From contig CAMBMU010000018.1 of NCBI GenBank assembly GCA_945868725.1, positions 1 to 39,046 on the forward strand: a stretch of 39,046 nucleotides of DNA, given 5' to 3'. Below the pieces are notes generated by a model, which searched no databases, was not told the origin of the DNA, and saw only the letters and a list, made by a program, of their open reading frames with translations. Each line of letters starts with the position of its first letter. Within the stretch, counting starts at the first letter, position 1. The stretch comes from Spirosoma fluviale. Its GTDB lineage: Bacteria; Bacteroidota; Bacteroidia; Cytophagales; Cyclobacteriaceae. A program made the position numbers and the translations under genes. Positions 1 through 39,046 of the stretch are shown here, in pieces.

Positions 1-205
1 CGATAAGGAGGTCATCCACTCGGAGAAAGTCTGGGAAAGGTACATAGGGTGGGAGCAAAAATAGAAACTTCAAATTACATCCCAGTCACCGTAGCCTTCT
101 AGAGCTCAAAATAATTGCGCGTTCTATTCTATCATTTAACTCTTAATTCAGCACCAATTCGAATTTATGTGGTAACTTAAGTTCACATTGGATTTATCCG
201 TTTTT
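1..205. other. Leader stretch without a supported gene
   Basis: No complete gene is visible. On the minus strand a short open frame starts at an ATG at 43-45 and runs off the left edge (15 codons), so it could be the 5' end of a divergently transcribed gene, but it is far too short to recognise. The first bases superficially resemble the complement of a 16S rRNA 3' end but do not match it. Confidence 0.3.
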
Positions 206-357
206 GGCTACCAAAGGAAATAAGGCTTGAGGTTCAAGTAGGTGAGCTGTGGACCGTGGACCGCCTGTAGACCGCGGTCTATCGTCTGTGGTCGATTATC
301 CGCCGTGATTCACAGCCCTTCTTCCCCTAATAAGAATGCGGATAATCAACTTATTTC
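206..357 (+). repeat. Family A interspersed repeat, copy A1
   Basis: The copy has the conserved head (AAGGCTTGAGGTTCAA from 222), a box of GTGGACC-like words at about 247-293 that includes the perfect palindrome TAGACCGCGGTCTA, and the hairpin arms GATTATCCGC (294-303) and GCGGATAATC (338-347) with a 34-base spacer. It ends a few bases before the ATG of the T9SS gene at 361, and the right arm supplies the last in-frame stop (TAA, 343-345) ahead of that ATG. The same architecture recurs at 8019, 8190, 30785 and 37059. Confidence 0.85.
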
Positions 358-360
358 ATC

Positions 361-3300
361 ATGTACCGGGGAGAACTTCTATTTTTTCTCCTGGCCGTGG
401 GAATTTTTTCGATTGATTTTTTTAAGGTTAGGACAGGTTTATTTTTTGATAGCAGCACCCTTCCTCCAAAAATTACGCAATGGGAACTCGATTCTTGCAC
501 CAGGACCATTTCCGTTCAGGCAGTTACAGGAGGTATTCCTCCCTATGATTTCTATGTCTTCAAACAAGACCCTCTTGACCTGAGCAACTGGCAGGTATAC
601 CGCTTGATTAAGGAGCAGTTGCCCCAAATCTCAAGTTTGCCCCCAGGCACTTACCGGCTCAAGGCAGTGAATGAGGGGGTAACTTCTCCTTCATTTTTCA
701 CCAACATTCTGGAAGTAAATTTTCCTACAGACCCTGAAATCGAGGTCAAGGGAACTACTTCCCTATGTTCGGGATCGATCTCCGATATCGTGCTGCACCT
801 CGCCGATTCGGAGGTTTCCTTGCCTATTCGTTGGACTGCCCGAGTACTGCTAGCCCCCGAAGATGGGGAATTGCTGGGCTACACCAGTAATCCACTAACC
901 CCGCTACTCGAGATTACGGATACCCTGATCAATACAGGAAAGACCCTTGCCAAGGTCTCCTACCAGCTCCAAGCCCTGATCAACGGCTGCCTGCTCCCTG
1001 CTCGTAGGGTAGATGTGCAGGTAAATCCAATTCCAAGAATTGAGGCTACAGTTTCCGAGAGTCTGCTTTGTTCAGGTACTCCCTTTTCCATCTCTATTCT
1101 TCCCAAAAGTTGGGGGGCTAGCCCCATGCAGTTGCGCTGGTCGGCGACACTGCTTTCTGGGCAAGTCATTGGATTAGAACAAGACAATCCATCTCCACTA
1201 GCTCTAATTTCCTCCATCAACCAGACCCTTGTCAATCGAGGAACTGGTCCTGCTCACATTCGCTACACCTTTTATCCTTCCTTCCAAGGCTGTGATGGGG
1301 TTGCTGAAATCGTAGAGGTTGTGCTGCTGCCCGAACCACAAGTTACCCAGCAAGCAGACTTAATCAGTTGCGCAGGAGAATGGGTTTCGGTTCCTGAATT
1401 TAATTCCAACCTTCCTAGCGACTCCCTTGCCTATTCCTGGGAGGTTTTCGATCCTTCCCTTGGTCTCAGCAGCGGTAGGGGGCATCAAATTCCTGCATTT
1501 CAGGCAATCAACAGCAGCATCAGTTTGAAGCGAGTGCTGATTACGGTTACCCCAATACTATACAGCCAAGGCATCTCCTGTACGGGATCGTCTTTTTCAT
1601 TTTCCATCATCGTTAGGCCTCCTTTTGTTCTAAAGGAAGAGTTGTCCAACTATTCAGGCTTTGGCGTATCCTGCGCAGGAGCTGCAGATGGAAAAATCAA
1701 ACTCTACCTCAGTGGAGGGATTTTGCCAGGTGAGGAGCCTAGCTATACCTATTCCTGGACAGGGCCGGAAGGGTTTGTCTCCTCAGCAGCCAACTTGGAA
1801 GGCCTTCAGGCAGGATTGTATCGCCTGCAGGTTTCTACTGGAATGGGCAATTGTCTTATGGAAAAAAGTATGCTGCTCACTCAGCCCGAGAGGCTCCAAA
1901 TCTCCCAATCGCAGGTTACTAGTTTATGCTTCCAAGGGAATGCGGGAAGCATCTCGATCAGGGTATCGGGAGGCAAAGCACCCTATAGCTATGCTTGGAC
2001 TGGGCCGAACGGCTTTATGGCTACTACTGAGGATCTGCAGAATCTAGCTTCAGGCACCTTCCAAGTAACGGTCACAGATGCGATCGGCTGTACGATTACT
2101 GGAACATCCCAAATGATCTCTGAACCCTCTGCCCTCTTACTTACACAAACAAGGGTGGATAATGTCTGCTTCCAAGGAAGAACAGGAAGCATTACGGTAA
2201 CGGCCTCTGGAGGGACGGCACCTTACAGTTATTCCTGGACAGGACCAAATAACTTTAACTCCACGGTAGCCAACCCACAGAACCTGGTATCTGGCAGCTA
2301 CCAAGTGAGGGTGACAGATGCCAACGGCTGTACGATAACTGGAGCACCCCAAACGATATCCGAACCCGCAGCGCTTGCCTTGACTCAAATTAAGGTGGAT
2401 AATATTTGTTTCCAGGGGGCTAAAGGTAGCATATCCATTACCACTTCGGGAGGCACAGCTCCCTACAGTTATGCTTGGACTGGTCCGAATGAATTTGTAG
2501 CTACCACAGAGGATCTGCAGAATCTAGCTTCCGGTACCTTCCAAGTAACGGTCACAGATGCGAACGGCTGTACGATTACTGGAGCACCCCAAACAATTAC
2601 CGAGCCTAGCCCCCTACTTCTCAATGCCCTGATCCAATCCGAAACCTGTGCGGATTCCAAGGATGGACGCATCGAAGTGACGCCTACCGGAGGATTGCCA
2701 CCCTACCAAATTCGATGGGAGCATGGACTGACGGGTGCGGTAGCAACAGGACTTGGCCCAGGAACTTACCGAGTTACCCTGACCGATCAAGGCGGATGCA
2801 TGCAATCAGCGGAGTACCTATTGCTCCCCATTCCCTTACTTCGCCTGGAAGGGACAGTTACCTATCAAGCCAGCTCCCTTCAAATTTCAGCACTCCTGCA
2901 ATCCGATGCACAAGGCGGTACACCACCCTATACCTACCGCTGGAATACAGGGCAAACTACCCCTTCGCTCACCGTAGCGGAGAGCGGAACCTTTACCCTT
3001 CAACTTAAGGATTCAAAGGGCTGTATTCAAGAAAAGGAATTTGCAGTTGCTCTCCCGCTTCCCTTATCCATAGCCGTTGCGGTGGCGACGGTGCCGCTTT
3101 GCGAGGAGCAAGGCCAAGAAACAACGCTCCAACTCAGCATCAGCCATGGCTTGCCTCCCTACCAAATCACCTGGACCATGGGATCGGTTACTGCCACAGG
3201 GATACAATTCATTACTCGGGAATCGGGCCTGGTAGAAGTGGAAGTGCGGGATGCACTTGGCCTTATCCAAAAACGAGCGATTGCCATCCCTCCACGACAA

Positions 3301-3837
3301 ACGGGATCCCTGGATTTTGCCCATTCGTTTGAAAGTCAGCCGCAATTCCAATCGGATCTGGTGGGCTTCAAAGGGGTATTTCGCCCGATTGCCACCTGGC
3401 CCCATCAAGTGATCTCCTGGGATTTTGGAGACGGCACAAGCAGTGCAGAAGGCAGCCCAACCCATACCTACATTCTCAAAGGAAGGTATACCGTGACCCT
3501 GACGGTATTGGATGCCGCGGGTTGCCTTATCAAGGCCAGCAAAGAAGTACAAATCCTTGACTATTATCTAGAAATCCCAAATGTCTTTACCCCCAACGGC
3601 GATCTTCTCAACGACACCTTCTTCCCCAAGTTTCGGTTCATTACCAACCTGAAGCTGCAAGTGATGAACAAATGGGGGGAACTGATCTACCGCTCCCAAG
3701 GTCAGGAAGGTTCCGGCTGGGACGGAACCGTCGCGGGTCAAAAAGCCCCCGAAGGAGTCTATGTGTACAAGATCAGCTACCAGGTTCCGGATGGACGCTT
3801 CTTTACTTCTTCTTCCACCTTTCTATTGGCCCGATGA
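361..3837 (+). CDS. T9SS type-B cargo protein with SprB-like repeats, PKD domain and gliding-motility C-terminal domain
   Basis: A 1158-residue surface or secreted protein, probably an adhesin, exported by the type IX secretion system. The N-terminus is hydrophobic (about residues 6-21) but lacks the usual basic start and a clear cleavage site. Residues about 430-900 hold SprB-like repeats, each with a CFQG-type start, a GGxxPYSYxWTGP core and a VTVTDxxGC end; three of them have a period of exactly 240 bp (80 residues). A PKD domain (WDFGDGTSS, HTY) follows at about 1000-1065. The end, from VFTPNGDLLNDTF at residue 1075, is the gliding-motility-associated C-terminal domain with KWGELIYRS, GWDGT and PEGVYVY, which is the type-B sorting signal. 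The next gene, PorP/SprF, overlaps by 4 bases, the normal partner arrangement for such cargo. Repeat A1 abuts the start. The ligand is unknown. Confidence 0.92.
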   Translation: MYRGELLFFLLAVGIFSIDFFKVRTGLFFDSSTLPPKITQWELDSCTRTISVQAVTGGIPPYDFYVFKQDPLDLSNWQVYRLIKEQLPQISSLPPGTYRLKAVNEGVTSPSFFTNILEVNFPTDPEIEVKGTTSLCSGSISDIVLHLADSEVSLPIRWTARVLLAPEDGELLGYTSNPLTPLLEITDTLINTGKTLAKVSYQLQALINGCLLPARRVDVQVNPIPRIEATVSESLLCSGTPFSISILPKSWGASPMQLRWSATLLSGQVIGLEQDNPSPLALISSINQTLVNRGTGPAHIRYTFYPSFQGCDGVAEIVEVVLLPEPQVTQQADLISCAGEWVSVPEFNSNLPSDSLAYSWEVFDPSLGLSSGRGHQIPAFQAINSSISLKRVLITVTPILYSQGISCTGSSFSFSIIVRPPFVLKEELSNYSGFGVSCAGAADGKIKLYLSGGILPGEEPSYTYSWTGPEGFVSSAANLEGLQAGLYRLQVSTGMGNCLMEKSMLLTQPERLQISQSQVTSLCFQGNAGSISIRVSGGKAPYSYAWTGPNGFMATTEDLQNLASGTFQVTVTDAIGCTITGTSQMISEPSALLLTQTRVDNVCFQGRTGSITVTASGGTAPYSYSWTGPNNFNSTVANPQNLVSGSYQVRVTDANGCTITGAPQTISEPAALALTQIKVDNICFQGAKGSISITTSGGTAPYSYAWTGPNEFVATTEDLQNLASGTFQVTVTDANGCTITGAPQTITEPSPLLLNALIQSETCADSKDGRIEVTPTGGLPPYQIRWEHGLTGAVATGLGPGTYRVTLTDQGGCMQSAEYLLLPIPLLRLEGTVTYQASSLQISALLQSDAQGGTPPYTYRWNTGQTTPSLTVAESGTFTLQLKDSKGCIQEKEFAVALPLPLSIAVAVATVPLCEEQGQETTLQLSISHGLPPYQITWTMGSVTATGIQFITRESGLVEVEVRDALGLIQKRAIAIPPRQTGSLDFAHSFESQPQFQSDLVGFKGVFRPIATWPHQVISWDFGDGTSSAEGSPTHTYILKGRYTVTLTVLDAAGCLIKASKEVQILDYYLEIPNVFTPNGDLLNDTFFPKFRFITNLKLQVMNKWGELIYRSQGQEGSGWDGTVAGQKAPEGVYVYKISYQVPDGRFFTSSSTFLLAR

Positions 3838-4865
3838 ACCAGAACCTAAAATCCACCTTTTTCGTCCTGAGTTTGCTGCTCCTCTGTTTTCAGGGGAGAG
3901 CTCAGGATTTTCAATTTTCCCAGTTCTATGCAGCTCCCCTGTACCTCAACCCCGCGCTGACGGGCATCAGCCAGGAAACCCGCATGGGATCGGTGTACCG
4001 CAAGCAGTGGCCAGGCTTAGACTACCAATTCACTGCGTTTACCGCCTACCTAGATCACTACAGCTTTGATCACAAAAGTGGAGTTGGACTCAGTGTGAGC
4101 TCCTTCTCGGAGGAGTTTTTGAAACTCAATACCAGCGATATCTCAGGGTACTACGCCTACAACCTGCAGCTCTCTGAGCGTGTAGCCTTTCAGCTAGGGA
4201 CCCAGATCTCCTACATCCAAAAGCGGGGGACACTGGAAAACCTGCTTTTTGGAGATCAAATCGATGTCTTCAACCAAGCGCTCTTTCCAAGTTCAGCCGA
4301 TGCGGTAGGTGGCTTGGAGCCCTTCAGTTATTTTTCTGTGGGTCTAGGAGGGGTGTTTACCTGGGACAAACTCTGGATTGGGATTTCTGGCCACCACTTG
4401 AATCGTCCAAACCTGGCTTTTTATGTGCGGGATGGGCAAACGCAGCATTGGCCCAAGTATTCCATCCAAGCAGGCTACACCATTCCGCTCGATGACCCCG
4501 AATTTTGGGAGGAGGGCTCCGGGAAATTTGTGCATCTGATGGCCAACTACAAGCGTCAAGGTCCCTTCCAATTTGTAGATGCTGGGCTGCAGGTGCTGCT
4601 CAACCAGCTAGTCATCGGTGTAGGATTTCGGAGTCTTCCGATCCAATCGGACTTGCCCAAGCGGGAGTCAGTGATTGGGCTAGTTGGACTCAACCTTTCC
4701 TCTGGGCTGGCCTTTGGCTACAGCTACGACTACCCGATTTCGGATGTCGGCTCCCAGACCCTAGGTTCACACGAACTGAGTTTGCGCTACCAGTTTTTCT
4801 ACGGCAGCCCGAAGTCCCGAGGGCAGCGCTCCCGGGTGCTGCCCTGCTTTTCCTACCTGCGGTGA
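3834..4865 (+). CDS. PorP/SprF family type IX secretion system membrane protein
   Basis: A 343-residue outer-membrane barrel of the PorP/SprF family. Family members pair with individual T9SS cargo proteins and assist their export or surface attachment. The start is the ATG at 3834, which overlaps the stop of the upstream cargo gene (ATGA) and is followed by a good signal peptide (MNQNLKSTFFVLSLLLL, cleaved near GRAQ). The longer open frame upstream is only the shadow of gene 1. Family hallmarks are QDFQFSQFYAAPLYLNPALTG straight after the signal peptide, the repeated aromatic/glycine barrel strands, and a C-terminal strand ending in LSLRYQFFYG. Overlap with the SprB-repeat gene implies translational coupling and a shared function. 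The last about 17 residues extend past the usual barrel end. Confidence 0.93.
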   Translation: MNQNLKSTFFVLSLLLLCFQGRAQDFQFSQFYAAPLYLNPALTGISQETRMGSVYRKQWPGLDYQFTAFTAYLDHYSFDHKSGVGLSVSSFSEEFLKLNTSDISGYYAYNLQLSERVAFQLGTQISYIQKRGTLENLLFGDQIDVFNQALFPSSADAVGGLEPFSYFSVGLGGVFTWDKLWIGISGHHLNRPNLAFYVRDGQTQHWPKYSIQAGYTIPLDDPEFWEEGSGKFVHLMANYKRQGPFQFVDAGLQVLLNQLVIGVGFRSLPIQSDLPKRESVIGLVGLNLSSGLAFGYSYDYPISDVGSQTLGSHELSLRYQFFYGSPKSRGQRSRVLPCFSYLR

Positions 4866-4923
4866 TTTACCCCTAGCCAGCTAGCTACTTGTTTCGAATT
4901 CGTGGCTTTACCTAGGATTGTTG

Positions 4924-4931
4924 TACCTTTG
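4924..4931 (+). promoter_or_regulatory. Bacteroidota -7 element for the RNA methyltransferase gene
   Basis: TACCTTTG matches the TAnnTTTG consensus exactly and lies 17 bases before the ATG at 4949. No strong -33 TTTG is seen; TTCG at 4899-4902 has acceptable spacing. Confidence 0.5.
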
Positions 4932-4948
4932 CCTCAGAATTTTGATTT

Positions 4949-6136
4949 ATGAAGTTACACAACAACACCATCAGAGGCGTTCACACAGCCTTGGAAGCTA
5001 TTTTTGAACAAGGGCACTATGCGGATAAGGTAATTGAGCGCACGCTAAAGTCCAACCCCAAGTGGGGTGCAAAGGACCGTTCATTCATTGCGGAGACCAC
5101 CTACGAGATGGTGCGCTGGTGGCGATTGGTCAATTTTCTCAGCCCCTCCAAGGACCCTTGGGACCTCTTCGGTACCTATTGGTTGATGCAGGGAAATGAG
5201 CTTCCCCCTTGGGATGAATTTGCACGCCTACAACCCGAAAAAATCAAATCAAAATACGAGGGAATCACTGATCCAGGATTATTGGAATCCATTCCCGATT
5301 GGCTCCAAACTTTAGGATCCCAAGAGTTGGGGGAGAAGTGGGAAGCAGAAATCCACGCCCTCAACGAGGAGGCGGAAGTGGTGTTGCGCGTCAATACACT
5401 CAAGACCACTCGGGAGCGACTCAAAAATCTCTTGGAAGCGGATGGCATCCGAAGTTATTTGGTCAAAGGTTACCCAGATGCCTTGGTGCTGGAGGAGCGC
5501 CAAAATGTGTTTCGCCATCCATCCTTCAAGGAGGGTTTGTTTGAGGTGCAAGATGCCAGCTCCCAGTTGGTAGCCGCCGCACTCCAGGTGGAGCCAGGCA
5601 TGCGCGTCATCGACGCCTGTGCTGGTGCTGGAGGAAAGTCCCTTCACCTTGCTGCGCTGATGGGCAATAAGGGCAAGGTCATCTCCATGGATGTCGAAGA
5701 GTGGAAGTTGCAGCAGGCCAAGCTCCGAGCACGGAGAAATGGGGTTTCCATCTTTGAACCCAAAATCATTGAAGGTTCCAAGACCATCAAGCGCCTCAAG
5801 GAATCTGCCGATCGCCTGCTGCTCGACGTGCCTTGCTCCGGATTAGGGGTGCTGCGCAGAAATCCAGATACGAAGTGGAAGGTTTCGCTAGAGTCGCTAG
5901 AAAAGGTACAAAAAACACAGCAGGAACTTCTCCAATCCTATCCCTCCATGTTGAAAAAAGGAGGACAGCTGGTCTATGCTACCTGTAGCATCTTGCCTTC
6001 GGAAAATGAGGAGCAGATCAAAAAGTTTTTGGCATCTGAGGCGGGCAAAGACTTTGAGTTGCTCGAAGAACGCAAGGTCTTCGCCCAAGAAAGCGGCTTT
6101 GATGGGTTTTATATTGCACGATTGTTGAAGAAGTAA
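4949..6136 (+). CDS. RsmB/NOP2-family SAM-dependent rRNA (cytosine-5) methyltransferase
   Basis: A 395-residue RNA m5C methyltransferase that probably methylates a cytosine in 16S rRNA. The N-terminal about 140 residues look like the helical NusB/RNA-binding part of RsmB. The Rossmann domain has the SAM-binding loop DACAGAGGK (222-230) and the acidic ribose ligand in SMDVEE (about 246-251). Both catalytic cysteines are present: motif IV DVPCSGLG (Cys296) and motif VI ATCSILP (Cys346), the pair used for covalent catalysis and release. The conserved RRNPDTKW follows motif IV. The gene has its own -7 element and stands alone. The family is certain; whether the target is C967 or another site is not readable from sequence. 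Confidence 0.93.
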   Translation: MKLHNNTIRGVHTALEAIFEQGHYADKVIERTLKSNPKWGAKDRSFIAETTYEMVRWWRLVNFLSPSKDPWDLFGTYWLMQGNELPPWDEFARLQPEKIKSKYEGITDPGLLESIPDWLQTLGSQELGEKWEAEIHALNEEAEVVLRVNTLKTTRERLKNLLEADGIRSYLVKGYPDALVLEERQNVFRHPSFKEGLFEVQDASSQLVAAALQVEPGMRVIDACAGAGGKSLHLAALMGNKGKVISMDVEEWKLQQAKLRARRNGVSIFEPKIIEGSKTIKRLKESADRLLLDVPCSGLGVLRRNPDTKWKVSLESLEKVQKTQQELLQSYPSMLKKGGQLVYATCSILPSENEEQIKKFLASEAGKDFELLEERKVFAQESGFDGFYIARLLKK

Positions 6137-6139
6137 TTT

Positions 6140-6365
6140 GTCAACAGTTGACGGACCACAGTCCACTGCCAAGTCGTTGTGCAACTGGATTTAGAATCTA
6201 AATTTTAGTACGTTTTTAGTAGCACCATGATTTACAGTGAACAGTCGACCGTGAACTTTGACAACTGCCGACAGCAAGTTGTGGTTATATGAAGTTTAGC
6301 ATCCGAATTTAGATAGGCACTATTCTTTACGGAGCAGAATCATCTGTGGACTGTGGACCGTTGAC
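6140..6365 (+). repeat. Family B repeats, two adjacent diverged copies
   Basis: This fills nearly all of the 325-base gap between the methyltransferase gene and guaB. The first copy runs from GTCAACAGTTGACGG (6140) to about 6262. The second runs from about 6259 to CTGTGGACCGTTGAC (6365). Each has complementary ends built from GTCAAC/GTTGAC and GTCCAC/GTGGAC words around an A/T-rich core. They are more diverged than the copies near 14.5 kb. Nothing protein-coding is visible. Confidence 0.75.
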
Positions 6366-6417
6366 ATCTTCCTAATTTATTTTTAGACTTTTCTGGGATT
6401 GCAACACAAATTCCATG

Positions 6418-6425
6418 TAACTTTG
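6418..6425 (+). promoter_or_regulatory. Bacteroidota -7 element for guaB
   Basis: TAACTTTG fits TAnnTTTG exactly, with a TTG at 6399-6401 as a possible -33 at a rather short spacing of 16 bases. It would give a leader of about 30 bases before the guaB ATG at 6462. Confidence 0.5.
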
Positions 6426-6437
6426 ACGGGCAAATAG

Positions 6438-7940
<1,503 letters not shown>

Positions 7941-7947
7941 GCAAGGG

Positions 7948-7980
7948 AAACCGGTCTAAAAGCCGGTTTTCTTATTGTTT
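7948..7980 (+). terminator. Rho-independent terminator of guaB
   Basis: AAACCGG (7948-7954) pairs with CCGGTTT (7963-7969) over a short loop and is followed by a T-rich tail. It begins 8 bases after the guaB stop. Confidence 0.85.
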
Positions 7981-8018
7981 TTGTGATTATCTGCTGTGAA
8001 GGCGGTAGCTAACTAACT

Positions 8019-8164
8019 TAAAGGAGGCGTGAAGTTTAAAAGAATGTGCTGTGGTCTGTGGACGGCCTGTAGACTGTGGTCTGTCAGCTGTAGACGATTA
8101 TCCGCCAATGTCAAACCTTGTTTAGGGCCACTTGGCTAAATTGCGGATAATCCTTTTATTTTTG
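8019..8164 (+). repeat. Family A interspersed repeat, copy A2
   Basis: The head is diverged (GGAGGCGTGAAGTTTAAA from 8023). The box at about 8048-8095 is made of CTGTGG, GTGGAC and TAGAC words. The arms are GATTATCCGC (8096-8105) and GCGGATAATC (8143-8152), with a 37-base spacer. TATTTTTG (8157-8164), a -7-like octamer, follows the right arm. Between the guaB terminator and this copy, GATTATCTGC at 7984 looks like a decayed arm of another copy. Confidence 0.8.
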
Positions 8165-8189
8165 TTTGATTTTACCGCTTTTCAACACT

Positions 8190-8342
8190 AACCAGAGAAA
8201 AAAAGGCTTGAGGTTCAATTAGGTGAGCTGTGGACCGTTGACAGCCTGTGGGCCGTGGTCCATGGTCTGTCAACGATTATCCGCAGTTTTTAATAGGCGA
8301 GCTGAGCTACTGGCATGATTGCGGATAATCTATTTATTTTTG
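8190..8342 (+). repeat. Family A interspersed repeat, copy A3
   Basis: A complete copy: ACCAGAGAAAAAAAGG head, TTGAGGTTCAA, and a box at about 8229-8274 with flanks GTTGACAG and CTGTCAAC that can pair with each other. The arms are GATTATCCGC (8275-8284) and GCGGATAATC (8321-8330) around a 36-base spacer. It lies directly in tandem with A2 and ends 43 bases before the pyrD ATG. Confidence 0.85.
8335..8342 (+). promoter_or_regulatory. Possible pyrD -7 element contributed by repeat A3
   Basis: TATTTTTG fits TAnnTTTG. The only upstream TTG (8319-8321) overlaps the right arm and sits at a short spacing of 13 bases, so promoter activity is uncertain. Confidence 0.35.
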
Positions 8343-8385
8343 TTCCATCCGCTTACAAAAAGCGATTTTGCTCTGCCCAGCCTCT

Positions 8386-9438
8386 ATGTTTTCTACGGTA
8401 TACAAGAAAATTCTCAAACCCCTCCTTTTTCTGCTGCAGCCGGAAACAGCCCATCACTTTACTTTTGGGATGATCAAATGGGCCTTTAACTTTCCCCTAG
8501 TGAAGCCAATTTTGCATTCCCTATTCAAATTGGAGGATCCCCGTTTGCAACGGGAAGTCTTTGGATTGAAATTTTCCAACCCTGTTGGCCTGGCTGCTGG
8601 CTTTGACAAGGACGCACACTTGATTGATGAGATGGCGATGCTCGGATTTGGATTTATTGAAATCGGGACGCTCACCCCAAAGCCCCAAGAAGGCAATCCC
8701 CAGCCCCGACTCTATCGACTGCCCCAAGATGAGGCCCTGATCAATCGCATGGGCTTCAACAATGGAGGAGTGCTGGGCGCCATCGACCGGCTCAAAAAAA
8801 GAAAATCTTCAGTCATCGTAGGAGGGAATATTGGAAAAAATAAAGTGACTCCCAATGAGGATGCACTAGACGATTACTTGTATTGCTTAGAAGCCTTGCA
8901 TCCCTATGTAGACTATTTTGCGGTGAATGTAAGTTCGCCCAATACCCCCAACCTCCGGGATCTGCAGGAAAAGGAACCTTTGAAAAAACTATTGCTAGGC
9001 GTGAAGGCTGCCAATGCGCAGCACCGGCAGCCCAAGCCGATCTTGCTAAAGATCGCTCCAGACCTGAGCAATGGACAGCTAGACGACATCATCGAGATCG
9101 TACGAGAAACGCAAATTGAGGGCGTCATCGCCACCAATACCACACTGGATCGTTCCAATTTAAGTACTGATCCGACCAACCTAGAACGCATCGGTGCAGG
9201 CGGACTGAGTGGAAAGGTTTTGGAAAAAAGGAGTACGGAAGTCATCCGTTACCTTTACCAGCAGTCTGGAGGAGCTTTTCCAATTGTCGGTGTAGGAGGA
9301 GTTTTCTCCGCACAAGATGCGATTGAGAAGCTGGAGGCAGGCGCAAGCCTGGTTCAAGTGTACTCGGGCATGATTTATGAGGGACCAAGCTTGATCAAAG
9401 AAATCAAGAAGGGTCTTCAGCTATATTTCGCAAAGTAA
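8386..9438 (+). CDS. pyrD: Quinone-dependent (class 2) dihydroorotate dehydrogenase
   Basis: Oxidises dihydroorotate to orotate with FMN and passes electrons to the membrane quinone; fourth step of pyrimidine synthesis. I take the ATG at 8386 (350 residues, [15 protein letters not shown]); the open frame reaches back to a TTG at 8368 but the extra six residues add nothing to the family alignment. The class 2 N-terminal helical extension that contacts membrane and quinone is present (residues 1-40). The barrel shows [13 protein letters not shown], the [19 protein letters not shown] block, NRMGFNN, the catalytic-serine region [14 protein letters not shown], and phosphate-binding [11 protein letters not shown]. 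ftsK follows 53 bases downstream on the same strand. Confidence 0.97.
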
Positions 9439-9491
9439 GTTGGCATTCTTCTCACTTTTGGCTAACATTAACCTTCGTATTTTATTCGCAA

Positions 9492-11999
9492 ATGGCATCC
9501 GAATCACCCAAGACCAATACGTTTAGAAAGAAAGCTGAAAACGGGCCCAAGGCTAGTCCGGAACCGAAAAAGACTTCCCCTTCTTTCTCCTTTGGAAAAA
9601 TAGAAACCAAGCAGATTGGCCTTATTTTCGGAATTGTATTGATTTCCATCAGCATTTTTTTGGTAGTAGCTTTTGCCTCTTACCTGATGAATGGACCGCA
9701 GGATCAGAGTTTGGTAATTAACAATACAGATCAATCGATCCGAGAAGCAGCCAAAGAATCAAAAAACTGGTTAGGTTTCTTAGGCTCTCATGCGGCCCAC
9801 TGGATGATTTTCCGTTGGTTCGGCGTAGCAGCTTTCCTTTTTCCTCCCTTTTTATTTTTACTTGGCTTTCGTTGGACCTTTCAGGTTTCGCTTTACTCCC
9901 TCACGCGCTATGTGGTCTTTGCCTTGTTTTTTGCGGCATGGATTGGTTTGGTAACAGGCTATGCCGGAATCTTGATCGAGGGATATTCCTATTGGAGCTT
10001 TGTTTCAGGGGGATTGGGCTATGAACTCGCAAAGCTTTCCTATGACTTTTTGGGCATTGGAACCTGGCTGCTGATTTTCGGTACCCTATTCATTTTCATC
10101 GTGTTGTTCTATGGCATACAGCAACTCAACTGGTTCCCTCCCAAGCCTGCACATGAGTTAGCAGAGGATGAGGATTCCAAATCGAGCATTCCTTCTCCAT
10201 TTTTGGGAGCGGAGGAAGAAGATATTGAAGACGATGGGAGTGCCTGGGAGGTAAAGGCAGACGATCCAGAGCTTCCGATGGCTGGAGATAAAGTGGATTT
10301 TAGTTTGGTAGAAGAAACCCCAGTACCAGTTCTACCCCTTCAATACACCGACGACCTGGAGGAGGATCTCTTCGATGTGCCGCAGGTCAACTTGCTAGAA
10401 AACGAAAAGGATTCCTTTCTTCTGAAAGAAGGAAATTTCACGGTGCAAAAGGGCCCTGAAGAGGAGAAGACGGTAGATGAGGTAGAAAATCTAGACCCCT
10501 ACGATCCTACCCTTGATCTGCCGAACTACAAGTACCCCACCCTGGACTTGCTCAACGGATACGATGTAAAGAAGGTCACCGTGTCCCGTCAGGAACTCGA
10601 GGAAAATAAGGACAAGATCGTGACCACCTTGGAGAACTTTCAGATTGGTATCCAAGGAATTCAGGCGACCATTGGTCCCACAGTGACTTTGTACGAGATT
10701 ATCCCGAATCCAGGGGTGAAAATCTCCAAGATCAAAAACCTGGAAGATGATATTGCCTTGAGTTTGGCGGCTTTGGGTATCCGCATCATCGCACCTATCC
10801 CTGGGAAAGGCACCATAGGCATTGAAGTACCCAATAAAAATAGGGAATTGGTACCGGCTCGAGCAGTGCTGGGTACTGAAAAATTCATGAAGTCCGACAA
10901 GGACCTCCCCATTGCTTTGGGCAAAACCATCTCCAACGAGGTCTTTGTAGCCGATCTAGCCAAAATGCCACACTTGCTTATGGCAGGGGCTACGGGACAA
11001 GGAAAGTCGGTGGGGCTAAACATGATTTTGGCTTCCCTGATCTACAAGAAGCACCCTTCCCAACTGAAATTTGTCTTGGTAGATCCGAAGAAGGTGGAAT
11101 TGACCTTATTCAATAAGATTGAAAGACACTTTTTGGCCAAGCTGCCTGGTTCTGATGAGGCAATCATCACCGATACCAAGAAGGTGATCCACACGCTCAA
11201 TTCCTTGTGTATGGAGATGGACAACCGCTATACCTTGCTGAAAGAAGCGGGTGTACGTAATTTGAAGGAGTACAATGCCAAGTTTGTGGCTCGGAAACTG
11301 AATCCCGAAAAAGGACATTATTTTATGCCCTATATCGTGCTTGTTATTGACGAGTTGGCGGATTTGATGATGACGGCGGGCAAGGAGATTGAAGCGCCTA
11401 TTGCGCGATTGGCACAGCTCGCTCGAGCCATTGGCATCCACCTGGTGGTGGCTACGCAGCGTCCTTCAGTCAATGTGATCACGGGGGTAATCAAGGCCAA
11501 CTTCCCTGCACGACTATCCTTTCGTGTTACCTCCAAAATTGACTCACGCACCATTTTAGATGCTGGTGGCGCGGATCAATTGATTGGCATGGGAGATATG
11601 CTCCTTTCGGTAGGTTCCGAAATGACCCGTATCCAATGTGCCTTCCTAGATACCCCAGAAGTGGATGCAGTCTGCGACTGGATTGGGGGACAAAAAGGCT
11701 ATTCCTCTGCTTACCTACTTCCAGAATATGTTGGGGAAGATGGCGAAGGTTCAGGAGTGGATATTGACTTGTCTGATAGAGATCCTTTATTTGACGAGGC
11801 TGCACGCTTGATCGTACTGCACCAACAGGGCAGCACCTCCTTGATCCAGCGCAAGCTGAAGTTGGGATACAACCGTGCCGGCAGGATCGTCGATCAGTTG
11901 GAAGCTGCTGGAGTGGTGGGACCATTCGAAGGATCCAAAGCGCGTGAGGTTTTAATTCAAGACGAAGTAAGTTTGGAACGGTTATTGAGTAGTTTGTAA
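9492..11999 (+). CDS. ftsK: DNA translocase FtsK
   Basis: The septal DNA pump that clears and aligns chromosome termini at division. The product has 835 residues. Four membrane segments lie in the first about 220 residues (for example GIVLISISIFLVVAFASYL and WLLIFGTLFIFIVLFYGI). An acidic, low-complexity linker follows (about 225-340), shorter than in E. coli. The motor domain has Walker A GATGQGKS (499-506; Gln replaces the usual Ser, as is common in Bacteroidota) and Walker B VLVIDELADL with Asp620-Glu621. ATQRPSVNVITGVIKANFP is the family signature. The C-terminal about 65 residues (DPLFDEAARLIV, RKLKLGYNRAGRIVDQLE) are the gamma winged-helix domain that reads KOPS and activates XerCD. lolA follows 31 bases later. 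Confidence 0.97.
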   Translation: MASESPKTNTFRKKAENGPKASPEPKKTSPSFSFGKIETKQIGLIFGIVLISISIFLVVAFASYLMNGPQDQSLVINNTDQSIREAAKESKNWLGFLGSHAAHWMIFRWFGVAAFLFPPFLFLLGFRWTFQVSLYSLTRYVVFALFFAAWIGLVTGYAGILIEGYSYWSFVSGGLGYELAKLSYDFLGIGTWLLIFGTLFIFIVLFYGIQQLNWFPPKPAHELAEDEDSKSSIPSPFLGAEEEDIEDDGSAWEVKADDPELPMAGDKVDFSLVEETPVPVLPLQYTDDLEEDLFDVPQVNLLENEKDSFLLKEGNFTVQKGPEEEKTVDEVENLDPYDPTLDLPNYKYPTLDLLNGYDVKKVTVSRQELEENKDKIVTTLENFQIGIQGIQATIGPTVTLYEIIPNPGVKISKIKNLEDDIALSLAALGIRIIAPIPGKGTIGIEVPNKNRELVPARAVLGTEKFMKSDKDLPIALGKTISNEVFVADLAKMPHLLMAGATGQGKSVGLNMILASLIYKKHPSQLKFVLVDPKKVELTLFNKIERHFLAKLPGSDEAIITDTKKVIHTLNSLCMEMDNRYTLLKEAGVRNLKEYNAKFVARKLNPEKGHYFMPYIVLVIDELADLMMTAGKEIEAPIARLAQLARAIGIHLVVATQRPSVNVITGVIKANFPARLSFRVTSKIDSRTILDAGGADQLIGMGDMLLSVGSEMTRIQCAFLDTPEVDAVCDWIGGQKGYSSAYLLPEYVGEDGEGSGVDIDLSDRDPLFDEAARLIVLHQQGSTSLIQRKLKLGYNRAGRIVDQLEAAGVVGPFEGSKAREVLIQDEVSLERLLSSL

Positions 12000-12030
12000 G
12001 CGATGCTTTACGGATTACGGCAGACCTTCC

Positions 12031-12684
12031 ATGAATCTTAAATTTCTTTTTTTTGCATTTTTAGCTTCCTGCTTCCTCGCGGCACCTAGCCAAGCTCAAA
12101 AAGACCCCAAGGCAAAAGTAGTGTTGGATGCCATGAGCCAAAAATTTCAAAGCATGAAGGGATTTACCGCTAGCTTTGAATATACCTTCCAAGATGAAGG
12201 AGGGGCGGGTGATCGACAGAGTGGAGAGGTAGCGGTCCTAGGCGATAAGTACCGCCTCAAACTTCCAGATCAAGAAATTTACAACGATGGCAAGACCGTG
12301 TGGACCTTTATTCAAACGGCAGGATATAAGGAAGTAACTATCAACGATGCCGCTGGGATGGAGGGCGAGTTGACCCCTTCCAACATCTATACCCTGTACC
12401 AATCTGGATTTAACTACAAGCTTTTGGCAGACAAAACGTATCAAGGAAAGCCCATTTCTACGGTGGAATTGACTGCATTAAAATCCAATGCCCCTTTCAA
12501 GCAGGTTCGCCTGCTGGTAGAAAAATCTACACAGCAGCTATTGGGTTGGGAAATGCTGGATGGGCAAGGAGGCGTTTTTACCTATTCTTTTAAAAACCTT
12601 AAAGCCTCTCCAAGCCTTCCTTTGAGCTATTTTATGTTTGATGTTAAAAAATATCCAGGCATAGAAGTGATTGACCTGAGATAA
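12031..12684 (+). CDS. LolA-like outer-membrane lipoprotein carrier protein
   Basis: A 217-residue periplasmic protein of the LolA fold, which carries lipoproteins from the inner membrane to the outer membrane. It has a signal peptide (MNLKFLFFAFLASCFLA, cleaved near PSQAQ), the N-terminal helix and strand KGFTASFEYTF, and the LKLPDQEIYNDGKTVWTF core typical of Bacteroidota LolA. It lies directly behind ftsK on the same strand, an arrangement I recognise from related genomes. No LolB-like gene is present. The family is well supported; the role in lipoprotein transport is by homology. Confidence 0.88.
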   Translation: MNLKFLFFAFLASCFLAAPSQAQKDPKAKVVLDAMSQKFQSMKGFTASFEYTFQDEGGAGDRQSGEVAVLGDKYRLKLPDQEIYNDGKTVWTFIQTAGYKEVTINDAAGMEGELTPSNIYTLYQSGFNYKLLADKTYQGKPISTVELTALKSNAPFKQVRLLVEKSTQQLLGWEMLDGQGGVFTYSFKNLKASPSLPLSYFMFDVKKYPGIEVIDLR

Positions 12685-12700
12685 GTTTTCAAGCAGAAAT

Positions 12701-13243
12701 CTACTTTATTCCTTCACTCCCTTTTTTTACTTCTTCCAGAAGATCTTGTCCTGCCTCCTTTACTGTGGGCAAAATTGGACTTAAGATTTCTAAAACTCCC
12801 GGAGTAAGCGGCTTGATGTAGGACAAGTACTCACTTTTTTTCTCCCAATCTTTAAAGACCTCCATCTCGATTTTTCCCAATACCCAGATGAGTAAGCTGA
12901 TAAAAAAGCCAGTTCGGATGATGCCGAGTACCGCTCCACCCAAACTATCTAGGCCGCCCAATAGGACCAGGGCCATCATTTTTTTGAGCGCCTTGCCGGC
13001 TAGATTTGCAAGAAAAAGGGTGGAGAAAAAAATCAGTAAAAATGCAAGTATAGGTAAGCCAAATGCCGCTTCTTCCGTTTCGGTAGCGAGCCATTTGCTC
13101 ACCCCTTCCATAAAATAAACTCCTAGAACGATAGCGAGCACAAAGCCAAGCAGGCCGATAATGCTCATCAGCAGGCCTTTTTTGTAGCCCTCATAGGCCC
13201 CTAAGCCCAAAAGGAGAAGAATGACTACGTCTACCGGTTCCAA
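12701..13243 (-). CDS. CvpA family membrane protein
   Basis: A 180-residue inner-membrane protein of the CvpA family (named for colicin V production). It has four hydrophobic segments: VVILLLLGLGAYEGYKKGLL, IGLLGFVLAIVLGVYFM, LPILAFLLIFFSTLFLANLAG and a fourth near residues 100-125 (LDSLGGAVLGIIRTGFFISLL). The glycine-rich GLDSLGGAVLGI segment is the family signature. The exact biochemical role is unknown; in other bacteria CvpA affects envelope homeostasis. It lies one base behind the YqeY gene on the same strand, so the two are very probably co-transcribed. It converges with the lolA-like gene, with only 16 bases between the two stop codons. Confidence 0.9.
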   Translation of the reverse strand: MEPVDVVILLLLGLGAYEGYKKGLLMSIIGLLGFVLAIVLGVYFMEGVSKWLATETEEAAFGLPILAFLLIFFSTLFLANLAGKALKKMMALVLLGGLDSLGGAVLGIIRTGFFISLLIWVLGKIEMEVFKDWEKKSEYLSYIKPLTPGVLEILSPILPTVKEAGQDLLEEVKKGSEGIK

Positions 13244-13244
13244 G

Positions 13245-13697
13245 TTAATTTGCCAATAAGAGTTTCACCTGTTCTGAAATCGCCTTGCCGTCTGCCTTTC
13301 CGGCCAACTCCTTGCTCGCCAATCCCATTACTTTGCCCATATCCTTGGGTCCTGTGGCACCAGAACTAGCAATGATGGATTGAATAGCTTGTACTAGTTC
13401 TTCGGTAGACAAAGCCTTCGGCAAAAATTCCTGAATAATCGCCAACTCAGCCAATTCTACTTCGAGTAGGTCGGCACGATTTTGCTTTTCGTAGATTTCA
13501 GCAGAGTCTTTTCGCTGTTTGGCAGATTTGGTCAATACCTTCAATTCATCCTCAGCACTCAATTCTCCAGAATACCCTTCTTTGGTTTCTTCCAGTAAGA
13601 TCAGAGACTTGATCGCCCGCAAAGCGGTCAGCCTTACCTTGTCTCTTGCCAACATGGCGGATTTAATTTCGCCTTCTATTCTCTGCTTTAAGCTCAT
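13245..13697 (-). CDS. GatB/YqeY domain-containing protein
   Basis: A 150-residue stand-alone YqeY protein, homologous to the tRNA-binding tail domain of GatB (amidotransferase B subunit). It starts MSLKQRIEGEIKSAMLARDK, typical for the family. It contains the LTALRAIKSLILLEE and LLEVELAELAIIQEFLPK motifs and ends in the small helical domain with GPKDMGKVMGLASKELAGKADG, which resembles the GatB C-terminus. It may act in tRNA-linked amidation quality control, but no specific reaction is established. First gene of a two-gene unit with CvpA (one-base gap), divergent from pdxJ. Confidence 0.93.
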   Translation of the reverse strand: MSLKQRIEGEIKSAMLARDKVRLTALRAIKSLILLEETKEGYSGELSAEDELKVLTKSAKQRKDSAEIYEKQNRADLLEVELAELAIIQEFLPKALSTEELVQAIQSIIASSGATGPKDMGKVMGLASKELAGKADGKAISEQVKLLLAN

Positions 13698-13759
13698 AAG
13701 TTTTAGTTTTGTGTTATCCCGCTACAAAGGGGTAAAAATACCCATTTTTCCATGCCGAA

Positions 13760-14476
13760 ATGACAAAGCTAAGTGTAAATATCAATAAGATTGCCACCAT
13801 CCGGAATGCCAGAGGAGCCAATAATCCCAATGTAGTGAAAGTGGCGCTGGATTGTGAACGTTTTGGCGCAGAGGGAATCACCGTGCATCCTCGCCCCGAT
13901 GAGCGGCACATTCGCTACCAGGATGTGTTGGACTTGTCGCAAGTGGTACGCACTGAATTCAATATCGAGGGTTATCCCGATGCACGATTTATGGAACTTA
14001 TCCGAACCGTGAAGCCCGCTCAGGCCACGCTGGTCCCTGATCCACCGACGGCCATTACTTCCAATACCGGTTGGGATACCATTCGGCATCAATCCATGCT
14101 GAAGGATATAGTCGCTGAACTCAAGGAGATGGGCACGCGTGTATCCATCTTTATCAATCCTGAAGCTAGGTTCTTTGAACCTGCCAAGCTTACAGGTACC
14201 GATCGGGTAGAGCTGTATACCGAGCCTTATGCGTTGGGCTATCCTGTGGATCGTGCCAAAGCCGTGCAAGCCTATGTGGAGGTAGCCAAGTTGGCCACTG
14301 AACTCGGATTGGGCATCAATGCTGGACATGACTTGGACCTGCATAATTTGGCCTACTTCAAGCAGCAAATCCCTCAGCTTTTGGAGGTGTCTATCGGGCA
14401 CGCATTGATTTGTGACGCGCTTTACTACGGCTTGGAGAATACCATTCAACTGTACCGTCGCCAATTGGAGCTGTAA
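13760..14476 (+). CDS. pdxJ: Pyridoxine 5'-phosphate synthase
   Basis: Condenses 1-deoxyxylulose 5-phosphate with 3-amino-2-oxopropyl phosphate to form pyridoxine 5'-phosphate, the last ring-forming step of the DXP-dependent vitamin B6 pathway. The 238-residue length matches the family. Motifs seen: [16 protein letters not shown] (phosphate-binding N-terminus), [11 protein letters not shown] (active-site His and Arg), [22 protein letters not shown] and [11 protein letters not shown]. The ATG at 13760 lies only 62 bases from the divergent YqeY start, so the two share a short regulatory region. Family B repeats start 9 bases after the stop. Confidence 0.97.
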
Positions 14477-14484
14477 TTTTTTTT

Positions 14485-14730
14485 GTCAACGGTCCACAGT
14501 CAACGGTCCACAGTAAATTGTGCTTTGAATATAAAAAACGTATTAAAGAATTGATTCTAACATCCGTTTCAAAACGAATTGGCTGTCGACAGTGGACCGT
14601 CAACGGTTGACCAAATGACTACAGTAAATCGTGCTTTGAATATAAAAAACGTATTAAAGAATTGATTCTAACATCCGTTTCAAAACTAATTAGCTGTCGA
14701 CAGTGGACTGTCAGCAGTTGGCCATAAAAT
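14485..14730 (+). repeat. Family B repeats: two near-identical tandem copies, period 111 bp
   Basis: GTCAACGGTCCACAGT (14485-14500) begins a complementary left end. Copy 1 runs from 14510, copy 2 from 14621, each with the core TGCTTTGAATATAAAAAACG and the right end GGCTGTCGACAGTGGAC. Over the first 101 aligned bases I count seven differences: six transitions and one transversion. Four of them fall in the last 16 bases (the box). The left and right boxes can pair into a long imperfect hairpin. No coding potential is seen. Confidence 0.9.
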
Positions 14731-14731
14731 A

Positions 14732-15197
14732 TCAACAGTCCACTTTTTATAATTAAATTCAATCTTATTCATTTTTTAACATTTTTACACCTAGGATATG
14801 GCATTCAAATTTGAAGAATTAAGAGTATGGGAAATGGCAATCAGCCTTTCGGCTGAAGTAAATGTTTTGATAAAAACTTTCCCTTTGGAGGAGCGATTTG
14901 TGCTTAGTTCACAATTTCAAAGGGCGGCGGATTCTGTAGCATTAAATATTGCAGAAGGTTCTACTGGTCAGTCAACTGCTGAATTCAAAAAATTTCTAGG
15001 ATATTCAATCCGATCTGGAATCGAAGTTATCAGTTGTTTGTACCTGGGAAAGAAAAGAGGAATAATCTACGAGGAAGATTTTTCAAAACTTTATACCACT
15101 TATGAATCTTTAATTATCAAAATTCAGGCGCTTAAAAACTCTTTTTGACTTGTGGTTTGATTCCTCAACGAATCTTCTGTCTACCATGGACTGTTAG
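14732..15197 (+). mobile_element. Putative full-length family B element carrying a four-helix-bundle gene
   Basis: The left end TCAACAGTCCA (14732-14742) is a family B left box without the usual core behind it. The right part (GATTC at about 15159, ACGAATCTTCTGTC and TGGACTGTT, 15187-15195) is a family B right end without a left half. AACAGTCCA and TGGACTGTT are perfect 9-base inverted repeats. Between them sits the S23-type gene at 14798-15148. The simplest reading is one longer element of about 466 bp with the same ends as the short copies on both sides. This delimitation is my inference. Confidence 0.5.
14798..15148 (+). CDS. Four-helix-bundle protein (S23/IVP family)
   Basis: A 116-residue all-helical protein of the S23 ribosomal/intervening-sequence protein family. 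Family features seen: FKFEELRVWEMAISLSAEV at the start, FPLEERFVLSSQFQRAADSVALNIAEG (the hallmark IAEG after a helix), and SIRSGIEVISCLYLGKKRG in the third helix. Relatives are encoded inside intervening sequences of 23S rRNA genes and, as Avd, in diversity-generating retroelements; the basic bundle binds nucleic acid there. No reverse transcriptase or rRNA is near this copy. Instead it lies between the two ends of a family B repeat, with further copies on both sides. Function here is unknown. It is A/T-richer than its neighbours, consistent with acquired DNA. Confidence 0.9.
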   Translation: MAFKFEELRVWEMAISLSAEVNVLIKTFPLEERFVLSSQFQRAADSVALNIAEGSTGQSTAEFKKFLGYSIRSGIEVISCLYLGKKRGIIYEEDFSKLYTTYESLIIKIQALKNSF

Positions 15198-15208
15198 CTG
15201 TTCAAAAT

Positions 15209-15463
15209 GTCAACGGTTAACGGTCGACGGACCACAGTCAATTGTATTTCAGCAAGGAATGAAGTATTAAAATTTGGATTCCAAACTCCATTCCTATACG
15301 AACTGGCTGTCGACAGTGGACTATGGACCGTTGACCAAAAAATGTCAACAGACCACGGACCACAGTCAATTGTAATTAACTTATGAATAAAGTAGTATTA
15401 TTTCGATTCTAAATTTGGTACCACCACGAATCTGCTGTCGTCTGTCGACTGTGGACCGTTGAC
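15209..15463 (+). repeat. Family B repeats, two tandem diverged copies
   Basis: Copy 4 spans 15209-15335 (GTCAACGGTTAACGG to GGACCGTTGAC) and copy 5 spans 15344-15463 (GTCAACAGACCACGG to CTGTGGACCGTTGAC). Both keep a GATTC...ACGAA.CTG.CTGTCG right core. The cores differ a lot from each other and from the copies at 14.5 kb, yet the ends still pair. Copy 5 ends 7 bases before the start codon of the esterase gene. Confidence 0.85.
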
Positions 15464-15470
15464 AAAATGT

Positions 15471-16229
15471 ATGCAGCTAAACTTCAGAAAATCCGGTTCC
15501 GGCCCACCCTTGGTTATCCTCCATGGACTTTTTGGTTCTTTAGACAACTGGTTTTCCATCGCCAAGGAACTAGTGGATCACTATACCTTGTATCTCGTAG
15601 ACCAGCGCAACCATGGGGACTCTCCGCATGGTTCCGAATGGAACTATGGGGTTATGGTGGAGGATTTGCGGGAGTTGCTCGATGCCGAGGGCTTGGATTC
15701 CGTGTACTTGATGGGGCATTCCATGGGAGGGAAGACGGTGATGAATTTTGCGGTGGCCTATCCTGAGCGGGTACGCAAACTCATCGTAGGAGACATTGCT
15801 CCGAGGCACTATCCCATTCACCACCAAGTGATTTTGGAAGGATTAAATGCACTTGATCTCTCCCAACTCCAGTCTAGAAAAGAAGCGGATGATCTACTCG
15901 CTCCTTACATTCCTGAACTGGGAATTCGCCAATTTTTGCTTAAAAGCCTGGGTAGGGATACGAACGGATTCGCATGGAAAGTCAACCTTTCGGTGATCAC
16001 CCAACACATCGAAGAAGTAGGGAAAGCCTTGGAAGTGGGAACCGTTTTTGAAGGCCCTACCTTATTTTTGGGAGGAGCCAATTCCTCCTACATTCAAGAG
16101 AAAGACCTTTCGGATATGAAGCGCCATTTCCCAAATTGTACCTGGGTCTCTATTCACAATGCAGGGCACTGGCTACATGCCGAGCAGCCGCAGGCAGTGG
16201 TAGCAGAGATGCGAAAGTTTTTAGGCTAA
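15471..16229 (+). CDS. Alpha/beta-fold hydrolase, YbfF-type esterase
   Basis: A 252-residue cytosolic serine hydrolase. I choose the ATG at 15471 (MQLNFRKSGSGPPLVILHG); the frame extends to a TTG at 15459 that is part of the repeat end. It has the oxyanion-loop HGLFGSLDNW, the nucleophile elbow MGHSMGGK with Ser84, and the catalytic His233 in NAGHWLHAEQP. DQRNHGDS and GDIAPRHY are typical of the YbfF esterase group, which hydrolyses short acyl esters or thioesters. The natural substrate cannot be read from sequence. The gene is followed by a hairpin terminator and preceded by family B repeats with no recognisable promoter between, so its expression may depend on the repeat region. Confidence 0.9.
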   Translation: MQLNFRKSGSGPPLVILHGLFGSLDNWFSIAKELVDHYTLYLVDQRNHGDSPHGSEWNYGVMVEDLRELLDAEGLDSVYLMGHSMGGKTVMNFAVAYPERVRKLIVGDIAPRHYPIHHQVILEGLNALDLSQLQSRKEADDLLAPYIPELGIRQFLLKSLGRDTNGFAWKVNLSVITQHIEEVGKALEVGTVFEGPTLFLGGANSSYIQEKDLSDMKRHFPNCTWVSIHNAGHWLHAEQPQAVVAEMRKFLG

Positions 16230-16233
16230 AATT

Positions 16234-16267
16234 CGAGTTATCGCAAAATTGGCGACAACTCGTTTTT
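16234..16267 (+). terminator. Rho-independent terminator after the esterase gene
   Basis: CGAGTTATCGC (16234-16244) pairs with GCGACAACTCG (16252-16262), with one A-C mismatch and a 7-base loop, followed by five T. Confidence 0.8.
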
Positions 16268-16380
16268 AAACTTATTTTTTTTCAGTTTGAGGATTTTTTA
16301 GGCGATTTAAGGATCGGAAAACGCGTTAGTATTGGGTAAATACCTTATCTTATAGCTAATTAAACCCCATTTTTTTAACT

Positions 16381-17346
16381 ATGAACAGTTCCATTGAAAT
16401 TTATAGATCCGAAGGAGAAACTCAAATCGAGGTTCGATTTGAAAATGAGACCGTTTGGCTCAATCGTTCTCAAATTGCAATACTATTTGGTAGGGATATT
16501 AAGACTATCGGAAAACATCTGACTACTATTTTTTCCGAAGGTGAGTTAGTTAGGTTGGCAACTGTCGCAAATTTTGCGACAGTTCAAAATGAAGGTTTAA
16601 GAGAGGTGGAACGTCAAATAGAATTCTATAATCTCGACGTGATTATTTCTCTTGGCTACCGTGTAAAGTCTAAAGAAGGAACTCATTTCAGACAATGGGC
16701 TACCCAACGATTGAAAGACTACTTGATTAAAGGCTATGCAGTAAATCAGGAAAGGCTTTCGCAGCTTCAACAGTCTTTCCAATTGATTCGAGAAGCGGCT
16801 CTTTCAGATGATTTTTCAAAAGCTCAGGTCAAGGAAATCATTGATGTTTTGGCCGACTATGCGCTAGGATTGGATATTCTGGATGGGTATGACAAACAAA
16901 ATCTTGAGATGGGAATGGTCCAACCCAACTCTATTTTTCAAATTTCTTATCAAGAAGCCAAGGTGGCTATCGAAGAACTCCGCATTAAGTTTGGAGGCTC
17001 CCTGCTTTTTGGGAATGAAAAAGATGACTCATTCAAAAGTTCGATTTCCACAATCAATCAAACGTTTGATAGTAAGGAACTTTATCCCAGCATCGAGGAA
17101 AAGGCAGCTCATTTACTTTATTTCGTGGTGAAGAACCATTCGTTTACCGATGGAAACAAGCGAATTGCTGCTTGGCTATTTGTATGGTACTTGGCCAAAA
17201 ACAACTACCTGCTCAACTCGAAAGGGATTCCAAAAGTGGCCAACAACGCGCTGGCAGCAATTACCCTCATGGTAGCGTTGAGCAAGCCCGAGGAAAAGGA
17301 CCTGATGATTTTGGTGATTGTGAATTCGATCAATAAGGCCAATTGA
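16381..17346 (+). CDS. RhuM-Fic fusion protein (virulence RhuM/Fic/DOC family)
   Basis: A 321-residue two-domain protein. Residues 1-about 165 are a RhuM domain: VWLNRSQIAILFGRDIKTIGKH looks like a winged-helix/DNA-binding element, and FYNLDVIISLGYRV and FRQWATQRLKDYLIKGYAVN are the family signature. The C-terminal part is a Fic/DOC domain with HSFTDGNKR at residues 253-261, close to the canonical HPFx(D/E)GNxR (Pro replaced by Ser), so the catalytic His, acidic and Arg residues are all kept. Fic enzymes transfer AMP or other nucleotide parts to proteins; Doc phosphorylates EF-Tu. No separate antitoxin is visible beside it. It stands alone between a terminator and a family B repeat, in an A/T-rich accessory stretch. 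Target unknown. Confidence 0.9.
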   Translation: MNSSIEIYRSEGETQIEVRFENETVWLNRSQIAILFGRDIKTIGKHLTTIFSEGELVRLATVANFATVQNEGLREVERQIEFYNLDVIISLGYRVKSKEGTHFRQWATQRLKDYLIKGYAVNQERLSQLQQSFQLIREAALSDDFSKAQVKEIIDVLADYALGLDILDGYDKQNLEMGMVQPNSIFQISYQEAKVAIEELRIKFGGSLLFGNEKDDSFKSSISTINQTFDSKELYPSIEEKAAHLLYFVVKNHSFTDGNKRIAAWLFVWYLAKNNYLLNSKGIPKVANNALAAITLMVALSKPEEKDLMILVIVNSINKAN

Positions 17347-17378
17347 AAATCTGATTCGCTGCAAAAACACTTTATTAA

Positions 17379-17488
17379 GCGGTCGAAAGTCCAATGCTAG
17401 CCATCCTCTCTCTATTGAATAAATACTAAACTGCTTTGGGCCACGAAACGGCTGTCGACCGTGGACAGTGGACCGTTAGCCGTGGACA
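17379..17488 (+). repeat. Family B repeat, single diverged copy
   Basis: The right end is well kept (CACGAAACGGCTGTCGACCG and GTGGACAGTGGACCGTTAGC, ending GTGGAC at 17487). The left end is degenerate (GCGGTCGAAAGTCCA near 17379). It fills the gap between the convergent RhuM-Fic and amidohydrolase genes. Confidence 0.7.
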
Positions 17489-17492
17489 ATTT

Positions 17493-18827
17493 TTACTTCA
17501 CCTTCTTACCATGCTTCATCACCATGTCCACATCCTGTAGCAAATTGATGTAGCGCAATACATCTCCCTTTACGGCGATGATATCAGCATATTTTCCTTC
17601 GGAAATGGTGCCGTAATCTTTTTCCACTTTCATGGCCACGGCTGGCCAGTAGGTGGCTGCTTTGATGGTGAGTAAGGGATCCATTCCAAACTGGTTGACC
17701 CAAACATCCAGTTCATTCCAGGTGCTTTGGCTATGAAATTTCATTGGAATCCCACTATCCGTACCGACGAGCATCACCACTCCACTTTCTTTGAGTTGGG
17801 CAAATTTGCGGTCTAAAGTAGGTTTACGCACTGGGGTAAGTTGAAAGTAGGACATTCTACCAGGGAATCGGAGCGAGGCACGAATATCTCTTACGATAGA
17901 GTCAGGTAGACCTAAATGCCAGGAGGGATCGTCTAGTTTTTCTGGATTGTCGCGCACAAACTCGTAATTGAACAAACCCTCTACAGTTGGGGTCCAGAAC
18001 AGTGGTCCCAGGTTCATTTTTGCTGCCCGTTCTTTCATCATCTTCATGATGTCTTCTGGGTATTCTGGGGCGCTACTCAATCCGGTATGCTCAAAATTAT
18101 CCACACCTATTTGCAGTCCGATTCGAATCTCTTCAGGACGGTGAGAGTGGCCCACCACCATTTTCCCATACTTGTGTGCTTCATCGACTACGGCTTTCGC
18201 CTCCTCCAAGGTCATTTGGTCTTGGTCGATGAGCTTGATGACATCCACACCTGCATCGATGAGTTTCTTTACTTTGGCACGGGCATCAGCTGCTCCGTTT
18301 ACGCCCCAACGGAATTCCTCGGTGTTGGGATAGGGTGCTTTTTGGATAAATGGCCCAGATACATAGATTGTGGGCCCTGGAATTTCTCCTTTTTGGATGC
18401 GCTTTTTGACATTGATGCTGGCCTCGAGTGGGGCGCCCAAGTCTCGAGCAGAGGTCACACCTGCCATCAGCAATTGATGGGCTGAAGAAGGCATAATCAC
18501 AGACTCAAATACATCGATGTAGGTACTGTCCCAATGTGTGTAGTCGCTGTGCCCATTGAGCATCAGGTGTACGTGCATGTCCCAAAGTCCAGGCAAAACA
18601 CTCATGCCTTCGGTGGAAATCACTTCCGCGCCCGCAGGAATGGCTAGGCTTCCCACCTGTCCAATGGCCTTGATGCGCTCCCCTTCCACGATAATCACTG
18701 AATTGCGGATAGGCGTACCTCCAAATCCATCAATCAAGGTTCCGCCTACTAAGGCTTTGAGTTGTTGTGAAAAAGAGGGGATGCTAAGCAAAAGCAAGCA
18801 TGCGAAGAGAAGTGATTTTTTGAGCAT
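17493..18827 (-). CDS. Secreted metal-dependent amidohydrolase
   Basis: A 444-residue exported amidohydrolase of the imidazolonepropionase/prolidase-like branch. I choose the ATG at 18827, which gives a clean signal peptide (MLKKSLLFACLLLLSIPSFSQ); the frame is open 17 codons further but without an export signal. The metal-binding DMHVHL (His85, His87) follows the beta-sandwich half. The barrel has VIKLIDQDQM (candidate metal-bridging Lys), VVGHSH, NFEHTG and the catalytic Asp in VGTDSG. The C-terminal YWPAVAMKVEKDYGTISEGKYADI is the usual closing sandwich. Substrate is unknown: cyclic amides or Xaa-Pro peptides are the usual guesses for this branch. It is divergent from the RsmI-like gene. 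Confidence 0.88.
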   Translation of the reverse strand: MLKKSLLFACLLLLSIPSFSQQLKALVGGTLIDGFGGTPIRNSVIIVEGERIKAIGQVGSLAIPAGAEVISTEGMSVLPGLWDMHVHLMLNGHSDYTHWDSTYIDVFESVIMPSSAHQLLMAGVTSARDLGAPLEASINVKKRIQKGEIPGPTIYVSGPFIQKAPYPNTEEFRWGVNGAADARAKVKKLIDAGVDVIKLIDQDQMTLEEAKAVVDEAHKYGKMVVGHSHRPEEIRIGLQIGVDNFEHTGLSSAPEYPEDIMKMMKERAAKMNLGPLFWTPTVEGLFNYEFVRDNPEKLDDPSWHLGLPDSIVRDIRASLRFPGRMSYFQLTPVRKPTLDRKFAQLKESGVVMLVGTDSGIPMKFHSQSTWNELDVWVNQFGMDPLLTIKAATYWPAVAMKVEKDYGTISEGKYADIIAVKGDVLRYINLLQDVDMVMKHGKKVK

Positions 18828-18913
18828 GGCTGGAATTGGAGAAAGTATATACACGATGAAGATACGGATTTCGGGCATTAAATTTTATCTTTCGTAGTCA
18901 TTTCAATGCCCCC

Positions 18914-19624
18914 ATGCCCAAAGGAAAATTATTTATGATCCCTACTGTGCTGGCAGAAAACACTGCTCACTGGGTGATTTCTCCTCAAGTTCAAGAGGTA
19001 ATCGCGAATACCAAGATCTTTTTAGTTGAAAATCCCCGGTCAGCGCGTCGCTACATTTCCAGTCTCAAACTGGGAATTACTATCGAGGAACTCCAGCTTG
19101 AGGTGTTAGACAAGGATACCCCTCCAGAGCAGGTGTCTCGGTTGATGATGCCGCTCTTGAACGGAGCCGATATCGGAGTGATTTCTGAAGCGGGCTGCCC
19201 TGGCATTGCCGACCCTGGTGCCCTCGCTGTGGCCTATGCGCATCAAAAAGGAATTCAAGTGGTGCCTATCTCGGGCCCCAGTTCCATGTTTCTGGCGCTC
19301 ATGGGCTCTGGATTTTCAGGCCAGTCCTTCGCTTTTCATGGCTACCTGCCCATCGATAGAAAAGAAAGAGCTGCCACTTTAAAAAAATTGGAGCAGGAAT
19401 CTCTCCGAGAAAAACGAGCACAGCTATTTATGGAAACGCCTTTCCGAAACAACCAATTGCTGGCCGATGCGCTGTCTACATTGGCACCACACACCAAGTT
19501 GTGCATCGCCAAAAACCTCACCGCTGCCGATGAGCTGATCCAAACCAAAACCATTGCGGACTGGAAAAATCATCCCCTTGACCTACACAAAGTTCCCACC
19601 GTATTTATCCTCCAAGCCTTCTAA
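18914..19624 (+). CDS. RsmI-like SAM-dependent methyltransferase (tetrapyrrole methylase fold)
   Basis: A 236-residue methyltransferase of the RsmI/tetrapyrrole methylase superfamily; RsmI 2'-O-methylates C1402 of 16S rRNA. Features: FMIPTVLAENTAHWVI at the start, FLVENPRSARRYI, the SAM-loop region GVISEAGCPGIADPGA (compare SDAGxPxxxDPG in RsmI), and VPISGPSSMFLALMGSGF. FHGYLPIDRKER and METPFRNNQLLADAL are also family signatures. The substitutions in the SAM loop and the short C-terminus place it in a Bacteroidota subgroup, so the target could differ from RsmI's. It is separated by one base from the M19 dipeptidase gene, hence co-transcribed. Confidence 0.87.
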   Translation: MPKGKLFMIPTVLAENTAHWVISPQVQEVIANTKIFLVENPRSARRYISSLKLGITIEELQLEVLDKDTPPEQVSRLMMPLLNGADIGVISEAGCPGIADPGALAVAYAHQKGIQVVPISGPSSMFLALMGSGFSGQSFAFHGYLPIDRKERAATLKKLEQESLREKRAQLFMETPFRNNQLLADALSTLAPHTKLCIAKNLTAADELIQTKTIADWKNHPLDLHKVPTVFILQAF

Positions 19625-19625
19625 T

Positions 19626-20696
19626 ATGTTTACCATCGACGCACACCTGGACCTGAGCATGAATGCCCTCGAGTGGAACCGGGACCTTACCCGCCCCCTC
19701 GCTGAAATCAATGCTCGAGAGCAGGGAATGACTGACAAGCCTGACCGAGGCAATGGGACCGTCTCCCTACCGGAGCTTCGCAGAGGAAATGTGGGGTTGG
19801 TAGTGGCTACTCAAATTGCCCGCTTTGTAGCACCAGACAATTCGCTACCGGGTTGGCACTCTCCGCAGCAAGCCTGGGCACATACGCAAGGGCAGTTGGC
19901 CTGGTACCAAGCCATGGAGGAGCAGGGGGAACTGAGACAAATTCGAAACTGGCAGCAGCTGGAAACTCATCTTACCTACTGGAATGAAGGAGAAGATAAA
20001 AGTCAAAAAGCAATAGGCTACATCTTGTCTCTAGAAGGAGCTGACTCAATCGTGTCCCTCGGCTACTTGGAAACGGCCTACGAAAATGGCTTGAGAGCGT
20101 TAGGTCCTGCCCACTATGGTCCAGGCCGCTATGCCTATGGGACCGATTCCTCTGCTCCACTTTCCCGACAGGGGAAGGACTTGCTGCGCAAAATGGATGA
20201 ATTGGGAATCATTCTAGATGCTACCCACCTCTGTGACTTGGCATTTTGGGATGCCTTGGATCATTTTCAAGGACCCGTATGGGCGAGTCACAACAATTGC
20301 CGTGCACTAGTAGATCACAACCGACAGTTCTCCGATGAGATGATCAAAGCCTTGATTGCTCGTGGAGCAGTGATTGGAGGAGTATTTGATGCCTGGATGC
20401 TGAGCCCGGGTTGGATTCGAGGAACAAGTACCCCGCAGGAGCGAAACGTAACCTTGTCAACGCTAGTTGACCACTTCGATCATATCTGTCAGCTTGCAGG
20501 CAATGCGAATCACATCGGGATAGGTTCAGATTTGGATGGAGCTTTTGGAAAGGAACAGTGCCCTTCCGATTTGGATTCGATTGCGGACCTACAAAAAATC
20601 TCCGACCTACTTCTAGCTCGAGGCTACTCGGATGAAGATACCCAAAAGGTGATGCATGGCAATTGGCTTCGGTTTTTGGAGAAGGCTTGGAATTAA
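19626..20696 (+). CDS. Membrane dipeptidase, peptidase family M19
   Basis: A 356-residue zinc dipeptidase of the renal dipeptidase family, hydrolysing dipeptides including D-amino-acid-containing ones. The start is the ATG at 19626, one base after the stop of the upstream methyltransferase; the longer frame overlaps that gene and is a shadow. Metal-binding DAHLDLS opens the protein (His7, Asp9). LSLEGADSI carries the bridging Glu. ILDATHLCD and WASHNNCRALVDHNRQFSDE hold the next His residues. HIGIGSDLDGAFG carries the catalytic-site Asp. No signal peptide is present, so it is probably cytosolic and could recycle peptides or wall fragments. Confidence 0.92.
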   Translation: MFTIDAHLDLSMNALEWNRDLTRPLAEINAREQGMTDKPDRGNGTVSLPELRRGNVGLVVATQIARFVAPDNSLPGWHSPQQAWAHTQGQLAWYQAMEEQGELRQIRNWQQLETHLTYWNEGEDKSQKAIGYILSLEGADSIVSLGYLETAYENGLRALGPAHYGPGRYAYGTDSSAPLSRQGKDLLRKMDELGIILDATHLCDLAFWDALDHFQGPVWASHNNCRALVDHNRQFSDEMIKALIARGAVIGGVFDAWMLSPGWIRGTSTPQERNVTLSTLVDHFDHICQLAGNANHIGIGSDLDGAFGKEQCPSDLDSIADLQKISDLLLARGYSDEDTQKVMHGNWLRFLEKAWN

Positions 20697-20701
20697 TTTA
20701 T

Positions 20702-20757
20702 GATTATCCGCAATCCTACTAGTGACTCAATCCTAGTGCTAACCACTGCGGATAATC
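20702..20757 (-). repeat. Family A hairpin core, inverted copy A4
   Basis: Only the hairpin is present: GATTATCCGC (20702-20711) and GCGGATAATC (20748-20757) around a 36-base spacer. Read on the minus strand, the spacer's right half matches that of copy A6 near 37.16 kb (A4 reads AATCCTAC..GTGACTCAAT on the plus strand; A6 reads the same on the minus strand with two changes). The head and GTGGAC box are absent. It starts 6 bases after the dipeptidase stop and could also serve as its transcript end. Confidence 0.8.
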
Positions 20758-20783
20758 ATTTTCAAAATTGAAGTTACCAAACC

Positions 20784-21030
20784 TGATCCGCCGCTGCGGA
20801 TCAAACCTTGCATAGCCCCAGGTGAAACCTGGGGAAAATAATCATAGCATTTCGCGCAACCCGCCAAGTCGGGTTGAACATAATCGAAAATTAATCCCAA
20901 GGTTAAGATGGTTCGATCCGCCTCGGCGGATCGGGAACATCTATCATTTCTATTTTTCCGCCGCTGCGGATCAACCTACTGAGGTAGGTGGACCCGCGGC
21001 TATTCAAAGTTAGATCCGCCGAAGCGGATC
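20784..21030. repeat. Cluster of short palindromes (REP/BIME-like)
   Basis: Perfect hairpins in about 250 bases: TGATCCGC/GCGGATCA (20784-20803), CCCCAGGT/ACCTGGGG (20816-20834), AACCCG/CGGGTT (20858-20875), CGATCCGCC/GGCGGATCG (20914-20933), ACCTAC/GTAGGT (20974-20989), GATCCGC/GCGGATC (21013-21030), plus CCGC/GCGG near 20958. The GATCCGC motif recurs four times. A 63-codon open frame through this region is an artefact of the repeats. Bases 21031-21166 show nothing I can name. Confidence 0.8.
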
Positions 21031-21166
21031 AATCCAGAATTAAAATCATATTCCAAAATAGGATTAGCCACTGACACTATTTTTTTACTCAGCGTGAAGG
21101 AAATCAATCGATTTTCAAAGGTTTTCTGAAAAAGCGCGCACTTCTCTCCCTATTCCTGTTTTTTAG

Positions 21167-21189
21167 AATACGAATCTTCGTATTTTTTG
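21167..21189 (+). promoter_or_regulatory. Palindromic operator-like site before the sugar transporter gene
   Basis: AATACGAA (21167-21174) and TTCGTATT (21177-21184) form a perfect 8-base inverted repeat with a 2-base centre, 46 bases upstream of the ATG. The following T-run gives TATTTTTTG, one base longer than a -7 consensus. It could be a regulator-binding site over the promoter, or a short terminator-like hairpin. Confidence 0.4.
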
Positions 21190-21230
21190 AGGGATTATTG
21201 ACCGGAACAGCCCCAAACCCAAAATTACCC

Positions 21231-22709
21231 ATGCGAAAGCCTGCCTTGTCCTTATCCCAAATCATCAACATGAATGTTGGTTTTTTTGGGATCCAATATA
21301 GTTTTGGACTTCAGCAAAGTGCTGTCAATCCCATTTACGACATGCTGGGCGCAGCTCCAGATGAGATTCCACTTCTCAACCTGGCTGGACCAATGACAGG
21401 ACTTTTGATACAGCCCATCATTGGTGCACTCAGTGATAGCACTTGGAGCGACCGCTATGGTCGGCGCAAACCTTATTTCTTTATTGGCGCCTTACTTTGT
21501 AGTATCTGCTTATTTTTCTATCCCTTCAGCAGCAGCCTTTGGATGGCAGCAGGCTTGCTCTGGATATTAGATGCAGCCAATAACACCGCAATGGAGCCTT
21601 ACCGGGCGTTAATTGCAGATAGTCTCCCGGAGGAGCAGTACGGCAAAGGCTTCCTTACCCAAAGTTTCTTCACTGGCTTAGGCATCACCTTGGCCAATTT
21701 ATCCCTCTTCTTTTTTCAGATCTACTTTAAAGGCAGCTGGGGTGCACTCCCCGTCTGGGTATATGCCTCCTTCTTCCTAGGAACCGTCTGTTCGATTACC
21801 TCGGTACTTTGGAGTATGTCCAAAACCCCAGAATACCCGCCCTCTGAGGCAGAGCTTGCAGCCCTGAAGATTCGTAACCAGGGCATGCCTCATCCTGCTA
21901 TTCAGTTTTTTCTTTCCATCCTAAGCACCTTGGTGGCCTATGCCGCTTTTTTAATCCTTTTACCTTTTACGCTAGTTGATCGCGGCCTGATTCGCAAAGT
22001 ACTTTCTTGGGTGGACAGCAAACCAGCTTTGCGCGTGCTTTTTGCGCAAAACCTAGAGATCCTAGAAGCTATTTTAGTCATGCCTCCAGTGATGTGGAAA
22101 CTTGCCTTGGTCTACTTATTTCAGTGGTATGCCCTGTTTTGCTATTGGCAAAATTCTGCCAAAAGCATCGCGCTTTCGGTATGGAAAGTGACTCCCTCCT
22201 CTGATCCTGCTGCCTACCAAGAAGCGGTGGGTTGGGCCGGTTTGGTGAATGGCTGGTACAACATTGTGACCTTCCTTTCTGCCTTCTTCTTAGTTACGCT
22301 AGCCCAAAAATACGGGGCCAAGCGAGTACACTTTATCTGCTTGTTACTTGCTGGAATCGGCTTGTTGATTTTCCCCATGCTGGAAAATAAGTATGCCTTA
22401 TTTATCCCTATGACTGGTTTTGGCATCGCCTGGGCCAGCATGATGGGCATTCCTTACCTCTTGGTGGTCAACGAAATCCCCAAAGAACGTTACGGTGTGT
22501 ACATGGGCATCATCAACATGATGATCGTGATCCCCATGATCTTTCAGACGCTGACCTTTGGCTATATCTCTAAAAACTTCTTGAATAACGATGCTGGGCA
22601 GGCCATCCTCTTTGGAGGGGTATTGCTGCTTATTGCTGCGGTAGCTACGCTGCGCATCAAAGGAAGCAAAGCCTCTGCCTCGCCAGCTCAGTCCCCTTCA
22701 GGTCATTAA
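21231..22709 (+). CDS. MFS sugar transporter (SLC45/GPH-like)
   Basis: A 492-residue, about 12-helix inner-membrane carrier. The start is the ATG at 21231 (MRKPALSLSQIINMNVGFFG); the frame continues to a TTG at 21198. The N-terminal GFFGIQYSFGLQQSAVNPIY and the loop SDSTWSDRYGRRKPYF are typical of the SLC45/GPH group of sucrose and maltose proton symporters. A long central segment (about residues 205-330) carries extra hydrophobic helices and separates the two halves. The second half has GFGIAWASMMGIPYLLV and the loop NEIPKERYGVYMGIIN. The gene is followed after 34 bases by an amylosucrase-type enzyme without signal peptide, so the pair probably imports and uses sucrose or a related alpha-glucoside. 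Confidence 0.88.
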   Translation: MRKPALSLSQIINMNVGFFGIQYSFGLQQSAVNPIYDMLGAAPDEIPLLNLAGPMTGLLIQPIIGALSDSTWSDRYGRRKPYFFIGALLCSICLFFYPFSSSLWMAAGLLWILDAANNTAMEPYRALIADSLPEEQYGKGFLTQSFFTGLGITLANLSLFFFQIYFKGSWGALPVWVYASFFLGTVCSITSVLWSMSKTPEYPPSEAELAALKIRNQGMPHPAIQFFLSILSTLVAYAAFLILLPFTLVDRGLIRKVLSWVDSKPALRVLFAQNLEILEAILVMPPVMWKLALVYLFQWYALFCYWQNSAKSIALSVWKVTPSSDPAAYQEAVGWAGLVNGWYNIVTFLSAFFLVTLAQKYGAKRVHFICLLLAGIGLLIFPMLENKYALFIPMTGFGIAWASMMGIPYLLVVNEIPKERYGVYMGIINMMIVIPMIFQTLTFGYISKNFLNNDAGQAILFGGVLLLIAAVATLRIKGSKASASPAQSPSGH

Positions 22710-22743
22710 CCCAATTCCAACCACCAGCCCCTTGCGTACCTCC

Positions 22744-24699
22744 ATGTCTGTAGAAAATACTTTCATTGAAAAAATCAACCACCTTTTCCAGGTCCATTCC
22801 CTAGATGCCCAGGGAGTGGACCAGGAGTTTGCATCCCGGTTTCATACTAGTCTTCCCAAAATTCAAGCCTTATTCCATGAACTCTATGGGGTTCATGAAG
22901 AAGCCGAATCTCAATTGCTCGAACTTTTGCGAAGCCTGGTTCTGGGTTACCAAGGACGAGAAGAGTCGCTTCGTGAGCGAGATCGAAAAAAGGCTACAGA
23001 AGGCAATTGGTTTCTCAGTCAGTCGCTTGCAGGGATGAGTTTGTATGTGGACCGCTTTGCAGGCAGCCTCAAAACCATGCCTTCCAAACTTCCACACCTT
23101 CAAGACTTGGGAGTAAATTTTCTTCACTTGATGCCGCTCTTCGAAAGCCCTCAAGGCGAAAGTGATGGGGGCTATGCAGTTTCCAATTTTAGAAAGGTGG
23201 ATTCCCGTTTTGGTAGCCTGGAAGATTTGATAGCCTTACGCAAGTCGATGCACACCCAAGGGATGTATCTGATGCTGGACATCGTGCTCAACCATACTTC
23301 GCACCGCCACGACTGGGCAATTAAGGCCAAGGCAGGGGATCAAGAATATCAGAATTACTACTATACCTACGAAAATCGCTGGATTCCCAACGAGTTTGAG
23401 CAGGCCATGCCGGAGATATTTCCAGAAAGTGCCCCGGGTAACTTCACCTGGAATGAGGAAATGAAGCGATGGGTGATGACAGTATTCCACAACTACCAGT
23501 GGGATCTGAATTTCAGCAATCCCAAGGTGCTTCAGGCGATGGTGGAGACCATGCTATTTTATGCCAACCTGGGTGTAGATCTGCTCCGAATCGATGCGCC
23601 CGCCTTCATTTGGAAGCAAACAGACACTTCCTGCCAAAACCTTCCTCAAGCGCATACCCTCCTTCGTCTGATTAAGCAGTGTGTCCAAGTGGCTACGCCT
23701 GGGATGGCACTACTCGGAGAAGCAATCGTAGCGCCCAAAGACATTATGAATTACTTTGGAACAGGAGACTATGTGGCCCAAGAATGCGACTTTGCCTACA
23801 ATGCCACCCAGATGGCCCTGCAGTGGGATATGCTGGCCTCTGGTGATACCAGCGTGATGCTCCAGGCCCAAGCAGACATTCTCTGCAAACCCTACGGCAC
23901 CTCTTGGATTACCTATACCCGTTGCCACGATGACATTGGATTAGGCTATGAAGACGCCAGCATTGCGGAAACAGGAAAGGATCCCTACCTGCACCGCAAA
24001 TTTTTGAAGGAATACTATTCCTATTCTGGAGACCAATGGATGAGTCCTGCTCGGGGAGCGTTGTTCTCCTCCAACCCCAAGACAGGAGATGCGCGCATCA
24101 GTGGCACGCTCGCCTCCCTATGTGGCTTGGAAAAGGCTCTTTTTGAAAGCAATGGCCCAGCAATCGAGCAGAGCATCCAAAAAATCTTGCTTATGCAAGC
24201 CCATTCTATCTTTTTGGGAGGGCTACCCATGCTCTTTTACGGAGATGAAGTTGGCTACACCAACGATTACCGGTTCCAGCAGGATCCAGGCAAAAGCTAC
24301 GACAACCGCTGGATGCATCGTCCGATGCTGGATTGGGAAAAGGTAAATCGTCGAAAAACAGAGGGCACCTTGGAGTTTCAACTTTTTGAGGGAACCAAGA
24401 AGTTATTGGCCATTCGGAAATCTCAGGAGCTGTTTGCGGACCTAAGCAACGTGGCCTGGATGACGCCTCACAATAGGCATATCGCTGGGTTGATCCGCAG
24501 AAAAGGAGAGGAGAGGCGCTATTGCTTGTTCAACTTCAGTGATCAGCCTGCTGGACTTACCTGGTATGCATTCCGAGAGCAAGGGGAGCTGGCAACGCAG
24601 CTTTTTGATCACTGGACCCAGACCAGCTATACGCATGGCCCTGACCACGAGCATTTGATTGTGGAACCTTACGGGTTTCGGGTTTTGGAACCTAGGTAA
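22744..24699 (+). CDS. Amylosucrase-type glycoside hydrolase (GH13 subfamily 4)
   Basis: A 651-residue cytosolic GH13 enzyme. The start is the ATG at 22744 (MSVENTFIEKINHLF); an upstream TTG at 22732 is less likely. The N-terminal about 90 residues are a helical domain as in Neisseria amylosucrase. Catalytic residues fit that enzyme closely: nucleophile Asp284 in LLRIDAPAFIWK, acid/base Glu326 in LLGEAIVAPKD, and the transition-state Asp in TRCHDDIG (about 396). Amylosucrase makes alpha-1,4-glucan from sucrose and releases fructose; close relatives only hydrolyse sucrose, and sequence alone does not separate them. The QTD and YTNDYRFQQDPGK segments and the beta-sandwich C-terminus are present. 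Co-transcribed with the sugar transporter. Confidence 0.9.
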   Translation: MSVENTFIEKINHLFQVHSLDAQGVDQEFASRFHTSLPKIQALFHELYGVHEEAESQLLELLRSLVLGYQGREESLRERDRKKATEGNWFLSQSLAGMSLYVDRFAGSLKTMPSKLPHLQDLGVNFLHLMPLFESPQGESDGGYAVSNFRKVDSRFGSLEDLIALRKSMHTQGMYLMLDIVLNHTSHRHDWAIKAKAGDQEYQNYYYTYENRWIPNEFEQAMPEIFPESAPGNFTWNEEMKRWVMTVFHNYQWDLNFSNPKVLQAMVETMLFYANLGVDLLRIDAPAFIWKQTDTSCQNLPQAHTLLRLIKQCVQVATPGMALLGEAIVAPKDIMNYFGTGDYVAQECDFAYNATQMALQWDMLASGDTSVMLQAQADILCKPYGTSWITYTRCHDDIGLGYEDASIAETGKDPYLHRKFLKEYYSYSGDQWMSPARGALFSSNPKTGDARISGTLASLCGLEKALFESNGPAIEQSIQKILLMQAHSIFLGGLPMLFYGDEVGYTNDYRFQQDPGKSYDNRWMHRPMLDWEKVNRRKTEGTLEFQLFEGTKKLLAIRKSQELFADLSNVAWMTPHNRHIAGLIRRKGEERRYCLFNFSDQPAGLTWYAFREQGELATQLFDHWTQTSYTHGPDHEHLIVEPYGFRVLEPR

Positions 24700-24808
24700 G
24701 AACTTAGTTATAGGCGAGGAATGAAATCAATTTCCTATGGGTTTTCCGAAAATAGCGTGCGAAGCAAAAAGAAAGGTTGGTATTGGAGTATAGCGGAGGT
24801 AACCTTTG

Positions 24809-25837
24809 CTACAGCAGGGGCCTAAACTGCTTCAAAAAGCGCACATCATTTTCTGTAAACAAGCGCAGGTCTTTGATTTGGTTTTTGAGCATTGCAATTC
24901 GCTCGATACCCATTCCAAAGGCAAAGCCTGTGTATTTTTTGGAGTCGATGCCGCAATTATCTAAGACGTTTGGGTCTACCATTCCTGCACCACCAATTTC
25001 CACCCATCCGCTGTACTTGCATACAGTACAGCCTTTGCCTCCACAGATTAAACAGGAGATGTCTATTTCTGCACTGGGTTCAGTAAATGGGAAGAAGGAG
25101 GGACGGAATCGAATCTTCGTTTCCTTGCCAAACATCTCTTTAGCAAAGTGGTAAAGCGTATTTTTTAGATCGGCAAAGCCTACATTTTCATCCACATATA
25201 GGCCCTCTACCTGATGGAAGATGCAATGTGCTCGGGCTGAGATCGCCTCGTTTCGGTATACTCTTCCAGGTGAAAGGGTTCGGATAGGAGGTTTTTGATT
25301 TTCCATCACGCGAACCTGCACGGAGGAGGTATGGGTTCGTAGTGCGATATCTGGATTTTTCTCGATGAAAAAAGTGTCCTGCATCTCGCGAGCAGGGTGA
25401 TTTTCTGGGAAGTTCAGCGCTGAAAAATTGTGCCAGTCGTCCTCAATCTCAGGCCCCTCGGAAAGGTTAAATCCAATACGTTCAAAGATTTCGATGATGC
25501 GTTGTCTTGTAGCAGTTAGCGGATGAATCGCTCCCAAAGGGGAATTGGAGGGAGGTAAAGTCAGGTCAATGTTGGCGGTCTTCTGTTTTTGATTGGCCGC
25601 GGCAACCTTCTCAATTAGGGTTTGAAATTTTTCTTCTGCAAGTTGCTTTACCCCATTGACAAGCTGTCCAAAGGCACGTTTTTCCTCATTTGGAATGCTT
25701 CCCATGGCTCCCATCAACTCTCCGACCACACTTTTCTTGGAAATAAACTCCATTCGGTAGGCCTCCAGATGCTCTGGGGTTTGTGCATCTGCCGCAGCAA
25801 TGGCAGCTTTGATTGCTTCGATTTTCTCCTGATACAT
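24809..25837 (-). CDS. pheS: Phenylalanine--tRNA ligase alpha subunit
   Basis: Catalytic subunit of the alpha2-beta2 enzyme that charges tRNA-Phe. It has 342 residues, full length. The N-terminal coiled coil (residues 1-about 85) binds tRNA. Class II motif 2 is seen in RTLSPGRVYRNEAISARAH with FHQVEGLYVDE. Motif 3 is GFAFGMGIERIAML. TSSVQVRVM and MVDPNVLDNCG are also typical. A CLICGGKGCTVC cluster (C-x2-C-x4-C-x2-C) sits in the catalytic domain and looks like a zinc knuckle, which I recall from Bacteroidota PheS. pheT is not adjacent. A consensus -7 element precedes the gene on the minus strand. Confidence 0.97.
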   Translation of the reverse strand: MYQEKIEAIKAAIAAADAQTPEHLEAYRMEFISKKSVVGELMGAMGSIPNEEKRAFGQLVNGVKQLAEEKFQTLIEKVAAANQKQKTANIDLTLPPSNSPLGAIHPLTATRQRIIEIFERIGFNLSEGPEIEDDWHNFSALNFPENHPAREMQDTFFIEKNPDIALRTHTSSVQVRVMENQKPPIRTLSPGRVYRNEAISARAHCIFHQVEGLYVDENVGFADLKNTLYHFAKEMFGKETKIRFRPSFFPFTEPSAEIDISCLICGGKGCTVCKYSGWVEIGGAGMVDPNVLDNCGIDSKKYTGFAFGMGIERIAMLKNQIKDLRLFTENDVRFLKQFRPLL

Positions 25838-25859
25838 GAGTTGCCGGTTAATCCTTTGG

Positions 25860-25867
25860 CAAAGCTA
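25860..25867 (-). promoter_or_regulatory. Bacteroidota -7 element for pheS
   Basis: On the minus strand this reads TAGCTTTG, an exact TAnnTTTG, 22 bases before the pheS ATG. No clear -33 element is visible. Confidence 0.55.
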
Positions 25868-25885
25868 CCAATTTCTAAATTTTTT

Positions 25886-25921
25886 GGGTAATCGCTGAGG
25901 GAAACTCTTTTGTGATTACCC
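25886..25921. other. Inverted repeat between the barrel-protein gene and pheS
   Basis: GGGTAATC (25886-25893) and GATTACCC (25914-25921) pair over a 20-base loop. On the minus strand it lies 8 bases after the barrel gene's stop and just upstream of the pheS promoter, but it is followed by A rather than T residues. It may be a weak terminator or a pheS control site. Confidence 0.4.
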
Positions 25922-25929
25922 TAAATCAT

Positions 25930-28812
25930 TTACCAAGTTCGCCCACCCGGAGGTCTTCCCATCATCCAAGGTTCCTGTGGCTGCGCTGCTGGCTGCTTGA
26001 AATTGCCAAGGATGTAGGTAAAGGTGATCATGCCGTAGCGAGTGAGCACATTGGTAAACACATCCGTCACGGCCACATCCGAAATGGTACGGCTGATGCT
26101 GTTGTTTTGATTCAACACATCAAATATCACAGCCTTAATTTCTGCTTTGTTGTTTTTTGCAAATCGGAAGCCTCCTTCGAGGTTCCATAGCCAGAAATTT
26201 TGGTTGAAGCCTTCGGATAAGCCCGTGTATAATGTGTGGGCTACGTTATTGCCCATAAAAAACTTGCCGTTGGTAGAGGAGAAATACAAGCGCAGGTTAG
26301 ACTCTTGCTGGTAGTAGTTATTTTCTAAGTTTTGCTGCAAGGAGGAGTTGACAATGTTGTAAGATCCAGTACTGCTGAGTGAGAAATCAACGTTCTGGCT
26401 AATGTTGGAGTTGAAGGTCAGGCCTTGGCTTAGCGTTAGGTTGTCGTTCAGATTGGTTGCCCCGTTGATGACCCCCGGCGTACGGTTGAAGCTCACCCGG
26501 GTATTCATGTTAAACTGGGTTTTCAATTTCTTAAGCGGTGCTCCATAAGTCAAGAAGAAGCTAGATCGAATGTTGCCATCTAGGTTGACCGGTCGAGAAA
26601 GTTGCCCTCCAGAACGAAGAAGAATTTCGTTGTTGATTAGCGTGTCTCGGGTAGTCAAGAAGGTGCTATTTCCTATAAAATCAGAAGTTGCCGAATGGGT
26701 AACAAATAGGAAGAGTGTTCTTGATTTTTCGAGGTTGATTTTGCTGATGTTGGCGAAAATATTGTGGTTGTAACTTTGGCCCAGGTTTGGATTACCTACG
26801 CGTAGGCTCAGGGGATTCTGGTTGTTGACCACATTTTGTAAATCGGAGACGCTCGGTTCATTGGTGCTGGTACGGTACCGTACTCTCCAGCTGAAGCCAG
26901 ATTCTTTATTGCGGTAATTTAAATTTGCACTAGGCAAGATGTTGTTAAAACTTTTATTGAATATGCCTTCGGTAGGAAAAAATGCCTGGTTGTCTAGCTG
27001 TGCATTTTGGTAGTCTAGATTCAGGTTAACAGACCAGGCCTGGTTGTTGTAAGCATAGCCAGAGCGAAGGCGCTGGGTAATGAATTTATTGTCAAACTCA
27101 TTGCTAAGGGCCGTGTCGAGCAGGGCTTTGCGTTCAGAGTCCAAGATATAGGTTTTTTGATCTGCGGCTGTTTTGTTGTTTCCGATTTGGTAGCCAAAGG
27201 TTCCGATCGCTTTGTCACTCAGCTGCTCAGTAAAGGTCAGGTTGACGCGGTAGTTGAATCCCTTGTTTAGGGAACTGGTCTCTTGTAAGGTGGTGTCCTG
27301 TGCTTTTCTTCTAAAATCCTTGCTGGCAGCTTCCAATTCTGAAAATTGGTCGCGATTGCTCCAGGCAGTAAACACTTCTGTAGAGAGGGTTCTTCCTTTT
27401 TTATCGAATTTATAGCGGTAAGTCAGGTTATTGGATAAGTTTAATGCGGAAGTTGTGGCATCCGTGATGGACCGAAGAGCAGAGAGTGAGTCTCCTCTAC
27501 TGGTTCGTGTGAGTACATCTCGATCGCTAAAAGTACTGTTGTCCTGAAAGGAGAAACTAGGGGTGAGGACAATGGAATTTTTTGCATTGAGGTCTCCCTC
27601 AATACGCGCATTGGCTCTGTGGTTGTTGTTTTTTACCGTGTTGATCAGATTTTCTTGATAGTATTGGCGAAGGTTTTCGTTAACGACCGTTTCTCTGTTC
27701 GTGGTTTGTCTTAGGGAATTGGTGGTGTTGTTGAAGAAATAGCTTCCGGATACATTGAATTTTTTACCCCATTTATCGGAATAGTTTAGTCCGACCGCAT
27801 TGGTGGTGACTATTCCGCCGCTGCTGCCTACAAGGAAATTATTATTTCCTCCGCCGCCCCATTGGCCACCACCAAAGCCTCCGCCTCCAGGCCCTCCTCT
27901 GCCAGCCCCCGCGGAGGCATTGGCAGTTAATCCAGCAAGATCTTGGCTTGAGAAGTTTTGTTGGTTGATGTTGTTAAAGAGTCCAAGGACTGAAATCCGC
28001 TTGTCCTCTTTGAAGAAGTTGACATTTCCCCCAGCAGCATAGCGATCATCGTCGCCGTAGCCGGCGTAGGTTCTACCGAAGGAGCCATTTTTTCGATCGG
28101 AGCGAAGGATGATGTTGATTGTTTTGGTGTAGCTACCGTCGTCAAAGCCCGTCAAACGGCTTTGATCGGAGCGTTGATCCAAGATTTCTACTCGGTCGAT
28201 GGCATCTGCCGGCAGGTTGCGAAGGGCAATGCTAGGGTCGCTGCCAAAGAATTCTCTGCCGTCGACCAGGATTTTTTGAACCTGCTCCCCCTGGGCTTGG
28301 ATTTGCCCACCCTGCATCGTGATGCCTGGCATTTTCTTGATTAAATCTTCTGCCTGTGCATTGGTTTGCGTTTTGAAGGCATTGGCATTGAAGGAAGTAG
28401 TGTCTCCTTTTTGCTCACCAACCACGCTCACTCCTTGCACGAGGACTTCTCCGAGAACTTTGGTGTCTTCGAGTAATATCAGTTCACCAAGCTCCACCGG
28501 CTCTCGCATGCTGTGAATTTTGGTGATGGTTTTGTATCCTAAAAAGGTGATTTCAATTTTCACTTGTGGGATAAAGGGTCTGGCTAGTTCAAATCTCCCA
28601 TCAGCACCTGTTACTGTGCCGCGAAGTAAGGAGTCGGTGACGGTTTTGATCAATACATTGGCTCCGATCATGGGGGTTTTTGCTGCCCCATCCATTACCT
28701 GACCCGTAAACTTTCGTTCGGGACGGGCTTGGTCTGTTGGGCGCTGCCCGAAGGATGGAAGTGCAACTAGAAATGAAAAAATTAAAAGAAAAAGGAAGTG
28801 GTAAGTTTTCAT
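25930..28812 (-). CDS. Outer-membrane beta-barrel protein with carboxypeptidase-like regulatory and plug domains
   Basis: A 960-residue outer-membrane protein of the TonB-receptor-like superfamily. I choose the ATG at 28812, which gives a clean signal peptide (MKTYHFLFLLIFSFLVALPS, cleaved near FGQ). Next comes a carboxypeptidase-like regulatory domain (FTGQVMDGAAKTPMIGANV, TGADGRFEL; about residues 36-120). A plug-like domain follows (AEDLIKKMPGITMQGGQIQ, VDGREFFGSDPS). The remainder is a barrel rich in alternating Asn/aromatic strands. A glycine-rich insertion (GGPGGGGFGGGQWGGGGNN, residues about 315-335) sits in an early extracellular loop. No TonB box or SusD partner is seen, so this is the OMP_b-brl_3-type group rather than a proven nutrient receptor. 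The C-terminal Pro/Gly tail after the last strand is unusual. Confidence 0.85.
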   Translation of the reverse strand: MKTYHFLFLLIFSFLVALPSFGQRPTDQARPERKFTGQVMDGAAKTPMIGANVLIKTVTDSLLRGTVTGADGRFELARPFIPQVKIEITFLGYKTITKIHSMREPVELGELILLEDTKVLGEVLVQGVSVVGEQKGDTTSFNANAFKTQTNAQAEDLIKKMPGITMQGGQIQAQGEQVQKILVDGREFFGSDPSIALRNLPADAIDRVEILDQRSDQSRLTGFDDGSYTKTINIILRSDRKNGSFGRTYAGYGDDDRYAAGGNVNFFKEDKRISVLGLFNNINQQNFSSQDLAGLTANASAGAGRGGPGGGGFGGGQWGGGGNNNFLVGSSGGIVTTNAVGLNYSDKWGKKFNVSGSYFFNNTTNSLRQTTNRETVVNENLRQYYQENLINTVKNNNHRANARIEGDLNAKNSIVLTPSFSFQDNSTFSDRDVLTRTSRGDSLSALRSITDATTSALNLSNNLTYRYKFDKKGRTLSTEVFTAWSNRDQFSELEAASKDFRRKAQDTTLQETSSLNKGFNYRVNLTFTEQLSDKAIGTFGYQIGNNKTAADQKTYILDSERKALLDTALSNEFDNKFITQRLRSGYAYNNQAWSVNLNLDYQNAQLDNQAFFPTEGIFNKSFNNILPSANLNYRNKESGFSWRVRYRTSTNEPSVSDLQNVVNNQNPLSLRVGNPNLGQSYNHNIFANISKINLEKSRTLFLFVTHSATSDFIGNSTFLTTRDTLINNEILLRSGGQLSRPVNLDGNIRSSFFLTYGAPLKKLKTQFNMNTRVSFNRTPGVINGATNLNDNLTLSQGLTFNSNISQNVDFSLSSTGSYNIVNSSLQQNLENNYYQQESNLRLYFSSTNGKFFMGNNVAHTLYTGLSEGFNQNFWLWNLEGGFRFAKNNKAEIKAVIFDVLNQNNSISRTISDVAVTDVFTNVLTRYGMITFTYILGNFKQPAAQPQEPWMMGRPPGGRTW

Positions 28813-28938
28813 AAATTGGTTGTAGTACAACTTCTTTGACTCCAATAAAGAGCAAAAGGTTTAATGGAGGCGAGGAGTAAAATTAGAATGGGGATTCTAA
28901 GGGATAAGTGGTTTATTTCCAGTCTAAAAGTCAGAAAT

Positions 28939-29277
28939 TCAGGAGCTTTGCTTCATTATTTCCGCATAAGAGATTCCATAATGGCTTTCGTGGTAGGTCA
29001 CTTTGCCCTTTTCGATGAGCAGTACTTGTGGTGATTCGTGAGGAATGCCAAAGCGCTCTGCCACCAGATTGGATAGCGATCTGAAAGCAATCAAATCCAA
29101 ATAGTAAGGGGTGATTATGTCAGAGTCCTCAGTTTTCCAGTTTCGCAAAAGCCGATCCAGGGCCATGCGGCTAATGGAGCAGCTGGTACTATGTTTGAAA
29201 AGTAGTACAGGCTTCTCGGCACTTTCTGTGATCAATTGATCAATTTGTTCTTCTGAATTGAGTTTGTTCCAGTTCAT
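28939..29277 (-). CDS. ytxJ: Bacillithiol-system redox-active protein YtxJ
   Basis: A 112-residue thioredoxin-fold protein of the YtxJ family. Members are found in bacillithiol-using bacteria and act in low-molecular-weight thiol redox chemistry; the precise reaction is not settled. The active site is the monothiol KHSTSCSISR with Cys33. Conserved family elements are PYYLDLIAFRSLSN, the cis-proline region HESPQVLLIEKGK, and the C-terminal HYGISYAEI. It indicates that the organism uses bacillithiol. It has a well-formed promoter with both elements and is divergent from the DUF4403 lipoprotein gene 70 bases away. Confidence 0.93.
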   Translation of the reverse strand: MNWNKLNSEEQIDQLITESAEKPVLLFKHSTSCSISRMALDRLLRNWKTEDSDIITPYYLDLIAFRSLSNLVAERFGIPHESPQVLLIEKGKVTYHESHYGISYAEIMKQSS

Positions 29278-29310
29278 GTACTCTTTTCGCTACTTTTGTA
29301 GTTCACCTTA

Positions 29311-29341
29311 CAAAGGTAACCTAGATCTACCGAACTCTCAA
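29311..29341 (-). promoter_or_regulatory. Promoter of ytxJ
   Basis: On the minus strand: TTG (29341-29339), 20 bases, then TACCTTTG (29318-29311), matching both parts of the Bacteroidota consensus. The best-formed promoter in the window. Confidence 0.65.
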
Positions 29342-29346
29342 GTACA

Positions 29347-30750
29347 ATGACCGAGCCAATTTTCCGAATTTCCATTAAAAGGGCTTTAATTTTTTGGGCT
29401 GTAGCAGGACTCCTCGCTGTTTCCTGCAAGTCTTTGGATCCTGCCGCAAGCTTACCGCTGCCAGCAGTACCAAAAATAAATTCTTCGTTGAATATACCGC
29501 TAGAAATTCCTTTTTCGACCCTTATTGCGGTAGCCAATCGTGAAACCCCGACGCTGATTTTTCGTCAGCGGGGCATGGATTTAGGGAATGGTTTGGTAGG
29601 AGATTTTGACTTTTCTAGAAACGGCAAAATCCAGCTTCGCGCATTAGATCAACAGCGTTTGGAAGTAGTGTTTCCACTTAAAATTCAAGGAGAAGTAGGC
29701 TTAAAACCAGGAGGCCTCCGAAATCTCCTACAATCCAAGGTGCCGATCAATCAAAGCTTGGCTCCAGTTTTTGTGATTAATCCTCAAGTTCAGTCCAATT
29801 GGTATTTGGGGATTTCTGAGTTTGAACTTTTGGATTTGGGGGGTAAAATGGCCCTTTCTGTGCTTGGGATTGAGCTGGATTTAAGCCCGCTGGTCCGCCA
29901 AGAAATTCGCCGATTTGCGAAGCAGGAACTCACCTCCAAACCGAATTTGCTTGCGCTCAAACCCCTGATGGAGTCGATCTGGAATCAAGTGGGCAAGCCG
30001 ATGGTCGTGGAGGTGGAAGGCAAAAAGACAGGCCTGTCCATCCGGCCAGATTCGGTCAAACTTCGGGAGTACTTACAGCCGAACAAGGGTTTACACCTGG
30101 ATTTGGGTTTCCAAGGGCAGGTTCAAGTACACCCTGCTACAGCCCTTCCTAGCCGTGCTTTTCCGCTGCCCAAAATTTTAGCCAACATGGATGCGAGCAA
30201 TCGAATTGATCTTCAATTGCCTTTGGAGTTGACCTATGGGGAGTTGGATGCGCTGATTCAAAAATCTTTTGGTGGGCAGTCCATCCCGATGAATAAAACC
30301 TACCGCTTCAATGCCACCCAATTTCGTACGCAAGCGTATGGAGATCGATTGGGAATCACAGTTGCCTTTACGGCAGTGAGCACGAAGGGAGGAGAGTTGA
30401 CTGGGGAACTATTCCTAGTAGGCCAACCAGTTTATGATCCCGCGACGCAAGTGCTCCGCGTGGATAACCTGGATTTTGTCATGAAGAGCGGCAGTGCGAA
30501 AGCCATCTTGGGCACGATGATCAAAAAAGGGAAAATCCACCGGCAACTTAGTCAGCGGATGAAGATACCTTTGGTGGAGACGATTAAGGAGAGTTTGGAA
30601 GGGCTTCAGGAACGACTATCCCTACAAACTCCAGTAGCCAATTTGTCTATTCAGGGGTTACAGGTAGTGCCACTCGGGTTTTACCCCACAGCCACTGGAC
30701 TGGCAATTCCCCTTAAAGCGACAGCCACGACAGCCATTCAATGGAAGTAA
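29347..30750 (+). CDS. DUF4403 family lipoprotein
   Basis: A 467-residue protein of the uncharacterised DUF4403 family. The N-terminus is a lipoprotein signal peptide: a basic start, the hydrophobic run ALIFWAVAGLLA, and a lipobox AVSC with Cys27, so it is probably anchored in the inner or outer membrane facing the periplasm. The body consists of repeated beta-rich modules (for example INIPLEIPF-type starts at about residue 48 and LQLPLELTYGELDALIQKS at about 286), suggesting a tandem TULIP/BPI-like lipid-binding architecture. That fold assignment is from memory of the family, not from motifs I can prove. No partner gene is adjacent. It is divergent from ytxJ; a family A repeat follows it. 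Confidence 0.8.
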   Translation: MTEPIFRISIKRALIFWAVAGLLAVSCKSLDPAASLPLPAVPKINSSLNIPLEIPFSTLIAVANRETPTLIFRQRGMDLGNGLVGDFDFSRNGKIQLRALDQQRLEVVFPLKIQGEVGLKPGGLRNLLQSKVPINQSLAPVFVINPQVQSNWYLGISEFELLDLGGKMALSVLGIELDLSPLVRQEIRRFAKQELTSKPNLLALKPLMESIWNQVGKPMVVEVEGKKTGLSIRPDSVKLREYLQPNKGLHLDLGFQGQVQVHPATALPSRAFPLPKILANMDASNRIDLQLPLELTYGELDALIQKSFGGQSIPMNKTYRFNATQFRTQAYGDRLGITVAFTAVSTKGGELTGELFLVGQPVYDPATQVLRVDNLDFVMKSGSAKAILGTMIKKGKIHRQLSQRMKIPLVETIKESLEGLQERLSLQTPVANLSIQGLQVVPLGFYPTATGLAIPLKATATTAIQWK

Positions 30751-30784
30751 GGAATACTTTTTTAGTTTTTGCTTATCCTCATTT

Positions 30785-30907
30785 TACCAGTGACCAAATA
30801 AAAAAAGGGCTGAAGTTCAATTAAGTGGGCTGTGGACCGTCGACTGTGAACGATTATCCGCATTGGTTAATAGGTAGGTTATGCCATAGGAAAGATTGCG
30901 GATAATC
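30785..30907 (+). repeat. Family A interspersed repeat, copy A5
   Basis: Head ACCAGTGACCAAATAAAAAAAG and CTGAAGTTCAA, a short 21-base box (TGTGGACCGTCGACTGTGAAC), then arms GATTATCCGC (30852-30861) and GCGGATAATC (30898-30907) with a 36-base spacer. It ends 5 bases before the acs stop codon, so the convergent DUF4403 and acs transcripts meet here and the hairpin may end both. Confidence 0.85.
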
Positions 30908-30912
30908 CTTTT

Positions 30913-32805
30913 TTACTTTCTACCGGCTTTGATTTTTTCTACCACCTCTGGGTCTAAAAGTGTGGAAATATCTCCCATACCGTCTAGGCTTCCTTCGGCG
31001 ATTTTTCGTAGAATGCGCCGCATGATTTTGCCAGACCGGGTTTTAGGAAGTCCAGGCACAATTTGGATTTTGTCTGGCTTGGCAATCGGTCCAATGATTT
31101 TGGAAACCGTCTCCTTTATTTCTTGAATGAGGTTGTCCTCACTTCGGTTGCTCAAATCACAGATCACAAAGGCATAGATGCCTTGCCCCTTGACTTCGTG
31201 TGGGAAGCCGACCACGGCAGACTCGATCACTTTCGGATGCTCATTGATTGCATTTTCCACCTCAGCGGTACCCAGTCTATGGCCGGACACATTCATTACA
31301 TCGTCTACTCGGCCAAGGATTCGGTAATAGCCATCGTGGTCACGCTTGACTCCATCCCCTGTAAAGTACTTGTTTTTGTACGTAGAAAAATAGGTTTGCT
31401 TGCAGCGCTCGTGATCCCCATAGGTAGTTCTGATCATGGATGGCCATGGAAAATCGATGCAAAGGTTACCCTCTACGGAGTTGCCACGAAGCTCCTTGCC
31501 TTCTGCATCGACAATGCTGAGTTGGATGCCGGGCAGTGGCAGGGTCGCATAAGCAGGTTTGGTGGGGGTGATGCCCGCGAGTGGGGAGATCATAATGCCT
31601 CCTGTTTCGGTTTGCCACCAAGTATCCACAATCGGGCACTTTCCCTTGCCGATGTGGTTGTGGTACCAATGCCAGGCTTCCTCGTTGATGGGTTCGCCGA
31701 CGGAGCCGAGGACTTTGAGGGAGCTCAGGTCATGCCCTTCAATAGGCTCGGTTCCAAAGGCCTGAAGGGCTCGAATGGCTGTTGGCGCTGTGTAAAAAAT
31801 ATTGACTTTGTACTTTTCAATAATCTCCCAGAATCGACCGGGATGGGGATAGGTGGGTACCCCTTCAAACATCAGCGTGGTGGCGCCGGCGAGTAAAGGG
31901 CCATACACGATGTAGGAGTGTCCGGTGATCCAGCCAATGTCAGCGGTACACCAGAAAACGTCTCCTGGGGTGTATTGAAATACATTTTCGAAGGAGTATT
32001 TGGTGTAGACCATGTAACCTCCGGTGGTGTGGACCACTCCTTTGGGTTTGCCGGTAGAGCCAGAAGTGTAGAGGATAAAGAGCATGTCCTCGCTATCCAT
32101 TTCAGCGGCTTGGTTGACGGCTGACTGTCCCACCACAGCTTCGTGCCACCAAAAGTCCCTTCCTGAAATCATCTGAGTTTCTTGGCCGGTACGTTGGTAG
32201 ACGATGACCGTTTCTACCGGCGCTTTTTCGAGGGCTTCGTCTACGATCTCTTTGATGCTAATTTTTTTGTTGCCCCGGTAGTTGCCATCTGAGGTAAGTA
32301 CTGCTTTGGCTTTGCAGTCAAGAATGCGGTCGGCTAGGGAGGTGCTGGAGAAGCCTGCAAATACCACCGAGTGAATGGCGCCGATGCGTGCACAGGCAAG
32401 CATGGCGATGGCTGCTTCAGGTACCATCGGCATGTAAATGATCACGCGATCCCCTTTGCCGATGCCCTTAGACAGTAGGGTATTGGCAAAGCGGCAGACT
32501 GCTACAAAAAGTTGGCGGTAGGTGAGCGTACGTCCTGCTTCCCCAGGTTCGTTTGGTTCCCAGATGATGGCCGGTCTATCGCCAAGGGTGTGTAGGTTTT
32601 TTTCAAAAATATTTTCGGTGAGGTTGAGTTTGCCACCTACAAACCACTGTACCTCGGGAGTTTCAAAGTTCCACTCCAAGACCTTTGACCATCGTTTTTT
32701 CCAATGAAAGGAGTCTGCAATTTGAGCCCAGAATTCCTCGGGCTGTGCGATACTTTTTTGGTATTCGTGAAAGTACCCACTTAGGGTATGCAATCGGTCG
32801 CTCAT
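30913..32805 (-). CDS. acs: Acetyl-coenzyme A synthetase
   Basis: AMP-forming acetate-CoA ligase: acetate + ATP + CoA to acetyl-CoA + AMP + PPi. The 630-residue protein spans the full family. Motifs: the P-loop-like YTSGSTGKPKGVVHTTGGY, WWQTETGGIM, the hinge and C-terminal domain GRVDDVMNVSGHRLGTAEVE, and PKTRSGKIMRR with Lys593, the lysine that is acetylated to switch the enzyme off in other bacteria. ITGHSYIVYGPL and PDKIQIVPGLPKTRSGK are standard. It is the third gene of a unit with the DUF4212 subunit and the symporter upstream, so acetate uptake and activation are coupled. Confidence 0.98.
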   Translation of the reverse strand: MSDRLHTLSGYFHEYQKSIAQPEEFWAQIADSFHWKKRWSKVLEWNFETPEVQWFVGGKLNLTENIFEKNLHTLGDRPAIIWEPNEPGEAGRTLTYRQLFVAVCRFANTLLSKGIGKGDRVIIYMPMVPEAAIAMLACARIGAIHSVVFAGFSSTSLADRILDCKAKAVLTSDGNYRGNKKISIKEIVDEALEKAPVETVIVYQRTGQETQMISGRDFWWHEAVVGQSAVNQAAEMDSEDMLFILYTSGSTGKPKGVVHTTGGYMVYTKYSFENVFQYTPGDVFWCTADIGWITGHSYIVYGPLLAGATTLMFEGVPTYPHPGRFWEIIEKYKVNIFYTAPTAIRALQAFGTEPIEGHDLSSLKVLGSVGEPINEEAWHWYHNHIGKGKCPIVDTWWQTETGGIMISPLAGITPTKPAYATLPLPGIQLSIVDAEGKELRGNSVEGNLCIDFPWPSMIRTTYGDHERCKQTYFSTYKNKYFTGDGVKRDHDGYYRILGRVDDVMNVSGHRLGTAEVENAINEHPKVIESAVVGFPHEVKGQGIYAFVICDLSNRSEDNLIQEIKETVSKIIGPIAKPDKIQIVPGLPKTRSGKIMRRILRKIAEGSLDGMGDISTLLDPEVVEKIKAGRK

Positions 32806-32830
32806 GCTTCAAATAGGGTTGCGGTGAAAA

Positions 32831-34516
32831 TCAATGGTCGGATGCTTTTCCTGCTCCTTTTGGAATGCGGATATCCTGAATGAGTTTTTGGACATGGCTG
32901 GGAGGAGGGGGTGTGAACCAAGATACGGCAAAGCAAACCAAGAAGTTGAGCCCCATTCCTATAGAGCCAATTCCCTCAGGGGAGATCCCCCCCCACCAGT
33001 GCTCGGCTGTGTTCAGTTCGGGATGGACAAACTTGAAGTAGCTAATGTAGCTGATGGTGAAAACCAGTCCAGTTAGCATGCCCGCGATGGCTCCTTCCTT
33101 GTTGGCTCGGGTAGAAAATATTCCTAGCAAGATGACTGGGAAGAAGGAGGATGCCGCCAAGCCAAACGCAAAAGCAACTACTTCGGCTACAAAGCCAGGA
33201 GGGTTGATGCCAAAGTAGCCAGCAAGAATCACGGCACCAGCAGCTGAGAGTCTAGCAATTCGGAGTTCTTTTTTATCCGAAATATCTGGTCGGAATGTCT
33301 TGAATAAATCCCGCGATATGGAGGTGGAAATAACAAGCAATAAACCTGCTGCTGTAGATAAGGCTGCAGCCATCGCTCCGGCAGCTACCAAGCCCACCAC
33401 CCAATCGGGAAGCTGAGCTATTTCTGGGCCCGCCAAAACCATGATGTCTTTGTCTATTTTTAGTTCGTTGGAAGCAGGGTCTGGGAGGTATTGCACTTTT
33501 CCATCTCCATTTTTATCTTCTATTTGGATCAAATTAGTTTTTTGCCAGTTTTGAACCCATTCTGGGAGCTGATCTATGGGTTTTTCAGAGGTAGATTTGA
33601 TGATATTGTACATGCCAAATGCTGCAACTGCAGGAGCTGTCGTATACAGGATAGCGATAAAAGCCAAAGCGTAGCCAGCAGAAAGTCGTGCATCTTTTAC
33701 CTTGGGAACGGTAAAAAAGCGAACAATCACATGGGGAAGGCCTGCTGTTCCTACCATCAAGGCCAAGGTGATCATGAATAAATCGGGAATACTTTTCTTT
33801 CCAGAGGTATAGTCTGCAAAGCCTAGGTCACCCAACACTCCATCTAGTTTGTCCAGCAGGGGCACACCCTCGGCTACATCACCTCCAAGGCCAAGTTGCG
33901 GAATGGGGTTGCCAGTAAGTTGCATGGATATAAAAATAGCGGGAACCATGTAGGCAAAAATCAACACACAGTATTGGGCTACTTGGGTGTAGGTAATGCC
34001 CTTCATGCCGCCCAATACGGCATAAAAAAATACGATGGCCATGCCAATCACCACTCCCCATTCGATGGGAAGCTCTAGGTAGCGGGAGAAGACGATCCCC
34101 ACGCCACGCATCTGCCCTGCCACATAGGTAAAGGAGATAAATAGCGCACAAATGACGGCTACGACTCTGGCCTTATTGGAGTAGTAGCGATCGCCTACAA
34201 AGTCAGGAACCGTGAATTTTCCAAATTTCCGAAGGTAAGGGGCAAGAAGTAGCGCAAGCAATACATAGCCTCCGGTCCAGCCCATCAGATAGACTGAGCC
34301 ATCGTATCCTGAAAAGGAAATGATGCCAGCCATAGACATAAAAGAAGCCGCAGACATCCAATCAGCAGCTGTAGCCAAGCCGTTGGCGAGGGGAGAAACT
34401 CCTCCACCGGCAATGTAAAATTCTTCGGTAGATCCCGCACGACTCCAAATGGCAATACCAAGGTAAAGCGCAAAGCTAAGTCCAACGAGTAAGTAGGTCC
34501 AGGCAAGTAAATCCAT
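32831..34516 (-). CDS. Sodium:solute symporter, acetate/VC_2705-type large subunit
   Basis: A 561-residue SSS-family permease with about 13 membrane helices, the large subunit of the VC_2705 type that occurs with a DUF4212 small subunit. Family hallmarks: SRAGSTEEFYIAGGGVSPLANG at the start with ADWMSAASFMSMAG, GKFTVPDFVGDRYYS, and GTAGLPHVIVRFFTVP. The neighbouring acs makes acetate or another short monocarboxylate the likely solute. Between helices there is a soluble insert of about 50 residues (about 305-360) with an EF-hand-like loop DKNGDGKVQYLP (334-345). One base separates its start from the DUF4212 stop, and acs begins 25 bases after its stop, so all three are one operon. Confidence 0.93.
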   Translation of the reverse strand: MDLLAWTYLLVGLSFALYLGIAIWSRAGSTEEFYIAGGGVSPLANGLATAADWMSAASFMSMAGIISFSGYDGSVYLMGWTGGYVLLALLLAPYLRKFGKFTVPDFVGDRYYSNKARVVAVICALFISFTYVAGQMRGVGIVFSRYLELPIEWGVVIGMAIVFFYAVLGGMKGITYTQVAQYCVLIFAYMVPAIFISMQLTGNPIPQLGLGGDVAEGVPLLDKLDGVLGDLGFADYTSGKKSIPDLFMITLALMVGTAGLPHVIVRFFTVPKVKDARLSAGYALAFIAILYTTAPAVAAFGMYNIIKSTSEKPIDQLPEWVQNWQKTNLIQIEDKNGDGKVQYLPDPASNELKIDKDIMVLAGPEIAQLPDWVVGLVAAGAMAAALSTAAGLLLVISTSISRDLFKTFRPDISDKKELRIARLSAAGAVILAGYFGINPPGFVAEVVAFAFGLAASSFFPVILLGIFSTRANKEGAIAGMLTGLVFTISYISYFKFVHPELNTAEHWWGGISPEGIGSIGMGLNFLVCFAVSWFTPPPPSHVQKLIQDIRIPKGAGKASDH

Positions 34517-34517
34517 A

Positions 34518-34781
34518 TCAGTCTTCGTTCACATTAAATTCCTTGTCCAGCTTGTTCATCCGAATCACATAGATAAATATCAAAACTAGAAAAGCGTAAA
34601 TGGCTCCTTGCTGTGCAAACCAAAATCCTAATTTAAAGCCTCCAATTCGGATGGTATTCAGCTCTTCTACCCATAGAATTCCACAGCCAAAGGAGACGAT
34701 AAACCAAATAAAAAGGAGGATTGCGAGCGTTTGGAGGTTTTTTTTCCAATACTGCTCCATTTTTGAGGGAGAGGGTGACAT
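34518..34781 (-). CDS. DUF4212 small subunit of a sodium:solute symporter
   Basis: An 87-residue membrane protein with two helices (LAILLFIWFIVSFGCGIL and GAIYAFLVLIFIYVIRMN) separated by a short loop containing FKLGFWFAQQGA, the signature of the DUF4212 family. Such proteins are encoded directly before VC_2705-type symporters and are thought to be their small subunit. YWKKNLQTLAIL at the start is also typical. The start is the ATG at 34781; the internal Met at residue 8 is an alternative. It is the first gene of the acetate operon. A -7-like CACCTTTG on the minus strand near 34896-34903 is the only promoter candidate upstream; the rest of 34782-35037 shows nothing I can name. Confidence 0.92.
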   Translation of the reverse strand: MSPSPSKMEQYWKKNLQTLAILLFIWFIVSFGCGILWVEELNTIRIGGFKLGFWFAQQGAIYAFLVLIFIYVIRMNKLDKEFNVNED

Positions 34782-35037
34782 GGTGGTGACGGTTGGTCTG
34801 GGTTTAATTTGGCGTTCATCAAAAAAAGTAAAGCAATTTTTGATGGAAGAAATATAACCTAAAAAGTAGAAGGAAAAGACCTTTTTTCCAAAGGTGGAAT
34901 CACTTGGAGGACTTAAGCCTATTTAATTTTTGAAGGCACTGCGCTTCTGGGGGCCAGTCAAGTCCTTGAAAACGAGTCAGGTAAAACAGGGTATGTGTTC
35001 AGATGGGTTGAGCAGGTACCAGATCAAAAAGATAAAA

Positions 35038-35790
35038 TCAAATTAAGTATTCTGACGCGAAGGCTAGGGCTGCTGCCAAAAAGGTAATTGCCAGCTTGTT
35101 CATCTGAAATTTGTGATGTGGGCTACTTTCAAAAAAGATGGTGGTGGAAATATGGAGGAATCCACCCGTAACTAAACCATACAAAATACCGATTCCTTCG
35201 GTAGAAAGGAGGCCCTGGTTGATAAAGAAGGAGCTAGAAAGCATGCCTAGAGGGGATGCAAGTGCAAAGACGGTCAGCAGAATTAGGGTCCATTTTTTAG
35301 AAAGGGAAGCACCTAGAACTGCTGCTAGCGCAAATGCTGCAGGGCCTTTGTGCATCAGAATACCAAGAAGGACTGTTTTATCGCTGTGCTCCTGAGCCAA
35401 GGCAAGTCCTTGCTGGGTGTCTGAAGCTCCATGGGACAATAAGGTGCCTTCCAAAAAGGCATGAATAAATAAGCCCACCATCAAGGTAAAAACGCCCTTG
35501 GAAGTACCTGATTTGTGCTTATGAATGTGTCCATGCTCGATTCCTGCAGACCAAAACTCTAAGAGCTGCTGGAGAAGAAAGCCGATTAGTATGTATCCTC
35601 CCATTCGACCTGGATTGTAGGAACCCGAAAACAATTCGGGTAGGATATGCAAGATGGTGATGGAGAAAAGGTAGGACCCTGCAAAAACAAGAACCAGCTT
35701 GAAGTATTTTTCCTTTAATACGGGTGTAATGAACACCAAGAGGCCTCCTAGTAGTGCAGTAAAAAATAGAATAGTAAAATTTAATACCAT
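35038..35790 (-). CDS. ZIP family metal transporter
   Basis: A 250-residue divalent-metal importer of the ZIP family with eight predicted helices. The metal path is marked by IHAFLEGTLLS in helix 4 (His and Glu) and MHKGPAAFALAA in helix 5 (His). The loop between helices 3 and 4 carries a His-rich EHGHIHKHK segment typical for metal capture. Zinc is the default guess, but iron or manganese are possible. The gene has its own promoter with two operator-like palindromes, which suggests metal-dependent repression. The upstream ApbE-like gene is on the same strand, 105 bases away. Confidence 0.9.
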   Translation of the reverse strand: MVLNFTILFFTALLGGLLVFITPVLKEKYFKLVLVFAGSYLFSITILHILPELFSGSYNPGRMGGYILIGFLLQQLLEFWSAGIEHGHIHKHKSGTSKGVFTLMVGLFIHAFLEGTLLSHGASDTQQGLALAQEHSDKTVLLGILMHKGPAAFALAAVLGASLSKKWTLILLTVFALASPLGMLSSSFFINQGLLSTEGIGILYGLVTGGFLHISTTIFFESSPHHKFQMNKLAITFLAAALAFASEYLI

Positions 35791-35834
35791 AGGACTGGCT
35801 TACCTGCAAACTGAAAAAAGGATGGATTTTTTTA

Positions 35835-35886
35835 CAAAGGTAAAAAAATTCAACAATGTTGCACTACTTGGCGCAACAATGTTGCA
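35835..35886 (-). promoter_or_regulatory. ZIP promoter with two operator-like palindromes
   Basis: On the minus strand TACCTTTG (35842-35835) is an exact -7 element. Just upstream, CAACAATGTTGCA occurs twice (35851-35863 and 35874-35886), each holding the palindrome CAACA-A-TGTTG, 23 bases apart, i.e. about two helical turns. The nearer one covers the region between -7 and -33. This fits a dimeric repressor, plausibly a Fur/Zur- or MntR-type metal sensor. Confidence 0.6.
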
Positions 35887-35895
35887 TAAACCAAT

Positions 35896-36951
35896 TTATT
35901 GAATTGGGAAGGAGAGGAAAGATTTAAGTTCAGGGCTGGAGTACAGGGTGAGCCCCTTTCCTTTTTCATTGTAGATTAAAATCATCTCGATATCCTTACG
36001 TGCGGAGTCGATCCGTATTGCATCTTGCCAACCACGAACCAGTAGCGATTGCGCAAGAATAGCAGCTTCTTTTGGGGTTTTTGCCAACACAGTGGTTTGG
36101 AGAAGTCCATGGTTGACGGGATAGCCTGTTCGAGGATCCAATACCCATGCTTTTCTCAATGAATCCTGTTTGTAGGATTGCGTAAAATCTCCAGCAGTGG
36201 CCGCTCCTCGGTTTTGTAAAGCAATCCATCCTTCCTTAGCTACCCCCAGGCTATCAGGGTACTTTGTTTTTAGCTTCCAAAGTTCTTGCCGCTCATTGAC
36301 CCCTTTTGCAAGGGTGTATTTTCCAACTTGCAGAAAGAAGTTTTGAATACCTTGCTTTTGCAGAAGGAGTGCCACTTGAGCCAAAGTGAGTGTTTGGCCA
36401 TAATCCAAGAGGTTGATCTGAAGTCCAGTCTTTGCTTTTCGAATTAGGGTGTCGCTCAAAATAAAATTGGACATTCCTACATTCTCCAAAAGGGCAGAAA
36501 TGTTTACACTATCCTTCATCGTCGCTCTTGAGGATGAAAAACTCCATCCTTCGTAGAGAGTCCCAGAGCTAGGATCCCAGGAATTTTCAGAATTTCTGGA
36601 GTCTTGGCTTACCATTCGGAGTAGCGCCAGGAGATCTTTGGAAGGCTTGGAGATTGAATCTTGACGATTGAGTTGGTAAAGCGCTGAACTTGGGGAATCC
36701 ATCGAGTACAACTGAGCTTGATGGGTGAGCAATGAGTCTAGCTTGGCCTTTACATTTGCCCGCTCTGGATGGTACAAAAAAAGATAGGGCTGTTCCAAAA
36801 ACTCTCCTTGCAAGCTGATCAATCCATTTTTCCGAGCCGCTTCCTCGCTAGAAGCTGTACTCCCGGTGCTATTTCTATACAAATAGACAATCAGCACCAA
36901 GCCCAACAGGACTAAGGAATAGAGTATATTTTTCTTTGCGTTCGGACTCAT
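35896..36951 (-). CDS. ApbE-like protein, catalytically degenerate
   Basis: A 351-residue protein resembling FAD:protein FMN transferase (ApbE). The ATG at 36951 is chosen; the frame reaches a TTG at 36969. An N-terminal membrane anchor (YSLVLLGLVLIVYLY) replaces the usual lipoprotein signal. Recognisable ApbE features are the flavin-side SMDSPSSALYQLNR (about 83-96), WDPSSGTL, and LDPRTGYPV (271-279). The canonical DLGGIAKGYAVD is replaced by LLDYGQTLTLAQV (181-193), the His of the usual SHIIDPRTG is Trp/Val here (KAWVLDPRTG), and the conserved Asp in the DALAT segment is missing (KEAAILAQSL). It is probably not an active flavin transferase. It precedes the ZIP gene on the same strand. Confidence 0.75.
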   Translation of the reverse strand: MSPNAKKNILYSLVLLGLVLIVYLYRNSTGSTASSEEAARKNGLISLQGEFLEQPYLFLYHPERANVKAKLDSLLTHQAQLYSMDSPSSALYQLNRQDSISKPSKDLLALLRMVSQDSRNSENSWDPSSGTLYEGWSFSSSRATMKDSVNISALLENVGMSNFILSDTLIRKAKTGLQINLLDYGQTLTLAQVALLLQKQGIQNFFLQVGKYTLAKGVNERQELWKLKTKYPDSLGVAKEGWIALQNRGAATAGDFTQSYKQDSLRKAWVLDPRTGYPVNHGLLQTTVLAKTPKEAAILAQSLLVRGWQDAIRIDSARKDIEMILIYNEKGKGLTLYSSPELKSFLSFPIQ

Positions 36952-37058
36952 CTGGGATGGAAATTTCAAATAAAATTAGTACCTTTTTCTTTAACCTTTT
37001 CCGAAAGATTCAGATCCCCTCAGCTTCCGGTTTTTTTCTATTGTGGATATCCGTTTTG

Positions 37059-37189
37059 TTACCAGTAACGAGAGAAAATAAGGTTTGAAGTTCAAGAAGG
37101 TGGGCTGTTAACCGTGGACGGTCGTCAGTGGACGATTATCCGCAGTAATTCAATCGTATATTGAGTCACCGGTAGGATTGCGGATAATC
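37059..37189 (+). repeat. Family A interspersed repeat, copy A6
   Basis: Head ACCAGTAACGAGAGAAAATA and the palindrome TTGAAGTTCAA, a 27-base box (GTTAACCGTGGACGG and on), then arms GATTATCCGC (37134-37143) and GCGGATAATC (37180-37189) with a 36-base spacer. It ends 33 bases before the ruvB ATG. With A5 it is the clearest full-length example. Confidence 0.85.
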
Positions 37190-37205
37190 ATATTAGCTAT
37201 ATTTG
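37178..37205 (+). promoter_or_regulatory. ruvB promoter partly formed by repeat A6
   Basis: TTG (37178-37180) overlaps the right arm of A6, and TATATTTG (37198-37205), an exact TAnnTTTG, follows after 17 bases, slightly shorter than the usual 19-21. The leader to the ATG at 37223 would be about 10 bases. Confidence 0.45.
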
Positions 37206-37222
37206 TAGTTAGCGCACACCAC

Positions 37223-38254
37223 ATGAGAGAAGATTATTTGACAGGAGACGAAGAACAGTTAGGACCCAAGGATCGGGATTTTGAGCGTGCTTTACGCCCC
37301 CTAAGCTTTGAAGACTTTACTGGACAAGCCAAAATCATCGAAAATCTTCGCGTATTTGTTCGCGCTGCCAAAAAAAGAAATGAACCCTTAGACCATGTGC
37401 TCTTGCATGGACCTCCCGGATTGGGGAAGACTACGCTCAGTCATATTATCGCCAACGAGCTTCAGGCAGGAATCAAAATCACCTCTGGACCGGTGCTAGA
37501 CAAGCCCTCAGATTTGGCAGGTCTTCTGACCAATTTGGAAGAAGGGGATGTCTTATTCATTGACGAAATCCACCGACTCAATCCCATTGTAGAGGAATAC
37601 CTCTATTCTGCAATGGAAGATTACCGTATCGACATCATGCTGGACAGTGGACCCAATGCTCGATCGGTGCAGATTTCACTCAGCCCCTTCACCCTAATTG
37701 GCGCCACTACTCGTTCCGGACTGCTGACCTCCCCACTTCGCTCGCGTTTTGGGATCAACGCCCGTTTGGAATACTACGATGCCAAGCTGCTGACTGATAT
37801 TGTGCTGCGCTCTGGAGGAATTCTAAAAACTCCTATTGATGAAGTTGCTGCTTATGAACTGGCTCGCAGAAGCAGAGGTACGCCTCGTATTGCCAACATG
37901 CTCCTACGCAGAACGCGGGATTTTGCAGAAATTAAGGGCAACGGAACGATCACCTTGGAGATTGCCAAAATAGCGCTAAATGCGCTGGATGTAGACGAAA
38001 ACGGCTTGGACGAAATGGACAACCGCATCCTGATGACCATCATTGAAAAATTCAAAGGAGGACCTGTAGGATTGGGAACCATCGCTACCGCTTGCGGGGA
38101 AGAAGCGGAAACCATCGAAGAGGTGTACGAGCCCTTTCTAATTCAGGAAGGCTACCTCAAGCGTACCTCTCGGGGGCGAATGGCTACGGAACTCGCCTAC
38201 AAGCACCTGAAGATAAAACCAACGGGAGCCAGCGGAACCCTGTTTGACATGTAA
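37223..38254 (+). CDS. ruvB: Holliday junction branch migration ATPase RuvB
   Basis: Hexameric AAA+ motor that drives Holliday-junction branch migration with RuvA. The start is the ATG at 37223 ([12 protein letters not shown]), giving 343 residues; the open frame extends to a TTG inside repeat A6, which is not a credible start. Walker A GPPGLGKT (63-70), Walker B FIDEIH (112-117), the arginine/sensor segment [18 protein letters not shown], and [15 protein letters not shown] are all present. The C-terminal winged helix ([21 protein letters not shown]) is complete. ruvA is not adjacent. A strong bidirectional terminator separates it from convergent kynU. Confidence 0.98.
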
Positions 38255-38261
38255 AAACAAG

Positions 38262-38331
38262 AAGCCCCTAGTTCAAATTCATGATTAGGGCTTTTTGCTG
38301 GATGAAGCCGGAACTAGTGAGGGGCTTTTTT
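38262..38331. terminator. Bidirectional terminator between ruvB and kynU
   Basis: AAGCCCCT (38262-38269) pairs with AGGGGCTT (38320-38327) followed by T; the minus-strand reading is also followed by T-rich sequence (CTTGTTTTT). A second, shorter hairpin inside uses the same left arm with TAGGGCT (38286-38292) followed by TTTT, so the two structures compete. Confidence 0.75.
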
Positions 38332-39046
38332 AGGCGAACTTTTCAAGCGATTGCTTCAACACTCGAGCAAAGCGATACACATCCTGAAAGCTCGTATAGA
38401 GTGGAGCCGGAGCCAAGCGAATCACGTTTGGATTTCTCCAATCTCCAACCACGCCATGCCCGTACCATTCATCAAATACGGCTTTGCCTCCTTTGTGAAT
38501 CAACAAGGACAATTGGCATCCTCGCTCGGCTGGGTTCTTTGGGGTGATGATCTCCAATACACCAGAATCGCCGCTGATCTCCTCGATTAGATATTCCAAG
38601 TAGCCGGTCAACTGTATGCTTTTTTCACGAATGGCAGGCATGCCTGCTTCTTGAAATAGGTCCAAAGAAGCTTGATGTACCGCCAAAGCTAGGACGTTGG
38701 AACAAGCGAGTTGCCAACCGTCGGCTCCATGCATGGGTTGAAATCCCTTTTCCATTTTGAAACGCTCGTCTTCCTGATGTCCCCACCAGCCTGCAAATCG
38801 AGGAAGGTCTGCTCGGTCGGCATAGGTTTCGTGGACAAAAATTCCGGAGACATTCCCCGGTCCAGAATTTAGGTACTTGTAGCTGCACCAGGTAGCAAAG
38901 TCCACTTTCCAGTCATGTAGTTGGAGGGGAGCATTTCCTGCGGCATGGGCCAAATCAAATCCTGCAAGCGCACCTACCTCATGAGCTGCTTGGGTGATGG
39001 CTTGGATGTCAAAAAGTTGCCCGGTGTAATACTGGATCCCAGCCAT
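38330..39046 (-). CDS. kynU: Kynureninase (5' end outside the window)
   Basis: The C-terminal 238 residues of a PLP-dependent kynureninase, which cleaves kynurenine or 3-hydroxykynurenine to (3-hydroxy)anthranilate and alanine in tryptophan degradation or NAD synthesis. The frame runs through the right edge, so the first about 190 residues are missing; the Met at the edge is internal. Features: GFDLAHAAGN (PLP-binding Asp and His), CSYKYLNSGPG with the Schiff-base lysine, and RFAGWWGHQEDERFKME, all diagnostic. GCQLSLLIH and NVIRLAPAPLYTSF close the small domain. It converges with ruvB across the shared terminator. Confidence 0.95.
   Translation of the reverse strand: MAGIQYYTGQLFDIQAITQAAHEVGALAGFDLAHAAGNAPLQLHDWKVDFATWCSYKYLNSGPGNVSGIFVHETYADRADLPRFAGWWGHQEDERFKMEKGFQPMHGADGWQLACSNVLALAVHQASLDLFQEAGMPAIREKSIQLTGYLEYLIEEISGDSGVLEIITPKNPAERGCQLSLLIHKGGKAVFDEWYGHGVVGDWRNPNVIRLAPAPLYTSFQDVYRFARVLKQSLEKFA

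Follow-up and report, generated by a model that had tools for sequence, protein, structure and literature searches.

The S23 gene found in the window (the whole stretch of Spirosoma fluviale DNA that was analysed, 39,046 nucleotides) lies between two inverted arrays of seven-base repeats, and S23 loci with such arrays belong to about a dozen phyla, as read from the record titles. In this class of elements the S23 gene is bracketed, within 150 bases on each side, by tandem arrays that are inverse complements of each other, with a repeat period that is mostly 7 and is 8 or 9 in some lineages. From lineage to lineage the letters of the repeat unit vary freely, yet within a locus the two arms stay matched. 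Gene-less forms sharing these ends also occur, in one case at a site where the relatives keep the gene. The reading favoured here, to which about an even chance is given, is that the window locus belongs, as a gene-bearing member, to a class of widely distributed intervening elements located between co-directional protein genes, which would be the mRNA counterpart of the intervening sequences (IVS) of 23S rRNA. To our knowledge, no explanation covers all the seven-base repeats of bacterial genomes. The S23/IVP proteins, with structures released since 2006-2007, are described as being without known function (PMC4990558). The association joins these two old puzzles and makes both testable: it gives S23 a candidate substrate, a stem of fixed-period repeats, offers a candidate protein partner for the seven-base repeats, and points to a larger class, placed between protein genes, of which the rRNA intervening sequences would be one corner.

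The S23 gene (14798-15148, forward strand, as are all the window features given below) encodes a protein of 116 amino acids. Its product matched Pfam PF05635 with E=2.6e-28 and 98.8 bits (curated cut-off 33.8) and TIGR02436 with E=8.4e-26 in a profile search, and the predicted fold is a four-helix bundle, so that profile and fold both place it in the S23/IVP family, as the preliminary description had proposed from the sequence. A structure model built from a 22-row alignment (pLDDT 94.9) was superimposable on the Xanthomonas structure 2gsc (TM 0.94) and on the Bacteroides structure 2rld (TM 0.83). Both of these structures contain five chains, and 2gsc is cited as a homopentamer in PMC4990558. 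The match with the Avd protein of the diversity-generating retroelements (4dwl), which has a five-fold four-helix-bundle fold, was looser (TM 0.79, with a sequence identity of 6%), and this likeness is one of fold. A dN/dS ratio of about 0.07, obtained in the three pairs where it was computable and printed, indicates purifying selection, and this slow evolution of the protein argues that the gene is in use. When 50,697 phage records were searched with a single query (E<=0.001), no S23 match was obtained.

The whole intervening region extends from the pdxJ stop codon (14474-14476) to the start of a hydrolase gene (15471), that is, positions 14477-15470, and the same neighbours were found in 12 other species. 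Its ends are formed by arrays of GTNNAC plus one base, spaced by 7 bases and arranged as inverted pairs; tandem seven-base units in intergenic space, which define heptameric intergenic repeats, are thus present. The outermost left arm (14482-14519), directly 3' of the pdxJ stop codon, carries the heptads GTCAACG GTCCACA GTCAACG GTCCACA at 14485-14512 (starts at 14485, 14492, 14499 and 14506), and the outermost right arm (15429-15466), directly 5' of the hydrolase start codon, has heptads at 15444, 15451 and 15458. Both arms constitute an inverted repeat of 38 bases, with a pairing score of 26 versus a maximum of 13 in 500 shuffles, and a predicted RNA duplex of -50.6 kcal/mol. As in the 23S rRNA intervening sequences, the open reading frame is therefore surrounded by complementary ends that could form a stem. 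In this region, the complete short copies previously noticed on both sides of the gene were found to be four, two on each side, with a length of about 120-131 bases and limits set by their arrays. Copy 1 (14485-14611) has an array at each end and about 74 bases between them, copy 2 (14599-14724) uses the end of copy 1 as its left array, and copies 3 (15209-15339) and 4 (15344-15463) are located behind the gene; none of the four carries a gene.

Next to the S23 gene, the exact inverse complements AACAGTCCA (14734-14742) and TGGACTGTT (15188-15196) correspond to the perfect inverted repeats already reported in the preliminary description, which considered them part of two half-ends homologous to the ends of the short copies. 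This proposal stands for the right side: the inner right half-end (15159-15204, GATTC...ACGAATC...CTGTC...TGGACTGTT) scored 15-19 against the right ends of the four copies, where the largest of 300 shuffles reached 11-14, and it was above all 300 shuffles for each copy. The inner left half-end (TCAACAGTCCAC, 14732-14743), 5' of the gene, is present, but it is a 12-base match with scores of 7.5-13 (largest shuffle 11-14), and alone it was not above the shuffles for any of the four copies, so the homology between the cores of the short copies and the gene flanks is demonstrated in the window for the right end only.

Relatives at least 70% identical to the window S23 were found in 15 of the 71 other genomes of the genus searched. 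In 12 of the 15 loci fetched (L185-L199), each from another species, the gene lies between pdxJ and the hydrolase gene with such ends; the other three (L190, L197 and L198, with about 75-79% identity) have other neighbours and no pdxJ in the locus, and they were left out of the tally for this site. The gap between pdxJ and the hydrolase gene was 477-638 bases in 11 of the 12 loci, and the order was always stop codon, heptads, gene, heptads and start codon. In the closest relative, L185, this gap was 963 bases and contained extra short copies as in the window. The loci L193 and L196 were scored with a short or empty right flank because their S23 frame extends into the right arm, which is present in both. 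Among 30 genomes without a close S23 relative, 27 keep the pdxJ-hydrolase pair, and one of them (L220) has at this site 120 bases that are gene-less and show matching ends. The alignment of L220 with the element of L195 after removal of the gene gave 90 identical positions out of 115 and a score of 44, versus -11 (sd 4) for shuffles. The relation between gene-bearing and gene-less elements located between protein genes, which had been put forward from the window, is thus borne out by an internally deleted form at the same site. L241 is likely a second gene-less form (score of 10 against the gene-removed element, versus -15 for shuffles, sd 4). In L234 the left array is retained and the rest is missing; a GACAACA repeat is found at the break when compared to L199, and the difference between them looks like a deletion at this repeat. 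Gaps of 25-27 bases were found in L228, L231 and L242, and the remaining 21 genomes had other sequence at the site, which by eye often contains another heptad, e.g. CGTAAAT. A close pair of filled and empty sites with a readable junction was not found, and neither an insertion event nor a target duplication was seen, which counts against the favoured reading.

These comparisons suggest that the window S23 has mostly been inherited in place under purifying selection, and they bear on another reading, considered unlikely, in which S23 is a resident regulator that, by binding to its own repeats at the mRNA or DNA level, tunes or separates the expression of neighbouring genes of an operon, as a kept cassette and not a selfish insert. 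The occupation of the same site in 13 species (including the window), the low dN/dS and the recurrent homes of S23 in metabolic and cas operons agree with a kept cassette; however, among the 27 further genomes with the pdxJ-hydrolase pair, three have the gap of 25-27 bases and the rest are gene-less or carry other sequence. At the junction of L197, the loci L200 and L201, from other species, hold S23 genes of different subfamilies (59% and 49% identity to L197), and therefore some junctions may be re-used.

A survey of 153 pooled S23 loci was carried out, comprising 33 loci from the host genus, 28 from the phylum, 12 from cyanobacterial plasmids (12 of the 34 plasmid records with a match) and 80 from a broad set with one genome per species (the best 80 of 588 relatives). 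L043 was removed before the counts since it occupies the same place as L002; flanks shorter than 60 bases were not scored, and a dominant period of 14 was scored as 7 in the same-period, inversion and tree tests. In the 150-base upstream flanks of the genus loci, the mean autocorrelation at lags 7, 14, 21 and 28 was 0.38, 0.37, 0.35 and 0.31, versus 0.25-0.30 at other lags (0.32 at lag 1); no rise at lag 7 was observed in these loci within the S23 gene or 750-900 bases away. A dominant significant period of 7 or 14 was found in 45/79 upstream and 48/80 downstream flanks of the broad set, compared to 19/193 and 32/243 flanks of other open reading frames of the same loci, and to 15/98 control flanks with intergenic room. 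The control rate is above zero perhaps because gene-less arrays are also present near other genes. The same significant period was found on both sides in 89 of the 153 loci (period 7 in 77, period 8 in 9 and period 9 in 3), and 9 of the 80 broad loci lacked a significant period on either side. The phyla represented include Bacteroidota, Pseudomonadota, Bacillota, Chloroflexota, Acidobacteriota, Planctomycetota, Verrucomicrobiota, candidate phyla and Cyanobacteriota, and two archaeal loci (L135 and L154) have an array on one side only. The preliminary description had named, as the finding that would count against it, that no S23 genes lie between such ends in other genomes; since inverted arrays bracket S23 genes in many phyla, this did not occur.

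The two arms of a locus were in general found to be inverted copies of one unit. At period 7, the upstream unit and the reverse-complemented downstream unit differed by a mean best-rotation distance of 1.29 within loci versus 3.27 across loci (n=77, 0/2000 permutations; 0/5000 in a diverse subset of 44 loci), and at period 8 by 1.00 versus 3.46 (n=9, 0/2000 permutations). There were 70 different unit sequences among the 89 same-period loci, and 10 of these loci were nearer to the direct than to the inverted orientation. A flank pairing score of at least 16 was reached by 41 of 71 S23 loci, the other 30 remaining below it, versus 2 of 178 control genes taken from these loci and 1 of 49 controls with intergenic room on both sides. 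The median duplex energy was -57.3 for own flanks and -42.5 for flanks taken from different loci (n=75). It is very improbable that the arrays are independent simple repeats, such as quadruplex formers, to which S23 is adjacent by chance or by a shared preference for intergenic space. The heptamers of Xanthomonas and Nostoc are indeed described as quadruplex formers (PMC4692102), but GTCAACG, AGTACCA and AGTATCA lack G-runs and a single unit recurs in the two arms of a locus; chance adjacency and a purely quadruplex nature of the repeats were discarded on the inversion test and on the pairing of the flanks compared to the controls.

In clusters of S23 proteins at about 50% identity (average linkage, 29 clusters, 164 loci), each arm paired better with its own partner than with the arms of relatives (17.35 versus 12.86, 0/5000), which indicates that the two arms were kept matching while their letters changed. 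Single-linkage clusters at 55% were also tried, and average linkage was used instead since nearly everything merged. No advantage of the own partner was found within clusters at about 65% identity (979/5000), presumably because the unit has been unchanged so far. When single orthologue groups were considered, arm coevolution was found in the fad-type group only (15/2000), with no own-partner advantage at the pdxJ (1466/2000) and lpd (669/2000) sites taken alone. The whole-element RNA fold of L186 was no better than shuffles (z -0.83), though the arms pair in this fold.

The repeat period follows the S23 protein. In a tree of 152 S23 proteins, which has few columns and many unresolved forks (L145, with 300 amino acids, was left out), a clade of eight members, seven from the phylum set and one Balneolaceae, with 98% SH-aLRT, showed period 8 throughout, four of these members being labelled from one arm only. 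There were 12 changes of period on the tree versus a mean of 20.1 and a minimum of 17 in 200 shuffles, and with both-arm labels only there were 8 changes versus a mean of 11.7 and a minimum of 9 in 200 shuffles. This suggests that the S23 protein could set the repeat length.

Concerning the setting, both neighbours were co-directional with S23 in 52 of 68 broad loci versus 61 of 112 control triples of these loci (Fisher p 0.004), the 12 of the 80 broad loci that do not have both neighbours being left out. The median distance from the end of the upstream arm to the S23 start was 26 bases, and that from the S23 stop to the beginning of the downstream arm was 8 bases. The upstream arm, the more purine-rich one in 80/90 loci, was considered as a sign of action at the RNA level, an argument that was dropped because the arrangement reads alike from both strands. 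In 20 broad loci picked by hand, most of them close to contig ends, no rRNA was found near S23. S23 genes were also found on conjugative and other plasmids and, on cyanobacterial plasmids, inside cas operons (L099, L103 and L104). In L104 the AAAAGCT/AAAAGCC arrays are direct and not inverted. The presence of 18 23S_rRNA_IVP genes in cas loci has been reported (PMC3936711), with S23 placed between cas genes as in these three loci; that work presents IVP as a function associated with CRISPR-Cas, while the cas operons are here one home among many.

The closest known system is the IVS of Coxiella 23S rRNA, in which a 28-bp stem is cut by RNase III and tandem heptamers lie just 5' of the S23 gene, although its S23 protein is thought by the authors not to be made (PMC4990558). 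Genes for IVP are also described in inserts of 16S rRNA (PMC11270868). Elements of the window type share with the rRNA IVS an S23 reading frame inside inverted ends able to pair (PMC4990558), but they are placed between protein genes, in the window between pdxJ and the hydrolase gene instead of within 23S rRNA, they have many gene-less copies, and their cutting by RNase III is a prediction from the IVS. By analogy with the rRNA case, the two arrays would pair in the operon transcript to form a stem some 30 bp long, and RNase III would cut this stem, releasing the S23 message and separating the flanking messages, a cut that would be harmless between genes. The S23 pentamer, similar to the Avd barrel, might then hold the stem repeat unit by repeat unit, as its pentameric state, its Avd-like fold and the clade-bound period suggest, and this unit-wise grip would explain why the period is kept and the letters are free. 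The gene-less short copies would derive from such elements and depend on a resident S23 for their spread or persistence.

The inverted ends and the many gene-less copies could also correspond to a DNA-level mobile element of MITE type, with the arrays as terminal repeats, the enzyme encoded elsewhere, S23 as a DNA-binding accessory protein or cargo and the gene-less copies as ordinary MITEs. The other sites of the window-type S23 in L190, L197 and L198, as well as its presence on plasmids, agree with such mobility. Terminal inverted repeats, as those of MITEs and transposons, are present, but as arrays with a fixed period and free sequence and not as a conserved terminal sequence; the window element contains no transposase, S23 being its sole gene, and its neighbours, as in most loci, are co-directional. 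Together with an S23 gene inherited in place under strong purifying selection, these features make the MITE-type explanation improbable. The element is not of the REP/RAYT type either, since a RAYT transposase flanked by palindromes is absent from it.

The intervening-element reading includes the idea of a resident helper for the gene-less copies, and the distribution of arrays is relevant to it. The median number of GTNNAC triple arrays was 11 in 16 genomes carrying a window-type S23 and 2 in 56 other genomes (p 0.007), a comparison that ignores kinship. Some array-rich genomes, several of them incomplete, are without a window-type S23 (among them G005 with 43 arrays and G012 with 29); gene-less arrays are thus common also without a close S23, and therefore the resident-helper idea draws on a moderate difference. 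The host genome matches the pattern (GTNNACN)x3 at 88 places versus 1 for the reversed pattern, and the GTNNAC arrays in the parts fetched are often paired, 73-93 bases apart. This genome contains four S23 genes. L002 and L003 are bounded by inverted AGTATCA and AGTACCA runs, and the fourth gene, L004, a distant S23-like one (28% identity to the window protein), departs from the inverted-array pattern and has on its sides CCCGCAAGCGGG-type palindromes of 11-base period.

The seven-base repeats described in other bacteria were compared with the S23-flanking arrays. Rehm et al. described the heptameric repeats of Xanthomonas and Nostoc, with 70 and 75 convergent pairs of GGGAATC arrays in two Xanthomonas strains, placed behind stop codons on the coding strand and before start codons on the other strand; a search of the available text gave no mention of S23 (PMC4692102). 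These heptamers share with the S23-flanking arrays the seven-base unit and the intergenic location (PMC4692102) but they are G-rich, whereas most S23-flanking units are without G-runs. In Luteimonas salinisoli (L105), an S23 gene 73% identical to a Xanthomonas query has about one and a half GGGAATC units 5' and several complements 3', with genes for the biotin carboxyl carrier and biotin carboxylase as neighbours, by eye. The GGGAATC double pattern was found 101/89 times on the two strands of this genome and 52/45 times in a second Luteimonas, and it was absent from eight other S23-bearing genomes; at least 18 convergent and at least 1 divergent neighbouring pairs were counted among the arrays listed. 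In the Nostoc tRNA-Leu intron, the P6b stem contains complementary seven-base repeats described as being of unknown origin (PMC4476775), and it resembles the S23 arms, by description only, as an RNA stem of complementary heptads in which two unrelated motifs have been swapped over time, with no S23 gene involved in the text available (PMC4476775). The TAACTGA repeats of Beggiatoaceae were set aside, as they are presented as direct repeats and S23 is not mentioned in the text available (PMC4679880). Full-text searches of the open-licence literature listed papers on the single components, and by title or abstract opening none connected S23 genes with repeats located between protein genes.

A broader proposal, for which we hold out a limited chance, is that S23 proteins define a class of operon-intervening elements present throughout the bacteria. 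Each protein would read the length of the repeat and not its letters, each clade with its own period (7, 8 or 9), and the arms would be rewritten together by copying, perhaps RNA-templated as the Avd fold might hint; the heptamers of Xanthomonas and Nostoc and the Nostoc tRNA-Leu stems would then be gene-less members.

Some other features were observed. A second family of repeats in the window consists of GATTATCCGCA...TGCGGATAATC palindromes of about 60 bases, located at about 295-345, 8096-8330 (two copies), 20702-20760, 30849-30906 and 37131-37190; the copies inspected have GTNNAC heptads along one side. In two of the surveyed loci (L042 and L057) the S23 gene has one internal stop codon at a site where the relatives are open, a sign of local decay. 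Adjoining the S23 region, positions 16381-17346 of the window encode a protein that has a Fic domain and an N-terminal part of RhuM type, and positions 361-3837 contain an open frame of 1158 amino acids with internal tandem repeats of 240 bases.
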